A stretch of DNA of 64,000 nucleotides from an uncultured Rhodospirillaceae bacterium (lineage in GTDB: Bacteria > Pseudomonadota > Alphaproteobacteria > Rhodospirillales > Magnetospirillaceae): NCBI GenBank assembly GCA_903901915.1, contig CAIUSV010000048.1, forward strand, positions 1 through 64,000. The letters run 5' to 3'. The notes below the pieces were generated by a model, which made no database searches, was not told the origin of the DNA, and saw nothing but the letters and a program-made list of their open reading frames with translations. The position numbers and the translations under genes are program-made. Shown one piece after another: positions 1-64,000 of the stretch (position 1 is its first letter; each line of letters starts with the position of its first letter).

Positions 1-58
1 GGCGAACCAGAATCTCTCGACCGGTCGGCGTCAGAACGGCATTCTGGTGGATGCCCAT
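1..58 (-). CDS. IS481-family transposase, N-terminal fragment (truncated by window edge)
   Basis: Minus-strand ATG at 58 reads MGIHQNAVLTPTGREILVR, like IS481 transposase N-termini (M-x-x-H-K/Q-N-A-x-L-T-P-x-G-R). Confidence 0.6.
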   Translation of the reverse strand, partial: MGIHQNAVLTPTGREILVR

Positions 59-141
59 TCGATCTCTCCCTGGATAGCCAAAGTCTCGCAACTTCAGCTT
101 CCTCGCTTCAGATCGAGTGGGCAACCTCCTGAGACTTCACA
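1..141 (-). mobile_element. IS481-family-like insertion sequence, one end only (runs off left edge)
   Basis: Minus strand from 141 begins TGTGAAGTCTCAGGAGGTTGC, resembling the IS481-type terminal repeat (TGTGAAG...), followed ~83 bp later by a transposase N-terminus. Confidence 0.65.
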
Positions 142-204
142 CCTAGAGTTTCCCGCATTTAAGCTGAATCGGAAAATCGGGAAACTCTTGAGCCAGAGCG
201 GCGT

Positions 205-239
205 TGTCGCATCCGCGACGCTGTGTCGGGGATGCGACA
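205..239 (+). promoter_or_regulatory. NifA upstream activator site(s) for nifB
   Basis: TGT-CGGGGATGCG-ACA at 224-239 (TGT-N10-ACA); degenerate second copy TGTCGCATCCGCGACG at 205-220; TGTCGCATCC/GGATGCGACA form a perfect 10-bp inverted repeat. Confidence 0.7.
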
Positions 240-282
240 GAGGCACACCCCAGCATTTCCGCCATTTTTTGCGCTGCAGCAC

Positions 283-299
283 TTGGCATCCCCATTGCA
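283..299 (+). promoter_or_regulatory. sigma54 (-24/-12) promoter of nifB
   Basis: TTGGCATCCCCATTGCA: GG-N10-GC spacing, close to TGGCAC-N5-TTGCA. Confidence 0.75.
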
Positions 300-336
300 A
301 AGCACTTGGCATCGACCCCTGACCGGGAGGCCGCCA

Positions 337-1812
337 GTGTCCAGCAACGTTGTTCCACTCAGCCGCATCACCAAGATGAATCCGGCCCCGGCGGCGGCGG
401 CTTCGGGCTGCGCCTCGAAATCCTGCGGCTCGTCCGACGGCCGCGGCGACCTGCCCGCCCACATCTGGGACAAGGTCAAGGACCATCCCTGCTACAGCGA
501 GGAAGCCCACCACTACTTCGCCCGCATGCATGTGGCGGTGGCGCCCGCCTGCAATATCCAGTGCAACTACTGCAACCGCAAATACGACTGCGCCAACGAA
601 TCGCGCCCCGGCGTCACCAGCGAGAAGCTGACGCCCGAGCAGGCGGCGCGCAAGGTGATCGCCGTCGCCAACAAGGTGCCGCAGCTTTCCGTGCTGGGCA
701 TCGCCGGCCCCGGCGATTCCATGTTCGACTGGCGGCGGACGTTCGAGACCTTCCGGGCGGTGGAAAAGTCGCTGCCCGACCTCAAGTTCTGCGTCTCGAC
801 CAACGGTCTGGCCCTGCCCGACCACATCGACGCCCTGGCCGACCACAACATCGATCATGTCACCATCACCATCAACATGATCGACCCCGAGATCGGCACG
901 CTGATCTATCCGTGGATCTACTTCCAGGGCAGGCGCCATACCGGCATCGAGGCCGCGCGTATCCTGCACGAGCGGCAGATGGAAGGGCTGGAGGCGCTGA
1001 CCGCCAAGGGCATCCTGGTCAAGGTCAATTCGGTGATGATCCCCGGCGTCAACGACCAGCACCTGATCGAGGTCAACGCCGCCATCAAGGCGCGCGGCGC
1101 CTTCTTGCACAACGTCATGCCGCTGATCTCGGACCCTGCCCACGGCACCCGCTTCGGCCTTGACGGCCAGCGCGGCCCAAGGCCGGCCGAGTTGAAGGAG
1201 CTTCAAGACAAGCTGGCCGGCGGCGCCAACCTGATGCGCCACTGTCGCCAGTGCCGCGCCGATGCCGTCGGCATGCTGGGCGAGGACCTGTCGCAGGACT
1301 TCACCCTGGACAAGATCGCCGAAGCCCCGGCTTACGACCCCGAACCCCGCCGGCTTTATCGTGAGGTGGTGACACGCGAACGCGCCGACCGCGACCGGGC
1401 GCTGGCTACCGCGTCGGCCGATCTGGCCGAGGCCGCACCGGCGGCGCCGACCAAGCTGGTGGCCGTCTGCACCAAGGGCGGTGGCCGCATCAATGTACAT
1501 TTCGGCCACGCCGGGGAATTCCAGGTATTCGAGGTCGATGCCACGGGCGTGCGCTTCTCCGGGCACCGCAAGGCCGAAAGCTATTGCCAGGGCGGCTATG
1601 GCGACGACGACAAGCTGGATGTGGTTCTCGCCGCGCTGGACGGCATCGAAACCGTCTTCGTCGCCAAGATCGGCCGCTGTCCCAAGGATGACCTAGGCAA
1701 GGCCGGGATCGAGGCGGTGGACAAATATCCGTTCGAGTATATCGAAACCGCGGTCGCGGCGTGGTATGCCGAGCGCTTCGGCAGCCAATCAACCGCTGCC
1801 ATCACCGCCTGA
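337..1812 (+). CDS. nifB: Nitrogenase cofactor biosynthesis protein NifB (radical SAM, C-terminal NifX-like domain)
   Basis: HVAVAPACNIQCNYCNRKYDC radical SAM motif, MRHCRQCRADAVGMLGED, NifX-like C-terminus. GTG start at 337 proposed after GGGAGG; ATG 376 is an alternative. Confidence 0.95.
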   Translation: MSSNVVPLSRITKMNPAPAAAASGCASKSCGSSDGRGDLPAHIWDKVKDHPCYSEEAHHYFARMHVAVAPACNIQCNYCNRKYDCANESRPGVTSEKLTPEQAARKVIAVANKVPQLSVLGIAGPGDSMFDWRRTFETFRAVEKSLPDLKFCVSTNGLALPDHIDALADHNIDHVTITINMIDPEIGTLIYPWIYFQGRRHTGIEAARILHERQMEGLEALTAKGILVKVNSVMIPGVNDQHLIEVNAAIKARGAFLHNVMPLISDPAHGTRFGLDGQRGPRPAELKELQDKLAGGANLMRHCRQCRADAVGMLGEDLSQDFTLDKIAEAPAYDPEPRRLYREVVTRERADRDRALATASADLAEAAPAAPTKLVAVCTKGGGRINVHFGHAGEFQVFEVDATGVRFSGHRKAESYCQGGYGDDDKLDVVLAALDGIETVFVAKIGRCPKDDLGKAGIEAVDKYPFEYIETAVAAWYAERFGSQSTAAITA

Positions 1813-1838
1813 CCTAGGAAAGTAAGGAGAAAACAATC

Positions 1839-2024
1839 ATGGCCCTTCAGATCAACGCCGACGACTGCACCTCCTGCGGCGCCTGCGAGTTCGAGTGCCC
1901 CAACGCCGCCATCAGCGCCAAGGGCGATGTCTATGCCATCAATGCCTCGGCCTGCACCGAGTGTGACGGCGAATCACCCAAGTGCCAGGCGGTCTGCCCG
2001 ACCGACTGCATCGTCAAGGCATAG
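1839..2024 (+). CDS. fdxN: 2[4Fe-4S] ferredoxin FdxN-type
   Basis: Two CxxCxxC-type clusters ([28 protein letters not shown]), directly after nifB. Confidence 0.88.
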
Positions 2025-2048
2025 TCCTTGAGATAGAGGAGAGGCCCC

Positions 2049-2363
2049 ATGAACGACACGAACATCGAGTTATGGGGCCCTCCCACCCTGGAGCAGGGTG
2101 ACAAGGTGGTGTCGTGCAAGGACGTGCGCAACGACGGCACCTATCCCGGCGCAAGAATGGGCGAGGTGCTGATACGCAAGGGCGAGATCGGCTATGTCCA
2201 TTCCATCGGCACCTATCTCAACCGCTACTACATCTACGGCGTCGAATTCATCGGCCTCGGCCGGGTCGTCGGCATGCGCGCCAGCGAACTGACCTTGCTG
2301 CAACCGGCACCGCCACCGCCACCCGATTACGATCCCGTCCCCTATCCGAGGAGTCCGTCATGA
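2049..2363 (+). CDS. nifZ: NifZ domain protein
   Basis: GDKVVSCKDVRNDGTYPGARMGEVLIRKGEIGYVHSIGTYLNRYYIYGVEF is NifZ-like; position after fdxN. Confidence 0.85.
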   Translation: MNDTNIELWGPPTLEQGDKVVSCKDVRNDGTYPGARMGEVLIRKGEIGYVHSIGTYLNRYYIYGVEFIGLGRVVGMRASELTLLQPAPPPPPDYDPVPYPRSPS

Positions 2364-2578
2364 AGGTGATGCTGCGCAAGGTCGGGGAAAAATACGAAAT
2401 CTATGTCCCCAAGAAGGACCTCGAGGAGATGGTGGTGGAGATGGAGAACGGCACTCCCTGGGGTGGCGTGATCAAGATCGCCAACGGCTGGAAATTCCAG
2501 ATGCCGGCCATGCCGCCGGACACCCGGCTGCCCATCACCGTCGATGCGAGAAAACTCGGCAACGACGACGACGAGTGA
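2360..2578 (+). CDS. nifT: NifT/FixU family protein
   Basis: MKVMLRKVGEKYEIYVPKKDLEEMVVEMEN...GGVIKIANGWKFQMP; ATGA overlap with nifZ. Confidence 0.88.
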   Translation: MKVMLRKVGEKYEIYVPKKDLEEMVVEMENGTPWGGVIKIANGWKFQMPAMPPDTRLPITVDARKLGNDDDE

Positions 2579-2588
2579 GGTGGCCGCC

Positions 2589-3440
2589 ATGCGGGACTCC
2601 CCCTCGTCACTGCTGGCCGGACTCGGGGCGAAGATCGCCGCCGGCGATCTGATCCCTTTCCTCGGCCCCGATCTGCTCGGCCTCGGCGGCGCACCGCCGG
2701 TACCGGCGGGCGCCCGCGAACTGGCGCTGCTGCTGGGGGCCAGATCGGGCGTGCCCGGCCGTATCCGAAACAATCTCTGGCATGCCGGCCAGTACATCGA
2801 AAGCCACAAGCACCGCGTCACCCTCGACCGGCTGATGGCGGAGTTCTTTGCCCCGATCCCCGCCCCGACCGCCCTGCACCTCTGGTTGGCCGGCCTGGAC
2901 CGGCTGCCGTTGGTGGTGGACACCTGGTACGATGGCACCATGCGCGCCGCGTTCGAGGCCGCCGGCCGCGCCGATTGGGGCCAGATCCAGGGCGCCTCGA
3001 AGGCCCGCAGGCTGGACGGCGGCGTCTGGGCGCGGACGGTGGCGGCCGACGGCTCCATCCTGCCCGACGAGGCCGCCGCCGCCTGGGCCACCGTATTGTA
3101 CAAGCCCCACGGCGCCGCCCAACCCACCGGCGACGTGCTGGTATCGGATTCCGACTATGTCGAGGTGTTGACCGACATCGACATCCAGACCCCGATCCCC
3201 GACGCGGTCAAGGCACGCCGTGCCGGCCGCGGCTTCGTCTTCCTGGGCTGCCGCTTCTACGACCAGATCCTGCGCACCTTTGCCCGCCAGATCGCCAAGC
3301 ATTCAGGGGGGCCGCGCTTTGCCGTGGTTCCCGAAGACCTGACCAGGAACGAGATCAGGTTCCTCGAAATCGAGGGCATCCAGCCCGTGCCCATGCCGCT
3401 GGCCGAGGCGGTCTCCATCATCACCCAACCATTGGATTAG
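2589..3440 (+). CDS. SIR2-like domain protein in the nif operon
   Basis: SIR2-like motif order: GDLIPFLGPDLL, LVVDTWYDGTMRAAF, VLYKPHG, FVFLGCRFYDQILRTF; 10-nt gap after nifT. Confidence 0.7.
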   Translation: MRDSPSSLLAGLGAKIAAGDLIPFLGPDLLGLGGAPPVPAGARELALLLGARSGVPGRIRNNLWHAGQYIESHKHRVTLDRLMAEFFAPIPAPTALHLWLAGLDRLPLVVDTWYDGTMRAAFEAAGRADWGQIQGASKARRLDGGVWARTVAADGSILPDEAAAAWATVLYKPHGAAQPTGDVLVSDSDYVEVLTDIDIQTPIPDAVKARRAGRGFVFLGCRFYDQILRTFARQIAKHSGGPRFAVVPEDLTRNEIRFLEIEGIQPVPMPLAEAVSIITQPLD

Positions 3441-3452
3441 AAGGGGAATATC

Positions 3453-3836
3453 ATGGCGAACGTGACCTTCAGCGCACCCACCCTGGACAAGGACATCACC
3501 GTCTACGCGGTGGCCGGCGACAACAAGACCCTGCTGGGCGTCGCCAAGGCCAACAACATCGCCATCCCCTGCCAATGTCAGGACGGCGAGTGCGGCTCGT
3601 GCCTGATCAAGGTAACCTTCCTGGGGACCAAGGCACCGCTGGCGGTCAGCCTGACGGAAAAGGAAAAGCTGACGCTTTCGGTCAACGGCAAGCTCAGCAA
3701 GCCGGTGCTGGAGGAGATCGAGACCAACGACGTACCGCCGGTCTATCGGCTGGCCTGTCAGTACATCGTGCGCGACGAGGACATCTTGGTGGAATTCTCG
3801 GGCGAGCCCGGCGTCGAGATCGATCTGCGGCGATAA
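3453..3836 (+). CDS. [2Fe-2S] ferredoxin resembling Azotobacter Shethna protein II (FeSII)
   Basis: AVAGDNKTLLGVAKANNIAIPCQCQDGECGSCLIKV...PPVYRLACQYIVRDEDILVEFSGEPG closely matches my recollection of the FeSII sequence ([36 protein letters not shown]...[26 protein letters not shown]). Confidence 0.8.
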   Translation: MANVTFSAPTLDKDITVYAVAGDNKTLLGVAKANNIAIPCQCQDGECGSCLIKVTFLGTKAPLAVSLTEKEKLTLSVNGKLSKPVLEEIETNDVPPVYRLACQYIVRDEDILVEFSGEPGVEIDLRR

Positions 3837-3855
3837 GGCCCACTTCAACCGGGCG

Positions 3856-3887
3856 GACGGGACGACGGCCGCCGGGCCGGTCCCGTC
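3856..3887 (+). terminator. Candidate stem-loop terminator of the nifB operon
   Basis: GACGGGAC ... GTCCCGTC 8-bp inverted repeat; no U-tract. Confidence 0.35.
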
Positions 3888-3890
3888 GGC

Positions 3891-5588
3891 TCAGCCGAAA
3901 CCGGCCTTGACCAGCAACTGATGGAATTCGCGCAACGCTTTTTGCGCCCTGACGGGGTCGGTGAAGCCGTCGATGAAGTGGGCGTCAAAATTGGGCTGGC
4001 GCAGCAGCGTCAGGATGCGATGGCGTGCCCGGGTCAGCGCCTTGCCTTCGGGCAGCACGCCGGCGGCGCAGAACTGGACCAGACGAACAGCGCGGTCGCG
4101 CAGATGCGCATCGGGGCTGTCGAGCTTTTCGATGATCTGCTCTTCGATCAGATAGTTTTCGAGGATGGTGTCGATGAACTCGGCGAGGCGCTTCTTGACC
4201 TCGGGCGGAAAGATCGAGGCCATGACCGCGTGATGGGCGACGGTGGCATGCAGCATCCGTTCCTTGGGCGGCAGGGTGCGCAGGCACAGTTCGCTTAGCT
4301 GGCGGGTCATGAAGACCAGATCGAGCAGTGCGACGATATCGGCGACATGCTCTGCGCCGAAATGGCTTCGCGCGATATCGCACAGATAGATCAGTCCCCA
4401 GGCACGGTCGGGCAGTATGCGGAACAGGCCGTTGAGCGCGGCCTTGCGGCCGGCGGCACCGCCCTGCTCGCCCATGTGGGTGTAGCGGTTGGTCAGCGCC
4501 TCGGCGGTCTCGGTGCCGGAGATGAACCCGGTGGGGGTCAAGGTCCGCAGCAGCAGGCGCTTGAACTCGTCGCCCTCCTTGGCCGGCTCGGTGCGATTGA
4601 GCGGATTGGCCGAGGCAATCTGGCGATGGGCACGGTCCAGAAGGCAGGCGCGGCTGACCGGCAACTTGTTTTCGGCGAACAGGCGATTGAGGATTTCGGC
4701 GGATTCGCCGGCATCGGTCTTGCCGATCTTCAGCTTGCCGTCGGCCAGGTCGAACATACTGATGATGGCGGCGCCCAGGCTGGGCTGCCAGCCCAGGATA
4801 TCCTGGACGACACTGGACCCCAGGACGTCGGCGATAACGCCGTCGAGCAGTTCCACCGCGTGGGGATCGGGGTCCTCCACCGCCAGGGTGCACAGCCGCT
4901 CCAGCTTGCCGACCCAGTTGCGCATGTTGATGAGATCGCGCGACAGCACCACCATGGCGAGGTAGTCGCTGTCCTCGTGGTCCCCCTGGGTAGCCAGCTT
5001 GGCGACCAGATCGCTGAAGCGACCGTCGAGCTTGGGCAGTTTCATCCCCTCGACGCGGCGCGCCCGGGCCGAGATGTCGTCGATGGTCTTGAAGATCTCC
5101 TGGCCCCGGCTGCGGGAATCCTGCTCGGAATCCTTGGTCTGAAGCTGGGCGACGCGATCTACCGCCGACGGCACCAGGGTGTCCTTTTCCTGTAGCCGCT
5201 TCAGCTCCTTGTAGCTGTGCATCAACTCGGTGGGGGTAAGGAACGCCTTGTCCAGGTAGTTACGGAACAGACGGTTGACCACGTTGCGGCTTTCCGGTCC
5301 CAGAAAGTCCTCGGGGGTCTCGCATTTCTCGGGCGCGCTATCGATGGCGACGATGCGGATGGGGCCATCGTCCTTGGCGGTGCGGGTCTCGCAGAAGATC
5401 TCGTTCTCGACCATGGTGCCATCGGCGCGCAGCCAATTGCGCACGACCTTGGCGCCCTCGCAGGTCTTGTTGGCGAGCAGCTTCTTGGCTGCCGCGCGGG
5501 CCTCGTCCTCCTTGTAAACGATGGTCTCCGTCGACCATCGTCCGTCCTTGGAAACCAGGACCTCGAAACTGGCTCGATCCGCAACCAT
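3891..5588 (-). CDS. Hypothetical protein (565 aa), helical, uncharacterised
   Basis: Start MVADRASFEVLVSKDGRWSTETIVYKEDEARAAAKKLL; upstream extension of the 1308-aa ORF is antisense to another gene. Confidence 0.7.
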   Translation of the reverse strand: MVADRASFEVLVSKDGRWSTETIVYKEDEARAAAKKLLANKTCEGAKVVRNWLRADGTMVENEIFCETRTAKDDGPIRIVAIDSAPEKCETPEDFLGPESRNVVNRLFRNYLDKAFLTPTELMHSYKELKRLQEKDTLVPSAVDRVAQLQTKDSEQDSRSRGQEIFKTIDDISARARRVEGMKLPKLDGRFSDLVAKLATQGDHEDSDYLAMVVLSRDLINMRNWVGKLERLCTLAVEDPDPHAVELLDGVIADVLGSSVVQDILGWQPSLGAAIISMFDLADGKLKIGKTDAGESAEILNRLFAENKLPVSRACLLDRAHRQIASANPLNRTEPAKEGDEFKRLLLRTLTPTGFISGTETAEALTNRYTHMGEQGGAAGRKAALNGLFRILPDRAWGLIYLCDIARSHFGAEHVADIVALLDLVFMTRQLSELCLRTLPPKERMLHATVAHHAVMASIFPPEVKKRLAEFIDTILENYLIEEQIIEKLDSPDAHLRDRAVRLVQFCAAGVLPEGKALTRARHRILTLLRQPNFDAHFIDGFTDPVRAQKALREFHQLLVKAGFG

Positions 5589-5795
5589 TCTGGCGCATCC
5601 TACCCGAAACTTTTCCCCGCCCCGGCGCCTCCAGGTGCACCGTGGATAACCAAGAAATACCCGCGATTGCCACGGAGTGTCACCTTTTTCCTTAATTCGC
5701 CACAAAGTTTGCGCAACGGATGCGCACCGCTGTTGCGGCCGTGGCCGGGAAAGGCCAGAATCGCGAAGGGATGGTTCCGCTGCGAGGGGATCGCG

Positions 5796-6125
5796 ATGTC
5801 GGGATTTCGAGTATCGTATGTCAAGGCCTCCGGCTGGACGCGCCTGGGGTTGGCGGGAGCGGTGGCGGTTCTGTTCGGAACGCCGATGCTGTGGGCGCTG
5901 GGGACCTTCGGTGCTGGCGACGACGCATTGCACCGCGGCGCGGTTTTCGGACTGGCCGGGCTGTGGTTCGCGGTCGCCACCGGCTATCTGGTCGGCTGGG
6001 CGGTACAGGGCTTCGTCATCCGGACCAAGGCCGCCACCGACGAGGAAGCCGACGAGCAACCCAGCCGCCCGTCGCCCCCACCCCCGCCGCGCGGGGGGCC
6101 GCCGCAGCGTTCCGGCAGTCACTGA
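5796..6125 (+). CDS. Small predicted membrane protein
   Basis: MSGFRVSYVKASGWTRLGLAGAVAVLFGTP... two hydrophobic segments, proline-rich tail. Confidence 0.55.
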   Translation: MSGFRVSYVKASGWTRLGLAGAVAVLFGTPMLWALGTFGAGDDALHRGAVFGLAGLWFAVATGYLVGWAVQGFVIRTKAATDEEADEQPSRPSPPPPPRGGPPQRSGSH

Positions 6126-6137
6126 CCGGTCGGTATA

Positions 6138-8150
6138 GTGGATCCAAGGACCGCCAAGGAGGCCGAGGCGCTGGCGGCGCGCTCGGAAGCGCTGTTCCAG
6201 GCCGGACGGCTGGCCGAGGCCGAGAACGCCTGCCGCAAGCTGGCGGCGCTGCTGCCCGGCCATCCCATGGTGCACTACAATCTGGCCAAGGTGTTGAAGG
6301 AGCGCGGCCGCCTCGACGGCGCCGCCACGGCGCTGCGCAAGGCGCTGGCGCTGGCTCCGGCCATGGTCGAGGGCTGGTTGAACCTTGGCACCCTGCTGGG
6401 CGAGAGCGGCCGGTGGGCCGAGGCCGGCGAGGCGTTCGAGACCGGCCTGAAGGCCAAGGCGGACTCGTGGCAGTTGCTGACCAGTCTGGCCCGAATCCGC
6501 GTCCACCAGGGCCGCTGGCACGAAGCCGAGAGTCTGCTGCGCCGGTCGCTGGCCCTGGCCGCCGACGCCGCTCCCACCCTGCTCAACCTCGCCAACCTGA
6601 TGCTGGACCATGGGCCGCTCGCCGAGGCGACCGAACTGTTCGAGCGCACGCTGAAGGTGGCGCCGGCCATGGCGGAGGCGCTGCTGGGGGCCGGACATGC
6701 CGCCCGCAAGGCCGGTGACGCCGGCCGGGCCATCGAGTTCTATCGCCGCGCGGCCGAGGCCCGCCCCGCCGACCTCGCCATCCGGGCGCGGCTGATCGAG
6801 GCCCGCCTGGGAGTGTGCGACTGGCGCGACCTGGGGGACTTGCGCCGGACCCTGATCGAGCCGGCGCTGAAGACGCCCGGAATCATCCGTCCGATGATGT
6901 CGCTGGCCTTTCCGCTGGCGCTGGAGCCGCGCGAATTGCTGGTGTTCGCCCGCCAGCGCGCCGAGGCGGTGGCGGCCGAGGTGGCGCCGCTGCGAAGCCG
7001 GATCAAGACGCCCAAGCCGGGCAAGCGCGAACGGCTTACCATCGGCTATCTGTCCGCCGACTTCCACGACCATCCCACCACCCATCTGATGCGCGGCATG
7101 TTTCCCGCCCATGACCGCAGCCGCTTCAAGGTGGTGACGCTGGCGCTGGAGCCGGACGACGGCAGCGACTATCGCCGTTTCGTCCGGCAGCACAGCGACG
7201 CCTTCCTGGAGCTGGGGCCGATGGACACGCTCGATGCCGCCGAGGCGATCATGGCCGCCGGGGTCGATATCCTGGTGGACATCAACGTCCACACCCGGGG
7301 CAACCGACTGGCCCTGACGGCGCTGCGACCGGCGCCGGTAACGGTGAACTGGCTGGGGCTGCCCGGGACCAGCGGCGCCGCCTGCATGGACTGGGCGCTG
7401 GTTGACGGGATGGTGATGCCGCCGGGGCACGACGCCGATTTCTGCGAACGTCTGGCGGTGCTGCCCCACTGCTATCAGGCCAACGACCGCGACCAGATCA
7501 TCTTCGACCAGGGACCGGGCCGCGAGGATTGCGGCCTGCCCGACGGCGCCTTCGTGTTCTGCTGCTTCAACCAGGCCTTCAAGATCGAACCGATGATGTT
7601 CGGCCGCTGGATGAGCATTCTCGGCCGGGTGCCGAGCTCGGTGCTGTGGCTGCTGGCCGGCTCGCCGGAGATGGCCGACAATCTGCGCCGCGAGGCCGAG
7701 GTCCGCGGCATCGCCCCCGAGCGGCTGGTGTTCGCCGCCCGCCAGCCCAAGGACCGCCATCTGGCGCGGCATCGCCACGCCGACCTGTTCCTCGACACCC
7801 TGTTCTACAACGCCCACACCACCGCCAGCGACGCCCTTTGGGCCGGGGTGCCGCTGATCACCGTTCCCGGCCGCGCCTTTGCCGCCAGGGTGGCCGCGAG
7901 CCTGCTGACCAATGTGGGGCTGCCCGAACTGATCTGTGCCGACCTTGATGCCTACGAGGCGCTGGCGGTCAGGCTGGCGAGCGAACCGGCGGCACTGGCG
8001 GCGGTCAGGGATCGGCTGGCGGCCAATCGGCTGACCACGCCGCTGTTCGATACCACCGGTTTTGTCCGCGACATCGAGCGCGCCTACGAGATGATGTGGG
8101 CCGAAGCCTGTGGCGCCAAGCGCACCCGGCGGCTGGAGATACCGGGCTGA
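6138..8150 (+). CDS. TPR-repeat O-GlcNAc-transferase-like glycosyltransferase (SPINDLY type)
   Basis: TPR repeats then TIGYLSADFHDHPTTHLMRGMF, VTVNWLGLPGTSGAACMDWALVDGMVMPPG, DLFLDTLFYNAHTTASDALWAGVPLITVPG; GTG start. Confidence 0.88.
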   Translation: MDPRTAKEAEALAARSEALFQAGRLAEAENACRKLAALLPGHPMVHYNLAKVLKERGRLDGAATALRKALALAPAMVEGWLNLGTLLGESGRWAEAGEAFETGLKAKADSWQLLTSLARIRVHQGRWHEAESLLRRSLALAADAAPTLLNLANLMLDHGPLAEATELFERTLKVAPAMAEALLGAGHAARKAGDAGRAIEFYRRAAEARPADLAIRARLIEARLGVCDWRDLGDLRRTLIEPALKTPGIIRPMMSLAFPLALEPRELLVFARQRAEAVAAEVAPLRSRIKTPKPGKRERLTIGYLSADFHDHPTTHLMRGMFPAHDRSRFKVVTLALEPDDGSDYRRFVRQHSDAFLELGPMDTLDAAEAIMAAGVDILVDINVHTRGNRLALTALRPAPVTVNWLGLPGTSGAACMDWALVDGMVMPPGHDADFCERLAVLPHCYQANDRDQIIFDQGPGREDCGLPDGAFVFCCFNQAFKIEPMMFGRWMSILGRVPSSVLWLLAGSPEMADNLRREAEVRGIAPERLVFAARQPKDRHLARHRHADLFLDTLFYNAHTTASDALWAGVPLITVPGRAFAARVAASLLTNVGLPELICADLDAYEALAVRLASEPAALAAVRDRLAANRLTTPLFDTTGFVRDIERAYEMMWAEACGAKRTRRLEIPG

Positions 8151-8157
8151 GCGCTCT

Positions 8158-8331
8158 TCAGGACGCGACCGAGAGATCGGCGGCGCGAAAGAAGCGGTGC
8201 AGCGATTCGCGGACGAACAGGGGGCAGGCGACGGAGTCGGCGACGGCGGGACGTCCCATGGCCCTGAGGCAACGGCCGTCCCAGTTATGGCAGTCGGCGC
8301 ATTGGCGGACGATGTAGGGTTGGTCGCACAT
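8158..8331 (-). CDS. Small cysteine-rich protein (57 aa), below the ORF-track size cut-off
   Basis: MCDQPYIVRQCADCHNWDGRCLRAMGRPAVADSVACPLFVRESLHRFFRAADLSVAS; upstream AGGAGACCAGG on the minus strand; CxxC plus further Cys. Confidence 0.6.
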   Translation of the reverse strand: MCDQPYIVRQCADCHNWDGRCLRAMGRPAVADSVACPLFVRESLHRFFRAADLSVAS

Positions 8332-8480
8332 CCTGGTCTCCTTGGCGGGGAGTATTAGCAGGGGCGGCGCCGAAAACGTTTGAAGGATTGGTTAAATCCG
8401 CGTCGGAACGATATCGGATCGCACCCGGCCCCGCCCGCGCCGGAGAACGGTTTCTCCGGACGCGCGGGCGGACGCGCGGG

Positions 8481-8594
8481 TCAGGAGAAGGTTGCTTCGG
8501 GATCGACGCGGCCGGCCTTGGCCGACGGAACCCGTGGTTGAATGCGCGATATGGCTTCGCTCAGCCAGGCGATGACGGTGATCAAAAGGTACAT
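8481..8594 (-). CDS. Putative 37-aa small membrane-associated protein
   Basis: MYLLITVIAWLSEAISRIQPRVPSAKAGRVDPEATFS preceded by AAGGAGGGTTTC; hydrophobic N-terminus. Confidence 0.4.
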   Translation of the reverse strand: MYLLITVIAWLSEAISRIQPRVPSAKAGRVDPEATFS

Positions 8595-8789
8595 GAAACC
8601 CTCCTTGGGGTCGTTGTGCGACGCAACATAGATAGCCCCAAACCGGGTGTTCGTTATATGCATTATAATCGACCCACCTATGATGGATGGGGAACAATAC
8701 CCGAACGGGTGGGGCGGCGCCGGACGTGAAAAGACGACGGCCAAGCCCCCGGGCTTGCTTTCCATTCCGGAGCGGATAATCTCGGGATC

Positions 8790-9362
8790 ATGACTACACA
8801 ACGCACCACCGGCTATCTCGCCGGCCAAATTCTGATCGCCATGCCGCAGATGGAGGACGAACGCTTCGTCCGCTCGGTGGTCTATCTGTGCGCCCACAAT
8901 GCCGATGGCGCCATGGGCATCGTCGTCAACAAGCTGTTCGCCGGCCTCAGCTTCTCGCAGTTGCTGGAGCAGCTTGAAATTCCGTCCACCCCGGAATGCG
9001 ATCAGATCCGCGTCCATTTCGGCGGACCGGTGGAAAGCGGCCGGGGCTTCGTGCTCCATTCCGACGACTATGTCCACGAAAGCACCATGATGGTCGCCAA
9101 GGGTGTGGCGCTGACCGCCACCGTCGATGTGCTGCGCGCCATCGCCGAGGGGAACGGGCCGCGCCAGAGCCTGCTGGCGCTGGGCTACGCCGGGTGGAAT
9201 TCGGGCCAGTTGGATTCAGAGATCCGCGAAAACGCCTGGCTGACCGTACCGGCCGATGCCGACTTGCTGTTCGGCCACGACCTCGAACACAAGTACGAGC
9301 AGGCCATTCACAAGCTGGGCATCGACGTCGGCCTGCTGTCGGCCGCCGCCGGTCACGCCTGA
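8790..9362 (+). CDS. YqgE/AlgH family protein
   Basis: GYLAGQILIAMPQMEDERFVRSVVYLCAHNADGAMGIVVNK. Confidence 0.92.
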   Translation: MTTQRTTGYLAGQILIAMPQMEDERFVRSVVYLCAHNADGAMGIVVNKLFAGLSFSQLLEQLEIPSTPECDQIRVHFGGPVESGRGFVLHSDDYVHESTMMVAKGVALTATVDVLRAIAEGNGPRQSLLALGYAGWNSGQLDSEIRENAWLTVPADADLLFGHDLEHKYEQAIHKLGIDVGLLSAAAGHA

Positions 9363-9366
9363 GCGG

Positions 9367-9786
9367 TCAAGCCTTCGGCTCGGGGCAGGCGCCCTCGGCG
9401 TGCCGGCACCCCTCGCCTCCCGTCTCGCTGCCCTCGCTCAGGCCGACCCAGGCCGCCACCTCGGCCTCGTCGAAGCCGACCATGTGCCGGTCACCCGACT
9501 GCATCAGCGGTCGGCGGATCAGCAGCGGATCGATGCACATGGCGGCCAGGGTCTCGCCGGCTTCCATGGTCTCGGGAACCACCGCCCCGGATTTGACCCG
9601 CGGCGCGGCGCGGTTGAACCACTCGGCCACCGGCCGGTTACCGAAAAACGGCCGCAGCGTGGCGGGGGTCCAGGTCTGTACCCGGATGTCCAGGGCGACG
9701 ACGTCGTGTCCGGATTGCGACAACACCTGCTTCTGGCGGGTATTGTTGGCGCAGCCCGGCTTTTCGTAGAACACGATCACGGCCAT
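9367..9786 (-). CDS. ArsC/Spx-like nitrogenase-associated protein
   Basis: MAVIVFYEKPGCANNTRQKQVL, thioredoxin-like ArsC fold motifs; directly downstream of draG. Confidence 0.8.
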   Translation of the reverse strand: MAVIVFYEKPGCANNTRQKQVLSQSGHDVVALDIRVQTWTPATLRPFFGNRPVAEWFNRAAPRVKSGAVVPETMEAGETLAAMCIDPLLIRRPLMQSGDRHMVGFDEAEVAAWVGLSEGSETGGEGCRHAEGACPEPKA

Positions 9787-9787
9787 G

Positions 9788-10723
9788 TCAGGCTCCTTCG
9801 AGGGATTCGGCTAGGCCCAGCAGTGCCGGCACCTGAATCCGGATTTCGTCGGCGACGGTCTTGTCGAGCTTGCCCAGCCAGGCGGTGGGAATCTCGTGAA
9901 CGCCGTAAGTGGCTCCGGCCAGCATGCCGGCGATCGCCCCGGTGGTATCGGCGTCGCCGCCCTGGTTAACCACCTCGATCAGGCAATTCCGGAACGAATC
10001 GGTCCGGAAATAGAAATGCAGCACCGTCTGCATGGTATCGACGATATAGGCCGATGACTGGCCACGGAACGTCTCGAACTTGAAGCACTTGTGAGTCTCC
10101 ACCAGCTTGCGTGCCTCGTCGCGCGCCTCCTTCATGCCCAGGCCCAACAGCAGCGCCTGGGTCATGCGGCCCAAGGCCAGGGTGGCATCGTCCGACTGGG
10201 GGTGGTGATGGGTGATGCGGCATTGCGCCAGTGTCCACGCCTCCAACAGATCGGGCCGCCCCAAGGTGGCCATCGCCACCGGCAGGTTGCGCATGGCGGC
10301 GCCGTTGCCGGCGTCGCCCTCGCAATAGACGCCCTCGACGGTGCCGTTGGTGATGTAGCGGCGAATGCCGCGGCGACAGGTATTGCCCACGTCCACCGGC
10401 CCGCCCTTCAGCCAGGCGGCGAATTCGTCGCAGACGTCCTTGGCCTCGAAGCCGTTGCGGCGCACCAGCGAACGGCCCAGCGCCAGCGACATCTCGGTGT
10501 CATCGGTGACCTGGCCGGGCACCAGATGCAGCCAGCCGCCGCCGATCATCTTGCGGTGCAGGCCATGCTTTTCCTCGATCTCGCGCCGAGTAAGAAACTC
10601 CACCGTGGCGCCGAGGGCGTCGCCGACGGCGAGACCGAGATAGGCGCCCAACGCCCGCTCGACCATGGTCGGGCCGGACGCCGGGGAGGATGGAACGGAA
10701 CTGTCGCCAAAAAAACGTCGCAT
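9788..10723 (-). CDS. draG: ADP-ribosyl-[dinitrogen reductase] hydrolase DraG
   Basis: GAYLGLAVGDALGATVEF, VTDDTEMSLALG, NQGGDADTTGAIAGMLAGATYG; next to draT. Confidence 0.93.
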   Translation of the reverse strand: MRRFFGDSSVPSSPASGPTMVERALGAYLGLAVGDALGATVEFLTRREIEEKHGLHRKMIGGGWLHLVPGQVTDDTEMSLALGRSLVRRNGFEAKDVCDEFAAWLKGGPVDVGNTCRRGIRRYITNGTVEGVYCEGDAGNGAAMRNLPVAMATLGRPDLLEAWTLAQCRITHHHPQSDDATLALGRMTQALLLGLGMKEARDEARKLVETHKCFKFETFRGQSSAYIVDTMQTVLHFYFRTDSFRNCLIEVVNQGGDADTTGAIAGMLAGATYGVHEIPTAWLGKLDKTVADEIRIQVPALLGLAESLEGA

Positions 10724-10736
10724 GGGCCTCACACCG

Positions 10737-11573
10737 TCAGAGATAGTCGGCACGAACGTGATAATCCCCGCCGACGACGAGGTATTCGCCCTCGCCCTTG
10801 AGGGGATGGATGGGCAGCAAGGTGTTGAAGAAGACGATCTTCACCGTCGGTACCCGTACGGTCAGGATGGTGTCGCCGAAACAGTCGGCCACCCCCCGGT
10901 CGCTGGAGAACGACGCCAGATTGTTGAGACGCATCACCGCGTTCTTCTTGTCGATGCGCTCGACGATCTGGTGTTCGTCGAAGGAATTGATGCCGCGATA
11001 GAGGGTCAGGTGACGCTGGCCGGACGCCGCGTGCCACGCCAACGCCCACTGGCAGAACTCGTAGACCATGTCGAGCTGGCAGTAGATCGAGTTGTTATGG
11101 AAACGGCTCGACATCTTCTCTTCCACATAGGCGGTCCAGCCGGCGGTGGAAAAGCGGGTGATCATTTCGCGGTGGAAGGTGGGAAACAGCCCGAAGCGGC
11201 TTTCCACCCAGCCCTTCAGCACCGCCCCCTCGGGGCCATTGGAATCGTAGCCCCATCCCTTGAGCAGCCGCAGGAAGCTGGACCGGTAGCGCCGCACCAC
11301 GGTGCCGCCGCCAGCCCTGGCGACGCCGTCCTTCTCGCGCTGCTCGGGATCGATGCCGAACATGGCCATCATGTATTTATAAAAGGCGTCGCCGGCGTCT
11401 TCGAGGCCGTCGGACTGGCCCAGCATCTCGAACATCGACCCGTTCATCTCGCGCACCCCGGAGATGTGCAGTTCGCGCGGGTCGTCGTTGAAGGCGGTGC
11501 TGCCCAACAGATTGGTGGGCAGGCCCATCAGGTTGGTGCTGTGTCCGAGGCGACGGGGCGGCGTCTGATCCAT
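10737..11573 (-). CDS. draT: NAD+-dinitrogen-reductase ADP-ribosyltransferase DraT
   Basis: TPPRRLGHSTNLMGLPTNLLGSTAFNDDPRELHISGVREMN..., upstream of draG, divergent from nifH; start at MDQTPPRR. Confidence 0.92.
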   Translation of the reverse strand: MDQTPPRRLGHSTNLMGLPTNLLGSTAFNDDPRELHISGVREMNGSMFEMLGQSDGLEDAGDAFYKYMMAMFGIDPEQREKDGVARAGGGTVVRRYRSSFLRLLKGWGYDSNGPEGAVLKGWVESRFGLFPTFHREMITRFSTAGWTAYVEEKMSSRFHNNSIYCQLDMVYEFCQWALAWHAASGQRHLTLYRGINSFDEHQIVERIDKKNAVMRLNNLASFSSDRGVADCFGDTILTVRVPTVKIVFFNTLLPIHPLKGEGEYLVVGGDYHVRADYL

Positions 11574-11612
11574 GGTGCTCCGGGCGGCTCTGGCGAACTC
11601 TCTTGCCGACGG

Positions 11613-11630
11613 ATGCAAGACTCATACCTT
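11613..11630 (-). promoter_or_regulatory. Possible sigma54-like promoter of draTG
   Basis: Minus strand AAAGGTATGAGTCTTGCA keeps GG-N10-GC and TTGCA; -24 box is weak. Confidence 0.35.
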
Positions 11631-11667
11631 TTGGAGGGGGGCGAAGCATCGTCAGCAACCCCGCCGC

Positions 11668-11713
11668 TGTTGGGCTTCGGACACTCTGTCGGATGGTTGT
11701 CGGGTTCCGTACA
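11668..11713 (+). promoter_or_regulatory. Two NifA upstream activator sites between draT and nifH
   Basis: TGTTGGGCTTCGGACA (11668-11683) and TGTCGGGTTCCGTACA (11698-11713), both TGT-N10-ACA, 30 bp apart. Confidence 0.75.
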
Positions 11714-11773
11714 GACGCTCAAAAAGCAGGCACATGCCCTCACGCCCACACTAACGCACTGTTTCTAATATGA

Positions 11774-12781
<1,008 letters not shown>

Positions 12782-12797
12782 TCCCGGCCCCCTCCCG

Positions 12798-12820
12798 CCC
12801 GCCGGGCTTGGTCCGGCGGG
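12798..12820 (+). other. nifH-nifD intergenic stem-loop
   Basis: CCCGCCGG-gcttggt-CCGGCGGG, perfect 8-bp stem and 7-nt loop, flanked by further C-rich/G-rich tracts. Confidence 0.6.
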
Positions 12821-12866
12821 TTCCGGGGGAACGGCAAGCCAGACGATTGAGCATAGGAGTAAGGCC

Positions 12867-14321
12867 ATGAGCCTCGATTACACCGTAGATGGCGCTTTCA
12901 ACGAAGGCCTGATCAAGGAGGCCGTCGAGGCCCACCCTGAAAAGGCCGGCAAGAAGCGCGCCCGCCACCTCGGCACCGTCAAGACGGATGCCGAGGGCAC
13001 CTCGACCTGTGGCGTCAAGTCCAACATCAAGTCGGTTCCCGGCGTCATGACCCAGCGCGGCTGCGCCTATGCCGGCGCCAAGGGCGTGGTCTGGGGGCCG
13101 ATCAAGGACATGGTCCACATCAGCCACGGACCCGTTGGCTGCGGCCACTATTCCTGGTCCCAGCGCCGCAACTATTTCAACGGCACCGTCGGCATCGACA
13201 GCTTCGTCACCATGCAGATCACCTCGGACTTCCAGGAACGCGACATCGTCTTCGGCGGCGACAAGAACCTGGAGAAGATGATCGACGAACTGGAGACCAT
13301 GTTTCCGCTGACCAAGGGCTATTCCATCTTGTCGGAATGCCCCATCGGCCTGATCGGCGACGACATCGAGGCGGTGTCCAAGAAGAAGGCCAAGGACACC
13401 GAGAAGCTGGTGGTGCCCTGCCGCTGCGAAGGCTTTCGCGGCATTTCCCAGTCGCTCGGCCACCACATCGCCAATGACGGCATCCGTGACTGGATCTTGG
13501 GCAAGAACGAGCAGGAGTGGGAGACCGGCCCCTACGACGTCAACCTGATCGCCGACTACAACATCGGCGGCGACGCCTGGCCGTCGCGTAAGCTGCTGGA
13601 AGAGATGGGCCTGAGGGTGATCGGCCAGTGGACCGGCGACTCGACCCTGGCCGAGATCGAACGCGCCCCCAAGGCCAAGATCAATCTCATCCACTGCTAC
13701 CGCTCGATGAACTACATCTGCCGCCACATGGAAGAGACCTGGGGCATTCCGTGGCTGGAATACAACTTCTTCGGCCCGACCCAGATCGCCAAGTCGCTGC
13801 GCAAGATCGCCGCCAAGTTCGACGAGACCATCCAGGCCAACGCCGAAAAAGTCATCGCCAAGTACCAGCCCCTGGCCGACGCGGTGATCGCCAAATACCA
13901 GCCGCGGCTGGACGGCAAGCGGGTGATGCTGTTCGTCGGCGGCCTGCGCCCCCGCCACACCGCCACCGCCTACGAGGACCTGGGTATGCAGGTGATCGGC
14001 TCGGGCTATGAGTTCGCCCATAACGACGACTATCAGCGCACCGCCGAGTATCTCAAGGACGGCACCCTGATCTACGACGACGCCTCCGAGTACGAGCTGG
14101 AGCTGTTCATCGAGAAGCTCAAGCCCGACCTGGTCGGCTCGGGCATCAAGGAGAAGTACGGCACCCAGAAGATGGGCGTCCCCTTCCGCCAGATGCATTC
14201 GTGGGACTACTCGGGCCCCTATCACGGCTACGACGGTTTCGCCGTGTTCGCCCGTGACATGGACTTGGCCGTCAACGCCCCGGTGTGGAGCAAGATCAAG
14301 GCTCCGTGGAAGGCCGCGTAA
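12867..14321 (+). CDS. nifD: Nitrogenase MoFe protein alpha chain NifD
   Basis: [39 protein letters not shown] and conserved NifD motifs. Confidence 0.98.
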
Positions 14322-14353
14322 GTCAGGTCTCGGTTTGAAGTTCAGTGAAAAGA

Positions 14354-14391
14354 CGGCGTCCCGGCCAGAGGTCCCCCCGACCGGGACGCCG
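14354..14391 (+). other. nifD-nifK intergenic stem-loop
   Basis: CGGCGTCCCGG ... CCGGGACGCCG perfect 11-bp inverted repeat, 16-nt loop, 20 nt before nifK ATG. Confidence 0.65.
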
Positions 14392-14410
14392 AACCAAGGA
14401 GTAGCTTGCC

Positions 14411-15940
14411 ATGCCCCAGAGCGCAGATACGGTCAAGGACCACATCTCCCTGTTCCAGGAACCGGAATACAAGGAACTGTTCGCCCACAAGAAGGAACAG
14501 TACGAGTGCCGGCATCCCGACGAGGAAGTCGCCAAGCAGCTTGAGTACACCAAGAGCTGGGAATACCGCGAAAAGAACTTCGCCCGGCAACACGCGGTGA
14601 TCAATCCGCCGCGCGCCTGTCAGCCGCTGGGCGCGGTGTTCGCCGCCGCCGGCTTCGAGGGCAGCATGCCCTATGTCCACGGATCACAGGGTTGCGCCGC
14701 CTACTTCCGCTCGCACCTGTCGCGCCACTTCAAGGACGCCTCGGTCTGCGTATCGGACTCCATGACCGAGGACGCGGCGGTATTCGGCGGACTGGCCAAT
14801 CTGGTCGATGGCCTGCAGAACTGCAACACGCTCTACAAGCCCAAGATGATCACCATCTCGACCACCTGCATGGCCGAGGTCATCGGCGACGACCTGTCGT
14901 CGTTCATCAACACCGCCAAGGAGAAGGAGGCGATCCCCGCCGACCTGCCGACTCCGTTCGCCCACACGCCGTCCTTCGTCGGCAGCCACATCACCGGCTA
15001 CGACAATATGATCAAGGGCATCTTCAGCTACTTCTGGGACCGCGAAGCCCAATTGACCCCGACCCCGGGCGGCAAGATCAACATCATCCCCGGCTTCGAC
15101 GGCTACGCGCCGGCCAACAACCGCGAGATCAAACGGTACCTCGACCTGATGGGGGTCGATTACACCCTGGTCTGCGACGTGTCGGACACCTTCGACAGTC
15201 CGACCGACGGCACCTACAAGATGTACTACGGCGGCACCACCATCGAGGACACCCGCGCCGCCATCAACGCCAAGGCCACCTTGTCGTTGCAGGAATTCTC
15301 GACCGAAAAGACCCTGGATTACGTCGCCACCAAGGGCCAGACCGTCGCGGCGCTGAACTCGCCGATGGGGGTGTCGGGCACCGACGCCTTCCTGATGAAG
15401 GTCGCCGAGCTGTCGGGCAAGGCCATCCCCGAGGCGCTGGAGATCGAGCGCGGCCGTCTGGTCGACGCCATCGCCGACAGCAACGCCTGGCTGCACGGCA
15501 AGCGCGTCGCCCTGTTCGGCGATCCCGACGTGGTCTATGGCCTGACCGCCTTCCTGCTGGAGCTGGGCATGGAGCCGATCCATATCCTCGCCTCCAACGG
15601 TTCGGCCGAATGGGAGCAGAAGACCAAGGACCTGCTGGCGACGTCACGCTTCGGCGACGGCGGCACGGCGTGGCGGGGCAAGGATCTGTGGCACATGCGC
15701 TCGCTGCTGTTCACCGAGCCGGTGGACCTGCTGATCGGCAGCTCGTACGGCAAGTACCTGGAAAAGGATACCGGCACGCCGTTTATCCGCCTGGGCTTCC
15801 CCGTGTTCGACCGTCACCACCACCACCGCTTCCCCACCTTCGGCTATCAGGGGGCGCTGCGGGTGCTGGTCGAAATCCTCGACCGTATCTTCGAGGTGGC
15901 CGATGCCTCCTCGGACATCTCCTACGATCTCACGCGCTGA
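14411..15940 (+). CDS. nifK: Nitrogenase MoFe protein beta chain NifK
   Basis: [43 protein letters not shown] and conserved NifK motifs. Confidence 0.98.
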
Positions 15941-15970
15941 ACCTCCCAACCTCCCACGCGTGAGAGCGGT

Positions 15971-16005
15971 ACCCCGGGGAGCTACCCGCGCTCCCCGGGG
16001 TTTTT
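15971..16005 (+). terminator. Rho-independent terminator of nifHDK
   Basis: ACCCCGGGGAGC-tacccgc-GCTCCCCGGGGT followed by TTTTTC. Confidence 0.85.
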
Positions 16006-16479
16006 CTTGGCCAGCCGCGCCATCGCCTCGCGCTCCAGGCGATGGGGCAGCCAGCGGTCAAGGGCGGCGAAGCCCAGCCGCCGGTAAAAGCCGCGCGCCG
16101 CCTCGTTCCAATCCAGCACATTGACATCCATGCGGCAGCAGCCCCGCGCCTCGGCCAGCGCCGCCGCCGCCCGCAACAGCGCCGCCCCCAGGCCGCCGCC
16201 CCGCACCTCCTCCTCGACGAACAGGTCGTGGATCACCAGGGTGGGCGCCCCCCGCCAGCTGGAATACGCCGGATACAGCACCGCCAGCCCCCGCACCGCA
16301 CCATCCACCTCGGCCAACAGCGCCTCGAAGCGGCGGCCGTCGCCGAAGCCGTCGGCACGGATGGCCGCCTCGGTCAGGGTAACGCCGTCGGGCTCGCCCT
16401 CGAAGGCGGCCTGAAGCCGGATCAGCCGCAGGATTTCGGCGGCGTCCTCGGGACCGGCGGGGCGGATGGAAACGGTCAT
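15982..16479 (-). CDS. GNAT-family N-acetyltransferase (SSAT-like)
   Basis: IHDLFVEEEVRGGGLGAALLRAAAALAEARGCCRMDVNVLDWNEAARGFYRRLGF. Confidence 0.85.
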   Translation of the reverse strand: MTVSIRPAGPEDAAEILRLIRLQAAFEGEPDGVTLTEAAIRADGFGDGRRFEALLAEVDGAVRGLAVLYPAYSSWRGAPTLVIHDLFVEEEVRGGGLGAALLRAAAALAEARGCCRMDVNVLDWNEAARGFYRRLGFAALDRWLPHRLEREAMARLAKKNPGERG

Positions 16480-16982
16480 GACGGCTCCAGGGCGGTACGG
16501 GCGTCGGCCCGCGTGATCATCAGGGTCAGCGGATCAACCGGCGACGGAAGGAAGCCGCCGCCGAGGTAGAATGCCGCTGCCCGCTCGTCCAGGGCGTGAA
16601 CCAGCAGGGCGCGAACCCCCGCCACCTCGGCCACCCCCAGGGTCCGCAGCAGCGCGTCGGCCAGCATGGCGCGACCAAGGCCCCGCCCCTGCCAAGCGGA
16701 ATCGACGGCAAGCCGCCCCACCACCATCACCGGCACCGGATCTGGCATGTTGCGCCTGCCCCGTCCCGGTGCGCCGGCATGGGCGACGGCCCCGACGGCG
16801 AGACAATAGAAGGCGGCCACGCTTTCGCCGGCACAGACCACATAGCTGCGAGCAGACCCCGCCGTCATCGCCGCGAGCGCCCGCCGCCGAAGCCAATCGT
16901 CCAACACCGGCTGGCCGCACTTGAACCGCGACAGGTCATGACCGGCGGCCAGAGGCTCGGGCCGTCCAAGTCTCATTCCCAC
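16476..16982 (-). CDS. GNAT-family toxin-like acetyltransferase (TacT/AtaT type)
   Basis: FKCGQPVLDDWLRRRALAA...VVGRLAVDSAWQGRGLGRAMLADALLRTL...FYLGGGFLPSP; downstream of a DUF1778-like gene with short overlap. Confidence 0.82.
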   Translation of the reverse strand: MGMRLGRPEPLAAGHDLSRFKCGQPVLDDWLRRRALAAMTAGSARSYVVCAGESVAAFYCLAVGAVAHAGAPGRGRRNMPDPVPVMVVGRLAVDSAWQGRGLGRAMLADALLRTLGVAEVAGVRALLVHALDERAAAFYLGGGFLPSPVDPLTLMITRADARTALEPS

Positions 16983-17257
16983 GGCGCCTTGGCACCCAAC
17001 AGGCTGCGCAGCGCCTGGGAGGGCCGCGGCGGCGCATCGAGCAGGGCGACAAAGCGGGCGTGGGCGTCGTCGCCCAACTCGAAGAAGCGCCGGTCGAGCA
17101 GCACGTCCCGAGCGGCGAGGCAGGCGGTTTCCAACATGAAATCCGACCGCGTCTTACCCAGGGCCTCGGCGGCCTTGTCGATCAGGTCGCGCTGTGGCGG
17201 ACGCGCCCGGATGTTGATGGTGACCCCGGCAGTGGGACGACGGGCGGATTCTGCCAT
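16973..17257 (-). CDS. DUF1778/TacA-family antitoxin
   Basis: MAESARRPTAGVTINIRARPPQRDLIDKAAEALGKTRSDFMLETACLAARDVLLDRRFF; 94 aa. Confidence 0.82.
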   Translation of the reverse strand: MAESARRPTAGVTINIRARPPQRDLIDKAAEALGKTRSDFMLETACLAARDVLLDRRFFELGDDAHARFVALLDAPPRPSQALRSLLGAKAPWE

Positions 17258-17299
17258 GGCGGTTCCTCCCGAAATGGGTTGGTCAAGCATGAGATTTAG

Positions 17300-17316
17300 T
17301 GTGGACATTGTCAACA
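17300..17316 (-). promoter_or_regulatory. Candidate operator of the TA operon
   Basis: TGTTGACAATGTCCACA (minus strand), imperfect 17-bp palindrome, also containing TTGACA. Confidence 0.4.
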
Positions 17317-17346
17317 CAAACGCCGCCACGATCCCGACATCGCCAA

Positions 17347-17362
17347 TGTCGCAACCCCGACA
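17347..17362 (+). promoter_or_regulatory. NifA upstream activator site of nifE
   Basis: TGTCGCAACCCCGACA (TGT-N10-ACA). Confidence 0.75.
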
Positions 17363-17412
17363 ACCGCCCTTCATCGCCACCCACATCCCAAGCATTTCCG
17401 CCATTTCCATCG

Positions 17413-17429
17413 CTGGCGCGGGGCTTGCA
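17413..17429 (+). promoter_or_regulatory. sigma54 promoter of nifE operon
   Basis: CTGGCGCGGGGCTTGCA, GG-N10-GC. Confidence 0.75.
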
Positions 17430-17461
17430 AGGTAGGGGGCGAACCGCGATGGGAGGCCCCC

Positions 17462-18844
17462 ATGCTGAAACGCAAGATCCAGGAATTGATGACCGAGCCG
17501 GGATGCGCGGTCAATCAGTCCAAATCCGCCTCCGAGCGTAAAAAGGGCTGCGGCAAGTCGTTGGTGCCCGGCGCCGCCGCCGGCGGTTGCGCCTTCGACG
17601 GCGCCAAGATCGCGCTGCAACCCATCACCGACGTGGTGCATCTGGTTCACGGCCCCATCGCCTGCGAGGGCAACTCCTGGGACGGCCGCAATTCGTGGAG
17701 TTCGGGGTCGGATCTCTACCGCCGCGGCTTCACCACCGACATGACCAACCTGGACATCGTCGCCGGCGGCGAGAAGAAGCTGTACCGGGCGATCAGGCAG
17801 GCCATCGCCCGCCACGACCCGCCCGCCGTGTTCGTCTATCAGACCTGTGTCGGCGCGCTGATCGGCGACGACGTCGATGCCGTATGCAAGGCCGCCACCG
17901 AACGGCTGGGCGTGCCGGTGATCCCGGTCAACGCACCGGGCTTCGTCGGCTCGAAGAACCTGGGCAACCGGCTGGCCGGCGAGGCGCTGCTGGACCACGT
18001 CATCGGCACCGTCGAACCCGACGACGTCGGCCCCTGCGACATCAACATCCTGGGCGAATACAACGTCGCCGGCGAGTTGGACCAGTTCCGGCCGCTGCTG
18101 ACCCGGCTGGGCATCCGGCTGCGCACCTCGATCACCGGCGACGCCCGCTATGCCGAGGTCGCCGCCGCCCACACCGCGCGGGCCAACATGGTGCTGTGCA
18201 GTCAGGCCCTGGTGACGCTGGCGCGCAAGATGAAGCAGAAGTGGGGCATTCCCTATTTCGAGGGATCGTTCTACGGCATTTCCGACACCTCGGAAGCGCT
18301 GCGCAACATCGCCCGCATGCTGGTCGAACGCGGCGCCGACGCCGCCTTGACCGAGCGCACCGAAACGCTGATCGCCGAGGAGGAGGCTCGGGCGTGGGCG
18401 CGGCTAGCGCCGTTCAAGACCCGCCTCGCCGGTCGCAAGGTGCTGCTTTACACCGGCGGGGTCAAAAGCTGGTCGGTGATCCAGGCATTGCAGGAAGTCG
18501 GCATGGAGGTGGTCGGCAGTTCGGTGCGCAAGGCCACCGCCGCCGACCGGGAAAAGGCCCTCCATCGCCTGGGCGACGACGAGGACAAGCTGGCCGACGC
18601 CATCACGCCGCGGGACATGTACGCCATGTTCAAGGACGGCAAGGCCGACATGATGCTGTCGGGCGGGCGGTCGCAGTTCGTGGCGCTGAAGGCGCGCACC
18701 CCCTGGATCGACATCAACCAGGAACGCCACCACGGCTATGCCGCCTATGACGGCATGGTCGAACTGGTGCGCCAGATCGACCAGTCCATCAACAATCCGG
18801 TCTGGGCGCAGGTGCGCGCCCCCGCCCCGTGGGATCAGGAATAG
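17462..18844 (+). CDS. nifE: Nitrogenase cofactor scaffold NifE
   Basis: GAAAGGCAFDGAKIALQPITDVVHLVHGPIACEGNSWDGRNSWSSGS. Confidence 0.97.
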   Translation: MLKRKIQELMTEPGCAVNQSKSASERKKGCGKSLVPGAAAGGCAFDGAKIALQPITDVVHLVHGPIACEGNSWDGRNSWSSGSDLYRRGFTTDMTNLDIVAGGEKKLYRAIRQAIARHDPPAVFVYQTCVGALIGDDVDAVCKAATERLGVPVIPVNAPGFVGSKNLGNRLAGEALLDHVIGTVEPDDVGPCDINILGEYNVAGELDQFRPLLTRLGIRLRTSITGDARYAEVAAAHTARANMVLCSQALVTLARKMKQKWGIPYFEGSFYGISDTSEALRNIARMLVERGADAALTERTETLIAEEEARAWARLAPFKTRLAGRKVLLYTGGVKSWSVIQALQEVGMEVVGSSVRKATAADREKALHRLGDDEDKLADAITPRDMYAMFKDGKADMMLSGGRSQFVALKARTPWIDINQERHHGYAAYDGMVELVRQIDQSINNPVWAQVRAPAPWDQE

Positions 18845-18855
18845 GAAACGGCGCC

Positions 18856-20208
18856 ATGGCCCTCGTCGTCGATCATAACAAGCCATTGTCTTCCAGCCCG
18901 CTCAAGGTCAGCGCGCCGCTGGGCGCGGCGCTGGCCTTCATGGGCATGAAGGGCTGCCTGCCCATGTTCCACGGCAGCCAGGGCTGCACCGCCTTCGCCC
19001 TGGTGATGATGGTGCGCCACTTCCGCGAGGCGATCCCGCTGCAGACCACCGCCATGAACGAAATCAGCACCATCCTGGGCGGCATGGATCAGGTCGAGCA
19101 GGGTCTGCTCAACATCGCCAAGCGGGCCAAGCCCGAAATCATCGGCCTGATCTCGACCGCCCTGACCGAAACCCGGGGCGAGGACATGAGCGGCGATGTG
19201 CGCGCCATCCGCGCCCGCAACAAGGAACTGGGCGATATCGCCGTGGTCGATGTCAGCGCCCCCGATTTCTCCGGCTCGCTGGAAACCGGCTGGGGCAAGG
19301 CGGTGACCGCCATCATCTCCGCCCTGGCGGCACCGGCGGCGGGCCAGGCTAAACTGCATCGGGTCAACCTGCTGCCCGGTTGCCACCTGACCCCCGGCGA
19401 CGTCGAGGCGCTGAAGGACATCGTCGCCGAATTCGGCATGGAGGCGGTGGCGCTGCCCGATCTGTCGGACTCGCTGGACGGCCATGTCCCCGACTCCTAC
19501 ACCCCCACCACCCTGGGGGGCGTCAGCGTCGCCCAGGTGCGCGAGATGGGGCGCTCGAAGCTGACCATCGCCATCGGCGAGCACATGCGCATCGCCGCCA
19601 GGACGCTGGAGGAAAAGACCGGCGTGCCCTTCGTGGTGCTCGACCGGGTCACCGGCCTGGAGGCGGTGGACCGCCTGATGGTGTGCCTGTCCACCGTCGC
19701 CGGAACCCCGGTGCCGGCACGGCAGCGGCGTGCGCGCTCGCAACTGGTCGACGCCATGCTGGACGGCCACTTCTATTTCGGCGGCCGCGCCGTCGCCGTC
19801 GCCGGCGAACCGGCCCTGGTGTGGACCTACGCCCGGCTGGTAGCCGATCTCGGCGCCACCGTCGCCGCCGCCGTCACCACCCAGACGCGGGCCAGTCTGG
19901 CCGAGATGCCGACCGAGCGGGTCATCATCGGCGATTTCGAGGACCTGGAAGACCAGATCCTGGAGGCCGGCGGCTGCGACCTGATCATCGCCAATTCCAA
20001 CGCCCGCCAGATTGCGGCGCGCCACGGCATTGCGCTGTTCCGCACCGGCTTTCCGGTATTCGACCGCCTGGGCGCCGCCCATCTGGTCAGCGCCGGCTAT
20101 GGCGGCACCAGAAACCTGATCAACCAATTGGGCAACATCTTGATGGAACGCCCGACCCACACCCACACGGAGCACAGCCATGGCCACGCGACGGCTGCGG
20201 CTGGTTGA
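18856..20208 (+). CDS. nifN: Nitrogenase cofactor scaffold NifN
   Basis: PLKVSAPLGAALAFMGMKGCLPMFHGSQGCTAFALVMMVRHFREAIPLQTTAMNE. Confidence 0.97.
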   Translation: MALVVDHNKPLSSSPLKVSAPLGAALAFMGMKGCLPMFHGSQGCTAFALVMMVRHFREAIPLQTTAMNEISTILGGMDQVEQGLLNIAKRAKPEIIGLISTALTETRGEDMSGDVRAIRARNKELGDIAVVDVSAPDFSGSLETGWGKAVTAIISALAAPAAGQAKLHRVNLLPGCHLTPGDVEALKDIVAEFGMEAVALPDLSDSLDGHVPDSYTPTTLGGVSVAQVREMGRSKLTIAIGEHMRIAARTLEEKTGVPFVVLDRVTGLEAVDRLMVCLSTVAGTPVPARQRRARSQLVDAMLDGHFYFGGRAVAVAGEPALVWTYARLVADLGATVAAAVTTQTRASLAEMPTERVIIGDFEDLEDQILEAGGCDLIIANSNARQIAARHGIALFRTGFPVFDRLGAAHLVSAGYGGTRNLINQLGNILMERPTHTHTEHSHGHATAAAG

Positions 20209-20260
20209 TCCGGCCGAACCCGACAGCGGCGGCCAGCGGCCGCGAGTCAAAGGAGGTCAC

Positions 20261-20677
20261 ATGAGAATCGCCCTCGCCACCCAGGACCGCCAGCGCGTCG
20301 ATGCCCATTTCGCCAGCGCCAAGACCTTCATGTTCTACGACGTCGGCCCCGAGGGCCACGCCTTCCTCGAAGCGGTGCAGTTCGACAACACCAGCGACCA
20401 GTCGGGTCAGCACCAGGAGGATGGCGACGACCGTCTGGCCGCCAAGATCAGCGCCCTGCAAGGCTCGGCCCTGCTGTTCTGCCGCGCCATCGGCGGACCG
20501 GCCGCCGCCCGCGTGGTCCGTGCCAACGTCCACCCCATCAAGCTGCCGGTGGATGAACCCATCGCCCAGGTGATCGAGCGCGTCCGCATCATGCTGAAGG
20601 GCAATCCGCCGCCATGGCTGCGCAAGGCGCTGCGCGACGGCGATGCCGGCGAGGAACGTTTCGTCGATGACAACTGA
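20261..20677 (+). CDS. nifX: NifX
   Basis: MRIALATQDRQRVDAHFASAKTFMFYDV; position after nifN; AAAGGAGGTCAC SD. Confidence 0.93.
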   Translation: MRIALATQDRQRVDAHFASAKTFMFYDVGPEGHAFLEAVQFDNTSDQSGQHQEDGDDRLAAKISALQGSALLFCRAIGGPAAARVVRANVHPIKLPVDEPIAQVIERVRIMLKGNPPPWLRKALRDGDAGEERFVDDN

Positions 20678-20689
20678 AGGACACCGGCC

Positions 20690-21139
20690 ATGACCGTCAC
20701 CCCCACCATCGACGATCCGTTCGTCAAGTCGCTGCTGATGCTGATCCGCGCCCAGGGCGCCAACGGCCTGTGGGATCAGGAACCGGACGATCTGCTGCTG
20801 GCGCCGTTCATCGTCACCAAGGAGCAGCGCCGCGAGATTCCGCTGATCGGCGATCCCGATCCCGACATTCTATGGCGGGTCGAGCTGTTCTACGGCGCCA
20901 TCGGCCTCGCCGTCGAAAAGCGCACCGGCCACAACGCCGCGCCGATCATGAAGATTCACCACGAGGGCTGGGGCCGCATGCTGCTGACCGCCGGCAAGCT
21001 GGTGGTGGTCAACAGCTATCTGCGCGACCTCCACCGCTTCGGTTTCGACTCGGTCGAGGTCATGTCGGCCAAGGCGGCCCGCATCATCGAGGACGCCGTA
21101 GCCACCATCGAGAAGTTCCCCGACGTCGCCGCCGCGTGA
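20690..21139 (+). CDS. NifX-associated nitrogen fixation protein (DUF269)
   Basis: DPFVKSLLMLIRAQGANGLWDQEPDDLLLAPFIVTKEQRR; position between nifX and fdxB. Confidence 0.9.
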   Translation: MTVTPTIDDPFVKSLLMLIRAQGANGLWDQEPDDLLLAPFIVTKEQRREIPLIGDPDPDILWRVELFYGAIGLAVEKRTGHNAAPIMKIHHEGWGRMLLTAGKLVVVNSYLRDLHRFGFDSVEVMSAKAARIIEDAVATIEKFPDVAAA

Positions 21140-21169
21140 CGCCAACCCGTTTCAACAAGGAGAAAACCC

Positions 21170-21466
21170 ATGGCTTTCCTGACTTTCACCACTCGCGGCG
21201 GCGCGCCGTGGACACCAAAATACCTCTCCACCATCAGCCAGGAGCTGTGCATCGGCTGCGGCCGTTGCTTCAAGGTCTGTACTCAGGCGGTGCTCAAGAT
21301 GATGGGCATCAACGAGGACGGCGTGCTGTGCGACCCGCTGGACGACGACGACGATTCCAACCGCAAGATCATGGTCATCGACAACGCCGACAACTGCATC
21401 GGCTGCGAGGCCTGCGCCACGGTGTGCGGCAAGAACGCCCAGGTCCACGAGCCGGTGCCGGCCTAA
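21170..21466 (+). CDS. fdxB: nif-specific ferredoxin III (FdxB)
   Basis: CIGCGRCFKVC and CIGCEACATVCGKNAQVHEP. Confidence 0.92.
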   Translation: MAFLTFTTRGGAPWTPKYLSTISQELCIGCGRCFKVCTQAVLKMMGINEDGVLCDPLDDDDDSNRKIMVIDNADNCIGCEACATVCGKNAQVHEPVPA

Positions 21467-21484
21467 CCGGGAAAGGAGCGCACG

Positions 21485-22111
21485 ATGGCTGGAGACCTTT
21501 ATATCGGGCTGATGGCCGGACGGGCGGGCGGCGATCCCTTCGACCGCCACCTGTTCGCCTGCGCCGTCGCCATCGTGCGCGCCACCTCGCGCCAGCCCTT
21601 GAGCGTCGGCCTCGGCCTGTCGCCCGAGGCGCTGGCCGCCCTGGTCGGCCGCTTCTTCCCCCATGCCCCCGTCCTGCTGGCGGGGCTGTCGGCCACCGGC
21701 CACGACGACGCCCCCGTCGCCCCCGAGGAACCCGACCTACGCGCCCTGCTGCTGGAGCATCGCACCAGCGGATTGGTCGAAGAGGAATGGCTGGCCCATA
21801 TCATCGCCCGGCGATCGCTGGAAACCAACCACCTGTGGCAGGATCTGGGACTGACCGGACGCCCCGACCTGTCCGGCCTGATGCGGCGCCACTTCGCCGG
21901 GCTGGCGGTACTGAACCACCGCGACATGAAGTGGAAGAAGTTCTTCTACCGCGAACTCTGCCAGCGCGAGGGCATCCCCATCTGCCGCTCGCCCAATTGC
22001 GAGGTCTGCGCCGATTTCACCCTCTGCTTCGGTGCCGAGGACGGTGCTTCGCTGCTGTCGCCCCTCGCCCTGTCGCAAACCCGACATTGTTCACTACCGG
22101 CGCAAGCATAG
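21485..22111 (+). CDS. nifQ: NifQ
   Basis: C-terminal CRSPNCEVCADFTLC = Cx4CxxCx5C signature; MKWKKFFYRELCQREG. Confidence 0.9.
   Translation: MAGDLYIGLMAGRAGGDPFDRHLFACAVAIVRATSRQPLSVGLGLSPEALAALVGRFFPHAPVLLAGLSATGHDDAPVAPEEPDLRALLLEHRTSGLVEEEWLAHIIARRSLETNHLWQDLGLTGRPDLSGLMRRHFAGLAVLNHRDMKWKKFFYRELCQREGIPICRSPNCEVCADFTLCFGAEDGASLLSPLALSQTRHCSLPAQA
22071..22086 (+). promoter_or_regulatory. NifA upstream activator site of iscA(nif)-nifVW
   Basis: TGTCGCAAACCCGACA (TGT-N10-ACA), inside the 3' end of nifQ. Confidence 0.75.
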
Positions 22112-22136
22112 TCCTTATATTTCCGTATGTTAGCAT

Positions 22137-22153
22137 CTGGCACCATCCTTGCT
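22137..22153 (+). promoter_or_regulatory. sigma54 promoter of iscA(nif)-nifVW
   Basis: TCTGGCACCATCCTTGCT, near-consensus GG-N10-GC. Confidence 0.88.
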
Positions 22154-22196
22154 TCGAGTCTTACCGGAACCGTCTCGAGGCAAGGAGGACGCCACC

Positions 22197-22532
22197 ATGT
22201 TGAACCTGACACCCAAGGCCGTCGAAATCATCCGCGAGGTCTGCAACGGCGAATACAAGGGCCTGCGCATCATGGTGAGCAAGGGCTGTTCCGGCTTTTC
22301 CTACAATATGGGGCTGGAGGAGGACGCCGCCGATGACGACCAAGTCCTCGACTTCGCCGACGTCAAGGTGTTCGTCGATCCGGCCTCGGCGCTGTGGCTG
22401 ACCGGGGCGACCATGGACTACATCGACAATTCCTCCATGGGCACCGGCTTCGTCTTCGACAACCCCAATGCCCCGCCGCCGCCTTCGGCCGGCGGTGGCG
22501 GCTGCTCCTGCGCCTCCAAGACCTGCGGCTAA
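22197..22532 (+). CDS. nif-associated iron-sulfur carrier IscA/HesB
   Basis: [38 protein letters not shown]...CSCASKTCG. Confidence 0.88.
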
Positions 22533-22545
22533 GGAGACCTCCGCC

Positions 22546-23676
22546 ATGGTGGTGATGAACGACACCACGTTGCGCGACGGCGAGCAGACCGCCGGGGTGG
22601 CCTTCCGCCTCGACGAGAAGCTGGCCATCGCCCGGGCACTGGCCGCCGCCGGGGTGGCGGAAATCGAGGCCGGCATCCCCGCCATGGGGCCGGAGGAGCA
22701 GGCCGGCATCCGCGCGGTGGCGGGGCTGGGCCTGCCCGCGCGCCTGATCGCCTGGTGCCGCATGACCGACGGCGATCTGGACGCCGCCGCCGCCTGCGGC
22801 CTCGGCACCGTCAACCTGTCGATCCCGGTATCCGATCTGCAACTGGCGGCCAAGCTGGGGCGAGACCGCGCCTGGGCGCTGGGGCACATCGATGCCATGG
22901 TAAGAAAGGCGCGCGAGCGCGGCTTCGAGGTCCTGGTCGGCGGCGAGGACAGCTCGCGCGCCGACCCCGATTTCCTGCTGCGGGTGGTGGAAGCTTGCGA
23001 ACGGGCGGGGGCACGGCGGTTCCGCTTCGCCGACACCATGGGCATCATGGACCCGTTCGCCGTCCACGCCCGCTTCATCGCCCTGCGCGCCGCCACCGCC
23101 ATGGAACTGGAAATCCACGCCCACGACGATCTCGGCCTCGCCACCGCCAATTCGCTGGCCGCCGTCAAGGGTGGCGCCACCCATGTCAGCACCACCGTCA
23201 ACGGCCTGGGCGAGCGCGCCGGCAATGCGCCGCTGGAAGAGGTGGTGGTGGCGCTGGACCATCTTTACGGCATCGACACCGGCGTCGACAAACGCGCCCT
23301 GGGAACGGTGTCGCGATTGGTGGCCGATGCCTCGGGCCGCCCGGTGCCGGTGGACAAGAGCATCGTCGGCGAGAACATCTTCACCCACGAATCCGGCATC
23401 CACGTCAGCGGCCTGCTGCGTGACCGCCGCACCTATCAGGCGCTGGACCCGGCCGAACTGGGTCGCCACCATCGGGTCGTGCTGGGCAAGCATTCCGGCC
23501 TGACCTCGGTGCTGCACGCCTGCCGCGAAATCGGCCTGGACATCGATCCGGACGCCGGCCGCGCTCTGCTGGTCCGGGTCCGCCGCCACGCCGCCTCGAC
23601 CAAGACCATCCCCACCGCCGACGACCTCCGCCGCTTCCACCGGGAAGCGGCCGCCGTCCCGGCCGGATTGATCTGA
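22546..23676 (+). CDS. nifV: Homocitrate synthase NifV
   Basis: [56 protein letters not shown]. Confidence 0.95.
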
Positions 23677-23687
23677 AGGAGACCGCC

Positions 23688-23984
23688 ATGGTTCTCGAAA
23701 CCCTCGCCAAGCTATCCGCCGCCGAGCAGTTCTTCGAGGCGCTGGCGGTGCCGTTCGACCCACAGGTGCTCGACGTCAACCGCCTGCACATCCTCAAGCG
23801 CTTCAAGGACCTGATGCGCGCCGCCGCCATGGACGGTCTCGACGAGGCCGCCACCGAGGTGGCCTGCCGCGTCGCGCTGGCCCGCGCCTACCGGGATTTC
23901 GCCGAGGGCCGGGGCGCCAAGACCTTCAAGGTGTTCCAGGACGCCCGCCCCGGCTTCGTACCGCTGGAGGCCATTCGTCGCTGA
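23688..23984 (+). CDS. nifW: Nitrogenase-stabilizing protein NifW
   Basis: LSAAEQFFEALAVPFDPQVLDVNRLHILKRF...TFKVFQDARPGFVPLEAI. Confidence 0.93.
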   Translation: MVLETLAKLSAAEQFFEALAVPFDPQVLDVNRLHILKRFKDLMRAAAMDGLDEAATEVACRVALARAYRDFAEGRGAKTFKVFQDARPGFVPLEAIRR

Positions 23985-24081
23985 TTATTGATGCACATGG
24001 CGGCCATGCCCAAATCCTGAGCGCATGGCGCCACCGGTGTGCTAGCCTGAGGTTTCGTCGCCACGTTGCGCCACGGGGGCC

Positions 24082-27000
24082 ATGAGTATCCACGTCAAGC
24101 TTCGCCACACCACCAGCTATTCCTATGACAGACCGGTCGGTCTATCGCCACAGGTGGTCCGCCTGCGGCCAGCGCCGCACTCGCGCACGCCGGTGCTGTC
24201 CTATTCGCTGGACATCCGGCCCAAGGGGCACTTCATCAACTGGCAGCAGGACCCCCAGGGCAACTGGCTGGCCCGGCTGGTCTTCCCCGATCCGGTCACC
24301 GAGTTCGTGGTCGATGTCGAGCTGGTGGCCGACATGTCCATCGTCAACCCGTTCGACTTCTTCCTCGAACCGGACGCCGAGACCTTTCCCTTCCGCTACG
24401 CCCCCGAACTGGACCACGAGCTGAAGCCGTTCCTGCCGTGCGAAACGACCGGGCCGCGGCTGACCGAGTATGTGAAGGGCATCGACATCGGTCAGCCGAT
24501 GCGGACCATCGATTTCCTGGTGGCGCTGAACCAACGGGTACAAGGCGACATCAGCTACACCATCCGCATGGAACCGGGGGTGCAGACCCCGGAGCAGACC
24601 CTGGGATTGAAAAGCGGCTCGTGCCGCGATTCCGCCTGGCTGCTGGTGCAGGTGCTGCGCCGGCTGGGACTGGCGGCCCGCTTCGTCTCCGGCTACCTGA
24701 TCCAGCTGGTGCCCGACGTCAAGCCGCTAGAGGGACCCGCCGGCCCCGAGGCCGACTTCACCGACCTGCACGCCTGGACCGAAGTCTATCTGCCCGGCGC
24801 CGGCTGGATCGGCCTTGATCCCACCTCGGGACTATTGACCGGCGAGGGGCACATTCCGCTGGCGGCCTCGCCCGACCCGTCCTCCGCCGCCCCCATCACC
24901 GGCGCCGTCGAGGACTGCCAGGTCTCCTTCGGCCACGAAATGCGGGTGATCCGGGTGGCCGAGACCCCCCGCGTCACCAAACCCTACAGCGACGAGCAAT
25001 GGCAGGCGGTGCTGGCGCTGGGCGACGTGGTCGACGAGCATCTGGCGAAAAGCGATGTCCGCCTGACCCAGGGCGGCGAGCCGACCTTCGTTTCCGCCTT
25101 CGACATGGACGGCGAGGAGTGGAACGTCTCGGCCGTCGGCCCGACCAAGCGCGCCCATGCCGACGATTTAATCCGCCGGCTACGCGACCGCTTCGCCCCC
25201 GGCGCGCTGATCGCCTATGGCCAGGGCAAGTGGTATCCGGGCGAAAGCCTGCCGCGCTGGGCGTTCTCGCTGGTGTGGCGCGACGACGGCGAACCGGTAT
25301 GGCGCGACCCCAAGCTGATCGCCCGCGAGACCGACGACCACGCCCCCAGCCATGTGCTGGCACGACGCTATTCGGTGGCGCTGGCCGAGCGGCTGGGAGT
25401 CGATGCCGCCTTCGCCCTGCCGGCATGGGAGGACCCCGCCTATTACCTGCTGCGCGAACAGGCGCTGCCCATCAACGTCGATCCCATCGACAGCAAGCTG
25501 GAGGATCCCGAGGAGCGGGCACGGCTGGCCGCCGTGTTCCGCCGAGGTCTCGGCACCCCCACCGGCTACGTCCTGCCGTTGCAACCCTGGCAGGCCAAGG
25601 ACACCTTCCGCTGGATCACCGGGCCGTGGCCGACCCGCGACGGCAAGCTGGTGATCATTCCCGGCGATTCACCGCTGGGGTTCCGCCTGCCGCTGGAATC
25701 GCTGCCATGGATTGCGGCCGCCGACTACCCCTACCACTCCGAGCGCGACCCGTTCGAGCCGCGCCCACCGCTGCCGCCGCGCCAGCGGTCGCTGACCAGC
25801 CGCGTCGCCGCCTCGGGCGAGCCCGCCGCCGACGTGCGCCAGCAGGTGCCGGTCGATCTGCGCCCCAAGGAGACCGCCAACGGCCTGGTCTCCGAGAATG
25901 TGCGTACCGCGCTGTGCGTCCAGCCCAGGGACGGCCGCCTCAACGTCTTCCTGCCTCCGGTGGAAACCGCCGAACAGTATCTCGACCTGATCGAGGCGGT
26001 GGAAGGTGCCGCCGCCGAGGTGGGGGCGCCGATCCACGTCGAGGGCTATCCGCCACCCAACGACCACCGCCTGAAGGTCGTCAAGGTCACCCCCGACCCC
26101 GGCGTCATCGAGGTCAACGTCCATCCGGTGGAACATTGGCGCGAGTTGGTCCACAGCACCGAAATCCTGTACGCCGAGGCGCACCAGGCCCGGCTGGGAA
26201 GCGAGAAGTTCATGATCGACGGCCGCCATGTCGGCACCGGCGGCGGCAATCATATGGTGCTGGGTGGCCGCACGCCGGCCGACAGTCCGTTCCTGCGCCG
26301 CCCCGACCTACTGGGCAGCCTGATCCGCTTCTGGCAGAACCATCCCAGCCTCAGTTACCTGTTCTCAGGCCTATTCATCGGCCCCACCAGCCAGCACCCC
26401 CGCGTTGACGAAGCCCGTGACGATACCCTCTACGAACTGGAGATCGCCCTGGCCCAGCTGCCGCCGCCCGGCACCTCGGTGGCGCCCTGGGTGGTGGACA
26501 GGGTGCTGCGCAACGTGCTGATCGATTCGGCCGGCAACACCCATCGCACTGAAATCTGCATCGACAAGCTCTATTCCCCCGATGGCCCCACCGGACGGCT
26601 GGGACTGGTGGAATTCCGCGCCTTCGAGATGCCCCCCCATCCGCGCATGAGCCTGGTGCAGCAATTGCTGCTGCGCGCCCTGATCGCCCGCTTCTGGGAG
26701 CATCCCTACACCTTGCCGCTGGTGCGGTTCGGTTCGGCGTTGCGCGACCGCTTCATGCTGCCGCACTGGCTGGAGCGCGACTTTGGCGAGGTGCTGGAAT
26801 GGCTGCGGGCCGGCGGCTTCGACTTCGACGCCTCGTGGTTCGCGCCGCACCTGGAATTCCGCTTTCCGGTGGTGGGCGAGATCAATCATCGGGGAATCGG
26901 CCTGGACCTGCGCACCGCCCTGGAGCCCTGGCACGTCATGGGCGAGGAACCCGGCGCCGGGGGCACCGTGCGCTACGTCGATTCCTCGGTCGAGCGTCTT

Positions 27001-27402
27001 CAGGTCAAGGTCGCCAATCTGGTCGGCGACCGCTACGCCGTCGCCTGCAACGGCCACCGCCTGCCATTGGCCACCACCGGAACCAACGGCGAATGGGTGG
27101 CGGGGGTGCGCTATCGCGCCTGGGCGCCGGCCTCGTGCCTGCATCCCACCATCGGCGTCCATACCCCGTTGGTGTTCGACCTCATCGACACCTGGACCGG
27201 CGAGGCGGTGGCGGGCTGCACCTACCACGTCGCCCATCCCGGCGGCCGCAGCTATGACACCTTCCCGGTCAATTCCTATGAAGCCGAGGCGAGGCGGCGC
27301 GCCCGGTTCTTCACCTTCGGCCACAGCCAGGGACCGCTGCGGCTTGCCACCGCCACCTTGCATCCGGACTACCCAAACACCCTGGATCTCAGGCTACAAT
27401 AG
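24082..27402 (+). CDS. Transglutaminase-like/DUF2126 fusion protein
   Basis: N-terminal transglutaminase (GSCRDSAWLLVQVLRRLGLAARFVSGYLIQL, DLHAWTEVYLPGAGWIGLDPTSG) plus DUF2126-type region (HVGTGGGNHMVLGGRTPADSPFLRRPDLLGSLIRFWQNHPSLSYLFSGLFIGPTSQHPR). Confidence 0.9.
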   Translation: MSIHVKLRHTTSYSYDRPVGLSPQVVRLRPAPHSRTPVLSYSLDIRPKGHFINWQQDPQGNWLARLVFPDPVTEFVVDVELVADMSIVNPFDFFLEPDAETFPFRYAPELDHELKPFLPCETTGPRLTEYVKGIDIGQPMRTIDFLVALNQRVQGDISYTIRMEPGVQTPEQTLGLKSGSCRDSAWLLVQVLRRLGLAARFVSGYLIQLVPDVKPLEGPAGPEADFTDLHAWTEVYLPGAGWIGLDPTSGLLTGEGHIPLAASPDPSSAAPITGAVEDCQVSFGHEMRVIRVAETPRVTKPYSDEQWQAVLALGDVVDEHLAKSDVRLTQGGEPTFVSAFDMDGEEWNVSAVGPTKRAHADDLIRRLRDRFAPGALIAYGQGKWYPGESLPRWAFSLVWRDDGEPVWRDPKLIARETDDHAPSHVLARRYSVALAERLGVDAAFALPAWEDPAYYLLREQALPINVDPIDSKLEDPEERARLAAVFRRGLGTPTGYVLPLQPWQAKDTFRWITGPWPTRDGKLVIIPGDSPLGFRLPLESLPWIAAADYPYHSERDPFEPRPPLPPRQRSLTSRVAASGEPAADVRQQVPVDLRPKETANGLVSENVRTALCVQPRDGRLNVFLPPVETAEQYLDLIEAVEGAAAEVGAPIHVEGYPPPNDHRLKVVKVTPDPGVIEVNVHPVEHWRELVHSTEILYAEAHQARLGSEKFMIDGRHVGTGGGNHMVLGGRTPADSPFLRRPDLLGSLIRFWQNHPSLSYLFSGLFIGPTSQHPRVDEARDDTLYELEIALAQLPPPGTSVAPWVVDRVLRNVLIDSAGNTHRTEICIDKLYSPDGPTGRLGLVEFRAFEMPPHPRMSLVQQLLLRALIARFWEHPYTLPLVRFGSALRDRFMLPHWLERDFGEVLEWLRAGGFDFDASWFAPHLEFRFPVVGEINHRGIGLDLRTALEPWHVMGEEPGAGGTVRYVDSSVERLQVKVANLVGDRYAVACNGHRLPLATTGTNGEWVAGVRYRAWAPASCLHPTIGVHTPLVFDLIDTWTGEAVAGCTYHVAHPGGRSYDTFPVNSYEAEARRRARFFTFGHSQGPLRLATATLHPDYPNTLDLRLQ

Positions 27403-27420
27403 ACGGGTGGCGTCACTGGG

Positions 27421-29964
27421 ATGGAAACAGGCGTGAATATGGACAAGCCGCGCGGCGAGGGCGGCATCGGCGACCTCTACCGCCCGCCCGCCGGCGGCCA
27501 CGACGAGATGCGCTCGGCCGCCTACGGCGTCCGCCCCCATTGGCGCGACTTCATCGACACCTTTGCCGCCTTGCCGGCCGACGAGGTGGCCCGGCGCTGG
27601 GAGCTGGGCCAGAACCTGCTGCGCGACAACGGCGTCACCTACAACGTCCACGGCGACCCCGAGGGGCTTGACCGTCCCTGGCAGCTCGACCCCCTGCCGA
27701 TGATCCTGTCCGCCGCCGAATGGACCACCATCGCCGCCGCCATCACCCAGCGCGCCACCTTGCTGGATGCCATCCTGGGCGACCTCTACGGCCGCCACAC
27801 CCTGATCGCCAAGGGGATGATTCCGGCCAGCCTGTTCTACGCCAATCCCGCCTTCCTGAGGCCGTGTCACGGCTGGACACCCAAGGGCGGACGCTTTCTC
27901 CATCTCTATGCCGCCGATCTGGCGCGCGGCACCGACGGCCGCTGGCGGGTGATGACCGACCGCACCGAGGTGCCGGCCGGCACCGGCTACGCCCTGGAAA
28001 ACCGCACCGTGGTCAGCCGGGTACTGCCCGAGTTCTACCGCTCGATGCCGGTGGAACGCCTGGGGCCGTTCTTCGATACCCTGCGCCGCTCGCTGCACGC
28101 GCTGTCGCCGCGCCGCATCGAACAACCGCGCATCGTGCTGATGACCCCCGGTCCCTATAACGAGACCTATTTCGAGCATGCCTTCCTCGCCCGCCACCTC
28201 GGCCTCACCCTGGTGCAGGGCGAGGATCTGACGGTGCGCGACAACACCGTCTACCTCAAGACCCTGACCGGATTGCAGCAGGTCGATGTGATCTTGCGCC
28301 GTACCGGCGGCGAATGGTGCGATCCGCTGGAACTGCGGGGCGATTCCACCCTGGGCGTCGCCGGACTGCTGCAATCGGCCCGGGCCGGCAACGTCACGGT
28401 GGTCAACGCCCTGGGGACCGGCCTGCTGGACGGCAGCGCCATCATGGCCTTCCTGCCCAAGATCGCCCGCTGGATGCTGGCCGAGGACCTCGCCCTGCCC
28501 TCGATCGCCACCTGGTGGTGCGGCCAGCGCAACGAATGCGGCTATGTGCTGGACAATCTGGAACATTTGATCGTCCGTCCCGCCTTCAACAACCGCGTCC
28601 GGCCGGTGATGGGGGCGGCGCTGTCCGCCGCCGAACGCGCGGACCTCGCCGCCACCATCAAGGCGCGCCCGTGGGACTGGGTCGCCCAGGAGGTCGGCGG
28701 CATGTCGACGGTGCCGGTATGGACGCAAGGACGGCTGGAACCCCAGCACATGCTGATCCGGGTGTTCGCCGTCGCCACCGAGCGCGGCTGGCACGTCATG
28801 CCCGGCGGACTGGCGCATGTCTCGGGCGAGCGCGAGCTGACCACGTCCAGGCTTCAGGCCGCCGGCGGCGGCAGCAAGGACGTCTGGGTGCTGTCCGAGC
28901 CGCAGCTTCAGTTGCGGACCGCCGAACGTCAGGCGGCGCCGCCGGTCAAGCTGGTGCGCGGCAACCGCGACCTGCCGTCCCGAGTCGCCGACAACATGTA
29001 CTGGCTGGGCCGCTATCTCGAACGCTGCGAAACCACCACCCGGCTGCTGCGCGCGGCGTTGCAGCGCACCGAGGATGCGCTGGACCAGGGTGATGACGTC
29101 AAGGCGCGCGATGTGCTGGCGACCACGGCGCGCTTCGGTCTGTCCATGCCGCCCAAGCTGCTGGCCGGCAAGCCGCAGACCATGCCGCGCGCCCTGGTCG
29201 CCCACCATGTCGGCCTGACCCCCGGCAGTCTCGCCGACCACGCCGAACGACTGATCCGGGTGGTGGTCAACCTGCGCGACCGGCTGTCCATCGACACTTG
29301 GCGCGCGGTTCAGCGGCTGCGCGACGAGATCGGCCGATTGGGCAGCTTCGGCCGCGGCGACACCCAAAGCCACCTCAACGGCGTGGTGCTCACCGCCGAG
29401 GCGGTCAGTGGCCTGGCCATGGAGAACATGACCCGGGGCCCGCTGTGGCTGTTCATGGACTCGGGCCGCCGTATCGAGCGGGCCGGCGCCATCGTCGATA
29501 CCCTGGGCGGCGCGCTGGCCGAGGCGGCCGAGGAATTTGGCGTGCCCATGGACCTGCTGTTGGAGGTGTGGGACAGCGTCATGACCTATCGCTCGCGCTA
29601 CATGGCGACGCCCCGGCTGGCCGCCGTGCTGGACCTGTTGATGTGCGACGAAAGCAATCCGCGCTCGCTGGCGTTCCAGTTGGCGGCGCTGTCCGGCCAC
29701 ATGGACCGGCTGGCCATCCTGCCCGGCGACACCGGCTTTCTGCGCCCCGAGCAACGGCTGATGACGGTGCTGTGCGGCATCGCGCGGACCACCGACGTCA
29801 TGGTGCTGGCGAAATACGACCGCGACGGCGGTTTTGACGACGCCGAGCGTCTGCTGGAGGCCTTTCGCTCTCGGCTGTGGGAGGTGTCGGAGGTGATCTC
29901 GCGCGAGTACTTCACCCATGCCCAGTGGCGCCTGCCCCAGCATCCCACCGAGTTGCTGCCATGA
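27421..29964 (+). CDS. Circularly permuted ATP-grasp + alpha-E domain fusion protein
   Basis: NGVTYNVHGDPEGLDRPWQLDPLPMIL, DNMYWLGRYLERCETTTRLLRAALQRTED (alpha-E). Confidence 0.88.
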   Translation: METGVNMDKPRGEGGIGDLYRPPAGGHDEMRSAAYGVRPHWRDFIDTFAALPADEVARRWELGQNLLRDNGVTYNVHGDPEGLDRPWQLDPLPMILSAAEWTTIAAAITQRATLLDAILGDLYGRHTLIAKGMIPASLFYANPAFLRPCHGWTPKGGRFLHLYAADLARGTDGRWRVMTDRTEVPAGTGYALENRTVVSRVLPEFYRSMPVERLGPFFDTLRRSLHALSPRRIEQPRIVLMTPGPYNETYFEHAFLARHLGLTLVQGEDLTVRDNTVYLKTLTGLQQVDVILRRTGGEWCDPLELRGDSTLGVAGLLQSARAGNVTVVNALGTGLLDGSAIMAFLPKIARWMLAEDLALPSIATWWCGQRNECGYVLDNLEHLIVRPAFNNRVRPVMGAALSAAERADLAATIKARPWDWVAQEVGGMSTVPVWTQGRLEPQHMLIRVFAVATERGWHVMPGGLAHVSGERELTTSRLQAAGGGSKDVWVLSEPQLQLRTAERQAAPPVKLVRGNRDLPSRVADNMYWLGRYLERCETTTRLLRAALQRTEDALDQGDDVKARDVLATTARFGLSMPPKLLAGKPQTMPRALVAHHVGLTPGSLADHAERLIRVVVNLRDRLSIDTWRAVQRLRDEIGRLGSFGRGDTQSHLNGVVLTAEAVSGLAMENMTRGPLWLFMDSGRRIERAGAIVDTLGGALAEAAEEFGVPMDLLLEVWDSVMTYRSRYMATPRLAAVLDLLMCDESNPRSLAFQLAALSGHMDRLAILPGDTGFLRPEQRLMTVLCGIARTTDVMVLAKYDRDGGFDDAERLLEAFRSRLWEVSEVISREYFTHAQWRLPQHPTELLP

Positions 29965-30839
29965 AGTTCCGCGTCCGTCATCTGACCAGCTATCACTACG
30001 GCGAGCCGGTACCGCTGTCGCATCACGCCGCCCATCTGCGGCCCCGCGGCGACACCGGCCAGCGCCATCACTCGGTGGATGTGAAGATCACGCCGTTTCC
30101 CGCCGTACTGCGCGACGACGCCACGGATTATTTCGGCAATCCCACCACCTTCTTCACCATCCAGGACCCACATACCACCCTGGAACTGGAGTCGACCTTC
30201 GAGGTGGAAACCCACCCCGCCCCGGTCCCACCGGCCGACGGTGGCACCGCCTGGGAATCGGTGCGGCTGCATCTCGCCGCCGACAGCGATCCGGCGGTGG
30301 AACCGGCGCTGGACTTCCTCTACGCCTCCGCTCAGGTGCCGCTGCTGCCCGAAGCCCGCGCCTATGCCGAATCCAGCTTCACCCCCGGCCGGCCGCTGGT
30401 CGAGGCGGTGCTGGACCTGACCCGGCGCATCCATGCCGATTTCAAGTTCGATCCCGATGCAACCTCAGTGGGGATTCCGCTGGCGGAGGTATTCGACCAA
30501 CGCAAGGGGGTCTGCCAGGATTTCGCCCATGCCGGCATCGCCTGCCTGCGCGCCACCGGACTGGCGGCGCGCTATGTCAGCGGCTACATCCGCACCGTGG
30601 CGGCCCCGGGCAAGGAAAAGCTCCAGGGCGCCGACGCCTCGCATGCGTGGCTGTCGGTGTTCCTGCCGGGCTGGGGATGGCTGGACGTCGATCCGACCAA
30701 CGACAAGACGGCCGGCGAGGATCATGTGGTGGTGGCGTGGGGCCGCGATTACGACGATGTCAGCCCCATCCGGGGGGTGGTGCTCGGCGGCGGCGAGCAC
30801 CACGTCGACGTCGCGGTCGACGTCGAGGAAATCGTCTGA
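29961..30839 (+). CDS. Transglutaminase family protein
   Basis: MKFRVRHLTSYHYGEPVPLSHHAAHLRPR, GVCQDFAHAGIACLRATGLAARYVSGYI, SHAWLSVFLPGWGWLDVDPTND; ATGA overlap. Confidence 0.9.
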   Translation: MKFRVRHLTSYHYGEPVPLSHHAAHLRPRGDTGQRHHSVDVKITPFPAVLRDDATDYFGNPTTFFTIQDPHTTLELESTFEVETHPAPVPPADGGTAWESVRLHLAADSDPAVEPALDFLYASAQVPLLPEARAYAESSFTPGRPLVEAVLDLTRRIHADFKFDPDATSVGIPLAEVFDQRKGVCQDFAHAGIACLRATGLAARYVSGYIRTVAAPGKEKLQGADASHAWLSVFLPGWGWLDVDPTNDKTAGEDHVVVAWGRDYDDVSPIRGVVLGGGEHHVDVAVDVEEIV

Positions 30840-30846
30840 CCGGACT

Positions 30847-31032
30847 TTACTGACGCCAGTTCAGATCGGACAGCTCGCGGTAGTCGAGCTTGGCGAACTC
30901 GGCGTCTTCACGACGGCTTTCCTGCCAGCGACGGGGCAGATCGATCAGGGTCGAAAGCAGCCGGTGAACGGTCCGGACGACGGCGATATCGCCTTCAAAG
31001 CCGATGGAGTGGGTGAGCTGGTGCAGGGTCAT
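30847..31032 (-). CDS. Small DUF1127-like protein
   Basis: LIDLPRRWQESRREDAEFAKLDYRELSDLNWRQ. Confidence 0.5.
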   Translation of the reverse strand: MTLHQLTHSIGFEGDIAVVRTVHRLLSTLIDLPRRWQESRREDAEFAKLDYRELSDLNWRQ

Positions 31033-31124
31033 GATCGAACCTCATCTACGGGCGTTCTGTCTTGGCCTCACCTTAGACCGATCCCAATCCGACGAGTACG
31101 CATAGCTTTGCATGGGCCTCTGCA

Positions 31125-31156
31125 ATTTAGGTATACCGGTACCGGAATACCTAAAT
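31125..31156. promoter_or_regulatory. 32-bp near-perfect palindrome in divergent intergenic region
   Basis: ATTTAGGTATACCGGTACCGGAATACCTAAAT; only one symmetric pair mismatched. Confidence 0.6.
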
Positions 31157-31313
31157 AGCCTCATCTTTTTTGTGGAATTGGCGCCGCGAGGGACCGGCCC
31201 ACCCCATCTCAGGGCGTTGATCGGAAAAACCATTCAACCTTACGTGTTCACTTCACGGCGGACCGTTCTTGTGGCATGGTTTTTCGACTGGAAAGTAATT
31301 CAGGGAGGGTTCA

Positions 31314-31787
31314 ATGAAAAAGCTGTTAATCGCAACCGTTGCGGCGCTTGGATTTACCTTCACCATGGCACCGGAGGCCAAGGCCGATGGCACTGTGATC
31401 CTCGGACTTCTGACCTGTAGTAAAACGGGAAAAGGACAGACCTACCTGGTCTATTCCAGTGTTCCGGTCGAATGCACCTATTCCGGAGTCGGCGGGCCGC
31501 AGAGCTATACGGGCTCCAGTGGCATCGGCTTTGGCATTGACCTCGAATTCGAGGAAATGGCCGGTATCGCCTATCTGGTGATCGGCGGCAGCGGGACCTC
31601 GAAGGGCAGTCTCGACGGCCTCTACCTTGGCGCCAAGGCATCGGCGACCCTTGGCATCGGCCCCTCCGCTCAAGCCGGCCTGGCCGGCGCCGGCAATGGC
31701 TTCAGCCTGGTACCTCTTGGCCTGGGCGGTCAGGTCGGTATCGGCGCGACCGCGGGTATCAGCTATCTGCGGCTTAACGCCAAGTAA
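31314..31787 (+). CDS. Secreted DUF992-like protein
   Basis: Signal peptide MKKLLIATVAALGFTFTMAPEAKA; GLLTCSKTGKGQTYLVYSSVPVECTYSG...YTG pattern. Confidence 0.65.
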   Translation: MKKLLIATVAALGFTFTMAPEAKADGTVILGLLTCSKTGKGQTYLVYSSVPVECTYSGVGGPQSYTGSSGIGFGIDLEFEEMAGIAYLVIGGSGTSKGSLDGLYLGAKASATLGIGPSAQAGLAGAGNGFSLVPLGLGGQVGIGATAGISYLRLNAK

Positions 31788-31808
31788 CCAAGGATCGTCG
31801 CGTCGCTT

Positions 31809-31837
31809 AGGGGGGGGGCGCCCGATGGCGCCCTCCC
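31809..31837 (+). terminator. Candidate stem-loop after DUF992-like gene
   Basis: GGGCGCC-cgat-GGCGCCC core; no strong U-tract. Confidence 0.35.
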
Positions 31838-32029
31838 TTGAAATCAACTCCGCAAACGCGTTCACAAGCGGGCGGCTTGGCGCCGCAAGGTCACCGGAAT
31901 TAACGCCTCGGAAGATCGTCGAAACCGGCATATTCTACTTCGGATGGACGGAATCGAGGGGCGTGGGGAGAAAGCCTCCCCCAGCCAGACAGCTAGCGCG
32001 AAGGTACGCCAAAGGTCGGAACCTGCGAC

Positions 32030-34225
32030 ATGGATGAGAAACGTCATAAATCGTCCGGGCTGATGGATGAGACACTTTTCGTTCACCCGCCGACGGTCGC
32101 GGCAATGCGCGATGTCCTTGGCACCGACTGGAATGTCACGCTCGGCGCGAACGGTGACGCCTCCACGGCAAGGACGGCCGCCGCCGACCCCGGGGCGCTG
32201 ATTGACTTCAGCCTGATGAACGGCATCTTCGAGAACTTCCTCGAGGTCGTTGGGCTGCCGATCGCCATCATCGATCTCGAGGGGCGCGTGCTCGCCTCAT
32301 CGCGCTGGCAGCGACTGTGCGTGGATTTCCATCGTACCCAGGACGGGACGCTCGCCCGCTGCCTGGAAAGTGACACCCGGTTGTCGCGCGACATGCTGGA
32401 GGGCAAAAACTACTCCATGTATCGCTGCCGCAACGGCCTGACCGACTGCGCCACGCCCATCATCGTCGAGGATATCCACGTCGCCAACCTGTTCATCGGC
32501 CAATTCCTGCTTGCCCCGCCCGACCTGGACTATTTCCGGCAACAACAAGAAGAATTCGGCTTCGACAAGGACGCATATTTCAAGGCGCTCTCCGAAGTTC
32601 CCATCGTTTCCGAACAGAAACTTCCGGCGATCCTCAAACTGATGGGCGGCTTCGCCCAGCAGATCGCCCGCCAAAGTCTGGCCGAACGGCGGGTACGCGC
32701 GTCCTATGCCGTCGTCGAAAGACAGGTGGCGGAGCGGACACGGGAACTGCGCGACCGCGAGCGCGACTTGTCCGAGGCCCAACACATCGCCCATCTGGGC
32801 ATCTGGGTAATGGATCTGACCAGCAGCCGGCTGACGTGGTCGGAGGAAATGCACAGCATCTTCGGCATTCGACCCGACGAATTTGACGGAACCTATCAAA
32901 CCTTCATCGCCAGCCTTCATCCCGACGACAGGGAGAGTGTCGGCCGCGCCTATAAGGAATCGCTGAACGAGGGGGGGCACTACGACATCGAATACCGGAT
33001 TCGCCGCCGCTCGGACGGTTCACTCCGGTGGGGCCACGCACGATGCGAGCACCAGCGGGACGCCGCCGGCCGCGTTCTCCGTTCGCTGGGAACGGTTCTC
33101 GACATCACCGAGCGCAAGCGCGCCGAGGAGGCTCTGCGCAAGGCATCGCTTTATGCCCGCAGTCTCATCGAAGCCAGCCTCGATCCCCTGGTCACCATCA
33201 GTCCGGCAGGCACGATCACCGACGTCAATCAGGCGACGGAGACCGTCACCGGACGGTCGCGCGACGACCTCATCGGCAGCGACTTCTGTAGCTACTTCGT
33301 CGAACCTGACGAGGCCCTCCTCGGTTACCGGAAGGTTTTCTCCGAAGGCCGCGTGACGGACTATCCCCTGGCGATCCGCCATGTCTCCGGGCATGTCACC
33401 GATGTGCTCTACAACGCGACCGTATACCGCGACGAGACGGGAGAGGTGGAAGGGGTCTTCGCCGCCGCCCGCGACGTCACCGACCGCAAGCGGGCCGAGG
33501 AGGCTTTGGCGCAGGCAAGCCGCCAACTCGCGTCGTCAAACGCCGAACTGCAACAATTCGCCCACACCGCGTCCCACGACCTTCAAGAGCCGCTGCGGAT
33601 GGTCACGTCGTATCTGGGGCTGCTGGAACGGCGGTACGGAGCGGCCTTCGACGACGAGGGCCACGAGTTCCTGCATTTCGCCATCGACGGCGCCAAACGC
33701 ATGTCGGTGCTGATCCGCGACCTGCTCGAATACGCGCGGATAGACGGTCGGTGCGGGGAACTGGTTGCGGTCGAAACCGCCTCGGTTCTGGACGAGGCCC
33801 AGGCCAACCTGTCCACCGCCATCGCCGAGGCCGACGGCAAGATCGTGATCGACGGGGCGTTGCCGACGGTACTGGGCGATCGCGGCCAATTGGTTCGGTT
33901 GTTCCAGAACCTGATCGGCAACGCGATCAAGTACCGCGATCCGGCCCGCCCGCCCCTCATTCGTATCGGTGCGTCAAGAAAGGGCGCCGGGTGGATGTTC
34001 TCGGTCGAAGACAACGGCATCGGCATCGCGTCCGAGCACTTCGACAAGATATTCATGATCTTCCAGCGACTGCACGGACGAGGGGAGTACGAAGGCACCG
34101 GCGTCGGGCTGGCAATCGCCAAGCGCGTCGTCGAACGTCACGGCGGACGGGTCTGGCTCCAATCCCAGCCGGGCAAGGGCTCGACGTTCTTCTTCACGCT
34201 CAAGGGGGCTGCCGCGACGACGTGA
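32030..34225 (+). CDS. Sensor histidine kinase with PocR-type and PAS domains
   Basis: PocR-like N-terminus (CVDFHRTQDGTLARCLESD...YRCRNGLTDCATPIIVEDIHVANLFIGQFLL), two PAS/PAC regions, HTASHDLQEPLRMV H-box, N/G boxes. Confidence 0.9.
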   Translation: MDEKRHKSSGLMDETLFVHPPTVAAMRDVLGTDWNVTLGANGDASTARTAAADPGALIDFSLMNGIFENFLEVVGLPIAIIDLEGRVLASSRWQRLCVDFHRTQDGTLARCLESDTRLSRDMLEGKNYSMYRCRNGLTDCATPIIVEDIHVANLFIGQFLLAPPDLDYFRQQQEEFGFDKDAYFKALSEVPIVSEQKLPAILKLMGGFAQQIARQSLAERRVRASYAVVERQVAERTRELRDRERDLSEAQHIAHLGIWVMDLTSSRLTWSEEMHSIFGIRPDEFDGTYQTFIASLHPDDRESVGRAYKESLNEGGHYDIEYRIRRRSDGSLRWGHARCEHQRDAAGRVLRSLGTVLDITERKRAEEALRKASLYARSLIEASLDPLVTISPAGTITDVNQATETVTGRSRDDLIGSDFCSYFVEPDEALLGYRKVFSEGRVTDYPLAIRHVSGHVTDVLYNATVYRDETGEVEGVFAAARDVTDRKRAEEALAQASRQLASSNAELQQFAHTASHDLQEPLRMVTSYLGLLERRYGAAFDDEGHEFLHFAIDGAKRMSVLIRDLLEYARIDGRCGELVAVETASVLDEAQANLSTAIAEADGKIVIDGALPTVLGDRGQLVRLFQNLIGNAIKYRDPARPPLIRIGASRKGAGWMFSVEDNGIGIASEHFDKIFMIFQRLHGRGEYEGTGVGLAIAKRVVERHGGRVWLQSQPGKGSTFFFTLKGAAATT

Positions 34226-34255
34226 CGCCCACGCCCCGCCGTCAAGCCGGGCAAA

Positions 34256-34290
34256 GAAAAACCCAGCCAACGCTTTAGCGTTTGCTGGGC
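34256..34290 (-). terminator. Stem-loop terminator downstream of tRNA-Pro
   Basis: Minus strand CCCAGCAAACGCTAAAGCGTTGGCTGGGTTTTTC. Confidence 0.7.
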
Positions 34291-34296
34291 TTTCGC

Positions 34297-34373
34297 TGGT
34301 CGGAGTGAGAGGATTCGAACCTCCGGCCCCTGCCTCCCGAAGACAGTGCTCTACCAGGCTGAGCTACACTCCG
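34297..34373 (-). tRNA. tRNA-Pro (anticodon CGG)
   Basis: CGGAGTGTAGCTCAGCCTGGTAGAGCACTGTCTTCGGGAGGCAGGGGCCGGAGGTTCGAATCCTCTCACTCCGACCA; 77 nt cloverleaf with encoded CCA. Confidence 0.96.
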
Positions 34374-34485
34374 GTCGCCTGCGAGGCGCTTCTTATAGCG
34401 CCAACATCGGCGGTTCGCAAAGGGATTCTGCGGCGCCGAAGCGGGCGATTCCGGCCCTTCGGAACCATCGCGCGACAACCGTCGG

Positions 34486-36177
34486 TCAGAAGCGTCCCCC
34501 GGCCTTGACCGCCGCCGGCATGGCTTCGGTCATCAACCGATCCAGACAGGCGAGAACCCGGACGGACGCCTGCTCGACCACACCGATCAGGCGCATGGCA
34601 TCGTCGATCCGGCCGCAGTTGAAGGCACGAACGGCCTCGATGCCATTCTGGTGAACAAGCCGGTGTGGCTCCTCCAGATCACGGTAGGCGGGATGATCGC
34701 GGAACAGCAGCGAACCCGGGCCGCCGTACCACTTGCCCAGGCGACAATTCTTCTCGTTGGCCAGTTCATCCGCCGCGAGGGTGGTCTTGCCGATCATCAT
34801 GTCGACCAGCCGCTTCTTCCAGCTGACGTGGTCCGACTTGGCCAGCAGGATAAGCTTGTTGGGAATGTCGCGATCCGCCAGGGTCGCCAGCAGCGAGGCC
34901 ATTTCCTTTTCCACGCCCATGAGGGCGTTGGAACTGGCCTCGATCGCCGTCGCATTATCCCCCGCCTGGGTGGCCACCGCCTGAACCCCACCCGAAATCT
35001 GATTGGCGGCACTCGCCTGCTGGGCCAGCACCCGCGAGACGTCGCTCATGCGGGTGGTGGCCTCGGCCACGATATGACTGACCTCGCCCATGCGGCCGCC
35101 CATGGACTGCATGGCTTCGCGGCCGTTGGTGATGGCGGCGGTGCCCCGATTCATGGTCGAGATGATGCCGACCATTTCCTGGCGCAGATTGGCGACACGC
35201 AGGCCGATATCCTCGGTCGCCTTGGCGGTCTGATTGGACAGGTTCTTGACCTCGTGAGCGACCACGGCGAAGCCCTTGCCGGCATCGCCGGCGCGAGCCG
35301 CCTCGATGGTGGCGTTCAAGGCCAGCAGATTGGTCTGGGACGCGATGTCGTTGATCAGGGTCACCACCTCGCCGATCGCTTCCGATGCCTTGCCCAACAC
35401 CGCCACCCGGGTGGCGGCATCGGCCACCGCCGCCTCGATGGCGCCGAATTCGGTCATGGCGTTGGCAACCACCTGCCGTGCCTCGTCGGTCAGATCCTGG
35501 GCCTTGATCGACAGTTGGGCGGCGCCTTCGCTGCCTTGGCTGATCTCGCGGATTCCGGCCACCATCTCCTCGGTGGCGGCGGCCATGCCCTGGGCCTCGC
35601 GAACCGCTTCACGGATGCCGCCGACAATCCTGGCATTGGCGATCGCCCCTTCATTGACCGTCATGGTGATCGTCACCGCATCCTTCAGCATGCGGCCCTC
35701 GAAGCTGGCCAGGCGCTGGGAGCGTTCGTCCATGGTCTCCAGGGTCTTGTTGACGCTGCCGGCGAAGCGGGCGAAATCGCCCCGAAGGCCGCGCTGCTGG
35801 ATCTTGCGATAAAAGCGCCCTTCGGACGCCGCCTCCATGGCGGCATGGGTCTCCTTGGAGAACGCCTCCATCTGGTCGAGGACGCGATTTATGTTGCGCA
35901 ACATCCGGCCGATGTTGCCGTGGCCGCGAATGCCGAGCACGCGGGACCGCAGCTTTCCCTCCGCCGCGTCGGCCAGCGTGATGATCGCCTTGTTGAGGCT
36001 GCTGTTGGCGCGGCGCAGCCATATGGCGGCCAGCGCCGACGTTACCGTGCCGGCCAGGGCGAGAAGGGCAAGACCGGTGGCGCCTTGCGCAAAGGCCCAG
36101 ACCCCGACGGCACCCCACAACAGCACGGCCAGAACACTGGCGGCCAGCGCCCTATAAACCGAGGACAAACTGATCAT
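34486..36177 (-). CDS. Methyl-accepting chemotaxis protein with C-terminal CZB (zinc-binding) domain
   Basis: N-terminal TM hairpin, [49 protein letters not shown]...CRLGKWY...[15 protein letters not shown]. Confidence 0.88.
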
Positions 36178-36685
36178 AGGAAATCCCCTTGTCGGCCAGG
36201 AGGGAAACAAGCATCTGGAACGCGGCGTTCATACCGGCCTTGCTGTCGGAATGGCGCGCCTCCTCGGCCAGCAGAGCGGCATAGAGAGGTTCGACCGCGG
36301 CAATGGCCTTGCGATCGACGGAACGCCGGAACGAGTGGTAGCCGATGATCTTTCCCGCTTCGTCAAGATCGGGGGTGATATGGGCGAACACCCAGTAATG
36401 GTCGCCGTTCTTGGAACGGTTGATCACATAGGCGAACACCTCCTTGCCGGCTTCGATGGTGTCCCATACCAGCTTGAAGGCGCAACGCGGCATCGCCGGA
36501 TGACGCACGATGCTGTGCGGCTGGCCCATAAGCTCGGGCTCGCTATATCCGGCCAGCCGCATGAACGTGTCGTTGCAATAGGTGATTCGGCCCTTGGTGT
36601 CGGTCTTGCTGACGATGATTTCATCGTCGCGGACCACGCGCTCCACGCCGGAAACTGGTTGCCCGGTCATAATCCCCCCCGACAT
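36152..36685 (-). CDS. Aer-type PAS domain protein
   Basis: [56 protein letters not shown], typical aerotaxis PAS; overlaps MCP gene by 26 nt. Confidence 0.85.
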
Positions 36686-36814
36686 AATCCGTAACGGATG
36701 TGCGCAAAGTATTACGAAATCGGGGGCATTTGTCTAAAATTTTATCAAAATCCTGCGCATTCCCTCATTGGTGCATGCGCGAACTCGGATGCTTCAGCTT
36801 TAAGCCGAACCGCC

Positions 36815-37195
36815 CTAGTGGAATGAAACGCTTCCCATGACGACAACAAAAAGTAACAGAAGAATAATGCACGCACTGGCGACGGCGGACACCACAAGAA
36901 TCATGATACTCGCCGCCCGCACAAAGGGAAAATGGCCGCACCTTGCCATGATAATTTGATAAATATACTTTGGATATGCAAATGATAGCAGGCATATTAT
37001 CAATATATCGCCATACTCTTCGGCAAGCCGCCCTATTTGATATGTAATGGCCCTGCCGAACACGACCCCGCCCATCAAGTGCCACGGGAATTCCGTGCAG
37101 AATGCCCAAACACAAAACGATGATGTCGCGATAACACACGCCACGCCCAAATATTTTGCGACCCTGTGGACAACCGACATTGGCGACCCCACCAA
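36815..37195 (-). CDS. Small predicted membrane protein, unknown
   Basis: Several hydrophobic segments in 126 aa; lies in AT-richer patch. Confidence 0.4.
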   Translation of the reverse strand: MVGSPMSVVHRVAKYLGVACVIATSSFCVWAFCTEFPWHLMGGVVFGRAITYQIGRLAEEYGDILIICLLSFAYPKYIYQIIMARCGHFPFVRAASIMILVVSAVASACIILLLLFVVVMGSVSFH

Positions 37196-37292
37196 ATTAC
37201 GTAACCCCCGCGATTGCGGGAATACATTCCGACGTCAACGGAAAATCCATAATATTATCTTGATGCCGACAACACTTCAGCGCCAGAACGCG

Positions 37293-37613
37293 TCATTTGT
37301 GGATAACCTTTTTTGCGGCCTGTCTCCCGGCAAGAAATTCTTTCGAATCCCTGAGCTGCTGCTGTTCCCGCGAAACGCCATTTTTGGCACTCCCGGCACG
37401 CGGCTCTGCTCCAAAGACCCACAGAACGGCCGCCACCAAAAGAAGCAACGTCCCAATTCCGGCAGCCGGCAGACCGACAAACATCAGCAAATAAAAATAA
37501 GCTTCAGCCCTTGATTGATCGATTTCAAATACGACTGGAAACAAAAAAGCGCCGCCGATAGACAGGCCGATCACCCCGGATGCGACCATAAACCTTCTCG
37601 CTCCACCCATCAT
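37293..37613 (-). CDS. Small predicted membrane protein, unknown
   Basis: MMGGARRFMVASGVIGLSIGGAFLFPVVFEI...YFYLLMFVGLPAAGIGTLLLLVAAVLWVFGAE, hydrophobic segments. Confidence 0.5.
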   Translation of the reverse strand: MMGGARRFMVASGVIGLSIGGAFLFPVVFEIDQSRAEAYFYLLMFVGLPAAGIGTLLLLVAAVLWVFGAEPRAGSAKNGVSREQQQLRDSKEFLAGRQAAKKVIHK

Positions 37614-37812
37614 AACTCCGGCTCCCTTTCACTTCGTCCCCCGCCAGAAACAACACACAAACACATTTACCGGCGGGAATTCACGGTCGGTTCATGGTCG
37701 CAAAGTTGGGGGGTGGGAGCAAGAGACGTTACCCGCCACCGTACCAAACCCGGGCGACGCCCATGCCCCTTCCGCCAACGGCGGAAGAGGTCTCCGCCCG
37801 CTTTCGCACAAA

Positions 37813-37847
37813 GAAAAACCCCCGCCAGTTTCCTGACGGGGGCCTTC
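37813..37847 (-). terminator. Rho-independent terminator of glnA
   Basis: Minus strand CCCCCGTCAG-gaaa-CTGGCGGGGGTTTTTC. Confidence 0.85.
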
Positions 37848-37920
37848 TTGACTGGTCCACCGAGCTGCCCCACCATGCCGCTGTCTGGGCCGGTGAAGAG
37901 CGCGGAAACCCTTATTCGGA

Positions 37921-39333
37921 TTAAACCGAATAATACATCTGGAACTCGACCGGATGCGGGGTGTGCTCGAAGCGATAGACTTCCTCGTACTTGAGCTCGA
38001 TGTAGCTCTCGATGAACTCCTTCGAGAACACATCGCCCTTGCACAGGAAGTCATGGTCGGCCCGCAGGTTTTCCAGGGCTTCGCGCAGCGAACCGCAGAC
38101 GGTCGGGATGTTCTTCAGTTCCTCGGGCGGCAGGTCGTAGAGGTTCTTGTCCGCCGGCTCGCCGGGATGGATCTTGTTGGCGATGCCGTCGAGACCGGCC
38201 ATCAGCATGGCGGCGAACGCCAGATACGGGTTCGAGCCCGGATCGGGGAAGCGAACCTCGACGCGCTTGCCCTTCGGGCTGGCGGCGAAGGGGATACGGC
38301 AGGACGCCGACCGGTTGCGGGCGGAATAGGCCAGCAGCACCGGAGCCTCGAAGCCGGGGATCAGGCGCTTGTAGCTGTTGGTCAGCGAGTTGGTGAACGC
38401 GTTGATCGCCTTGGCGTGCTTGATGATACCACCGATGTAGTACAGCGCGGTGTCGCTGAGATCGGCATAGCCCGAACCGGCGAACAGCGGCTTGCCCGCC
38501 TTCCAGATCGACTGGTGAACGTGCATGCCCGACCCGTTGTCGCCATAGATCGGCTTCGGCATGAAGGTGGCCGACTTGCCGTAGGAGGCGGCGACGTTGT
38601 GGACGACGTACTTGTAGATCTGGATCCAGTCGGCCGCCTGCACCATCGGGCCGAATTTGCAGCCCAGCTCGGACTGGCTGGGAGCGACCTCGTGGTGGTG
38701 CTTCTCGATGGGCAGGCCCATCTCGCCCATCACGGTCAGCATCTCGGCGCGCATATCGACCTGGCTGTCCACCGGCGGAACCGGGAAATAGCCGCCCTTG
38801 ACGCCGGGACGATGGCCGAGGTTGCCCTCGGGGAAATCCTTGGCGGTGACATAGGGGCCTTCCTCGGAGTCGAGGCGATACATGGCGGTGTTCATGCCGA
38901 CTTCGTACTTGACGTCGTCGAACACGAAGAACTCGGCCTCGGGACCGAAATAGGTGGTGTCGCCCACGCCCGACGACTTGACGTACGCCTCGGCGCGCTT
39001 GGCGATGGAGCGGGGATCGCGGTCGTAGAGCTGGCCGGTGGCGGGCTCGACGATGTCACAGAACAGGATCAGCTGGGTCTGGGCCGCGAACGGGTCCAGC
39101 ACGGCGCTGGACAGGTCGGGTTGCAGGATCATGTCCGACTCGTTGATGCTCTTCCAGCCGGCGATCGACGACCCGTCGAAATAGACACCCTCGGTCAGCA
39201 GATCCTCGTCGATGGTCGAGACATGCTGCGCGGTGTGCTGCCACTTGCCGCGGGGATCGGTGAAACGGAAATCGACGTACTTGACGTCGTTTTCCTTGAT
39301 CAGATCAAGGACCTTCTTGACTGCGTCGGACAT
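37921..39333 (-). CDS. glnA: Glutamine synthetase type I
   Basis: [78 protein letters not shown]; adenylylation-type NLYDLPPEE. Confidence 0.97.
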
Positions 39334-39434
39334 GGTCAAATTCCTGACAGTTGTGAGAGATATTGGAGAAACCCGCAAAACACCCCCCGCTGCGGCACCG
39401 CAGGCGCGGTCCCCTCCCCGGGGGGGCTCAAGGA

Positions 39435-39809
<375 letters not shown>

Positions 39810-39828
39810 TCAAAACCGCGACTCATTT

Positions 39829-39844
39829 AGCACGCCTCGTGCCA
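39829..39844 (-). promoter_or_regulatory. sigma54 promoter of glnBA
   Basis: Minus strand TGGCACGAGGCGTGCT, GG-N10-GC. Confidence 0.7.
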
Positions 39845-40040
39845 CTTCGGCCACCCGGAAAAGAGCGGAAATCCACACAAATCCGCCCCCGATCGTGCCC
39901 GAATTTCAGGCAATCGGGCCTAAATCTTGGGCAGCGCCGCCGACGAACCGGGGGGTGCACCGTCGCCATTTCCTGTTGCCAGCGGGGGATTCACCTGGAA
40001 CCATAGGCACCGCGCCAACCCGCATTGTTTCGGAGGGTTC

Positions 40041-42068
40041 ATGACCGCCAAGTCGCCTGCGCCACCGCGAGCCGCCGCCCTCGTCGGGCCTTTCGCCAGC
40101 GGCAAGACCAGCCTGCTCGAGGCCCTGCTGTTCGCCTGCGGCGCCATTCCCCGCCAAGGCCGCATCAAGGATGGCAACACCGTCGGCGATTCCAGCCCCG
40201 AGGCCCGCGCCCGGCTGATGAGCGTCGAACCCAACATCGCCTCCGCCGAATATCTGGGCGAAGCGTGGACCTTCATCGACTGCCCCGGCTCGGTGGAATT
40301 CCGCCAGGACTCGTTCAACGCCCTGATGGCGGTGGACGTGGCGGTAGTGGTGTGCGAACCCGATCCCGCCCGCGCGGTGATGGTGGCGCCGGTGCTGAAG
40401 TTCCTCGATGAGCGCAAGATTCCCCACCTGCTGTTCATCAACAAGATCGACACCGCCGGCACCCGCCTGCGCGAGACCCTGGAGGCGTTGCAGGCGGTAT
40501 CGGACCGGCCGTTGATCCTGCGCGAAATCCCCATCCGCGAAGGCGACGCCGTCACCGGCTATGTCGATCTGGTCAGCGAGCGCGCCTGGAAATACCGGCC
40601 CGGCCAGAGTTCGGCCATGATCAAGATCCCCGACGCCCTCAGGGGCGAGGAGGGACAGGCCCGCCAGGAGCTGTTGGAGCATCTCGCCGATTTCGACGAC
40701 CGCTTGATGGAGGAACTGCTGGAGGACATCCAGCCCCCCACCGACGAGGTCTATCAGGATCTCGGCCGCGATCTCGCCAGCGACCTGATCGTACCGGTAT
40801 TCTTCGGGTCGGCCGAGAACGACGGCGGTATCCACCGCCTGCTCAAGGCGCTGCGCCACGAAGGCCCCGCCCCCGCCGCCACCGCCGCCCGCCTGGGCAT
40901 CGCCGCGAGCGGGGCGCCGTTGGCACAGGTGTTCAAGACCGTGCATGCCGCCCACACCGGCAAACTCAGCTTCGCCCGCGTCTGGCGCGGCGAATTCGCC
41001 GACAACCAAAGCATCGACGGCAACCGCATCGGCGGCATCTACACCATGACCGCCGGCACCGCCACCAAGGTGGCCAAGGCCGGTCCGGGCGATGTGGCGG
41101 CGTTCGGCCGCCTTGACCCCATCCATACCGGCGACGTCATGGGAACGGCCGACGCCGGCATGGCGGCGTGGCCGGCGCGATTGACGCCATTGTTCGCCTT
41201 CGCCCTGACGGCGGAGAAGAAGGGCGACGACGTCAAGCTGGCCGGAGCTTTGGCCAAGCTCTCGGAAGAGGACCCGTCACTGACCCTCGACCACAGTGAA
41301 TTCGGCGAACTGGTGCTGCGCGGCCAGGGTGAAATCCACCTTCAGGTCGCCATCGAGCGCCTGAAAAGCCGGTTCAACATGCAAGTGACCACCGCCAAGC
41401 CCACCGTCCCCTACAAGGAGACCATCCGCAAGGCGATCTCGGTGCATGGCCGCCACAAGAAGCAGTCGGGCGGCCACGGCCAGTTCGGCGACGTCCACCT
41501 GGACATTGCGCCGCAGCCGCGCGGCACCGGCTTCCAGTTCGTCGACAAGGTGGTGGGCGGCGTGGTGCCGCGCCAATACATCCCGGCGGTCGAGGAGGGC
41601 GTCGTCGACTTCCTGCGACAGGGACCGTTCGGCTTTCCGGTGGTCGATCTGGCGGTGACGCTGACCCAGGGCAGCTACCACACGGTGGACAGCTCGGACA
41701 TGGCGTTCAAGACCGCCGCCCGCATCGCCATGAGCGAGGGCATGCCGCAATGCGACCCGGTATTGCTGGAACCGATCCTGCTGGTGGAAATCTCGGTGCC
41801 CAGCGACTGCACCGCCAAGGCGCAACGTATCGTCTCGGGGCGGCGGGGCCAGATCCTCGGCTATGACGCCAAGGAAGGCTGGCGCGGCTGGGACGCCGTC
41901 AACGCCTATCTGCCCCAGGCCGAGATGGACGACCTTATCGTCGAGCTGCGCTCGCTGACCATGGGCGTCGGCACCTTCTCGTGGACCTTCGACCACCTTC
42001 AGGAGATTTCCGGCCGGGTGGCCGAGAAGGTGGTGGAGATGCGCAAGGAGACGCTTGCCGGCGACTGA
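40041..42068 (+). CDS. Elongation factor G-like protein (EF-G paralog)
   Basis: GPFASGKTSLLEALLF P-loop, FIDCPGSVEF, NKIDTAG, KRxQ-like SGGHGQFGDVHLDI, domain IV/V EF-G features. Confidence 0.88.
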   Translation: MTAKSPAPPRAAALVGPFASGKTSLLEALLFACGAIPRQGRIKDGNTVGDSSPEARARLMSVEPNIASAEYLGEAWTFIDCPGSVEFRQDSFNALMAVDVAVVVCEPDPARAVMVAPVLKFLDERKIPHLLFINKIDTAGTRLRETLEALQAVSDRPLILREIPIREGDAVTGYVDLVSERAWKYRPGQSSAMIKIPDALRGEEGQARQELLEHLADFDDRLMEELLEDIQPPTDEVYQDLGRDLASDLIVPVFFGSAENDGGIHRLLKALRHEGPAPAATAARLGIAASGAPLAQVFKTVHAAHTGKLSFARVWRGEFADNQSIDGNRIGGIYTMTAGTATKVAKAGPGDVAAFGRLDPIHTGDVMGTADAGMAAWPARLTPLFAFALTAEKKGDDVKLAGALAKLSEEDPSLTLDHSEFGELVLRGQGEIHLQVAIERLKSRFNMQVTTAKPTVPYKETIRKAISVHGRHKKQSGGHGQFGDVHLDIAPQPRGTGFQFVDKVVGGVVPRQYIPAVEEGVVDFLRQGPFGFPVVDLAVTLTQGSYHTVDSSDMAFKTAARIAMSEGMPQCDPVLLEPILLVEISVPSDCTAKAQRIVSGRRGQILGYDAKEGWRGWDAVNAYLPQAEMDDLIVELRSLTMGVGTFSWTFDHLQEISGRVAEKVVEMRKETLAGD

Positions 42069-42095
42069 CGCCCGGCCTTGTTCCCGCTCCAACCA

Positions 42096-42126
42096 GGGCG
42101 CGCCCGACACGGCGCGCCCCTTTTTT
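42096..42126 (+). terminator. Rho-independent terminator after EF-G paralog
   Basis: GGGCGCGCC-cgacac-GGCGCGCCC then TTTTTT. Confidence 0.85.
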
Positions 42127-42281
42127 GTCCATTTCGCATCGCACAATATTTCAGCACAGGCTCGGCACTGCTTATTTTAATTGCACATTCCGGTATATTT
42201 TCCAGCCTCGCTCGATTATGATTTCAACAAAATGTCATTTATATCGGCGGCACAATCGCCTGATCGAGCCGGGAGGCTGCG

Positions 42282-43967
42282 ATGTTATCGACTATTCATT
42301 CAAAGTTGATCGCTTTGATGTTTGTAACAATAGCAACAATTTTAGGAATTATCTCTCTTTGGTGGTTCGCCTTCAACACCCTGAAGGTCAACGGACCGGT
42401 ATACGCCAGCATCGTCCTGGTCAAGGATCTGGTCGCCGACATCCTGCCGCCGCCGGAATACATCCTGGAATCCTATCTGGTGGCGGCCAAGGCGCTGGAT
42501 GCCGACGCGTCCGAGGCCGCCGCCGTTACCGACAAGATGGGCCAGTTGAAGAAGGACTATTTCGACCGCCACAAGTTCTGGTCCGCCGCCGAACTGCCGG
42601 GATCGGTCGCCGATGGCCTGCTGGTAAGGTCCTACGCCCCGGCGCTCAGGTTCTACGAAATCTCCGACAACGCCTTCCTGCCCGCGTTGTCACGAGGCGA
42701 CCATGACGCCGCCCGCGCCGCCTTCAAGGACATGACCGGAGCCTACGAACTGCACCGCGCCGCCATCGACGAGGTGGTGACCGCCTCGGACAAGTTGAGC
42801 AAGGATACCGAGGCCGCCGCCTCCGATAGCGAGAGTTCCTACAAACTGCTGGTCATCAGCGTGTCGCTGGCCCTGACGGCCGCCATCATCGTCGTGCTGC
42901 TGCTGATCCAACGAGCCATCACCGCTCCGGTGGACAACATCATCGCGGTGATGCGGCGGTTGGCGGAAGGCGACGTCACCGTCGACATCACCGGCGCCAC
43001 CCGCCGAGATGAGGTCGGCGACATCGCTCGGACCGTCATGGTGTTCCGCCAGAACGCCATCGACAAGGCCCGCGGCGAGGCGGAAGCGTCCGAAGCCAAA
43101 GTTCAGGCGCAACAGCGCCATAAGACCAACATGCACCGTCTGGCCGGCGAATTTGAATCCAATGTCGGCCGGGTGGTCGGCAATGTCGCCGGCGCTTCCA
43201 ACGAACTGGAGGGCACGGCCCAGACTATGTCGACCCTGGCCATCCAGGTCACCGCCCAGGCCAGCGCCGTCGCCGCGGCGTCGGAGCAGGCCGCCGCCAA
43301 CGTCCAGACCGTCGCCGCCGCCACCGAGGAACTGTCTAGTTCAGTATCGGAAATCGGCCGCCAAGTCAGCGAGTCAGCCACCATAGCCCGCAGTGCCGTC
43401 GAGGAGGCGGCCCAAACCGATGCCATCGTGCGCGGACTGGCCGATGCGGCGGGCCGCATCGGTGTGGTGGTGCAACTGATCAATGACATCGCCAGCCAGA
43501 CCAACCTGCTGGCACTCAACGCCACCATCGAGGCGGCGCGGGCCGGCGACGCCGGCAAGGGCTTCGCCGTCGTCGCCAACGAGGTGAAGACCCTGGCCAA
43601 CCAGACCGCCAAGGCCACCGACGAAATCGCCACGCAAATCAGCACGGTGCAGTCCGAAACATCGAGGGCCGCCGAGGCCATCCGCCACGTCAGCGCCACC
43701 ATCGGCCGCATCGACGAAATATCGTCCGCCATCGCCACTGCGGTGGAACAACAGGGCGCGGCGACCCGGGAAATCGCCCGCAACGTCGAGGAGGCCGCTC
43801 GCGGCACCCAGGAGGTCACCGGCAACATCGCCAGCGTCACCCAGGCCGCCACCGAGACCGGCGGCGCTTCCGCCTCGGTGCTGGACGCCGCGCGCAGGTT
43901 GTCGGAGGAATCCGCGGCGCTGAATCAAAGAGTGGGCGATTTCGTCGGCATGGTCCGCGCCGGCTGA
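42282..43967 (+). CDS. Methyl-accepting chemotaxis protein
   Basis: TM segments, [47 protein letters not shown]. Confidence 0.95.
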
Positions 43968-43970
43968 ACC

Positions 43971-44402
43971 CTACCGCTCCAGCCGCTGGCGAATATCCGC
44001 CTCGCATCGCATCAGCCACGCCAGCTTCCTCAGCCGGGCACTCTGCTGCGCCGCTTCCCGGCGTTCGCGCTCGGCGGCATCGTCGACCCGCGACTGCTCG
44101 CGCGAGAGGCGCATCATGCGATCCTCAAGCACCGATGATTCGCGGGATTCGCGCTCCATCTCGGCCTCGATGCGGGCACGGCGGGCCGGCTGGATCAGCA
44201 GGTAGTCACGCTCGGCCACCGCCGCATCCAGTTGACGCCGCCAGAAGGTGTCGGGATAGAGAACGGCGCTGAAGGCGGTAGGGCCGCCATTGGGCCGGCA
44301 TTCCTCGTCGAACGCCACCTTGTCGGGCGGCAACGTCGCCCAGGCCAGAACCGCCACCCCACCGGCGACCAGCAGCAGGTCGCGTAGTCGAAAGGTCGCC
44401 AT
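43971..44402 (-). CDS. Hypothetical membrane-anchored coiled-coil protein
   Basis: LLLVAGGVAVLAWATL TM followed by E/R-rich helix; cysteine in C-terminal segment. Confidence 0.55.
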   Translation of the reverse strand: MATFRLRDLLLVAGGVAVLAWATLPPDKVAFDEECRPNGGPTAFSAVLYPDTFWRRQLDAAVAERDYLLIQPARRARIEAEMERESRESSVLEDRMMRLSREQSRVDDAAERERREAAQQSARLRKLAWLMRCEADIRQRLER

Positions 44403-44528
44403 GGCGCCGCCTTTCCAACAGCCCTCGTCACCGCACCACAGTACGGTGAACCGGCGGCGATGACAAATGCCGGAGGCAGGCAGGGGGAATGCGCGGAAAG
44501 GGGAGGAGAACGGCCGAAAGGAAAAGGA

Positions 44529-44660
44529 TCAGGCCTTGTCGAATTCGCGCTCCATGCGCACCGCATGACGCCAGGCGCTGATCGAAATGCCGGCGCCGAC
44601 CAGGGCCAGAACGCCCACGGCGGACAACACCACATCAATGGTCGAAACGAACATCGTCAT
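44529..44660 (-). CDS. Putative 43-aa single-pass membrane protein
   Basis: MTMFVSTIDVVLSAVGVLALVGAGISISAWRHAVRMEREFDKA preceded by GAGGAG. Confidence 0.45.
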   Translation of the reverse strand: MTMFVSTIDVVLSAVGVLALVGAGISISAWRHAVRMEREFDKA

Positions 44661-44808
44661 CTCCTCGACCCGACCGGAAAACCATGGCGCGGGGTTTCGC
44701 GAATGATCGCGTGGCACCCGTTTACACTTCATTTCGCAGATGCGAAATAGTGCGAAAGGCCGGTATGCGCCAAGCACATGGCTGGGAGATGAGAAGTAGA
44801 AAAAAGAG

Positions 44809-47325
44809 TTACAGTCGCCACGAGCCGCGTTGGCGCACCAGGGCGGCGAACTCGGCGGCGGGCACCGCCCGGCTGAACAGATAGCCCTGGGCCTCGTCAA
44901 CCTCGTGCGCCTTGAGAAAGTCAAGCTGTTCACGGGTTTCCACGCCCTCGACGTTGACCCGGGTGCCAAGCGAGTGCCCCAGTCTGACGATGGCCTCGAC
45001 CACCGCGGCATTATCCGGGTGGAGACCGATATCGACCACGAACGAGCGATCGATTTTCAGCTTATCCACGGGAAAGCGCTTCAGATAGTTCAGCGACGAA
45101 TAGCCGGTGCCGAAATCGTCGATGGAAATCAGCACCCCCATGGCGCGCAGGCCCTGCAACACCTCGATGGTGGCATCGACGTTCTGCATGGCGATGCCTT
45201 CGGTGATTTCCAGTTGCAGCATGTCGGGAGCCATGCCGGTCTGGTCCAGGATGTCCCCCACCATGGAAACCAGGCTTTGGGTCTGCTTGAACTGGGCCGG
45301 CGACAGGTTGACGGCGATCTTCACCTGCTCCAGCCCCTCGCGCACCCAGGCGCGACCCTGGAGACAGGCGCGATGCAAAATCCAGCGGCCCAACGGCGCG
45401 ATCAGGTCGGTCCGTTCGATGATGGGAATGAACTCGGCCGGCGGCACCCAGCCGCGGGTGGGATGGCGCCAGCGCAACAGCGCCTCGCAACCGACGATGC
45501 GCCCGGACGCCAGTTCGACCAGCGGCTGATAATGCAGTTCAAGCTGGGGGGTGCCCAGCGCCAGCCGCATGTCGCGTTCGACCACCTTGCGGGCCTGGAC
45601 CTCGGCGTCCATCTCGGCGACGTAGAAGTGATAGTTGTTGCGCCCCTCCGCCTTGGACCGGAACATGGCGAGGTCGGCGTTCTTCAGCAACTGGTCGGCG
45701 TTGGCGGCGTCGCTTGGGTACAGCGTGATCCCGACCGACGTGCTGGTCAGCACCTCATGATCCTCCAGCCCGAACGGATCGGAAATGCTGGTGATGATGG
45801 CCTCCGCCACCCGGGCGGCGCCCTCGGCATCCTCGATGTTGGTCAAGATGACGGCGAACTCGTCACCGCCGAGACGCGCCACCGTGTCGGTCTCGCGCAC
45901 GCAGCGCCCCAGCCGCTTGGCCACCGCCTTCAGCAGCAGGTCGCCGACATGGTGGCCCAGGGTGTCGTTGACGTCCTTGAACTTGTCGAGATCGAGAAAC
46001 AGCAGCGCCAGCTTGCCGGCCGACCGTTTGGTCTGGGCCAGCGCCTGACGCAGCCGTTCCTGGAACAGCACCCGGTTGGGCAATTCGGTCAGCGCGTCGT
46101 GATGGGCGAGATGCTGGATGCGGGCGGCGGCCAGCTTGCGCTCGGTAATGTCGCGCCCCACCAGCACCAGACCGCGACGGCCGCCGTCGGGATTGAACAG
46201 CGGGATCTTCATCATGTCGAAGACCTTGGCGCCGCCATCGCGGGTTTCCAGGGATCTCTCGTAGGTCAGTGGCCGCCGGTCGCTCCAGGCGCGTTCATCG
46301 GTCTCGCGGGTATTGATCAGGAACTCCTGATGGCCGCGCGACACCAGCGCCAGTTCCGGCGCCGTGAGCCCGACGTAATCGACGCCGTGCAAACCGACCA
46401 TGTCGAGGTAGAACTGATTGGCCACCAGCCACCGCCCCTGGCCGTCCTTGAAACAGACCAGATCGGGCAGGGCGTTGATCAGGGTGGCCAGCCACTCCTT
46501 CTGGGTGCGCAGTTCCTCTTCGTTGGCCTTGCGCGCGGTGATGTCGTGGCCGATGGCGACGAACAGGGTCTGCCCGCCGATTTCCATGGACGACAGCGAC
46601 AGTTCCAGCGGGAACAGGGCGCCGCCCTTGCGTCGCCCGGTCACTTCGGTACGGTGGCCCAGGAAAGTCTCGGTCAGGATGGAGCGGCCCGCTCCTCCCA
46701 GTTCGGGGATCAGCGTCGCGATGCTTTTGCCGACGATGGCCGCGGGTTCGTAGCCGAAAATCCGTTCGGCCGAAGGATTATAGGTGCCGATGGCGCCGTC
46801 CGCGCCGAAGGTCACGATGGCATCGGCGGTATTATCGACGATGGCGCGGTTATGCAGTTCCGACAGCCGGTAATTCTCGGCCAGCGCTTCCATGGTGCGC
46901 GCCTGCTGCCGCAAGATGGCTTCGCGTGACGCCATGGCGGTCACGTCGAACACCTGGATCAGGCACGACCGGGCACCATTGGCATCCAACGGCTTGACCA
47001 CGACGATCTGATGCATGGAATCGGGGCGGTCGGGGTTGCGGCCCTCGCGGCGCAAGGGGAACAGCGCCTTGTTGAGCGAGGACGACAACATGGCGGAAAG
47101 GCCGCTGCCCAGCGCTTGCTCCACCGCCTGAGCGACGCGACTGCCGGCCAGATCGGGGAACACCTCGGCCAGGGTGCGCCCTCGCGCCGCGTCGGCATCG
47201 ACCCCCGATGCCTTGCCCATCCAGGCGTTCCACAGCGAGATCCGCCCGCCGTCATCGAACAGGATGATGCCAAGCTCTCCGGCGTCGGTCAGTCCCTGAA
47301 GCAGGCCATCGTCCACCATGCCCAA
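44809..47325 (-). CDS. PAS-GGDEF-EAL diguanylate cyclase/phosphodiesterase
   Basis: PAS repeats; RLGGDEFAVIL (GGDEF); EALLRWRHPTRG, ISIDDFGTGYSSLNYLKRFPVDKLKIDRSFV (EAL). Confidence 0.95.
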   Translation of the reverse strand: MGMVDDGLLQGLTDAGELGIILFDDGGRISLWNAWMGKASGVDADAARGRTLAEVFPDLAGSRVAQAVEQALGSGLSAMLSSSLNKALFPLRREGRNPDRPDSMHQIVVVKPLDANGARSCLIQVFDVTAMASREAILRQQARTMEALAENYRLSELHNRAIVDNTADAIVTFGADGAIGTYNPSAERIFGYEPAAIVGKSIATLIPELGGAGRSILTETFLGHRTEVTGRRKGGALFPLELSLSSMEIGGQTLFVAIGHDITARKANEEELRTQKEWLATLINALPDLVCFKDGQGRWLVANQFYLDMVGLHGVDYVGLTAPELALVSRGHQEFLINTRETDERAWSDRRPLTYERSLETRDGGAKVFDMMKIPLFNPDGGRRGLVLVGRDITERKLAAARIQHLAHHDALTELPNRVLFQERLRQALAQTKRSAGKLALLFLDLDKFKDVNDTLGHHVGDLLLKAVAKRLGRCVRETDTVARLGGDEFAVILTNIEDAEGAARVAEAIITSISDPFGLEDHEVLTSTSVGITLYPSDAANADQLLKNADLAMFRSKAEGRNNYHFYVAEMDAEVQARKVVERDMRLALGTPQLELHYQPLVELASGRIVGCEALLRWRHPTRGWVPPAEFIPIIERTDLIAPLGRWILHRACLQGRAWVREGLEQVKIAVNLSPAQFKQTQSLVSMVGDILDQTGMAPDMLQLEITEGIAMQNVDATIEVLQGLRAMGVLISIDDFGTGYSSLNYLKRFPVDKLKIDRSFVVDIGLHPDNAAVVEAIVRLGHSLGTRVNVEGVETREQLDFLKAHEVDEAQGYLFSRAVPAAEFAALVRQRGSWRL

Positions 47326-47328
47326 TCC

Positions 47329-48051
47329 TCAGCCGATCGCCGCGTGCCCGGCCCGATTGGCAAGCGCCGTCGCGAAGGCCTGTGCCGAGCCGTCGTCCAT
47401 GATCATGACAATGTAGCCCTCCGTCCCGGTGCCGGTCATCGCGAAATCCACCCGCAGGATCATCACCAGATGGGCATCGGCCGGCAGGGCACCAAGAATG
47501 CGGACACCACGGCCACGGCCATAGACCGGTAACGAGCCCTCGATGGTTCCGCCGAGGTTCCGGCTCAGACCGCCCAGACAAGCGTTGAGGACAATGTTGC
47601 CCACCTCCAACAGCGCTTCCTGCTCCAATTCGGTCAGCGAATCCAGCGGCACCGTATCGCGCATCATGGCGCGGACCAGTTCCAGACTGCGCTGTTCGGG
47701 AAAGATCAGCAGGATATCGCCGGAAAAGCCGGTCTCGAAATGCTGACGCACCACCACGGAATCGCCCCGGCCGGTGGCTTCGCCGACGCGTGCCGCCGCC
47801 TGGGCGGGGGACAGGAATTCGACCGGCGCCGATGACAGCGCCACCTCGCCGTCGACCAGCCGCGACAGCGCCACCGCGGCCCGGCCGATGGCAAGCTTCA
47901 GGATTTCGGTTATCACCCCACGCTCGACATCACCGATGGTCGCGGTCATGGCACCCCACGACGGCCGCCGACCGGCTTCGCTGTCCCCCTGGTCGTCGCT
48001 TTCGCCCTCATCGTCCCACTCCGCCCCGACCGCCCGGCCGACGGACATCAT
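47329..48051 (-). CDS. CheC/CheX-like chemotaxis phosphatase family protein
   Basis: EQEALLEVGNIVLNACLGGLSRNLGG (CheC-like ExxxN helix); start uncertain (48051 or 47949). Confidence 0.7.
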   Translation of the reverse strand: MMSVGRAVGAEWDDEGESDDQGDSEAGRRPSWGAMTATIGDVERGVITEILKLAIGRAAVALSRLVDGEVALSSAPVEFLSPAQAAARVGEATGRGDSVVVRQHFETGFSGDILLIFPEQRSLELVRAMMRDTVPLDSLTELEQEALLEVGNIVLNACLGGLSRNLGGTIEGSLPVYGRGRGVRILGALPADAHLVMILRVDFAMTGTGTEGYIVMIMDDGSAQAFATALANRAGHAAIG

Positions 48052-48187
48052 GATCCCGCCGCCCGGCCGCTTCGGCAAGGGCCAAAACGACGGGAGAGCG
48101 ACACGCCCCATTGTCCGCCGTGACAGCCTTTCGCCAGCCTGCTAGGGTATGCACCCCTGCAACGTCGCCGCATCCGAAGGATAGCCG

Positions 48188-49108
48188 TTGACCCGGCCTA
48201 CCGTCATCGCCCTCATCGGGCTCGCCGTCGCCGCCATCGCCGCCCTGCTGGCTCTTCAGCACGAGCGCGAGGAACCTCCGGCGCCCGCCCTGCAGATTCC
48301 GGCGCCGACGCCGGCGACCATCGATGCCCGCGAACCGTCGTTCGATGTCGTGCGCATCGATACCGAGGGCGATTCGGTGATTGCCGGCCGGGCCCAGCCC
48401 GGCGCGGTGGTGTCCATCATCGACGGCGGCAACGAATTGGGTCAGGTCACCGCCGATGCCCGCGGCGAGTGGGTGTTCGTTCCGCCAGTGCCGCTGGCAC
48501 CCGGCGCCCGCGAGCTTCGGCTTCGCGCCGTCAACCCCGACGGCGGCACCGTCGAGTCCGGCGAGCCGGTGGTTCTGGTGGTGCCCGAGCGCGGCAAGGG
48601 ACCGGCGTTGGCCATCAAGCCGGGCCGGGCGGGCGGCAGCAAGCTGCTGCAAGGCCCCGGCGGCGATGCCGGCGGCGCTCTGTCGCTGGATCTGGTCGAG
48701 CACGACGACCAGGGCCGCCTGTTCATCGGCGGCAAGGCTCCGGCGGCGGGCAAGGTATTCCTTTATCTCGACAACCGCTTTATCGGCCGCGCCGACGCCG
48801 ACAGCGACGGCGCATGGCGGGTGGCGGCGGCGACACCGGCCGATGGGCCGCATCTGTTGCGCGCCGACCTGATCGGCGACAAGGGCAAGGTGCTGGCCCG
48901 CGTCGAAGTCCCGTGGACCCCCGGCGAGGCCCTGGTCCGGGGGGCGGCGGCGGTGGTGGTGGCGCCCGGCAATTCACTGTGGCGCATCGCCCGCCGGCTC
49001 TATGGCCACGGAACCGCCTATACCATGATCTACGAGGCCAACCGCGGCCGCATCCGCGACCCCGACCGCATCTATCCCGGCCAGGTGTTCAGCGTCCCCG
49101 CCCGCTGA
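48188..49108 (+). CDS. LysM domain protein with N-terminal membrane anchor
   Basis: C-terminal VAPGNSLWRIARRLYGHGTAYTMIYEANRGRIRDPDRIYPGQVFSVP. Confidence 0.88.
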   Translation: MTRPTVIALIGLAVAAIAALLALQHEREEPPAPALQIPAPTPATIDAREPSFDVVRIDTEGDSVIAGRAQPGAVVSIIDGGNELGQVTADARGEWVFVPPVPLAPGARELRLRAVNPDGGTVESGEPVVLVVPERGKGPALAIKPGRAGGSKLLQGPGGDAGGALSLDLVEHDDQGRLFIGGKAPAAGKVFLYLDNRFIGRADADSDGAWRVAAATPADGPHLLRADLIGDKGKVLARVEVPWTPGEALVRGAAAVVVAPGNSLWRIARRLYGHGTAYTMIYEANRGRIRDPDRIYPGQVFSVPAR

Positions 49109-49610
49109 CCGCCGATTTGCGCCATTCGGGCCGGACCGCGCTTTCTCCGGGCTTGCAGGGTTCCAGCGGCGGTCGCAGATAGATGGCGATGATTTCCATG
49201 TACGGCATCAGCGGCACCAGGAACAGCGTCACCGCCGACATCAGCCCGACCGCGGTGACCGGCACCGGAATGTCGAAATCCGAGCCGAGGATAAGACGGC
49301 CGCCATCAATCCTAAACACCGCCGACCCCAGGGCTTCGCACGCGGCATCGGCGATGCGGATCAGCCCGAAACGGGCGGCCGGCGATTCCGCCGAAAACGG
49401 CAGCGGCCCCAGGTCTCCCCGCAGGGCCAAGCGGGCGCGGCCCTCGGCCTGTTCCAGCCGGCAGACAAAGCGGATGCCGCGACAGGCGAAATCGAACCGG
49501 GTGACGCCGTCGCCAACCGAAAGCTGCTGACCATCACCATCGACCCAGACGGTATGGATATCGATAGGCAGGGCCTTGCCGCCTAAAGAGAAGGTTTTCG
49601 TTTTTGACAT
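49089..49610 (-). CDS. Hypothetical protein
   Basis: 173-aa ORF with C-terminal hydrophobic segment, 20-nt tail-to-tail overlap with LysM gene. Confidence 0.5.
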   Translation of the reverse strand: MSKTKTFSLGGKALPIDIHTVWVDGDGQQLSVGDGVTRFDFACRGIRFVCRLEQAEGRARLALRGDLGPLPFSAESPAARFGLIRIADAACEALGSAVFRIDGGRLILGSDFDIPVPVTAVGLMSAVTLFLVPLMPYMEIIAIYLRPPLEPCKPGESAVRPEWRKSAVSGRGR

Positions 49611-49742
49611 TGTTACCGTCGCGATGGGGACGTAAAGACATTACTATCATGTCGCCGGCCATGATGAAATTCCAATAGTCTGGCGGTATAAGCTTTCAGG
49701 TTGCCGCATTTCGCGGCGGTTGTCCGATCCCGGGAGTGGCGC

Positions 49743-50450
49743 GTGCAGGCTCAGGAAATCCCATTGACCAAGTATCTCTGGTTTCCCATCAACCGCGAGG
49801 GCTGGCCCTTCATCGCACTGTTCGCCGTGGTCGCCCTGCTGCTGGGACAGGCATGGGCGCCGCTGGGATGGCTGGGGGCGTTGCTGACCTGCTGGTGCGC
49901 CTGGTTCTTCCGCGACCCCGACCGGGTGACCCCGGTGCGCGATGGGCTGGTGATCAGCCCCGCCGACGGGGTGGTGCAGATGATCGGGCTGGCGCCTCCG
50001 CCACCCGAGCTGGAGATGGGGGAAACGCCGCGCATGTGCATCTCGGTGTTCATGAGCGTGTTCAGTGTCCACGTCAACCGCGTGCCGATCGGCGGCCGGG
50101 TGATAAAGACCGCTTATCGGCCGGGCAAGTTCCTCGACGCCTCGCTGGATAAGGCCAGCGCCGATAACGAGCGCATGTCGGTTCGACTTGCCCTGGCCGA
50201 CGGGCGTGAACTCGCCTTCGTCCAGATCGCCGGCCTGGTGGCCCGACGCATCAAGTGTGACCTGAACGAAAATCGCGAAGTCAGGGCAGGCGAGCGCTTC
50301 GGCCTGATCCGTTTCGGCTCCCGCGTCGACGTCTATCTGCCCGAGGGCGCCGCGCCGCTGGTGGCGCTGGGCCAATCGATGCTGGCGGGCGAGACCGTAT
50401 TGGCCGACCTGGGCTCCGGCGAAGGCGCGCGCGAGGGAGAGGTGCGATGA
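49743..50450 (+). CDS. psd: Phosphatidylserine decarboxylase
   Basis: [47 protein letters not shown] (GS processing site). Confidence 0.93.
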
Positions 50451-51247
50451 TGTTCCGCCGCAAGCGGCCGCCGCGCATTCCCGGCCTGTCGATCAACCGC
50501 CTGATCCCCAACATCCTGACCCTGCTGGCGTTGTGTGCCGGGTTGACCTCGATCCGCTTCGCCGTCCACGACATGTGGAAGGAAGCGGTGGTGGCGACCG
50601 TACTGGCCGCCGTCCTCGACGGCCTCGACGGCCGGGTCGCCCGGCTGTTGCAGGGAACCTCGAAATTCGGCGCCGAACTGGACTCGCTGTCCGATTTCGT
50701 CAGCTTCGGTGTCGCTCCCGCCATGGTTCTCTATTTCTGGACCATGAAAAGTGCCGGCGGTTTCGGCTGGGCCCTGGTGCTGCTGTTCTCGGTGTGCTGC
50801 GCCCTCAGGCTGGCCCGCTTCAACACCATGATCGGCGAACCCGACCTGCCGCCCTACGCCTACAACTTCTTCACCGGCGTTCCCGCCCCGGCGGCGGCGG
50901 GCCTGACGCTGATGCCGATGGTTCTGACCATCCAGTTCGGCGAAGGCTTCTTCGACCGGCCGGCGGTGGTCGCCCTGTTCCTGCTGGGTGTGTCGTTCCT
51001 GATGGTCAGCAGACTGCCGACCTATTCCTTCAAGAAGGTAAGGATTCCCCACCCATGGGTGCTGCCGATCCTGCTGGTGGTGGGCGTGGTAGCGGCGTTC
51101 ATGGTCACCGAGCCGTGGCTGACGCTGTCGGCGGTAGGCTGCGCCTATATCGCCTCGATTCCGGCGGCGGCCCGGTCGTTCCGACGCCTCAAGGCCCAGG
51201 CCGAGCAGACCGTGGCGATCGGGGACACGGCGGCGCCACCGTCCTGA
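50447..51247 (+). CDS. pssA: CDP-diacylglycerol-serine O-phosphatidyltransferase
   Basis: [38 protein letters not shown]-alcohol phosphotransferase motif. Confidence 0.93.
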
Positions 51248-51395
51248 GCGCCCCGCCACACTGTGGCAATTTCGCCACGGCTGGATAGGAAGGGTGTCTC
51301 TCCGCCTCGGGATGCCTTGCCCTTGATTCCGCAGCGCGGTAAAAATGGGGCAACCAATTCCTCTTAGCGCCATCTGACCGGGAAGGTTTCGCCCC

Positions 51396-52442
51396 ATGCG
51401 CAGCTTCAAGACGTTTCTCGCCGCCGCCGCCATCGCCGCCCTGCCGGTTCTGGCACCCACCGCCGCCCAGGCCCAGTGGTACGCCGGCATCGATGCCGGG
51501 GCGGGCTTCCTTCAGGATTCCAAGACCAGCGGCAGCGGCCTGTCGTACAAGAGCAACTACGACCTCGGCTGGATGACTCAGGGCGAGGTCGGCTACGCCT
51601 TCGGTCAGTGGCGGGTCGAGGGCGAGTTGAGCTATCGCAGCAACGGCGTCGGCAAGGTTGGCGGCATCAACGGCAGCGGCACCACCACCGCGCTGGCTCC
51701 GATGATCAACGGCGTCTACGAGTTCCTGCCCCAGTCGCAGTGGCACCCCTTCGTCGGTCTGGGCGTCGGTGGCGCCTACGTGGACACCGGCTCGGTCAAG
51801 CAGAACAACGGCGCCGTCTATAAGGGCGACGACTTCCAGTTCGCCTATCAGGGTTTTGTCGGCGTCGGCTTCGACGTCACCAAGAACATCGAGCTGAAGA
51901 CCCAGTACCGCTACTTCTCGACGCTGGACTACGACGTCAAGGCCCAGCCCGGCAACCAGGGCCTGACCGGCGAATTCCACGATCACGCCATCATGATCGG
52001 CTTCACCTACAAGTTCGGTGCCCCCGCCGCGGCACCCGCCCCGGCTCCGGCTCCGGCCGCCGCCCCGGCTCCGGCCGCCGCCCCGGCGGTGGTCAAGCCG
52101 GCTCCCGCCGTGCAGAAGAACTTCATCGTGTTCTTCGACTTCGATAAGGCCGCCATCACCCCCGAGGCGACCCGCATCATCCAGCAGGCCGCCGGCGCCG
52201 CCAAGTCGGCCGGTGCCGCCCGCATCGACCTGACCGGTCATACCGATCTGGCCGGCAACGACAAGTACAACCAGGCCCTGTCGCTCAAGCGCGCCAACGC
52301 CGTCAAGGATCAACTGGTGAAGCTGGGCGTTCCGGCCGACCAGATCATTGTCGTCGGCAAGGGCAAGACCACGCCGCTGGTCCAGACCCAGGACGGCGTG
52401 CGCGAGCCGCAGAACCGCCGCGTCGAAATCGTCCTGCCGTAG
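51396..52442 (+). CDS. OmpA-family outer membrane protein
   Basis: Signal peptide, beta-barrel, Ala/Pro linker, OmpA-like C-terminus IDLTGHTDLAGNDKYNQALSLKRANAVKDQL. Confidence 0.92.
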   Translation: MRSFKTFLAAAAIAALPVLAPTAAQAQWYAGIDAGAGFLQDSKTSGSGLSYKSNYDLGWMTQGEVGYAFGQWRVEGELSYRSNGVGKVGGINGSGTTTALAPMINGVYEFLPQSQWHPFVGLGVGGAYVDTGSVKQNNGAVYKGDDFQFAYQGFVGVGFDVTKNIELKTQYRYFSTLDYDVKAQPGNQGLTGEFHDHAIMIGFTYKFGAPAAAPAPAPAPAAAPAPAAAPAVVKPAPAVQKNFIVFFDFDKAAITPEATRIIQQAAGAAKSAGAARIDLTGHTDLAGNDKYNQALSLKRANAVKDQLVKLGVPADQIIVVGKGKTTPLVQTQDGVREPQNRRVEIVLP

Positions 52443-52467
52443 ACGGACGCGACGACGACAACGATCA

Positions 52468-52496
52468 AGGGCCTCGCCTGACGGCGGGGCCCTTTC
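52468..52496 (+). terminator. Terminator after ompA-like gene
   Basis: AGGGCCTCGCCTGACGGCGGGGCCCTTTCCTTT. Confidence 0.65.
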
Positions 52497-52522
52497 CTTT
52501 CAGTGCCGGAGGCTTCCTCACC

Positions 52523-53035
52523 ATGCGATCCGCCGCCCTTGCCGTCCTGCTGACCGCCGCCCTCGCCACTCCGGCGGTGGCGGCCGACTCCACCAAACGC
52601 CTGGGCAAGTTCGGGGAATGGGAAAGCTTCGCCTACACCGAGGGCGGCGCCAAGACCTGTTATGTCGCCATCGCCGCCGGCAAGGTTCAGGGCGGCGAGA
52701 AGGGCAAGACCGCCACCTACCTGATCGTTACCCACCGCCCCGGTGCCAAGGGAACCGACGAGGTCAGCATCAACGGCACCTATGGCTTCAAGAAGGAGTC
52801 CGACGTCGAATTGCAGGTCGGCGCCATGAAGCACGCCCTGTTTACCAAGGGCGACCGTGCCTGGGCCAAGGACGCCGCCACCGACAAGGCCATCGTCGCC
52901 TCCCTGCGCAAGGGCAAGGAGGCGACCATGCATGCCACCCCGGCCAAGGGCGCCGCCATCACCGCCGGCTTCACCCTGTCGGGTTTCTCCGACGCCCTCG
53001 CCGCCGCCGACAAGGCCTGCGGCGTCAAGCGATAG
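52523..53035 (+). CDS. Invasion-associated locus B-like periplasmic protein
   Basis: Signal peptide; FGEWESFAYTEGGAKTCYVAIAAGKVQGGEKGKTATYLIVTHRPGAKGTDEVSI. Confidence 0.7.
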   Translation: MRSAALAVLLTAALATPAVAADSTKRLGKFGEWESFAYTEGGAKTCYVAIAAGKVQGGEKGKTATYLIVTHRPGAKGTDEVSINGTYGFKKESDVELQVGAMKHALFTKGDRAWAKDAATDKAIVASLRKGKEATMHATPAKGAAITAGFTLSGFSDALAAADKACGVKR

Positions 53036-54010
53036 CTAGAAATACCGCGCCAGATTGCGCCGGATCCGCTCCTTCACCGGTTCGCCGTCGGGCGGGGCAT
53101 CGAAGGCGCGGCCGGTGACGGTCTCGAACAGGGAAATGTATTTCCGGCTGAACTCCACCAGGGTGTCATCGGGAATGGTCGGAATCGGCTGGGTATAGGG
53201 ATCGCAGCGCGCCGCGATCCACAGCCGCAGGAACTCCTTGTCCAGGCTTTCCGGCTCGTCGCCGCCAGCGTGACGCCCGGCATAGCTGACGGCCTGCCAA
53301 TAGCGGCTGGAATCCGGGGTCAGGATCTCGTCGGCCAGGGTGATGCGGCCGTCGCCGTCAACGCCGAACTCGAACTTGGTATCGACCAGGATCAGGCCGT
53401 TGCGGGCGGCGATCTCACGCCCGCGGGCGAACAGCGCCAGCGACAGACGCGCCAGTTCGTCCCACCGCGCCTGGGTCAGCAGCCCGGTCGCCACGATTTC
53501 GGCCGGCGAGATCGGCGCATCGTGGCCCCCCACCGCCGCCTTGGTGGTGGGAGTGAGGATGGTGGCGGGCAGCCGATCGTTCTTGACCATGCCGTCGGCG
53601 AAGTCGAGACCGTACATGTGGCGCCCCCCCGCCCGGTACATCGACCAGATCGAGGTGTCGGTGGAACCGGTAAGATAGTCGCGCACCACCATCTCGATGG
53701 GCAGCATGTCGAGGCGACGCCCTACCACCACGTTGGGATCGGGGTACTCGATGACGTGGTTGGGGCAGATGTCGGCGGTGGCCTCGAACCAGAAACGGGC
53801 GGTCTGGGTCAGCACCTGACCCTTGAACGGCACCGCCGCCAGCACCTGATCGAAGGCGCTCTGGCGGTCGGTGGAAATCAGGATGCGGCGCCCGTCCGCC
53901 AGGTCGTAATTCTCCCGCACCTTGCCCCGGTAGTAGTTGGGCAGTTCGGGAAAGGCGGCTTCGGTAAGCACGCCGGGGATGGCGGCGCGGATCGCGGCGG
54001 CTGACAGCAT
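53036..54010 (-). CDS. purC: Phosphoribosylaminoimidazole-succinocarboxamide synthase
   Basis: YRGKVRENYDLADGRRILISTDRQSAFD, DTKFEFGVDGDGRITLADEILTPDSSRYW. Confidence 0.95.
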   Translation of the reverse strand: MLSAAAIRAAIPGVLTEAAFPELPNYYRGKVRENYDLADGRRILISTDRQSAFDQVLAAVPFKGQVLTQTARFWFEATADICPNHVIEYPDPNVVVGRRLDMLPIEMVVRDYLTGSTDTSIWSMYRAGGRHMYGLDFADGMVKNDRLPATILTPTTKAAVGGHDAPISPAEIVATGLLTQARWDELARLSLALFARGREIAARNGLILVDTKFEFGVDGDGRITLADEILTPDSSRYWQAVSYAGRHAGGDEPESLDKEFLRLWIAARCDPYTQPIPTIPDDTLVEFSRKYISLFETVTGRAFDAPPDGEPVKERIRRNLARYF

Positions 54011-54185
54011 GGGAACGTCCAACTGTGAAGGCGGGAACGGCACTTTACGCATTCCGGCCGCCACGGTCCACTACCCTGGCTTGTTCGCCGCCCTCACTCG
54101 CCGGGCGGGCGCCTCCGCGCACCACGGTCTCTGGAAATGGATTTCCGCCTTCCACCCCGGGGGCGGAAGGCATTAAGGTCCGACC

Positions 54186-55163
54186 ATGATCGCCACCATC
54201 TTGCCCGCCACCCCCCTGTCCGCGTCCGGGGCCGCCATCGCCCAGGCGGCGGCGGCGTTGGCCGACGGACAATTGGTGGCCTTCCCCACCGAGACCGTCT
54301 ATGGCCTGGGTGGCGACGCCACCTGCGACCGCGCCGTCGCCGCCATCTTCGCCGCCAAGGGCCGCCCCAGCTTCAACCCACTGATCGCCCATGTGGCATC
54401 GCCGGACGCCGCCGCCAAACTGGTCGAGATGACCGACACCGCCCGCGCCCTCGCCGCCCGCTTCTGGCCGGGACCGCTGACCCTGGTGCTGCCGCGGCGC
54501 GCCGATTCGCCGGTATCGCTGCTGGCCAGCGCCGGCCTCGATTCCATCGCGGTGCGCATGCCCGACCATCCGGTGGCGCTGGCGCTGATCGCGGCGGCGG
54601 GGCGGCCGCTGGCGGCACCCTCGGCCAACCGCTCCGGCCGGGTCAGCCCCACCACCGCCCAGCATGTCGCCCAGTGCCTGGGACGGCGGGTGTCGCTGAT
54701 TCTCGACGGCGGGCCATGCCGGGTCGGGGTGGAATCGACCGTGCTGGACCTGACCGGCGACCGCCCCGCCCTGCTGCGCCCCGGTGGCGTAGCGGTGGAA
54801 GAGCTGGAGGCGGCGCTGGGAGTTGCCCTGCCGCACGCCGCCCATTCGCCCGAGGCGCCGCGCTCGCCCGGCCAGTTGGAGAGCCACTACGCCCCCAGCT
54901 TACCGGTCCGTCTGCGGGCGACCGGCGCGCAGCCGGGCGAGGCGCTGTTGGGGTTCGGTCCGACGGCGACCGGCGCCGACCTCAACCTGTCGCCGGCCGG
55001 GGACCTGGGCGAGGCCGCCGCCAACCTGTTCGCCATGCTGCGTGCCCTCGACCGCCCCGAATTCTGCGGCATCGCGGTCATGGCGATTCCCGGTCACGGC
55101 CTCGGGCAGGCCATCAACGACCGGCTGCGCCGCGCGGCGCAGCCGAGAGGACCACGCGGATGA
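54186..55163 (+). CDS. L-threonylcarbamoyladenylate synthase (Sua5/YrdC/YwlC)
   Basis: GQLVAFPTETVYGLGGDATCDRAVAAIFAAKGRPSFNPLIAHV, APSANRSGRVSPTTAQHV. Confidence 0.95.
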   Translation: MIATILPATPLSASGAAIAQAAAALADGQLVAFPTETVYGLGGDATCDRAVAAIFAAKGRPSFNPLIAHVASPDAAAKLVEMTDTARALAARFWPGPLTLVLPRRADSPVSLLASAGLDSIAVRMPDHPVALALIAAAGRPLAAPSANRSGRVSPTTAQHVAQCLGRRVSLILDGGPCRVGVESTVLDLTGDRPALLRPGGVAVEELEAALGVALPHAAHSPEAPRSPGQLESHYAPSLPVRLRATGAQPGEALLGFGPTATGADLNLSPAGDLGEAAANLFAMLRALDRPEFCGIAVMAIPGHGLGQAINDRLRRAAQPRGPRG

Positions 55164-56563
55164 CCCTGCTGAAGCAACTTGCCGCCATCGTCGGCCCCGC
55201 CAACCTGCTGACCGAGACCGCGGACCTCGCCCCCTATCTGGTGGAAGAGCGCGGCCTGTTCAAAGGCGCCGCGCTGGCGGTGGCGCGGCCGGGTTCGACC
55301 GAACAGGTGGCGGCGGTGGTCAAGGCCTGCGCCCAGGCCGGAATCGCCATGGTGCCCCAGGGCGGCAACACCGGCCTGTGCGGCGGCGGCGTGCCGCCGG
55401 AGGACGGCGGCGCCGTGGTGATATCGACCGAACGCCTTAACCGCATCCGCAAGGTCGATCCCGTCGATTTCACCCTGACCGCCGAGGCCGGCTGCGTGCT
55501 GGCCACCCTGCAACAGGCGGCGGCCGAGGTCGGATGCCTGTTGCCACTCAGCCTGGGGGCCGAGGGATCGTGCCGCATCGGCGGCAACATCTCGACCAAT
55601 GCCGGCGGCACCAACGTGCTGCGCTATGGCTCCACCCGCGATCTGGTGCTGGGGCTGGAAGTGGTGCTGCCCGACGGCCGCATCTGGAACGGGCTGAAGT
55701 CGCTGCGCAAGGACAATACCGGCTACGCCCTCAACCACCTGTTCATCGGCGCCGAGGGCACCTTGGGGATTGTCACCGCCGCCGTGCTGAAGCTGTTCCC
55801 CCAGCCGTGCGAGCATCAGACCGCGCTGGTGGCGCTGGCCGACGTGGATGCCGCCCTGGCCCTGCTCGCCCGCGCCCGCCGGGTCAGTGGCGACTGCGTC
55901 ACCGCCTGCGAACTGATCCCGCGCATCGGCCTGGAAATGGGGACGCGCCACGTTCCCGGCGTCCGCGATCCCTTCGCCCTGCCGCATTCCTGGTACCTGT
56001 TGCTGGAACTGTCGTCGTCACGCCCCGGCGGCCTGCGCGAGGCGCTGGAAGCCATGTTGGCCGAGGCCCTGGAGGATGGAACCGCCATCGACGCCGTGCT
56101 GGCCGAAAGCGGCGAGCAACGCGCCGGATTGTGGCGCATCCGCGAAGCCATCCCCGAGGCGCAGAAGCACGAGGGCGGCTCGATCAAGCATGACGTCGCC
56201 GTGGCGACCTCGGCGGTGCCGATGATGATCCGACGCTGTACCGCCGCGGTCGAAGCGGCGCTACCGGGACTGCGGGTCGTGGCGTTCGGCCATCTTGGCG
56301 ACGGCAACATCCACTTCAACCTGTCGCAGCCGGCCGGCGCCGACAAGGCGGGGTTCCTGGCCGAATGGGGGCGGATGAACCGCATCGTCCACGACATCGT
56401 CGTCGAGATGGCGGGCTCGATTTCGGCCGAACACGGCATCGGCCGCCTCAAGGTGGCGGAACTGGCCCACTACAAGCCGGCGGTCGATATCGACCTGATG
56501 CGCCGGATCAAGGCCGCACTGGATCCCGACGGCCTCATGAACCCGGGCAAGGTGGTGCCGTAG
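55160..56563 (+). CDS. FAD-binding oxidoreductase (GlcD/D-2-hydroxyglutarate dehydrogenase family)
   Basis: MVPQGGNTGLCGGGVP, GGNISTNAGGTNVLRYGSTRDLVLGLEVVLPDG, FGHLGDGNIHFNL, EHGIGRLK; ATGA overlap. Confidence 0.92.
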   Translation: MTLLKQLAAIVGPANLLTETADLAPYLVEERGLFKGAALAVARPGSTEQVAAVVKACAQAGIAMVPQGGNTGLCGGGVPPEDGGAVVISTERLNRIRKVDPVDFTLTAEAGCVLATLQQAAAEVGCLLPLSLGAEGSCRIGGNISTNAGGTNVLRYGSTRDLVLGLEVVLPDGRIWNGLKSLRKDNTGYALNHLFIGAEGTLGIVTAAVLKLFPQPCEHQTALVALADVDAALALLARARRVSGDCVTACELIPRIGLEMGTRHVPGVRDPFALPHSWYLLLELSSSRPGGLREALEAMLAEALEDGTAIDAVLAESGEQRAGLWRIREAIPEAQKHEGGSIKHDVAVATSAVPMMIRRCTAAVEAALPGLRVVAFGHLGDGNIHFNLSQPAGADKAGFLAEWGRMNRIVHDIVVEMAGSISAEHGIGRLKVAELAHYKPAVDIDLMRRIKAALDPDGLMNPGKVVP

Positions 56564-56564
56564 C

Positions 56565-57989
56565 TCAGATCCGGTAGCCCAGCCGAAGACCGCCCCAGTG
56601 CCGCCCCTGAACCACGATCGGGGCGGAAATGTCCTTCATCATCACGAACTTGCCGCCGCCCATGTCGCGGCGATAGGTCTGGAGCAGGAAAGGCTTGGTG
56701 TTGTGCGCGGCGTTCATTCCGGTCCGGTCGGTGAACATCCGCCGGTTGCGGCAATTGGCGTTGTTCCACACCGGGTCGGCCCCCTGGGGCTGCGACACCT
56801 TCTTGTTGTGGGTGGCGATATAGCAGTTGCGGTCGATGGTGACGCAGAACGCCACGCGGGAATCGATCTCCAGGGCGGGTTCCTGGAACTGGGGCAGCAC
56901 CTCGTCGGTGAAGGCACAATAGCGAGCGGTGTGCTGCTGTGGATTGGTGCCGGCGATGGGTTTGTAGTCCTCGTCGAACAGATCGGCCATCGAGATGCGG
57001 CCCGACTTCACCGCGTCCTCGAACACCCCGGAGATCTTCCGGGCGGTCTCCTGGACCGTCTCGATGAACGGAGTGTCGGCGGTGCGGAATCCCGACGCCG
57101 CAATGTAGCCCATCAGATCCTCTGAATTACCCACCAGCGAGGCGATACGTTCGTCGGCGACGCGCAGGCTTTCGCTGGTCATGGCGATGCCCTCGAAGAA
57201 CTTGTCGATCTCGCCGATGACGTCGTTGCACTGGGCCAGCGAGACCGAAGCCGCCTGCGACATGTCGCCGACCTTGCCCTCGACGGTGTCGATGGCATGA
57301 CCGAACACCGAGACCGCCTGATTGATGACTCCGACCCCCGACCCGACCGAATCGGCCATCTTCAGCGTGTCGGTGGACGTCTCGATCAATTCGGTGACCG
57401 ACCCCGACAGCTTGAGAACGGTGGTATCGATGCCGGTGGTGACATCAGCGGTCTGCCGCGCCAGGGTCTTGACCTCGGTGGCGACCACGGCGAAACCCTT
57501 GCCGGCGTCACCGGCCCGCGCCGCCTCGATGGTGGCGTTCAAGGCCAGCAGATTGGTCTGGCGGGCGATCTTCTGGATGTTGCGCGACATCGAGCTGACC
57601 TCGCCCAGCGCCCCCTCCAGCCCTTCCAACTGCTCCTCGATGCCCTGCACCGCCCCGACCAGCTTGTTCACCCCCGACAACGCCTGATCGATGGTATGCA
57701 GCGATTCGGAGGATTGCTGCCCCGCCTGAACCGTAAGTTCGCGCGTCGCCTTGCCGACGGAATCGATCGAACCGATGGTCTCGGCCATGGCATGCGCGAT
57801 GGACTTCAGGTGGGCGAACAGCTCCTCCTGGTGCTTCACGAAACGCGCCAAGCCCTCCAGGCTGCCGGCAACATCGGCAACTTCAAGGCTGAGACTGTCG
57901 ATCTTTTTCAATACCTCGGTCGCGAATGAATCGGCGCTGACCCCAACGGGGGCAGTCCCGCCGTCCTGACTGACCACGGCCATCCTCAT
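56565..57989 (-). CDS. Methyl-accepting chemotaxis protein, soluble-type, with C-terminal sensory-like domain
   Basis: [38 protein letters not shown]-terminal Cache-like segment ([19 protein letters not shown]...[39 protein letters not shown]). Confidence 0.88.
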
Positions 57990-58123
57990 CTCCCTGACGC
58001 CCCGAATATTATATTTTCGGCATTTCTAATGAACACCTTAAGCCTTGAGAATAAACCCCATCATCAAGGCGGCCGTCAATGATCACATATCAGCCAAACT
58101 AATGCCATCGGTATAGGGCCAAC

Positions 58124-58327
58124 TTACCATTTCGGGTAGGGCGGAACCGGAGTGGAGCCCTCTTCGTGCGCCGCCACCGTCCTGGTACGGGCCGGACGGT
58201 TTTTTTCCGGATTGGTAAAGCGGAAACGGCCGGCCAGAACACACCCCTTCATGCCGGGATCGCAGGGACGGTTGTCCACCCTGGAGCACACGCCTTGATT
58301 ATCGTGGACACACCCCCAACCGCTCAT
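58124..58327 (-). CDS. Small cysteine-rich protein (67 aa)
   Basis: MSGWGCVHDNQGVCSRVDNRPCDPGMKGCVLAGRFRFTNPEKN; AAAGGTC upstream; four regularly spaced Cys. Confidence 0.6.
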   Translation of the reverse strand: MSGWGCVHDNQGVCSRVDNRPCDPGMKGCVLAGRFRFTNPEKNRPARTRTVAAHEEGSTPVPPYPKW

Positions 58328-58338
58328 GGCTTGACCTT

Positions 58339-60276
<1,938 letters not shown>

Positions 60277-60313
60277 CTATTTCAAGGCGGTTAACATTGC
60301 CATACGCCCATTG

Positions 60314-61138
60314 TCACCGCCTGTCGTCGAGCGCGCGGGCCAGGGCACAGAACCCCTCCACCGGAATTTCCTCGGCCCGGGCGGTCCCCGGTATTCCGGC
60401 CGCATCCAACAGCGCCTCGGCATCCCCCAGCGGCTTCAGACTTGAGCGCAGCATCTTGCGGCGTTGGCCGAACCCGGCGGCGGTAACCCGTTCCAGGGTC
60501 TCGAAGCGGGCCGGAGCCAGCGGCTGGACCCGTGGCACCAGCTCCACCACCGTCGACGTCACCGACGGGGGCGGCGTGAAGGCGCGGCGGTCGATGTTGA
60601 ACAGCGGCCTGACGTCGCACAGCCACTGGGTAATCACCGATAGCCGCCCGTAATCGGGGGAGCGCGGCGCCGCGGCCAGACGATCGACGACCTCCTTCTG
60701 GAACATCAGAACCAGACGCTCGAACGCCGAGACCCGACGCAGCCACGCCAGCAGCAGCGCGGTCGATATGTTGTAGGGCAGGTTGGCGACGATCTTGCGC
60801 GGCGCCTCGCCGAGACCGGCGGCGTCCACCGCCATGGCGTCGGCGGCGATGATCTCCAACCGGCCGGGATAGGCATCGGCAATTTCCATCTGGATGGCGA
60901 TGGCGCGATCGTCACGCTCGATGGCGATCACCCGCCGGGCACCGGCGTCGAGCAGGGCGCGGGTAAGGCCACCGGGACCGGGACCGATCTCGATCACCGT
61001 TCCGACGGAAAGATCGCCGGCGGCCCGTGCGATCCGACCGGTAAGATTGAGATCAAACAGGAAATGCTGACCCAGCGACTTGCGAGCGCCGAGACCGTGG
61101 CGGGCGATCACCTCGCGCAGCGGCGGCAACCCGGTCAT
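60314..61138 (-). CDS. rsmA: 16S rRNA dimethyladenosine transferase
   Basis: KSLGQHFLFDLNLTGRIARAAGDLSVGTVIEIGPGPGGLTRALL, VANLPYNIST. Confidence 0.96.
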   Translation of the reverse strand: MTGLPPLREVIARHGLGARKSLGQHFLFDLNLTGRIARAAGDLSVGTVIEIGPGPGGLTRALLDAGARRVIAIERDDRAIAIQMEIADAYPGRLEIIAADAMAVDAAGLGEAPRKIVANLPYNISTALLLAWLRRVSAFERLVLMFQKEVVDRLAAAPRSPDYGRLSVITQWLCDVRPLFNIDRRAFTPPPSVTSTVVELVPRVQPLAPARFETLERVTAAGFGQRRKMLRSSLKPLGDAEALLDAAGIPGTARAEEIPVEGFCALARALDDRR

Positions 61139-62151
61139 CGGCCGACCACTTGGCGGGCGGCGCGGTTGGCGGCAATGACCGCCGCCAGCTTCAGGGCGGC
61201 GATCAGACTGTCGGCGCTGGCGCGGCCGCTGCCGGCAAGATCGAAGGCGGTGCCATGATCGGGCGAGGTGCGCACGAACGGCAGCCCCAAGGTGACGTTG
61301 ACGCCATGATCGAAGTCGATGGTCTTGAGCGGTATCAACGCCTGATCATGATACATGCACAACACCGCGTCATAGCCTTGGCGGGCGCGGGCATGAAACA
61401 GCGTGTCGGCCGGCAGCGGACCAAGCACCTCGATACCGGCACGGCGCAACTCGTCGGCCGCCGGGCCGACGGTATCGATCTCCTCGCGCCCCATGGCGCC
61501 GCCTTCACCGCCGTGGGGATTAAGCGCCGCCAGCGCCAGCCTCGGCCGGGCAATGGCGAAATCCTCGGTCAGGGCGCGGGCGGTGACGACTCCGACCTCG
61601 ACGATATCGCGGCGGCGCAGCGTGGCCACCGCCTCGGCCAGGGCGACGTGGATGGTGACCGGCACCACCCGGAGGCCGGGACAGGTCAGCATCATCACCT
61701 CGCGCCGCGCCGGCTCGCCGGTCAGGCTGGCGAGGAATTCGGTATGGCCGGGAAAGCGAAAGCCGCCGTCGTACATGACCTGCTTGTGGATGGGATTGGT
61801 GACAAGCCCGCCCACCTCGCCGGATCGGGCCAGGGCCACCGCCCGCTCGATGGATGCCCGGACCGAATCGGCATTGGCGGAATCGGGACGGCCGGGGGCG
61901 ACCGGGCGGGCGAGCCCCTGGGGCAGCACCGGCAAGGCGCCGGAAAATATCGCCGCGGCCTCCGCCGCCGCGGCGATGGGGTGGATCGGCACCGTCAGGC
62001 CCAATCGCCCGGCCAAAAGGCGCAGGCGTTCGGGATCGTCGATGACCAGGAACGGCGGCAGCCCCTCGCCCCGGCGCGTCCACGCCGCCAAGGCGATGTC
62101 ACCGCCGATACCGGCGGGTTCGCCCATGGTCAGCGCAAGCGGCGGCGGCAT
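61135..62151 (-). CDS. pdxA: 4-hydroxythreonine-4-phosphate dehydrogenase
   Basis: ALTMGEPAGIGGDIALAAW, AALNPHGGEGGAMGREE, MYHDQALIPLKTIDFDHGVNVTLGLPFVRTSPDHGTAFDLAG. Confidence 0.96.
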   Translation of the reverse strand: MPPPLALTMGEPAGIGGDIALAAWTRRGEGLPPFLVIDDPERLRLLAGRLGLTVPIHPIAAAAEAAAIFSGALPVLPQGLARPVAPGRPDSANADSVRASIERAVALARSGEVGGLVTNPIHKQVMYDGGFRFPGHTEFLASLTGEPARREVMMLTCPGLRVVPVTIHVALAEAVATLRRRDIVEVGVVTARALTEDFAIARPRLALAALNPHGGEGGAMGREEIDTVGPAADELRRAGIEVLGPLPADTLFHARARQGYDAVLCMYHDQALIPLKTIDFDHGVNVTLGLPFVRTSPDHGTAFDLAGSGRASADSLIAALKLAAVIAANRAARQVVGR

Positions 62152-62189
62152 GTCAGCCTCCGTTAGGGTGTGACGGGACGAAATCCGGG

Positions 62190-63458
62190 CTAAAGCCTGA
62201 AATCGACGAAGGCGGCGCGGCGCAGATCGCGGATGTAGCGCTTGGCGGCAAGATCAAGCTTTTCATCCTCGATGCCTCGGCGGATGACGTCGCGGCTGGG
62301 CAGCCCCCCCTGTTGGATCGAGGACGAGCGCGCGCACACCATGTAGACCATCAGGCCGCCACCGATATCTTGCGGTGCGCTCGCCTTGTTGATCGCCAGA
62401 CCGGCGATCCCCTTCTGGACGTGGGGTTGGAGGCTGGAAAGCAACACGTTGTCGAAACGTCCCGACTTGTCGGACTTCACCTTGCGGATCAGGTCCTCCA
62501 TTTCCTGGCAGTCCTTGAGCGGCCGGGTCAGGTCGGCGGCCTTGGCCGCCAGCTGCTCGCGCGAATGGTTGCCGTTGGCCGGGTTGGGAAATTCGACCTG
62601 CATCAACGACACGGTCTCCTCGGGGGTGACCGATCCGACGATTCGCTTGTCGAGGACGGTGACGATGGTAAAGCCATTACCGGTTCTGATCAGCGGACTG
62701 ACCGCGCCCTTGTCCAGCCGCACCACCGTGCCGCGAATGTCGTCGTCGAGAAAGCTTTCGACCATCCATCCCATGACTCCCCCCGACCCGGCACCGGCGC
62801 TTTGCGAGAACTGGCGCGCCAGCGACGAGAACGGCGCCCCGGCGCGCAGCTGGTCAAGCAGCCGCTCGCCCAGGCGACGGGCCTCGTCCTCCTGCTTGGG
62901 CTGATCGACGGACAGGAATATTTCGGCCAGCAGATATTCCGGCTGCCCCAGTTGCAGCCTGATGCTGTCCAGCCGGTCGGTGATTTCCTCCTCGCCGACA
63001 CGGATGGTCGGCTGCAACATGCGTGAGGTCAGCTTCAGCCAGGTCAGGTCGGCCTTGATCTGGTCGCGCACCACGTCGGCGTCCACCCCGGCCTTGGCCA
63101 ATCCGGCCAGCAATCCCCCCGGCGGCATCCGGTTCTGCTGTTCGATTCCGGCGATGCTGCGCTTGAGCTCCTCGGGAGCGACGGCAACCTTGACCCGCGC
63201 GGCCTCCTGAAGCTGCAAGCGTTCGTCCACCATCTTGCGAAGTACCTGGGGCAAGACACGTCGACGATTTTCCAGGTTGTCGGGCATGTTGGCGATCACG
63301 ATCGCCAGCTTGAGCCGGGCTTCGAGATCATGCATCGAGATCATCTCGTCGTTGACCACGGCGGCGATGCGCTCGACCTCCTGCGCCCGCGCGACGCCCG
63401 CCACGGCGCATAGCAGGCCGCAGGCGACGATGATTGCGGCGAAACGACCCTGCATCAT
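62190..63458 (-). CDS. surA: SurA-type peptidyl-prolyl isomerase
   Basis: Signal peptide MMQGRFAAIIVACGLLCAVAGVARA, ERIAAVVNDEMISMHDLEARLKLA, PpiC-like domain; upstream of pdxA. Confidence 0.88.
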   Translation of the reverse strand: MMQGRFAAIIVACGLLCAVAGVARAQEVERIAAVVNDEMISMHDLEARLKLAIVIANMPDNLENRRRVLPQVLRKMVDERLQLQEAARVKVAVAPEELKRSIAGIEQQNRMPPGGLLAGLAKAGVDADVVRDQIKADLTWLKLTSRMLQPTIRVGEEEITDRLDSIRLQLGQPEYLLAEIFLSVDQPKQEDEARRLGERLLDQLRAGAPFSSLARQFSQSAGAGSGGVMGWMVESFLDDDIRGTVVRLDKGAVSPLIRTGNGFTIVTVLDKRIVGSVTPEETVSLMQVEFPNPANGNHSREQLAAKAADLTRPLKDCQEMEDLIRKVKSDKSGRFDNVLLSSLQPHVQKGIAGLAINKASAPQDIGGGLMVYMVCARSSSIQQGGLPSRDVIRRGIEDEKLDLAAKRYIRDLRRAAFVDFRL

Positions 63459-63565
63459 AGCAATCCTCTTTGCCCAACCGTGGGGTTGGCGATGAAAATC
63501 CGACGTTTCCGCCACCGGCGCAATGACGGAATGCCGTCGCGACGCCAGCAACCCGCCATCCCCGA

Positions 63566-64000
63566 TCAGAAGACGCTGAACGGCGCCTCTCCCAACGACT
63601 TCAGAGTAACCGTCATCATAAGATTGTACCCGGACAACAACCCCGGAAGGGTGGTGTAGTATCTGGTCATCTGCGCGGCAACGGCAAAGCACTCGTCATT
63701 ATATACCATGCCTCCATTCCACGACAGCGTCCCGCCGCCCGCGGCCAGATCCTGACTCAACGTATATGACGCCCTCCAATACTGGGACAGGGCCGAGGTC
63801 AGGCCGTAAACGATATACTGCCGCCGGGGATAGATCGTGCCGACACCGCTGGAATTGGACGACAGGAAGGCATAGCCGGTGGAAAAACTCAGGGCCGGCG
63901 GCCCGAACGACATGCTGGCTTCGTTACGGCGCGCCTGCAACGTGGTCCTGTCCAGACGGACACGGTCGCTGAAGGCGATCAGCGCCGACGGCGCAACGTC
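63566..64000 (-). CDS. lptD: LPS-assembly protein LptD, C-terminal part (runs off right edge)
   Basis: Outer-membrane beta-strand pattern (YWRASYTLSQDLAAGGGTLSWNGGMVYNDECFAVAAQMTRYYT) ending in Phe; immediately upstream of surA. Confidence 0.75.
   Translation of the reverse strand, partial: DVAPSALIAFSDRVRLDRTTLQARRNEASMSFGPPALSFSTGYAFLSSNSSGVGTIYPRRQYIVYGLTSALSQYWRASYTLSQDLAAGGGTLSWNGGMVYNDECFAVAAQMTRYYTTLPGLLSGYNLMMTVTLKSLGEAPFSVF

Follow-up and report, generated by a model that had tools for sequence, protein, structure and literature searches.

PnfA (PST1325) of P. stutzeri A1501 is a 31.7-kDa protein encoded divergently from nifHDK in a NifA- and sigma54-dependent manner, with close homologues in diazotrophs only and a second subfamily at about 20% identity (PMC2820453). 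A non-polar pnfA mutant exhibited 23% nitrogenase activity at 0.5% O2 and was complemented; its nifH transcripts were unchanged and it was near wild type under argon, and under anaerobic conditions with nitrate the activity was lost too (PMC2820453). The authors compared PnfA to UspA and ETF and did not name the SIR2 fold (PMC2820453). A subsequent paper lists PST_1325 under the SIR2 family (PMC11332353).

In R. capsulatus, rcc03262 lies in the cluster nifB1-rcc03265-nifZT-rcc03262, and proteomics of a nifA double mutant did not detect its protein (PMC6925177). ZMO1821 of Z. mobilis, located in the nif island, is upregulated during N2 fixation, and a deacetylase function has been proposed for it (PMC8600466). 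The FeSII ferredoxin locks nitrogenase in an oxygen-resistant complex (PMC12585515). The gene described here, hereafter the SIR2 gene, occupies the same position in a nifB-nifZ-nifT operon as rcc03262 and M. loti msi351, and a "SIR2 family" gene of Rhodovulum follows nifT, as here. Homologues on R. etli plasmids were found by sequence search. NafU of A. vinelandii is described as an inner-membrane protein and for that reason was set aside as a possible homologue.

The preliminary description of the locus had looked to a deletion without effect as evidence against a role, and the literature holds both outcomes: no effect for msi351, the mutant of which formed a fully effective symbiosis (PMC3538637), and a strong one for pnfA (PMC2820453). 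Since the msi351 mutant is fully effective, the function of the SIR2 gene is either not universal or invisible in nodules. This null phenotype could reflect oxygen control by the host, yet it argues against a general requirement.

Gene order and regulatory sequence of the nifB operon

In the window, that is, the whole stretch of 64,000 nucleotides that was analysed, the SIR2 gene runs on the plus strand from an ATG at 2589 to a stop codon ending at 3440 and encodes 283 residues; its genome holds one copy. The gene is separated by 10 nt from the nifT frame, which ends at 2578, and by 12 nt from the 2Fe-2S ferredoxin gene that follows it, and thus sits near the end of the nifB operon, in the order nifB-fdxN-nifZ-nifT-SIR2-FeSII, all on the plus strand (Table 1). 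NifB, FdxN, NifZ, NifT, and the 2Fe-2S ferredoxin were each identified by HMM. Both the reading frame and the operon placement of the preliminary description hold. Eight close pairs of the gene gave dN/dS values of 0.11–0.33, and the gene is under purifying selection. These values, together with the 143 distinct homologues described below, indicate that the frame is a real gene.

The product of the ferredoxin gene aligned with A. vinelandii FeSII over residues 1–120 of the 122-residue chain (5ffi/9cu0) and, by homology, would be a FeSII-type oxygen-protection factor of nitrogenase.

Table 1. Features of the nifB operon and its upstream sequence
Feature	Position	Strand	Basis
Candidate NifA upstream activator sequence TGTCGGGGATGCGACA (TGT-N10-ACA)	224..239	+	Pattern match
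Candidate sigma54 -24/-12 promoter TGGCATCCCCATTGCA, 5' of nifB	284..299	+	Pattern, 1 mismatch
nifB	376..1812	+	TIGR01290, E 9.7e-198
fdxN, 4Fe-4S ferredoxin	1839..2024	+	Pfam Fer4
nifZ	2049..2363	+	PF04319, E 2.6e-28
nifT / fixU	2360..2578	+	TIGR02934, E 6.3e-30
SIR2-fold nif accessory protein, probably clade I of the PnfA-type family	2589..3440	+	SIR2_2 HMM, predicted fold, Trp113/His174
Shethna protein II (FeSII)-type 2Fe-2S ferredoxin	3453..3836	+	PDB FeSII 5ffi/9cu0, E 6.4e-35

The start of nifB was set at the ATG at 376, the frame being open from 223. Because the window contains eight TGT-N10-ACA sites versus 4.9 by chance, this pattern carries little weight by itself, and the -24/-12 pattern is not enriched over chance in the window; the nifB promoter is therefore given as a candidate. 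The -24/-12 site is favoured because it lies 5' of nifB and pairs with the site at 224. It has the same TGGCAT variant as the published nifB promoter of M. loti (PMC3538637). No sigma70-type promoter was found in 1–4200. The sole plus-strand terminator-like match falls within the SIR2 gene, and shuffled sequence gives such matches at equal frequency. Convergent with the operon, a long open frame at 3891–5660 on the minus strand had no Pfam match.

Fold and catalytic positions of the 283-residue protein

The protein belongs to Pfam SIR2_2 (PF13289), with an E value of 2.7e-21 and 76.6 bits against a cut-off of 24.5, in agreement with the SIR2-like assignment that had been made from motifs. NCBIfam and PADLOC searches of the protein returned nothing useful, the sole PADLOC match being ThsA at E 0.04, and a single-sequence PDB search gave no clear relative; one was found only with the family profile. 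The AlphaFold2 model had a pLDDT of 92 and a pTM of 0.91, with the conserved loop of residues 197–199 modelled at low confidence. The best Foldseek matches of this model were the SIR2 domains of ThsA (Thoeris), DSR2, and KomC/HAM-SIR2, with E values of about 1e-10 to 1e-8 and TM scores, normalised by query, of 0.59–0.68. The predicted structure thus indicates that the protein has a SIR2 fold in common with these NADases, and bears out the kinship in fold to phage-defence SIR2 NADases that had been suggested.

In the alignment of the family profile with ThsA, N112 and H152, the catalytic residues of ThsA, correspond to Trp113 and His174, respectively; the residue counts in this alignment reproduce the ThsA numbering. 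Trp113 lies within VVDTWYDG, at the catalytic Asn position of "TNYD". All four motifs quoted in the preliminary description are present in the protein, but that reading missed the Trp at the catalytic Asn, and with regard to a loss of NAD-binding residues, which it had also raised, the Asn is lost and His174 is kept.

Among 143 distinct family proteins, which form two clades, the Asn position is occupied by Trp in all 118 members of clade I, to which the present protein belongs, and by Asn in all 25 members of clade II. The His at the catalytic position is found in 97 of the 118 clade I proteins, having been lost in 21, and in 0/25 of clade II, so that no family protein has the Asn and His together (0/143). 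As a control, 20 other SIR2_2 proteins of the same genome set were compared, and 18 of them had both motifs. The ThsA, DSR2, and KomC NADases likewise keep Asn and His, whereas the present protein has Trp for the Asn. In addition, ThsA and DSR2 carry extra domains, whereas the present protein is a lone domain, in which Pfam detected no sensor domain and no known flavin or Fe-S domain. The CobB-type sirtuin deacylases are distant kin within the superfamily, and unlike them the protein lacks the Asn of TQNID; it has one Cys in all, and the Cys4 zinc module is therefore absent.

Because the Asn and His pair is found in 0/143 family proteins compared to 18/20 controls, the NADase, deacylase, and abortive-infection readings of the preliminary description become unlikely. 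Activity as an NAD+-dependent deacylase that acts on lysines of Nif proteins would agree with the proposal made for ZMO1821 of the Zymomonas nif island (PMC8600466), with the retention of His174 in most clade I proteins, and with the presence of two GNAT acetyltransferase genes on the minus strand at 15982–16982, between nifK and nifE. The Trp in every clade I protein, the loss of the His in part of clade I and the whole of clade II, and the single Cys nevertheless make this activity very unlikely. Annotation as a deacylase or an NADase requires a catalytic pair that this family does not have, and caution is needed in reading Nif deacetylation into a SIR2 gene.

The residues E71, R76, P173, G175, D187, D189, V191, P204, R211, and G220 are invariant in both clades. 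Since Trp113 is fixed, not random, and these residues are invariant across both clades, the pocket site seems to have been selected for something else. Another SIR2_2 protein of the same genome (L190, G000:C32:27307-27678), the nearest outgroup in the tree, is also without the Asn (SVTFD).

Distribution of the SIR2 gene among nif loci

With the protein as a query, the gene was detected in 32 of the 60 related genomes searched and, across the class, in 7 of 385. In these two genome samples, the gene was carried by 37 of 45 distinct nifB-positive genomes and by none of at least 372 nifB-negative genomes, and a NifB search of the same samples found nifB in all 37 carriers (Fisher p 1.7e-45 for the tie to nifB, uncorrected for shared ancestry). 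A contig scan yielded 80 loci, 78 of which had further nif genes. The neighbourhood survey that the preliminary description had called for thus identifies the SIR2 gene as an accessory gene that recurs regularly in the nitrogen-fixation operons of proteobacteria.

Three layouts were observed: nifB-fdxN-(nifZ-nifT)-SIR2 in Magnetospirillum, Mesorhizobium, and Rhizobium; the SIR2 gene 5' of nifB in Bradyrhizobium, Xanthobacter, and Nitrospirillum; and the SIR2 gene at a greater distance from nifZ in Azoarcus and Methyloversatilis. Plasmid matches were mostly records of Rhizobium, Sinorhizobium, and Mesorhizobium, and no homologues were found in the phage records and viral contigs searched. An abortive-infection NADase brought under nif control would fit the nearest solved folds, which are those of defence NADases. 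The missing catalytic pair, the lack of a sensor domain, the lack of matches in the phage and viral searches, and a distribution that follows nifB render it extremely unlikely.

DraT, which the preliminary description had placed in the window, is encoded there at 10737–11618 on the minus strand (PF07357), and a TIGR01616 nitrogenase-associated ArsC-like protein is encoded at 9367–9786 (minus strand), adjoining draG. An NAD+-linked regulator tied to DraT/DraG switch-off, as had been proposed, would be consistent with draT and draG lying in the same window and often beside the sister clade. However, DraT is missing in 15 of 33 carrier genomes and present in 5 of 8 nifB-positive non-carriers, which makes such a link highly unlikely. 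NifZ was found in 7 of 8 nifB-positive genomes without the SIR2 gene. Neither DraT nor NifZ therefore predicts the presence of the gene.

Three genomes with a full copy of the SIR2 gene contain short fragments of it as well (L049–L053), at least one of them with an internal stop; these are probable remnants of duplicate copies. L062, a nif cluster resembling that of Magnetospirillum, belongs to a bin named Stygiobacter, probably through a binning error. In Azoarcus sp. Aa7 (L106, 10001–12813), ClpP is encoded after the SIR2 gene, and then comes a gene that is ClpX-like by its zinc-finger N-terminus.

The sister clade, oxygen-protection neighbours, and possible functions

In a tree with 19 other SIR2_2 proteins, nif clades I and II were sisters and were set apart from the 19 with a support of 99/98. 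Clade II proteins, which also score above the SIR2_2 cut-off and have the SIR2 fold by structure match, have masses of 30.9–33.5 kDa; they are carried by 3 of the 78 genomes covered in one class, by 18 of 369 sampled in another, and by two genomes from the order to which the window belongs. Of 25 clade II loci, 16 have the gene oriented divergently to nifHDK.

The agreement of the nifHDK layout, the size, and the SIR2 annotation points to clade II as the probable PnfA subfamily and to clade I, with the present gene, as the probable second one; both assignments are made on layout, size, and annotation, not sequence. Like the PnfA family, the present family is restricted to diazotrophs, as judged from the nifB-positive carriers, and has two subfamilies, here with 22–28% identity compared to about 20% for those of PnfA. 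The placement differs, pnfA being divergent from nifHDK and the present gene being part of the nifB operon. The scattered nif genes annotated as "SIR2 family" or "hypothetical" would thereby be joined with PnfA into one family. The only quantified mutant phenotype is that of the other, probably PnfA-type clade, at this 22–28% identity to clade I, and this counts against the reading favoured below.

Members of both clades have oxygen-protection genes as neighbours. In nearly every member of the window's genus, and in several related genera, a FeSII-type gene lies 3' of the SIR2 gene, and such a same-strand neighbour is confined to Rhodospirillales; in most of the rhizobial clade I loci tested, no oxygen-protection gene was found next door. 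The gene 3' of clade II encodes hemerythrin in 10 of 25 loci and Fe-SOD in 4 of 25, with both in one locus.

Overall, we lean slightly towards a function in which the SIR2-fold accessory protein, without the catalytic pair, sustains nitrogenase under respiration or oxygen. A nif-dedicated SIR2-fold protein would be made together with NifB, FdxN, NifZ, NifT, and the FeSII-type ferredoxin. Its SIR2 pocket, retooled by the fixed Trp together with E71, R76, D187, D189, P204, and R211, may bind, and leave uncleaved, a nucleotide or a dinucleotide, for example NAD(H), or may be a docking surface. The protein would act after transcription, keeping nitrogenase active with respiration and oxygen present, and would belong to a layer of oxygen and redox protection with FeSII, and in the sister clade with hemerythrin and Fe-SOD. 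A more elaborate version, which we consider quite unlikely, is that the nif regulon recruited a SIR2 domain of the defence-NADase type, that this domain ceased to cleave NAD+, and that it is now a partner of the FeSII oxygen-protection complex which senses NAD(H) or ADP-ribose without cleaving it and signals to nitrogenase the redox state of respiration.

The protein might instead be an assembly factor that acts with NifB, NifZ, or NifT in the maturation of the P-cluster or FeMo-co, the oxygen sensitivity of the mutant being secondary. The usual neighbours of the gene are nifB, fdxN, nifZ, and nifT, and the A. vinelandii factors NafH, NifW, and NifZ are encoded together (PMC6016461). We regard this role as unlikely, given that the sister clade adjoins oxygen and ROS genes instead, that the pnfA mutant was unimpaired under argon (PMC2820453), and that NifZ is present in most nifB-positive genomes without the SIR2 gene.

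The defect of the pnfA mutant with nitrate can be explained by electron supply or redox state as readily as by oxygen. In an electron-delivery role, the protein would be an NAD(H)-binding component near Rnf and the ferredoxins, needed as respiration draws down NADH. The pnfA mutant is impaired when O2 or nitrate serves as an acceptor but not when there is none (PMC2820453), the fdxN and FeSII-type ferredoxin genes are neighbours of the SIR2 gene, and about 2 kb separate one sister-clade gene from an RnfH gene. However, the protein has no known flavin or Fe-S domain in Pfam and no rnf gene is known beside most loci, and electron delivery appears improbable.

The joining of these genes into one family, its missing catalytic pair, and its placement beside oxygen-protection genes make the function of a widespread, apparently NifA-controlled, and unexplained nif gene testable. 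If the protein is an oxygen-sustaining factor, as we favour, it would be useful for moving nitrogenase into aerobic hosts.

In ten loci (L136, L138, L140, L227, L228, L229, L231–L233, and L237), the clade II gene is followed by that of a bacteriohemerythrin. Some of the hemerythrin-linked clade II loci, which often face nifHDK, add Fe-SOD and a rhodanese-ankyrin protein, and these clade II-hemerythrin loci form a putative oxygen-protection operon.
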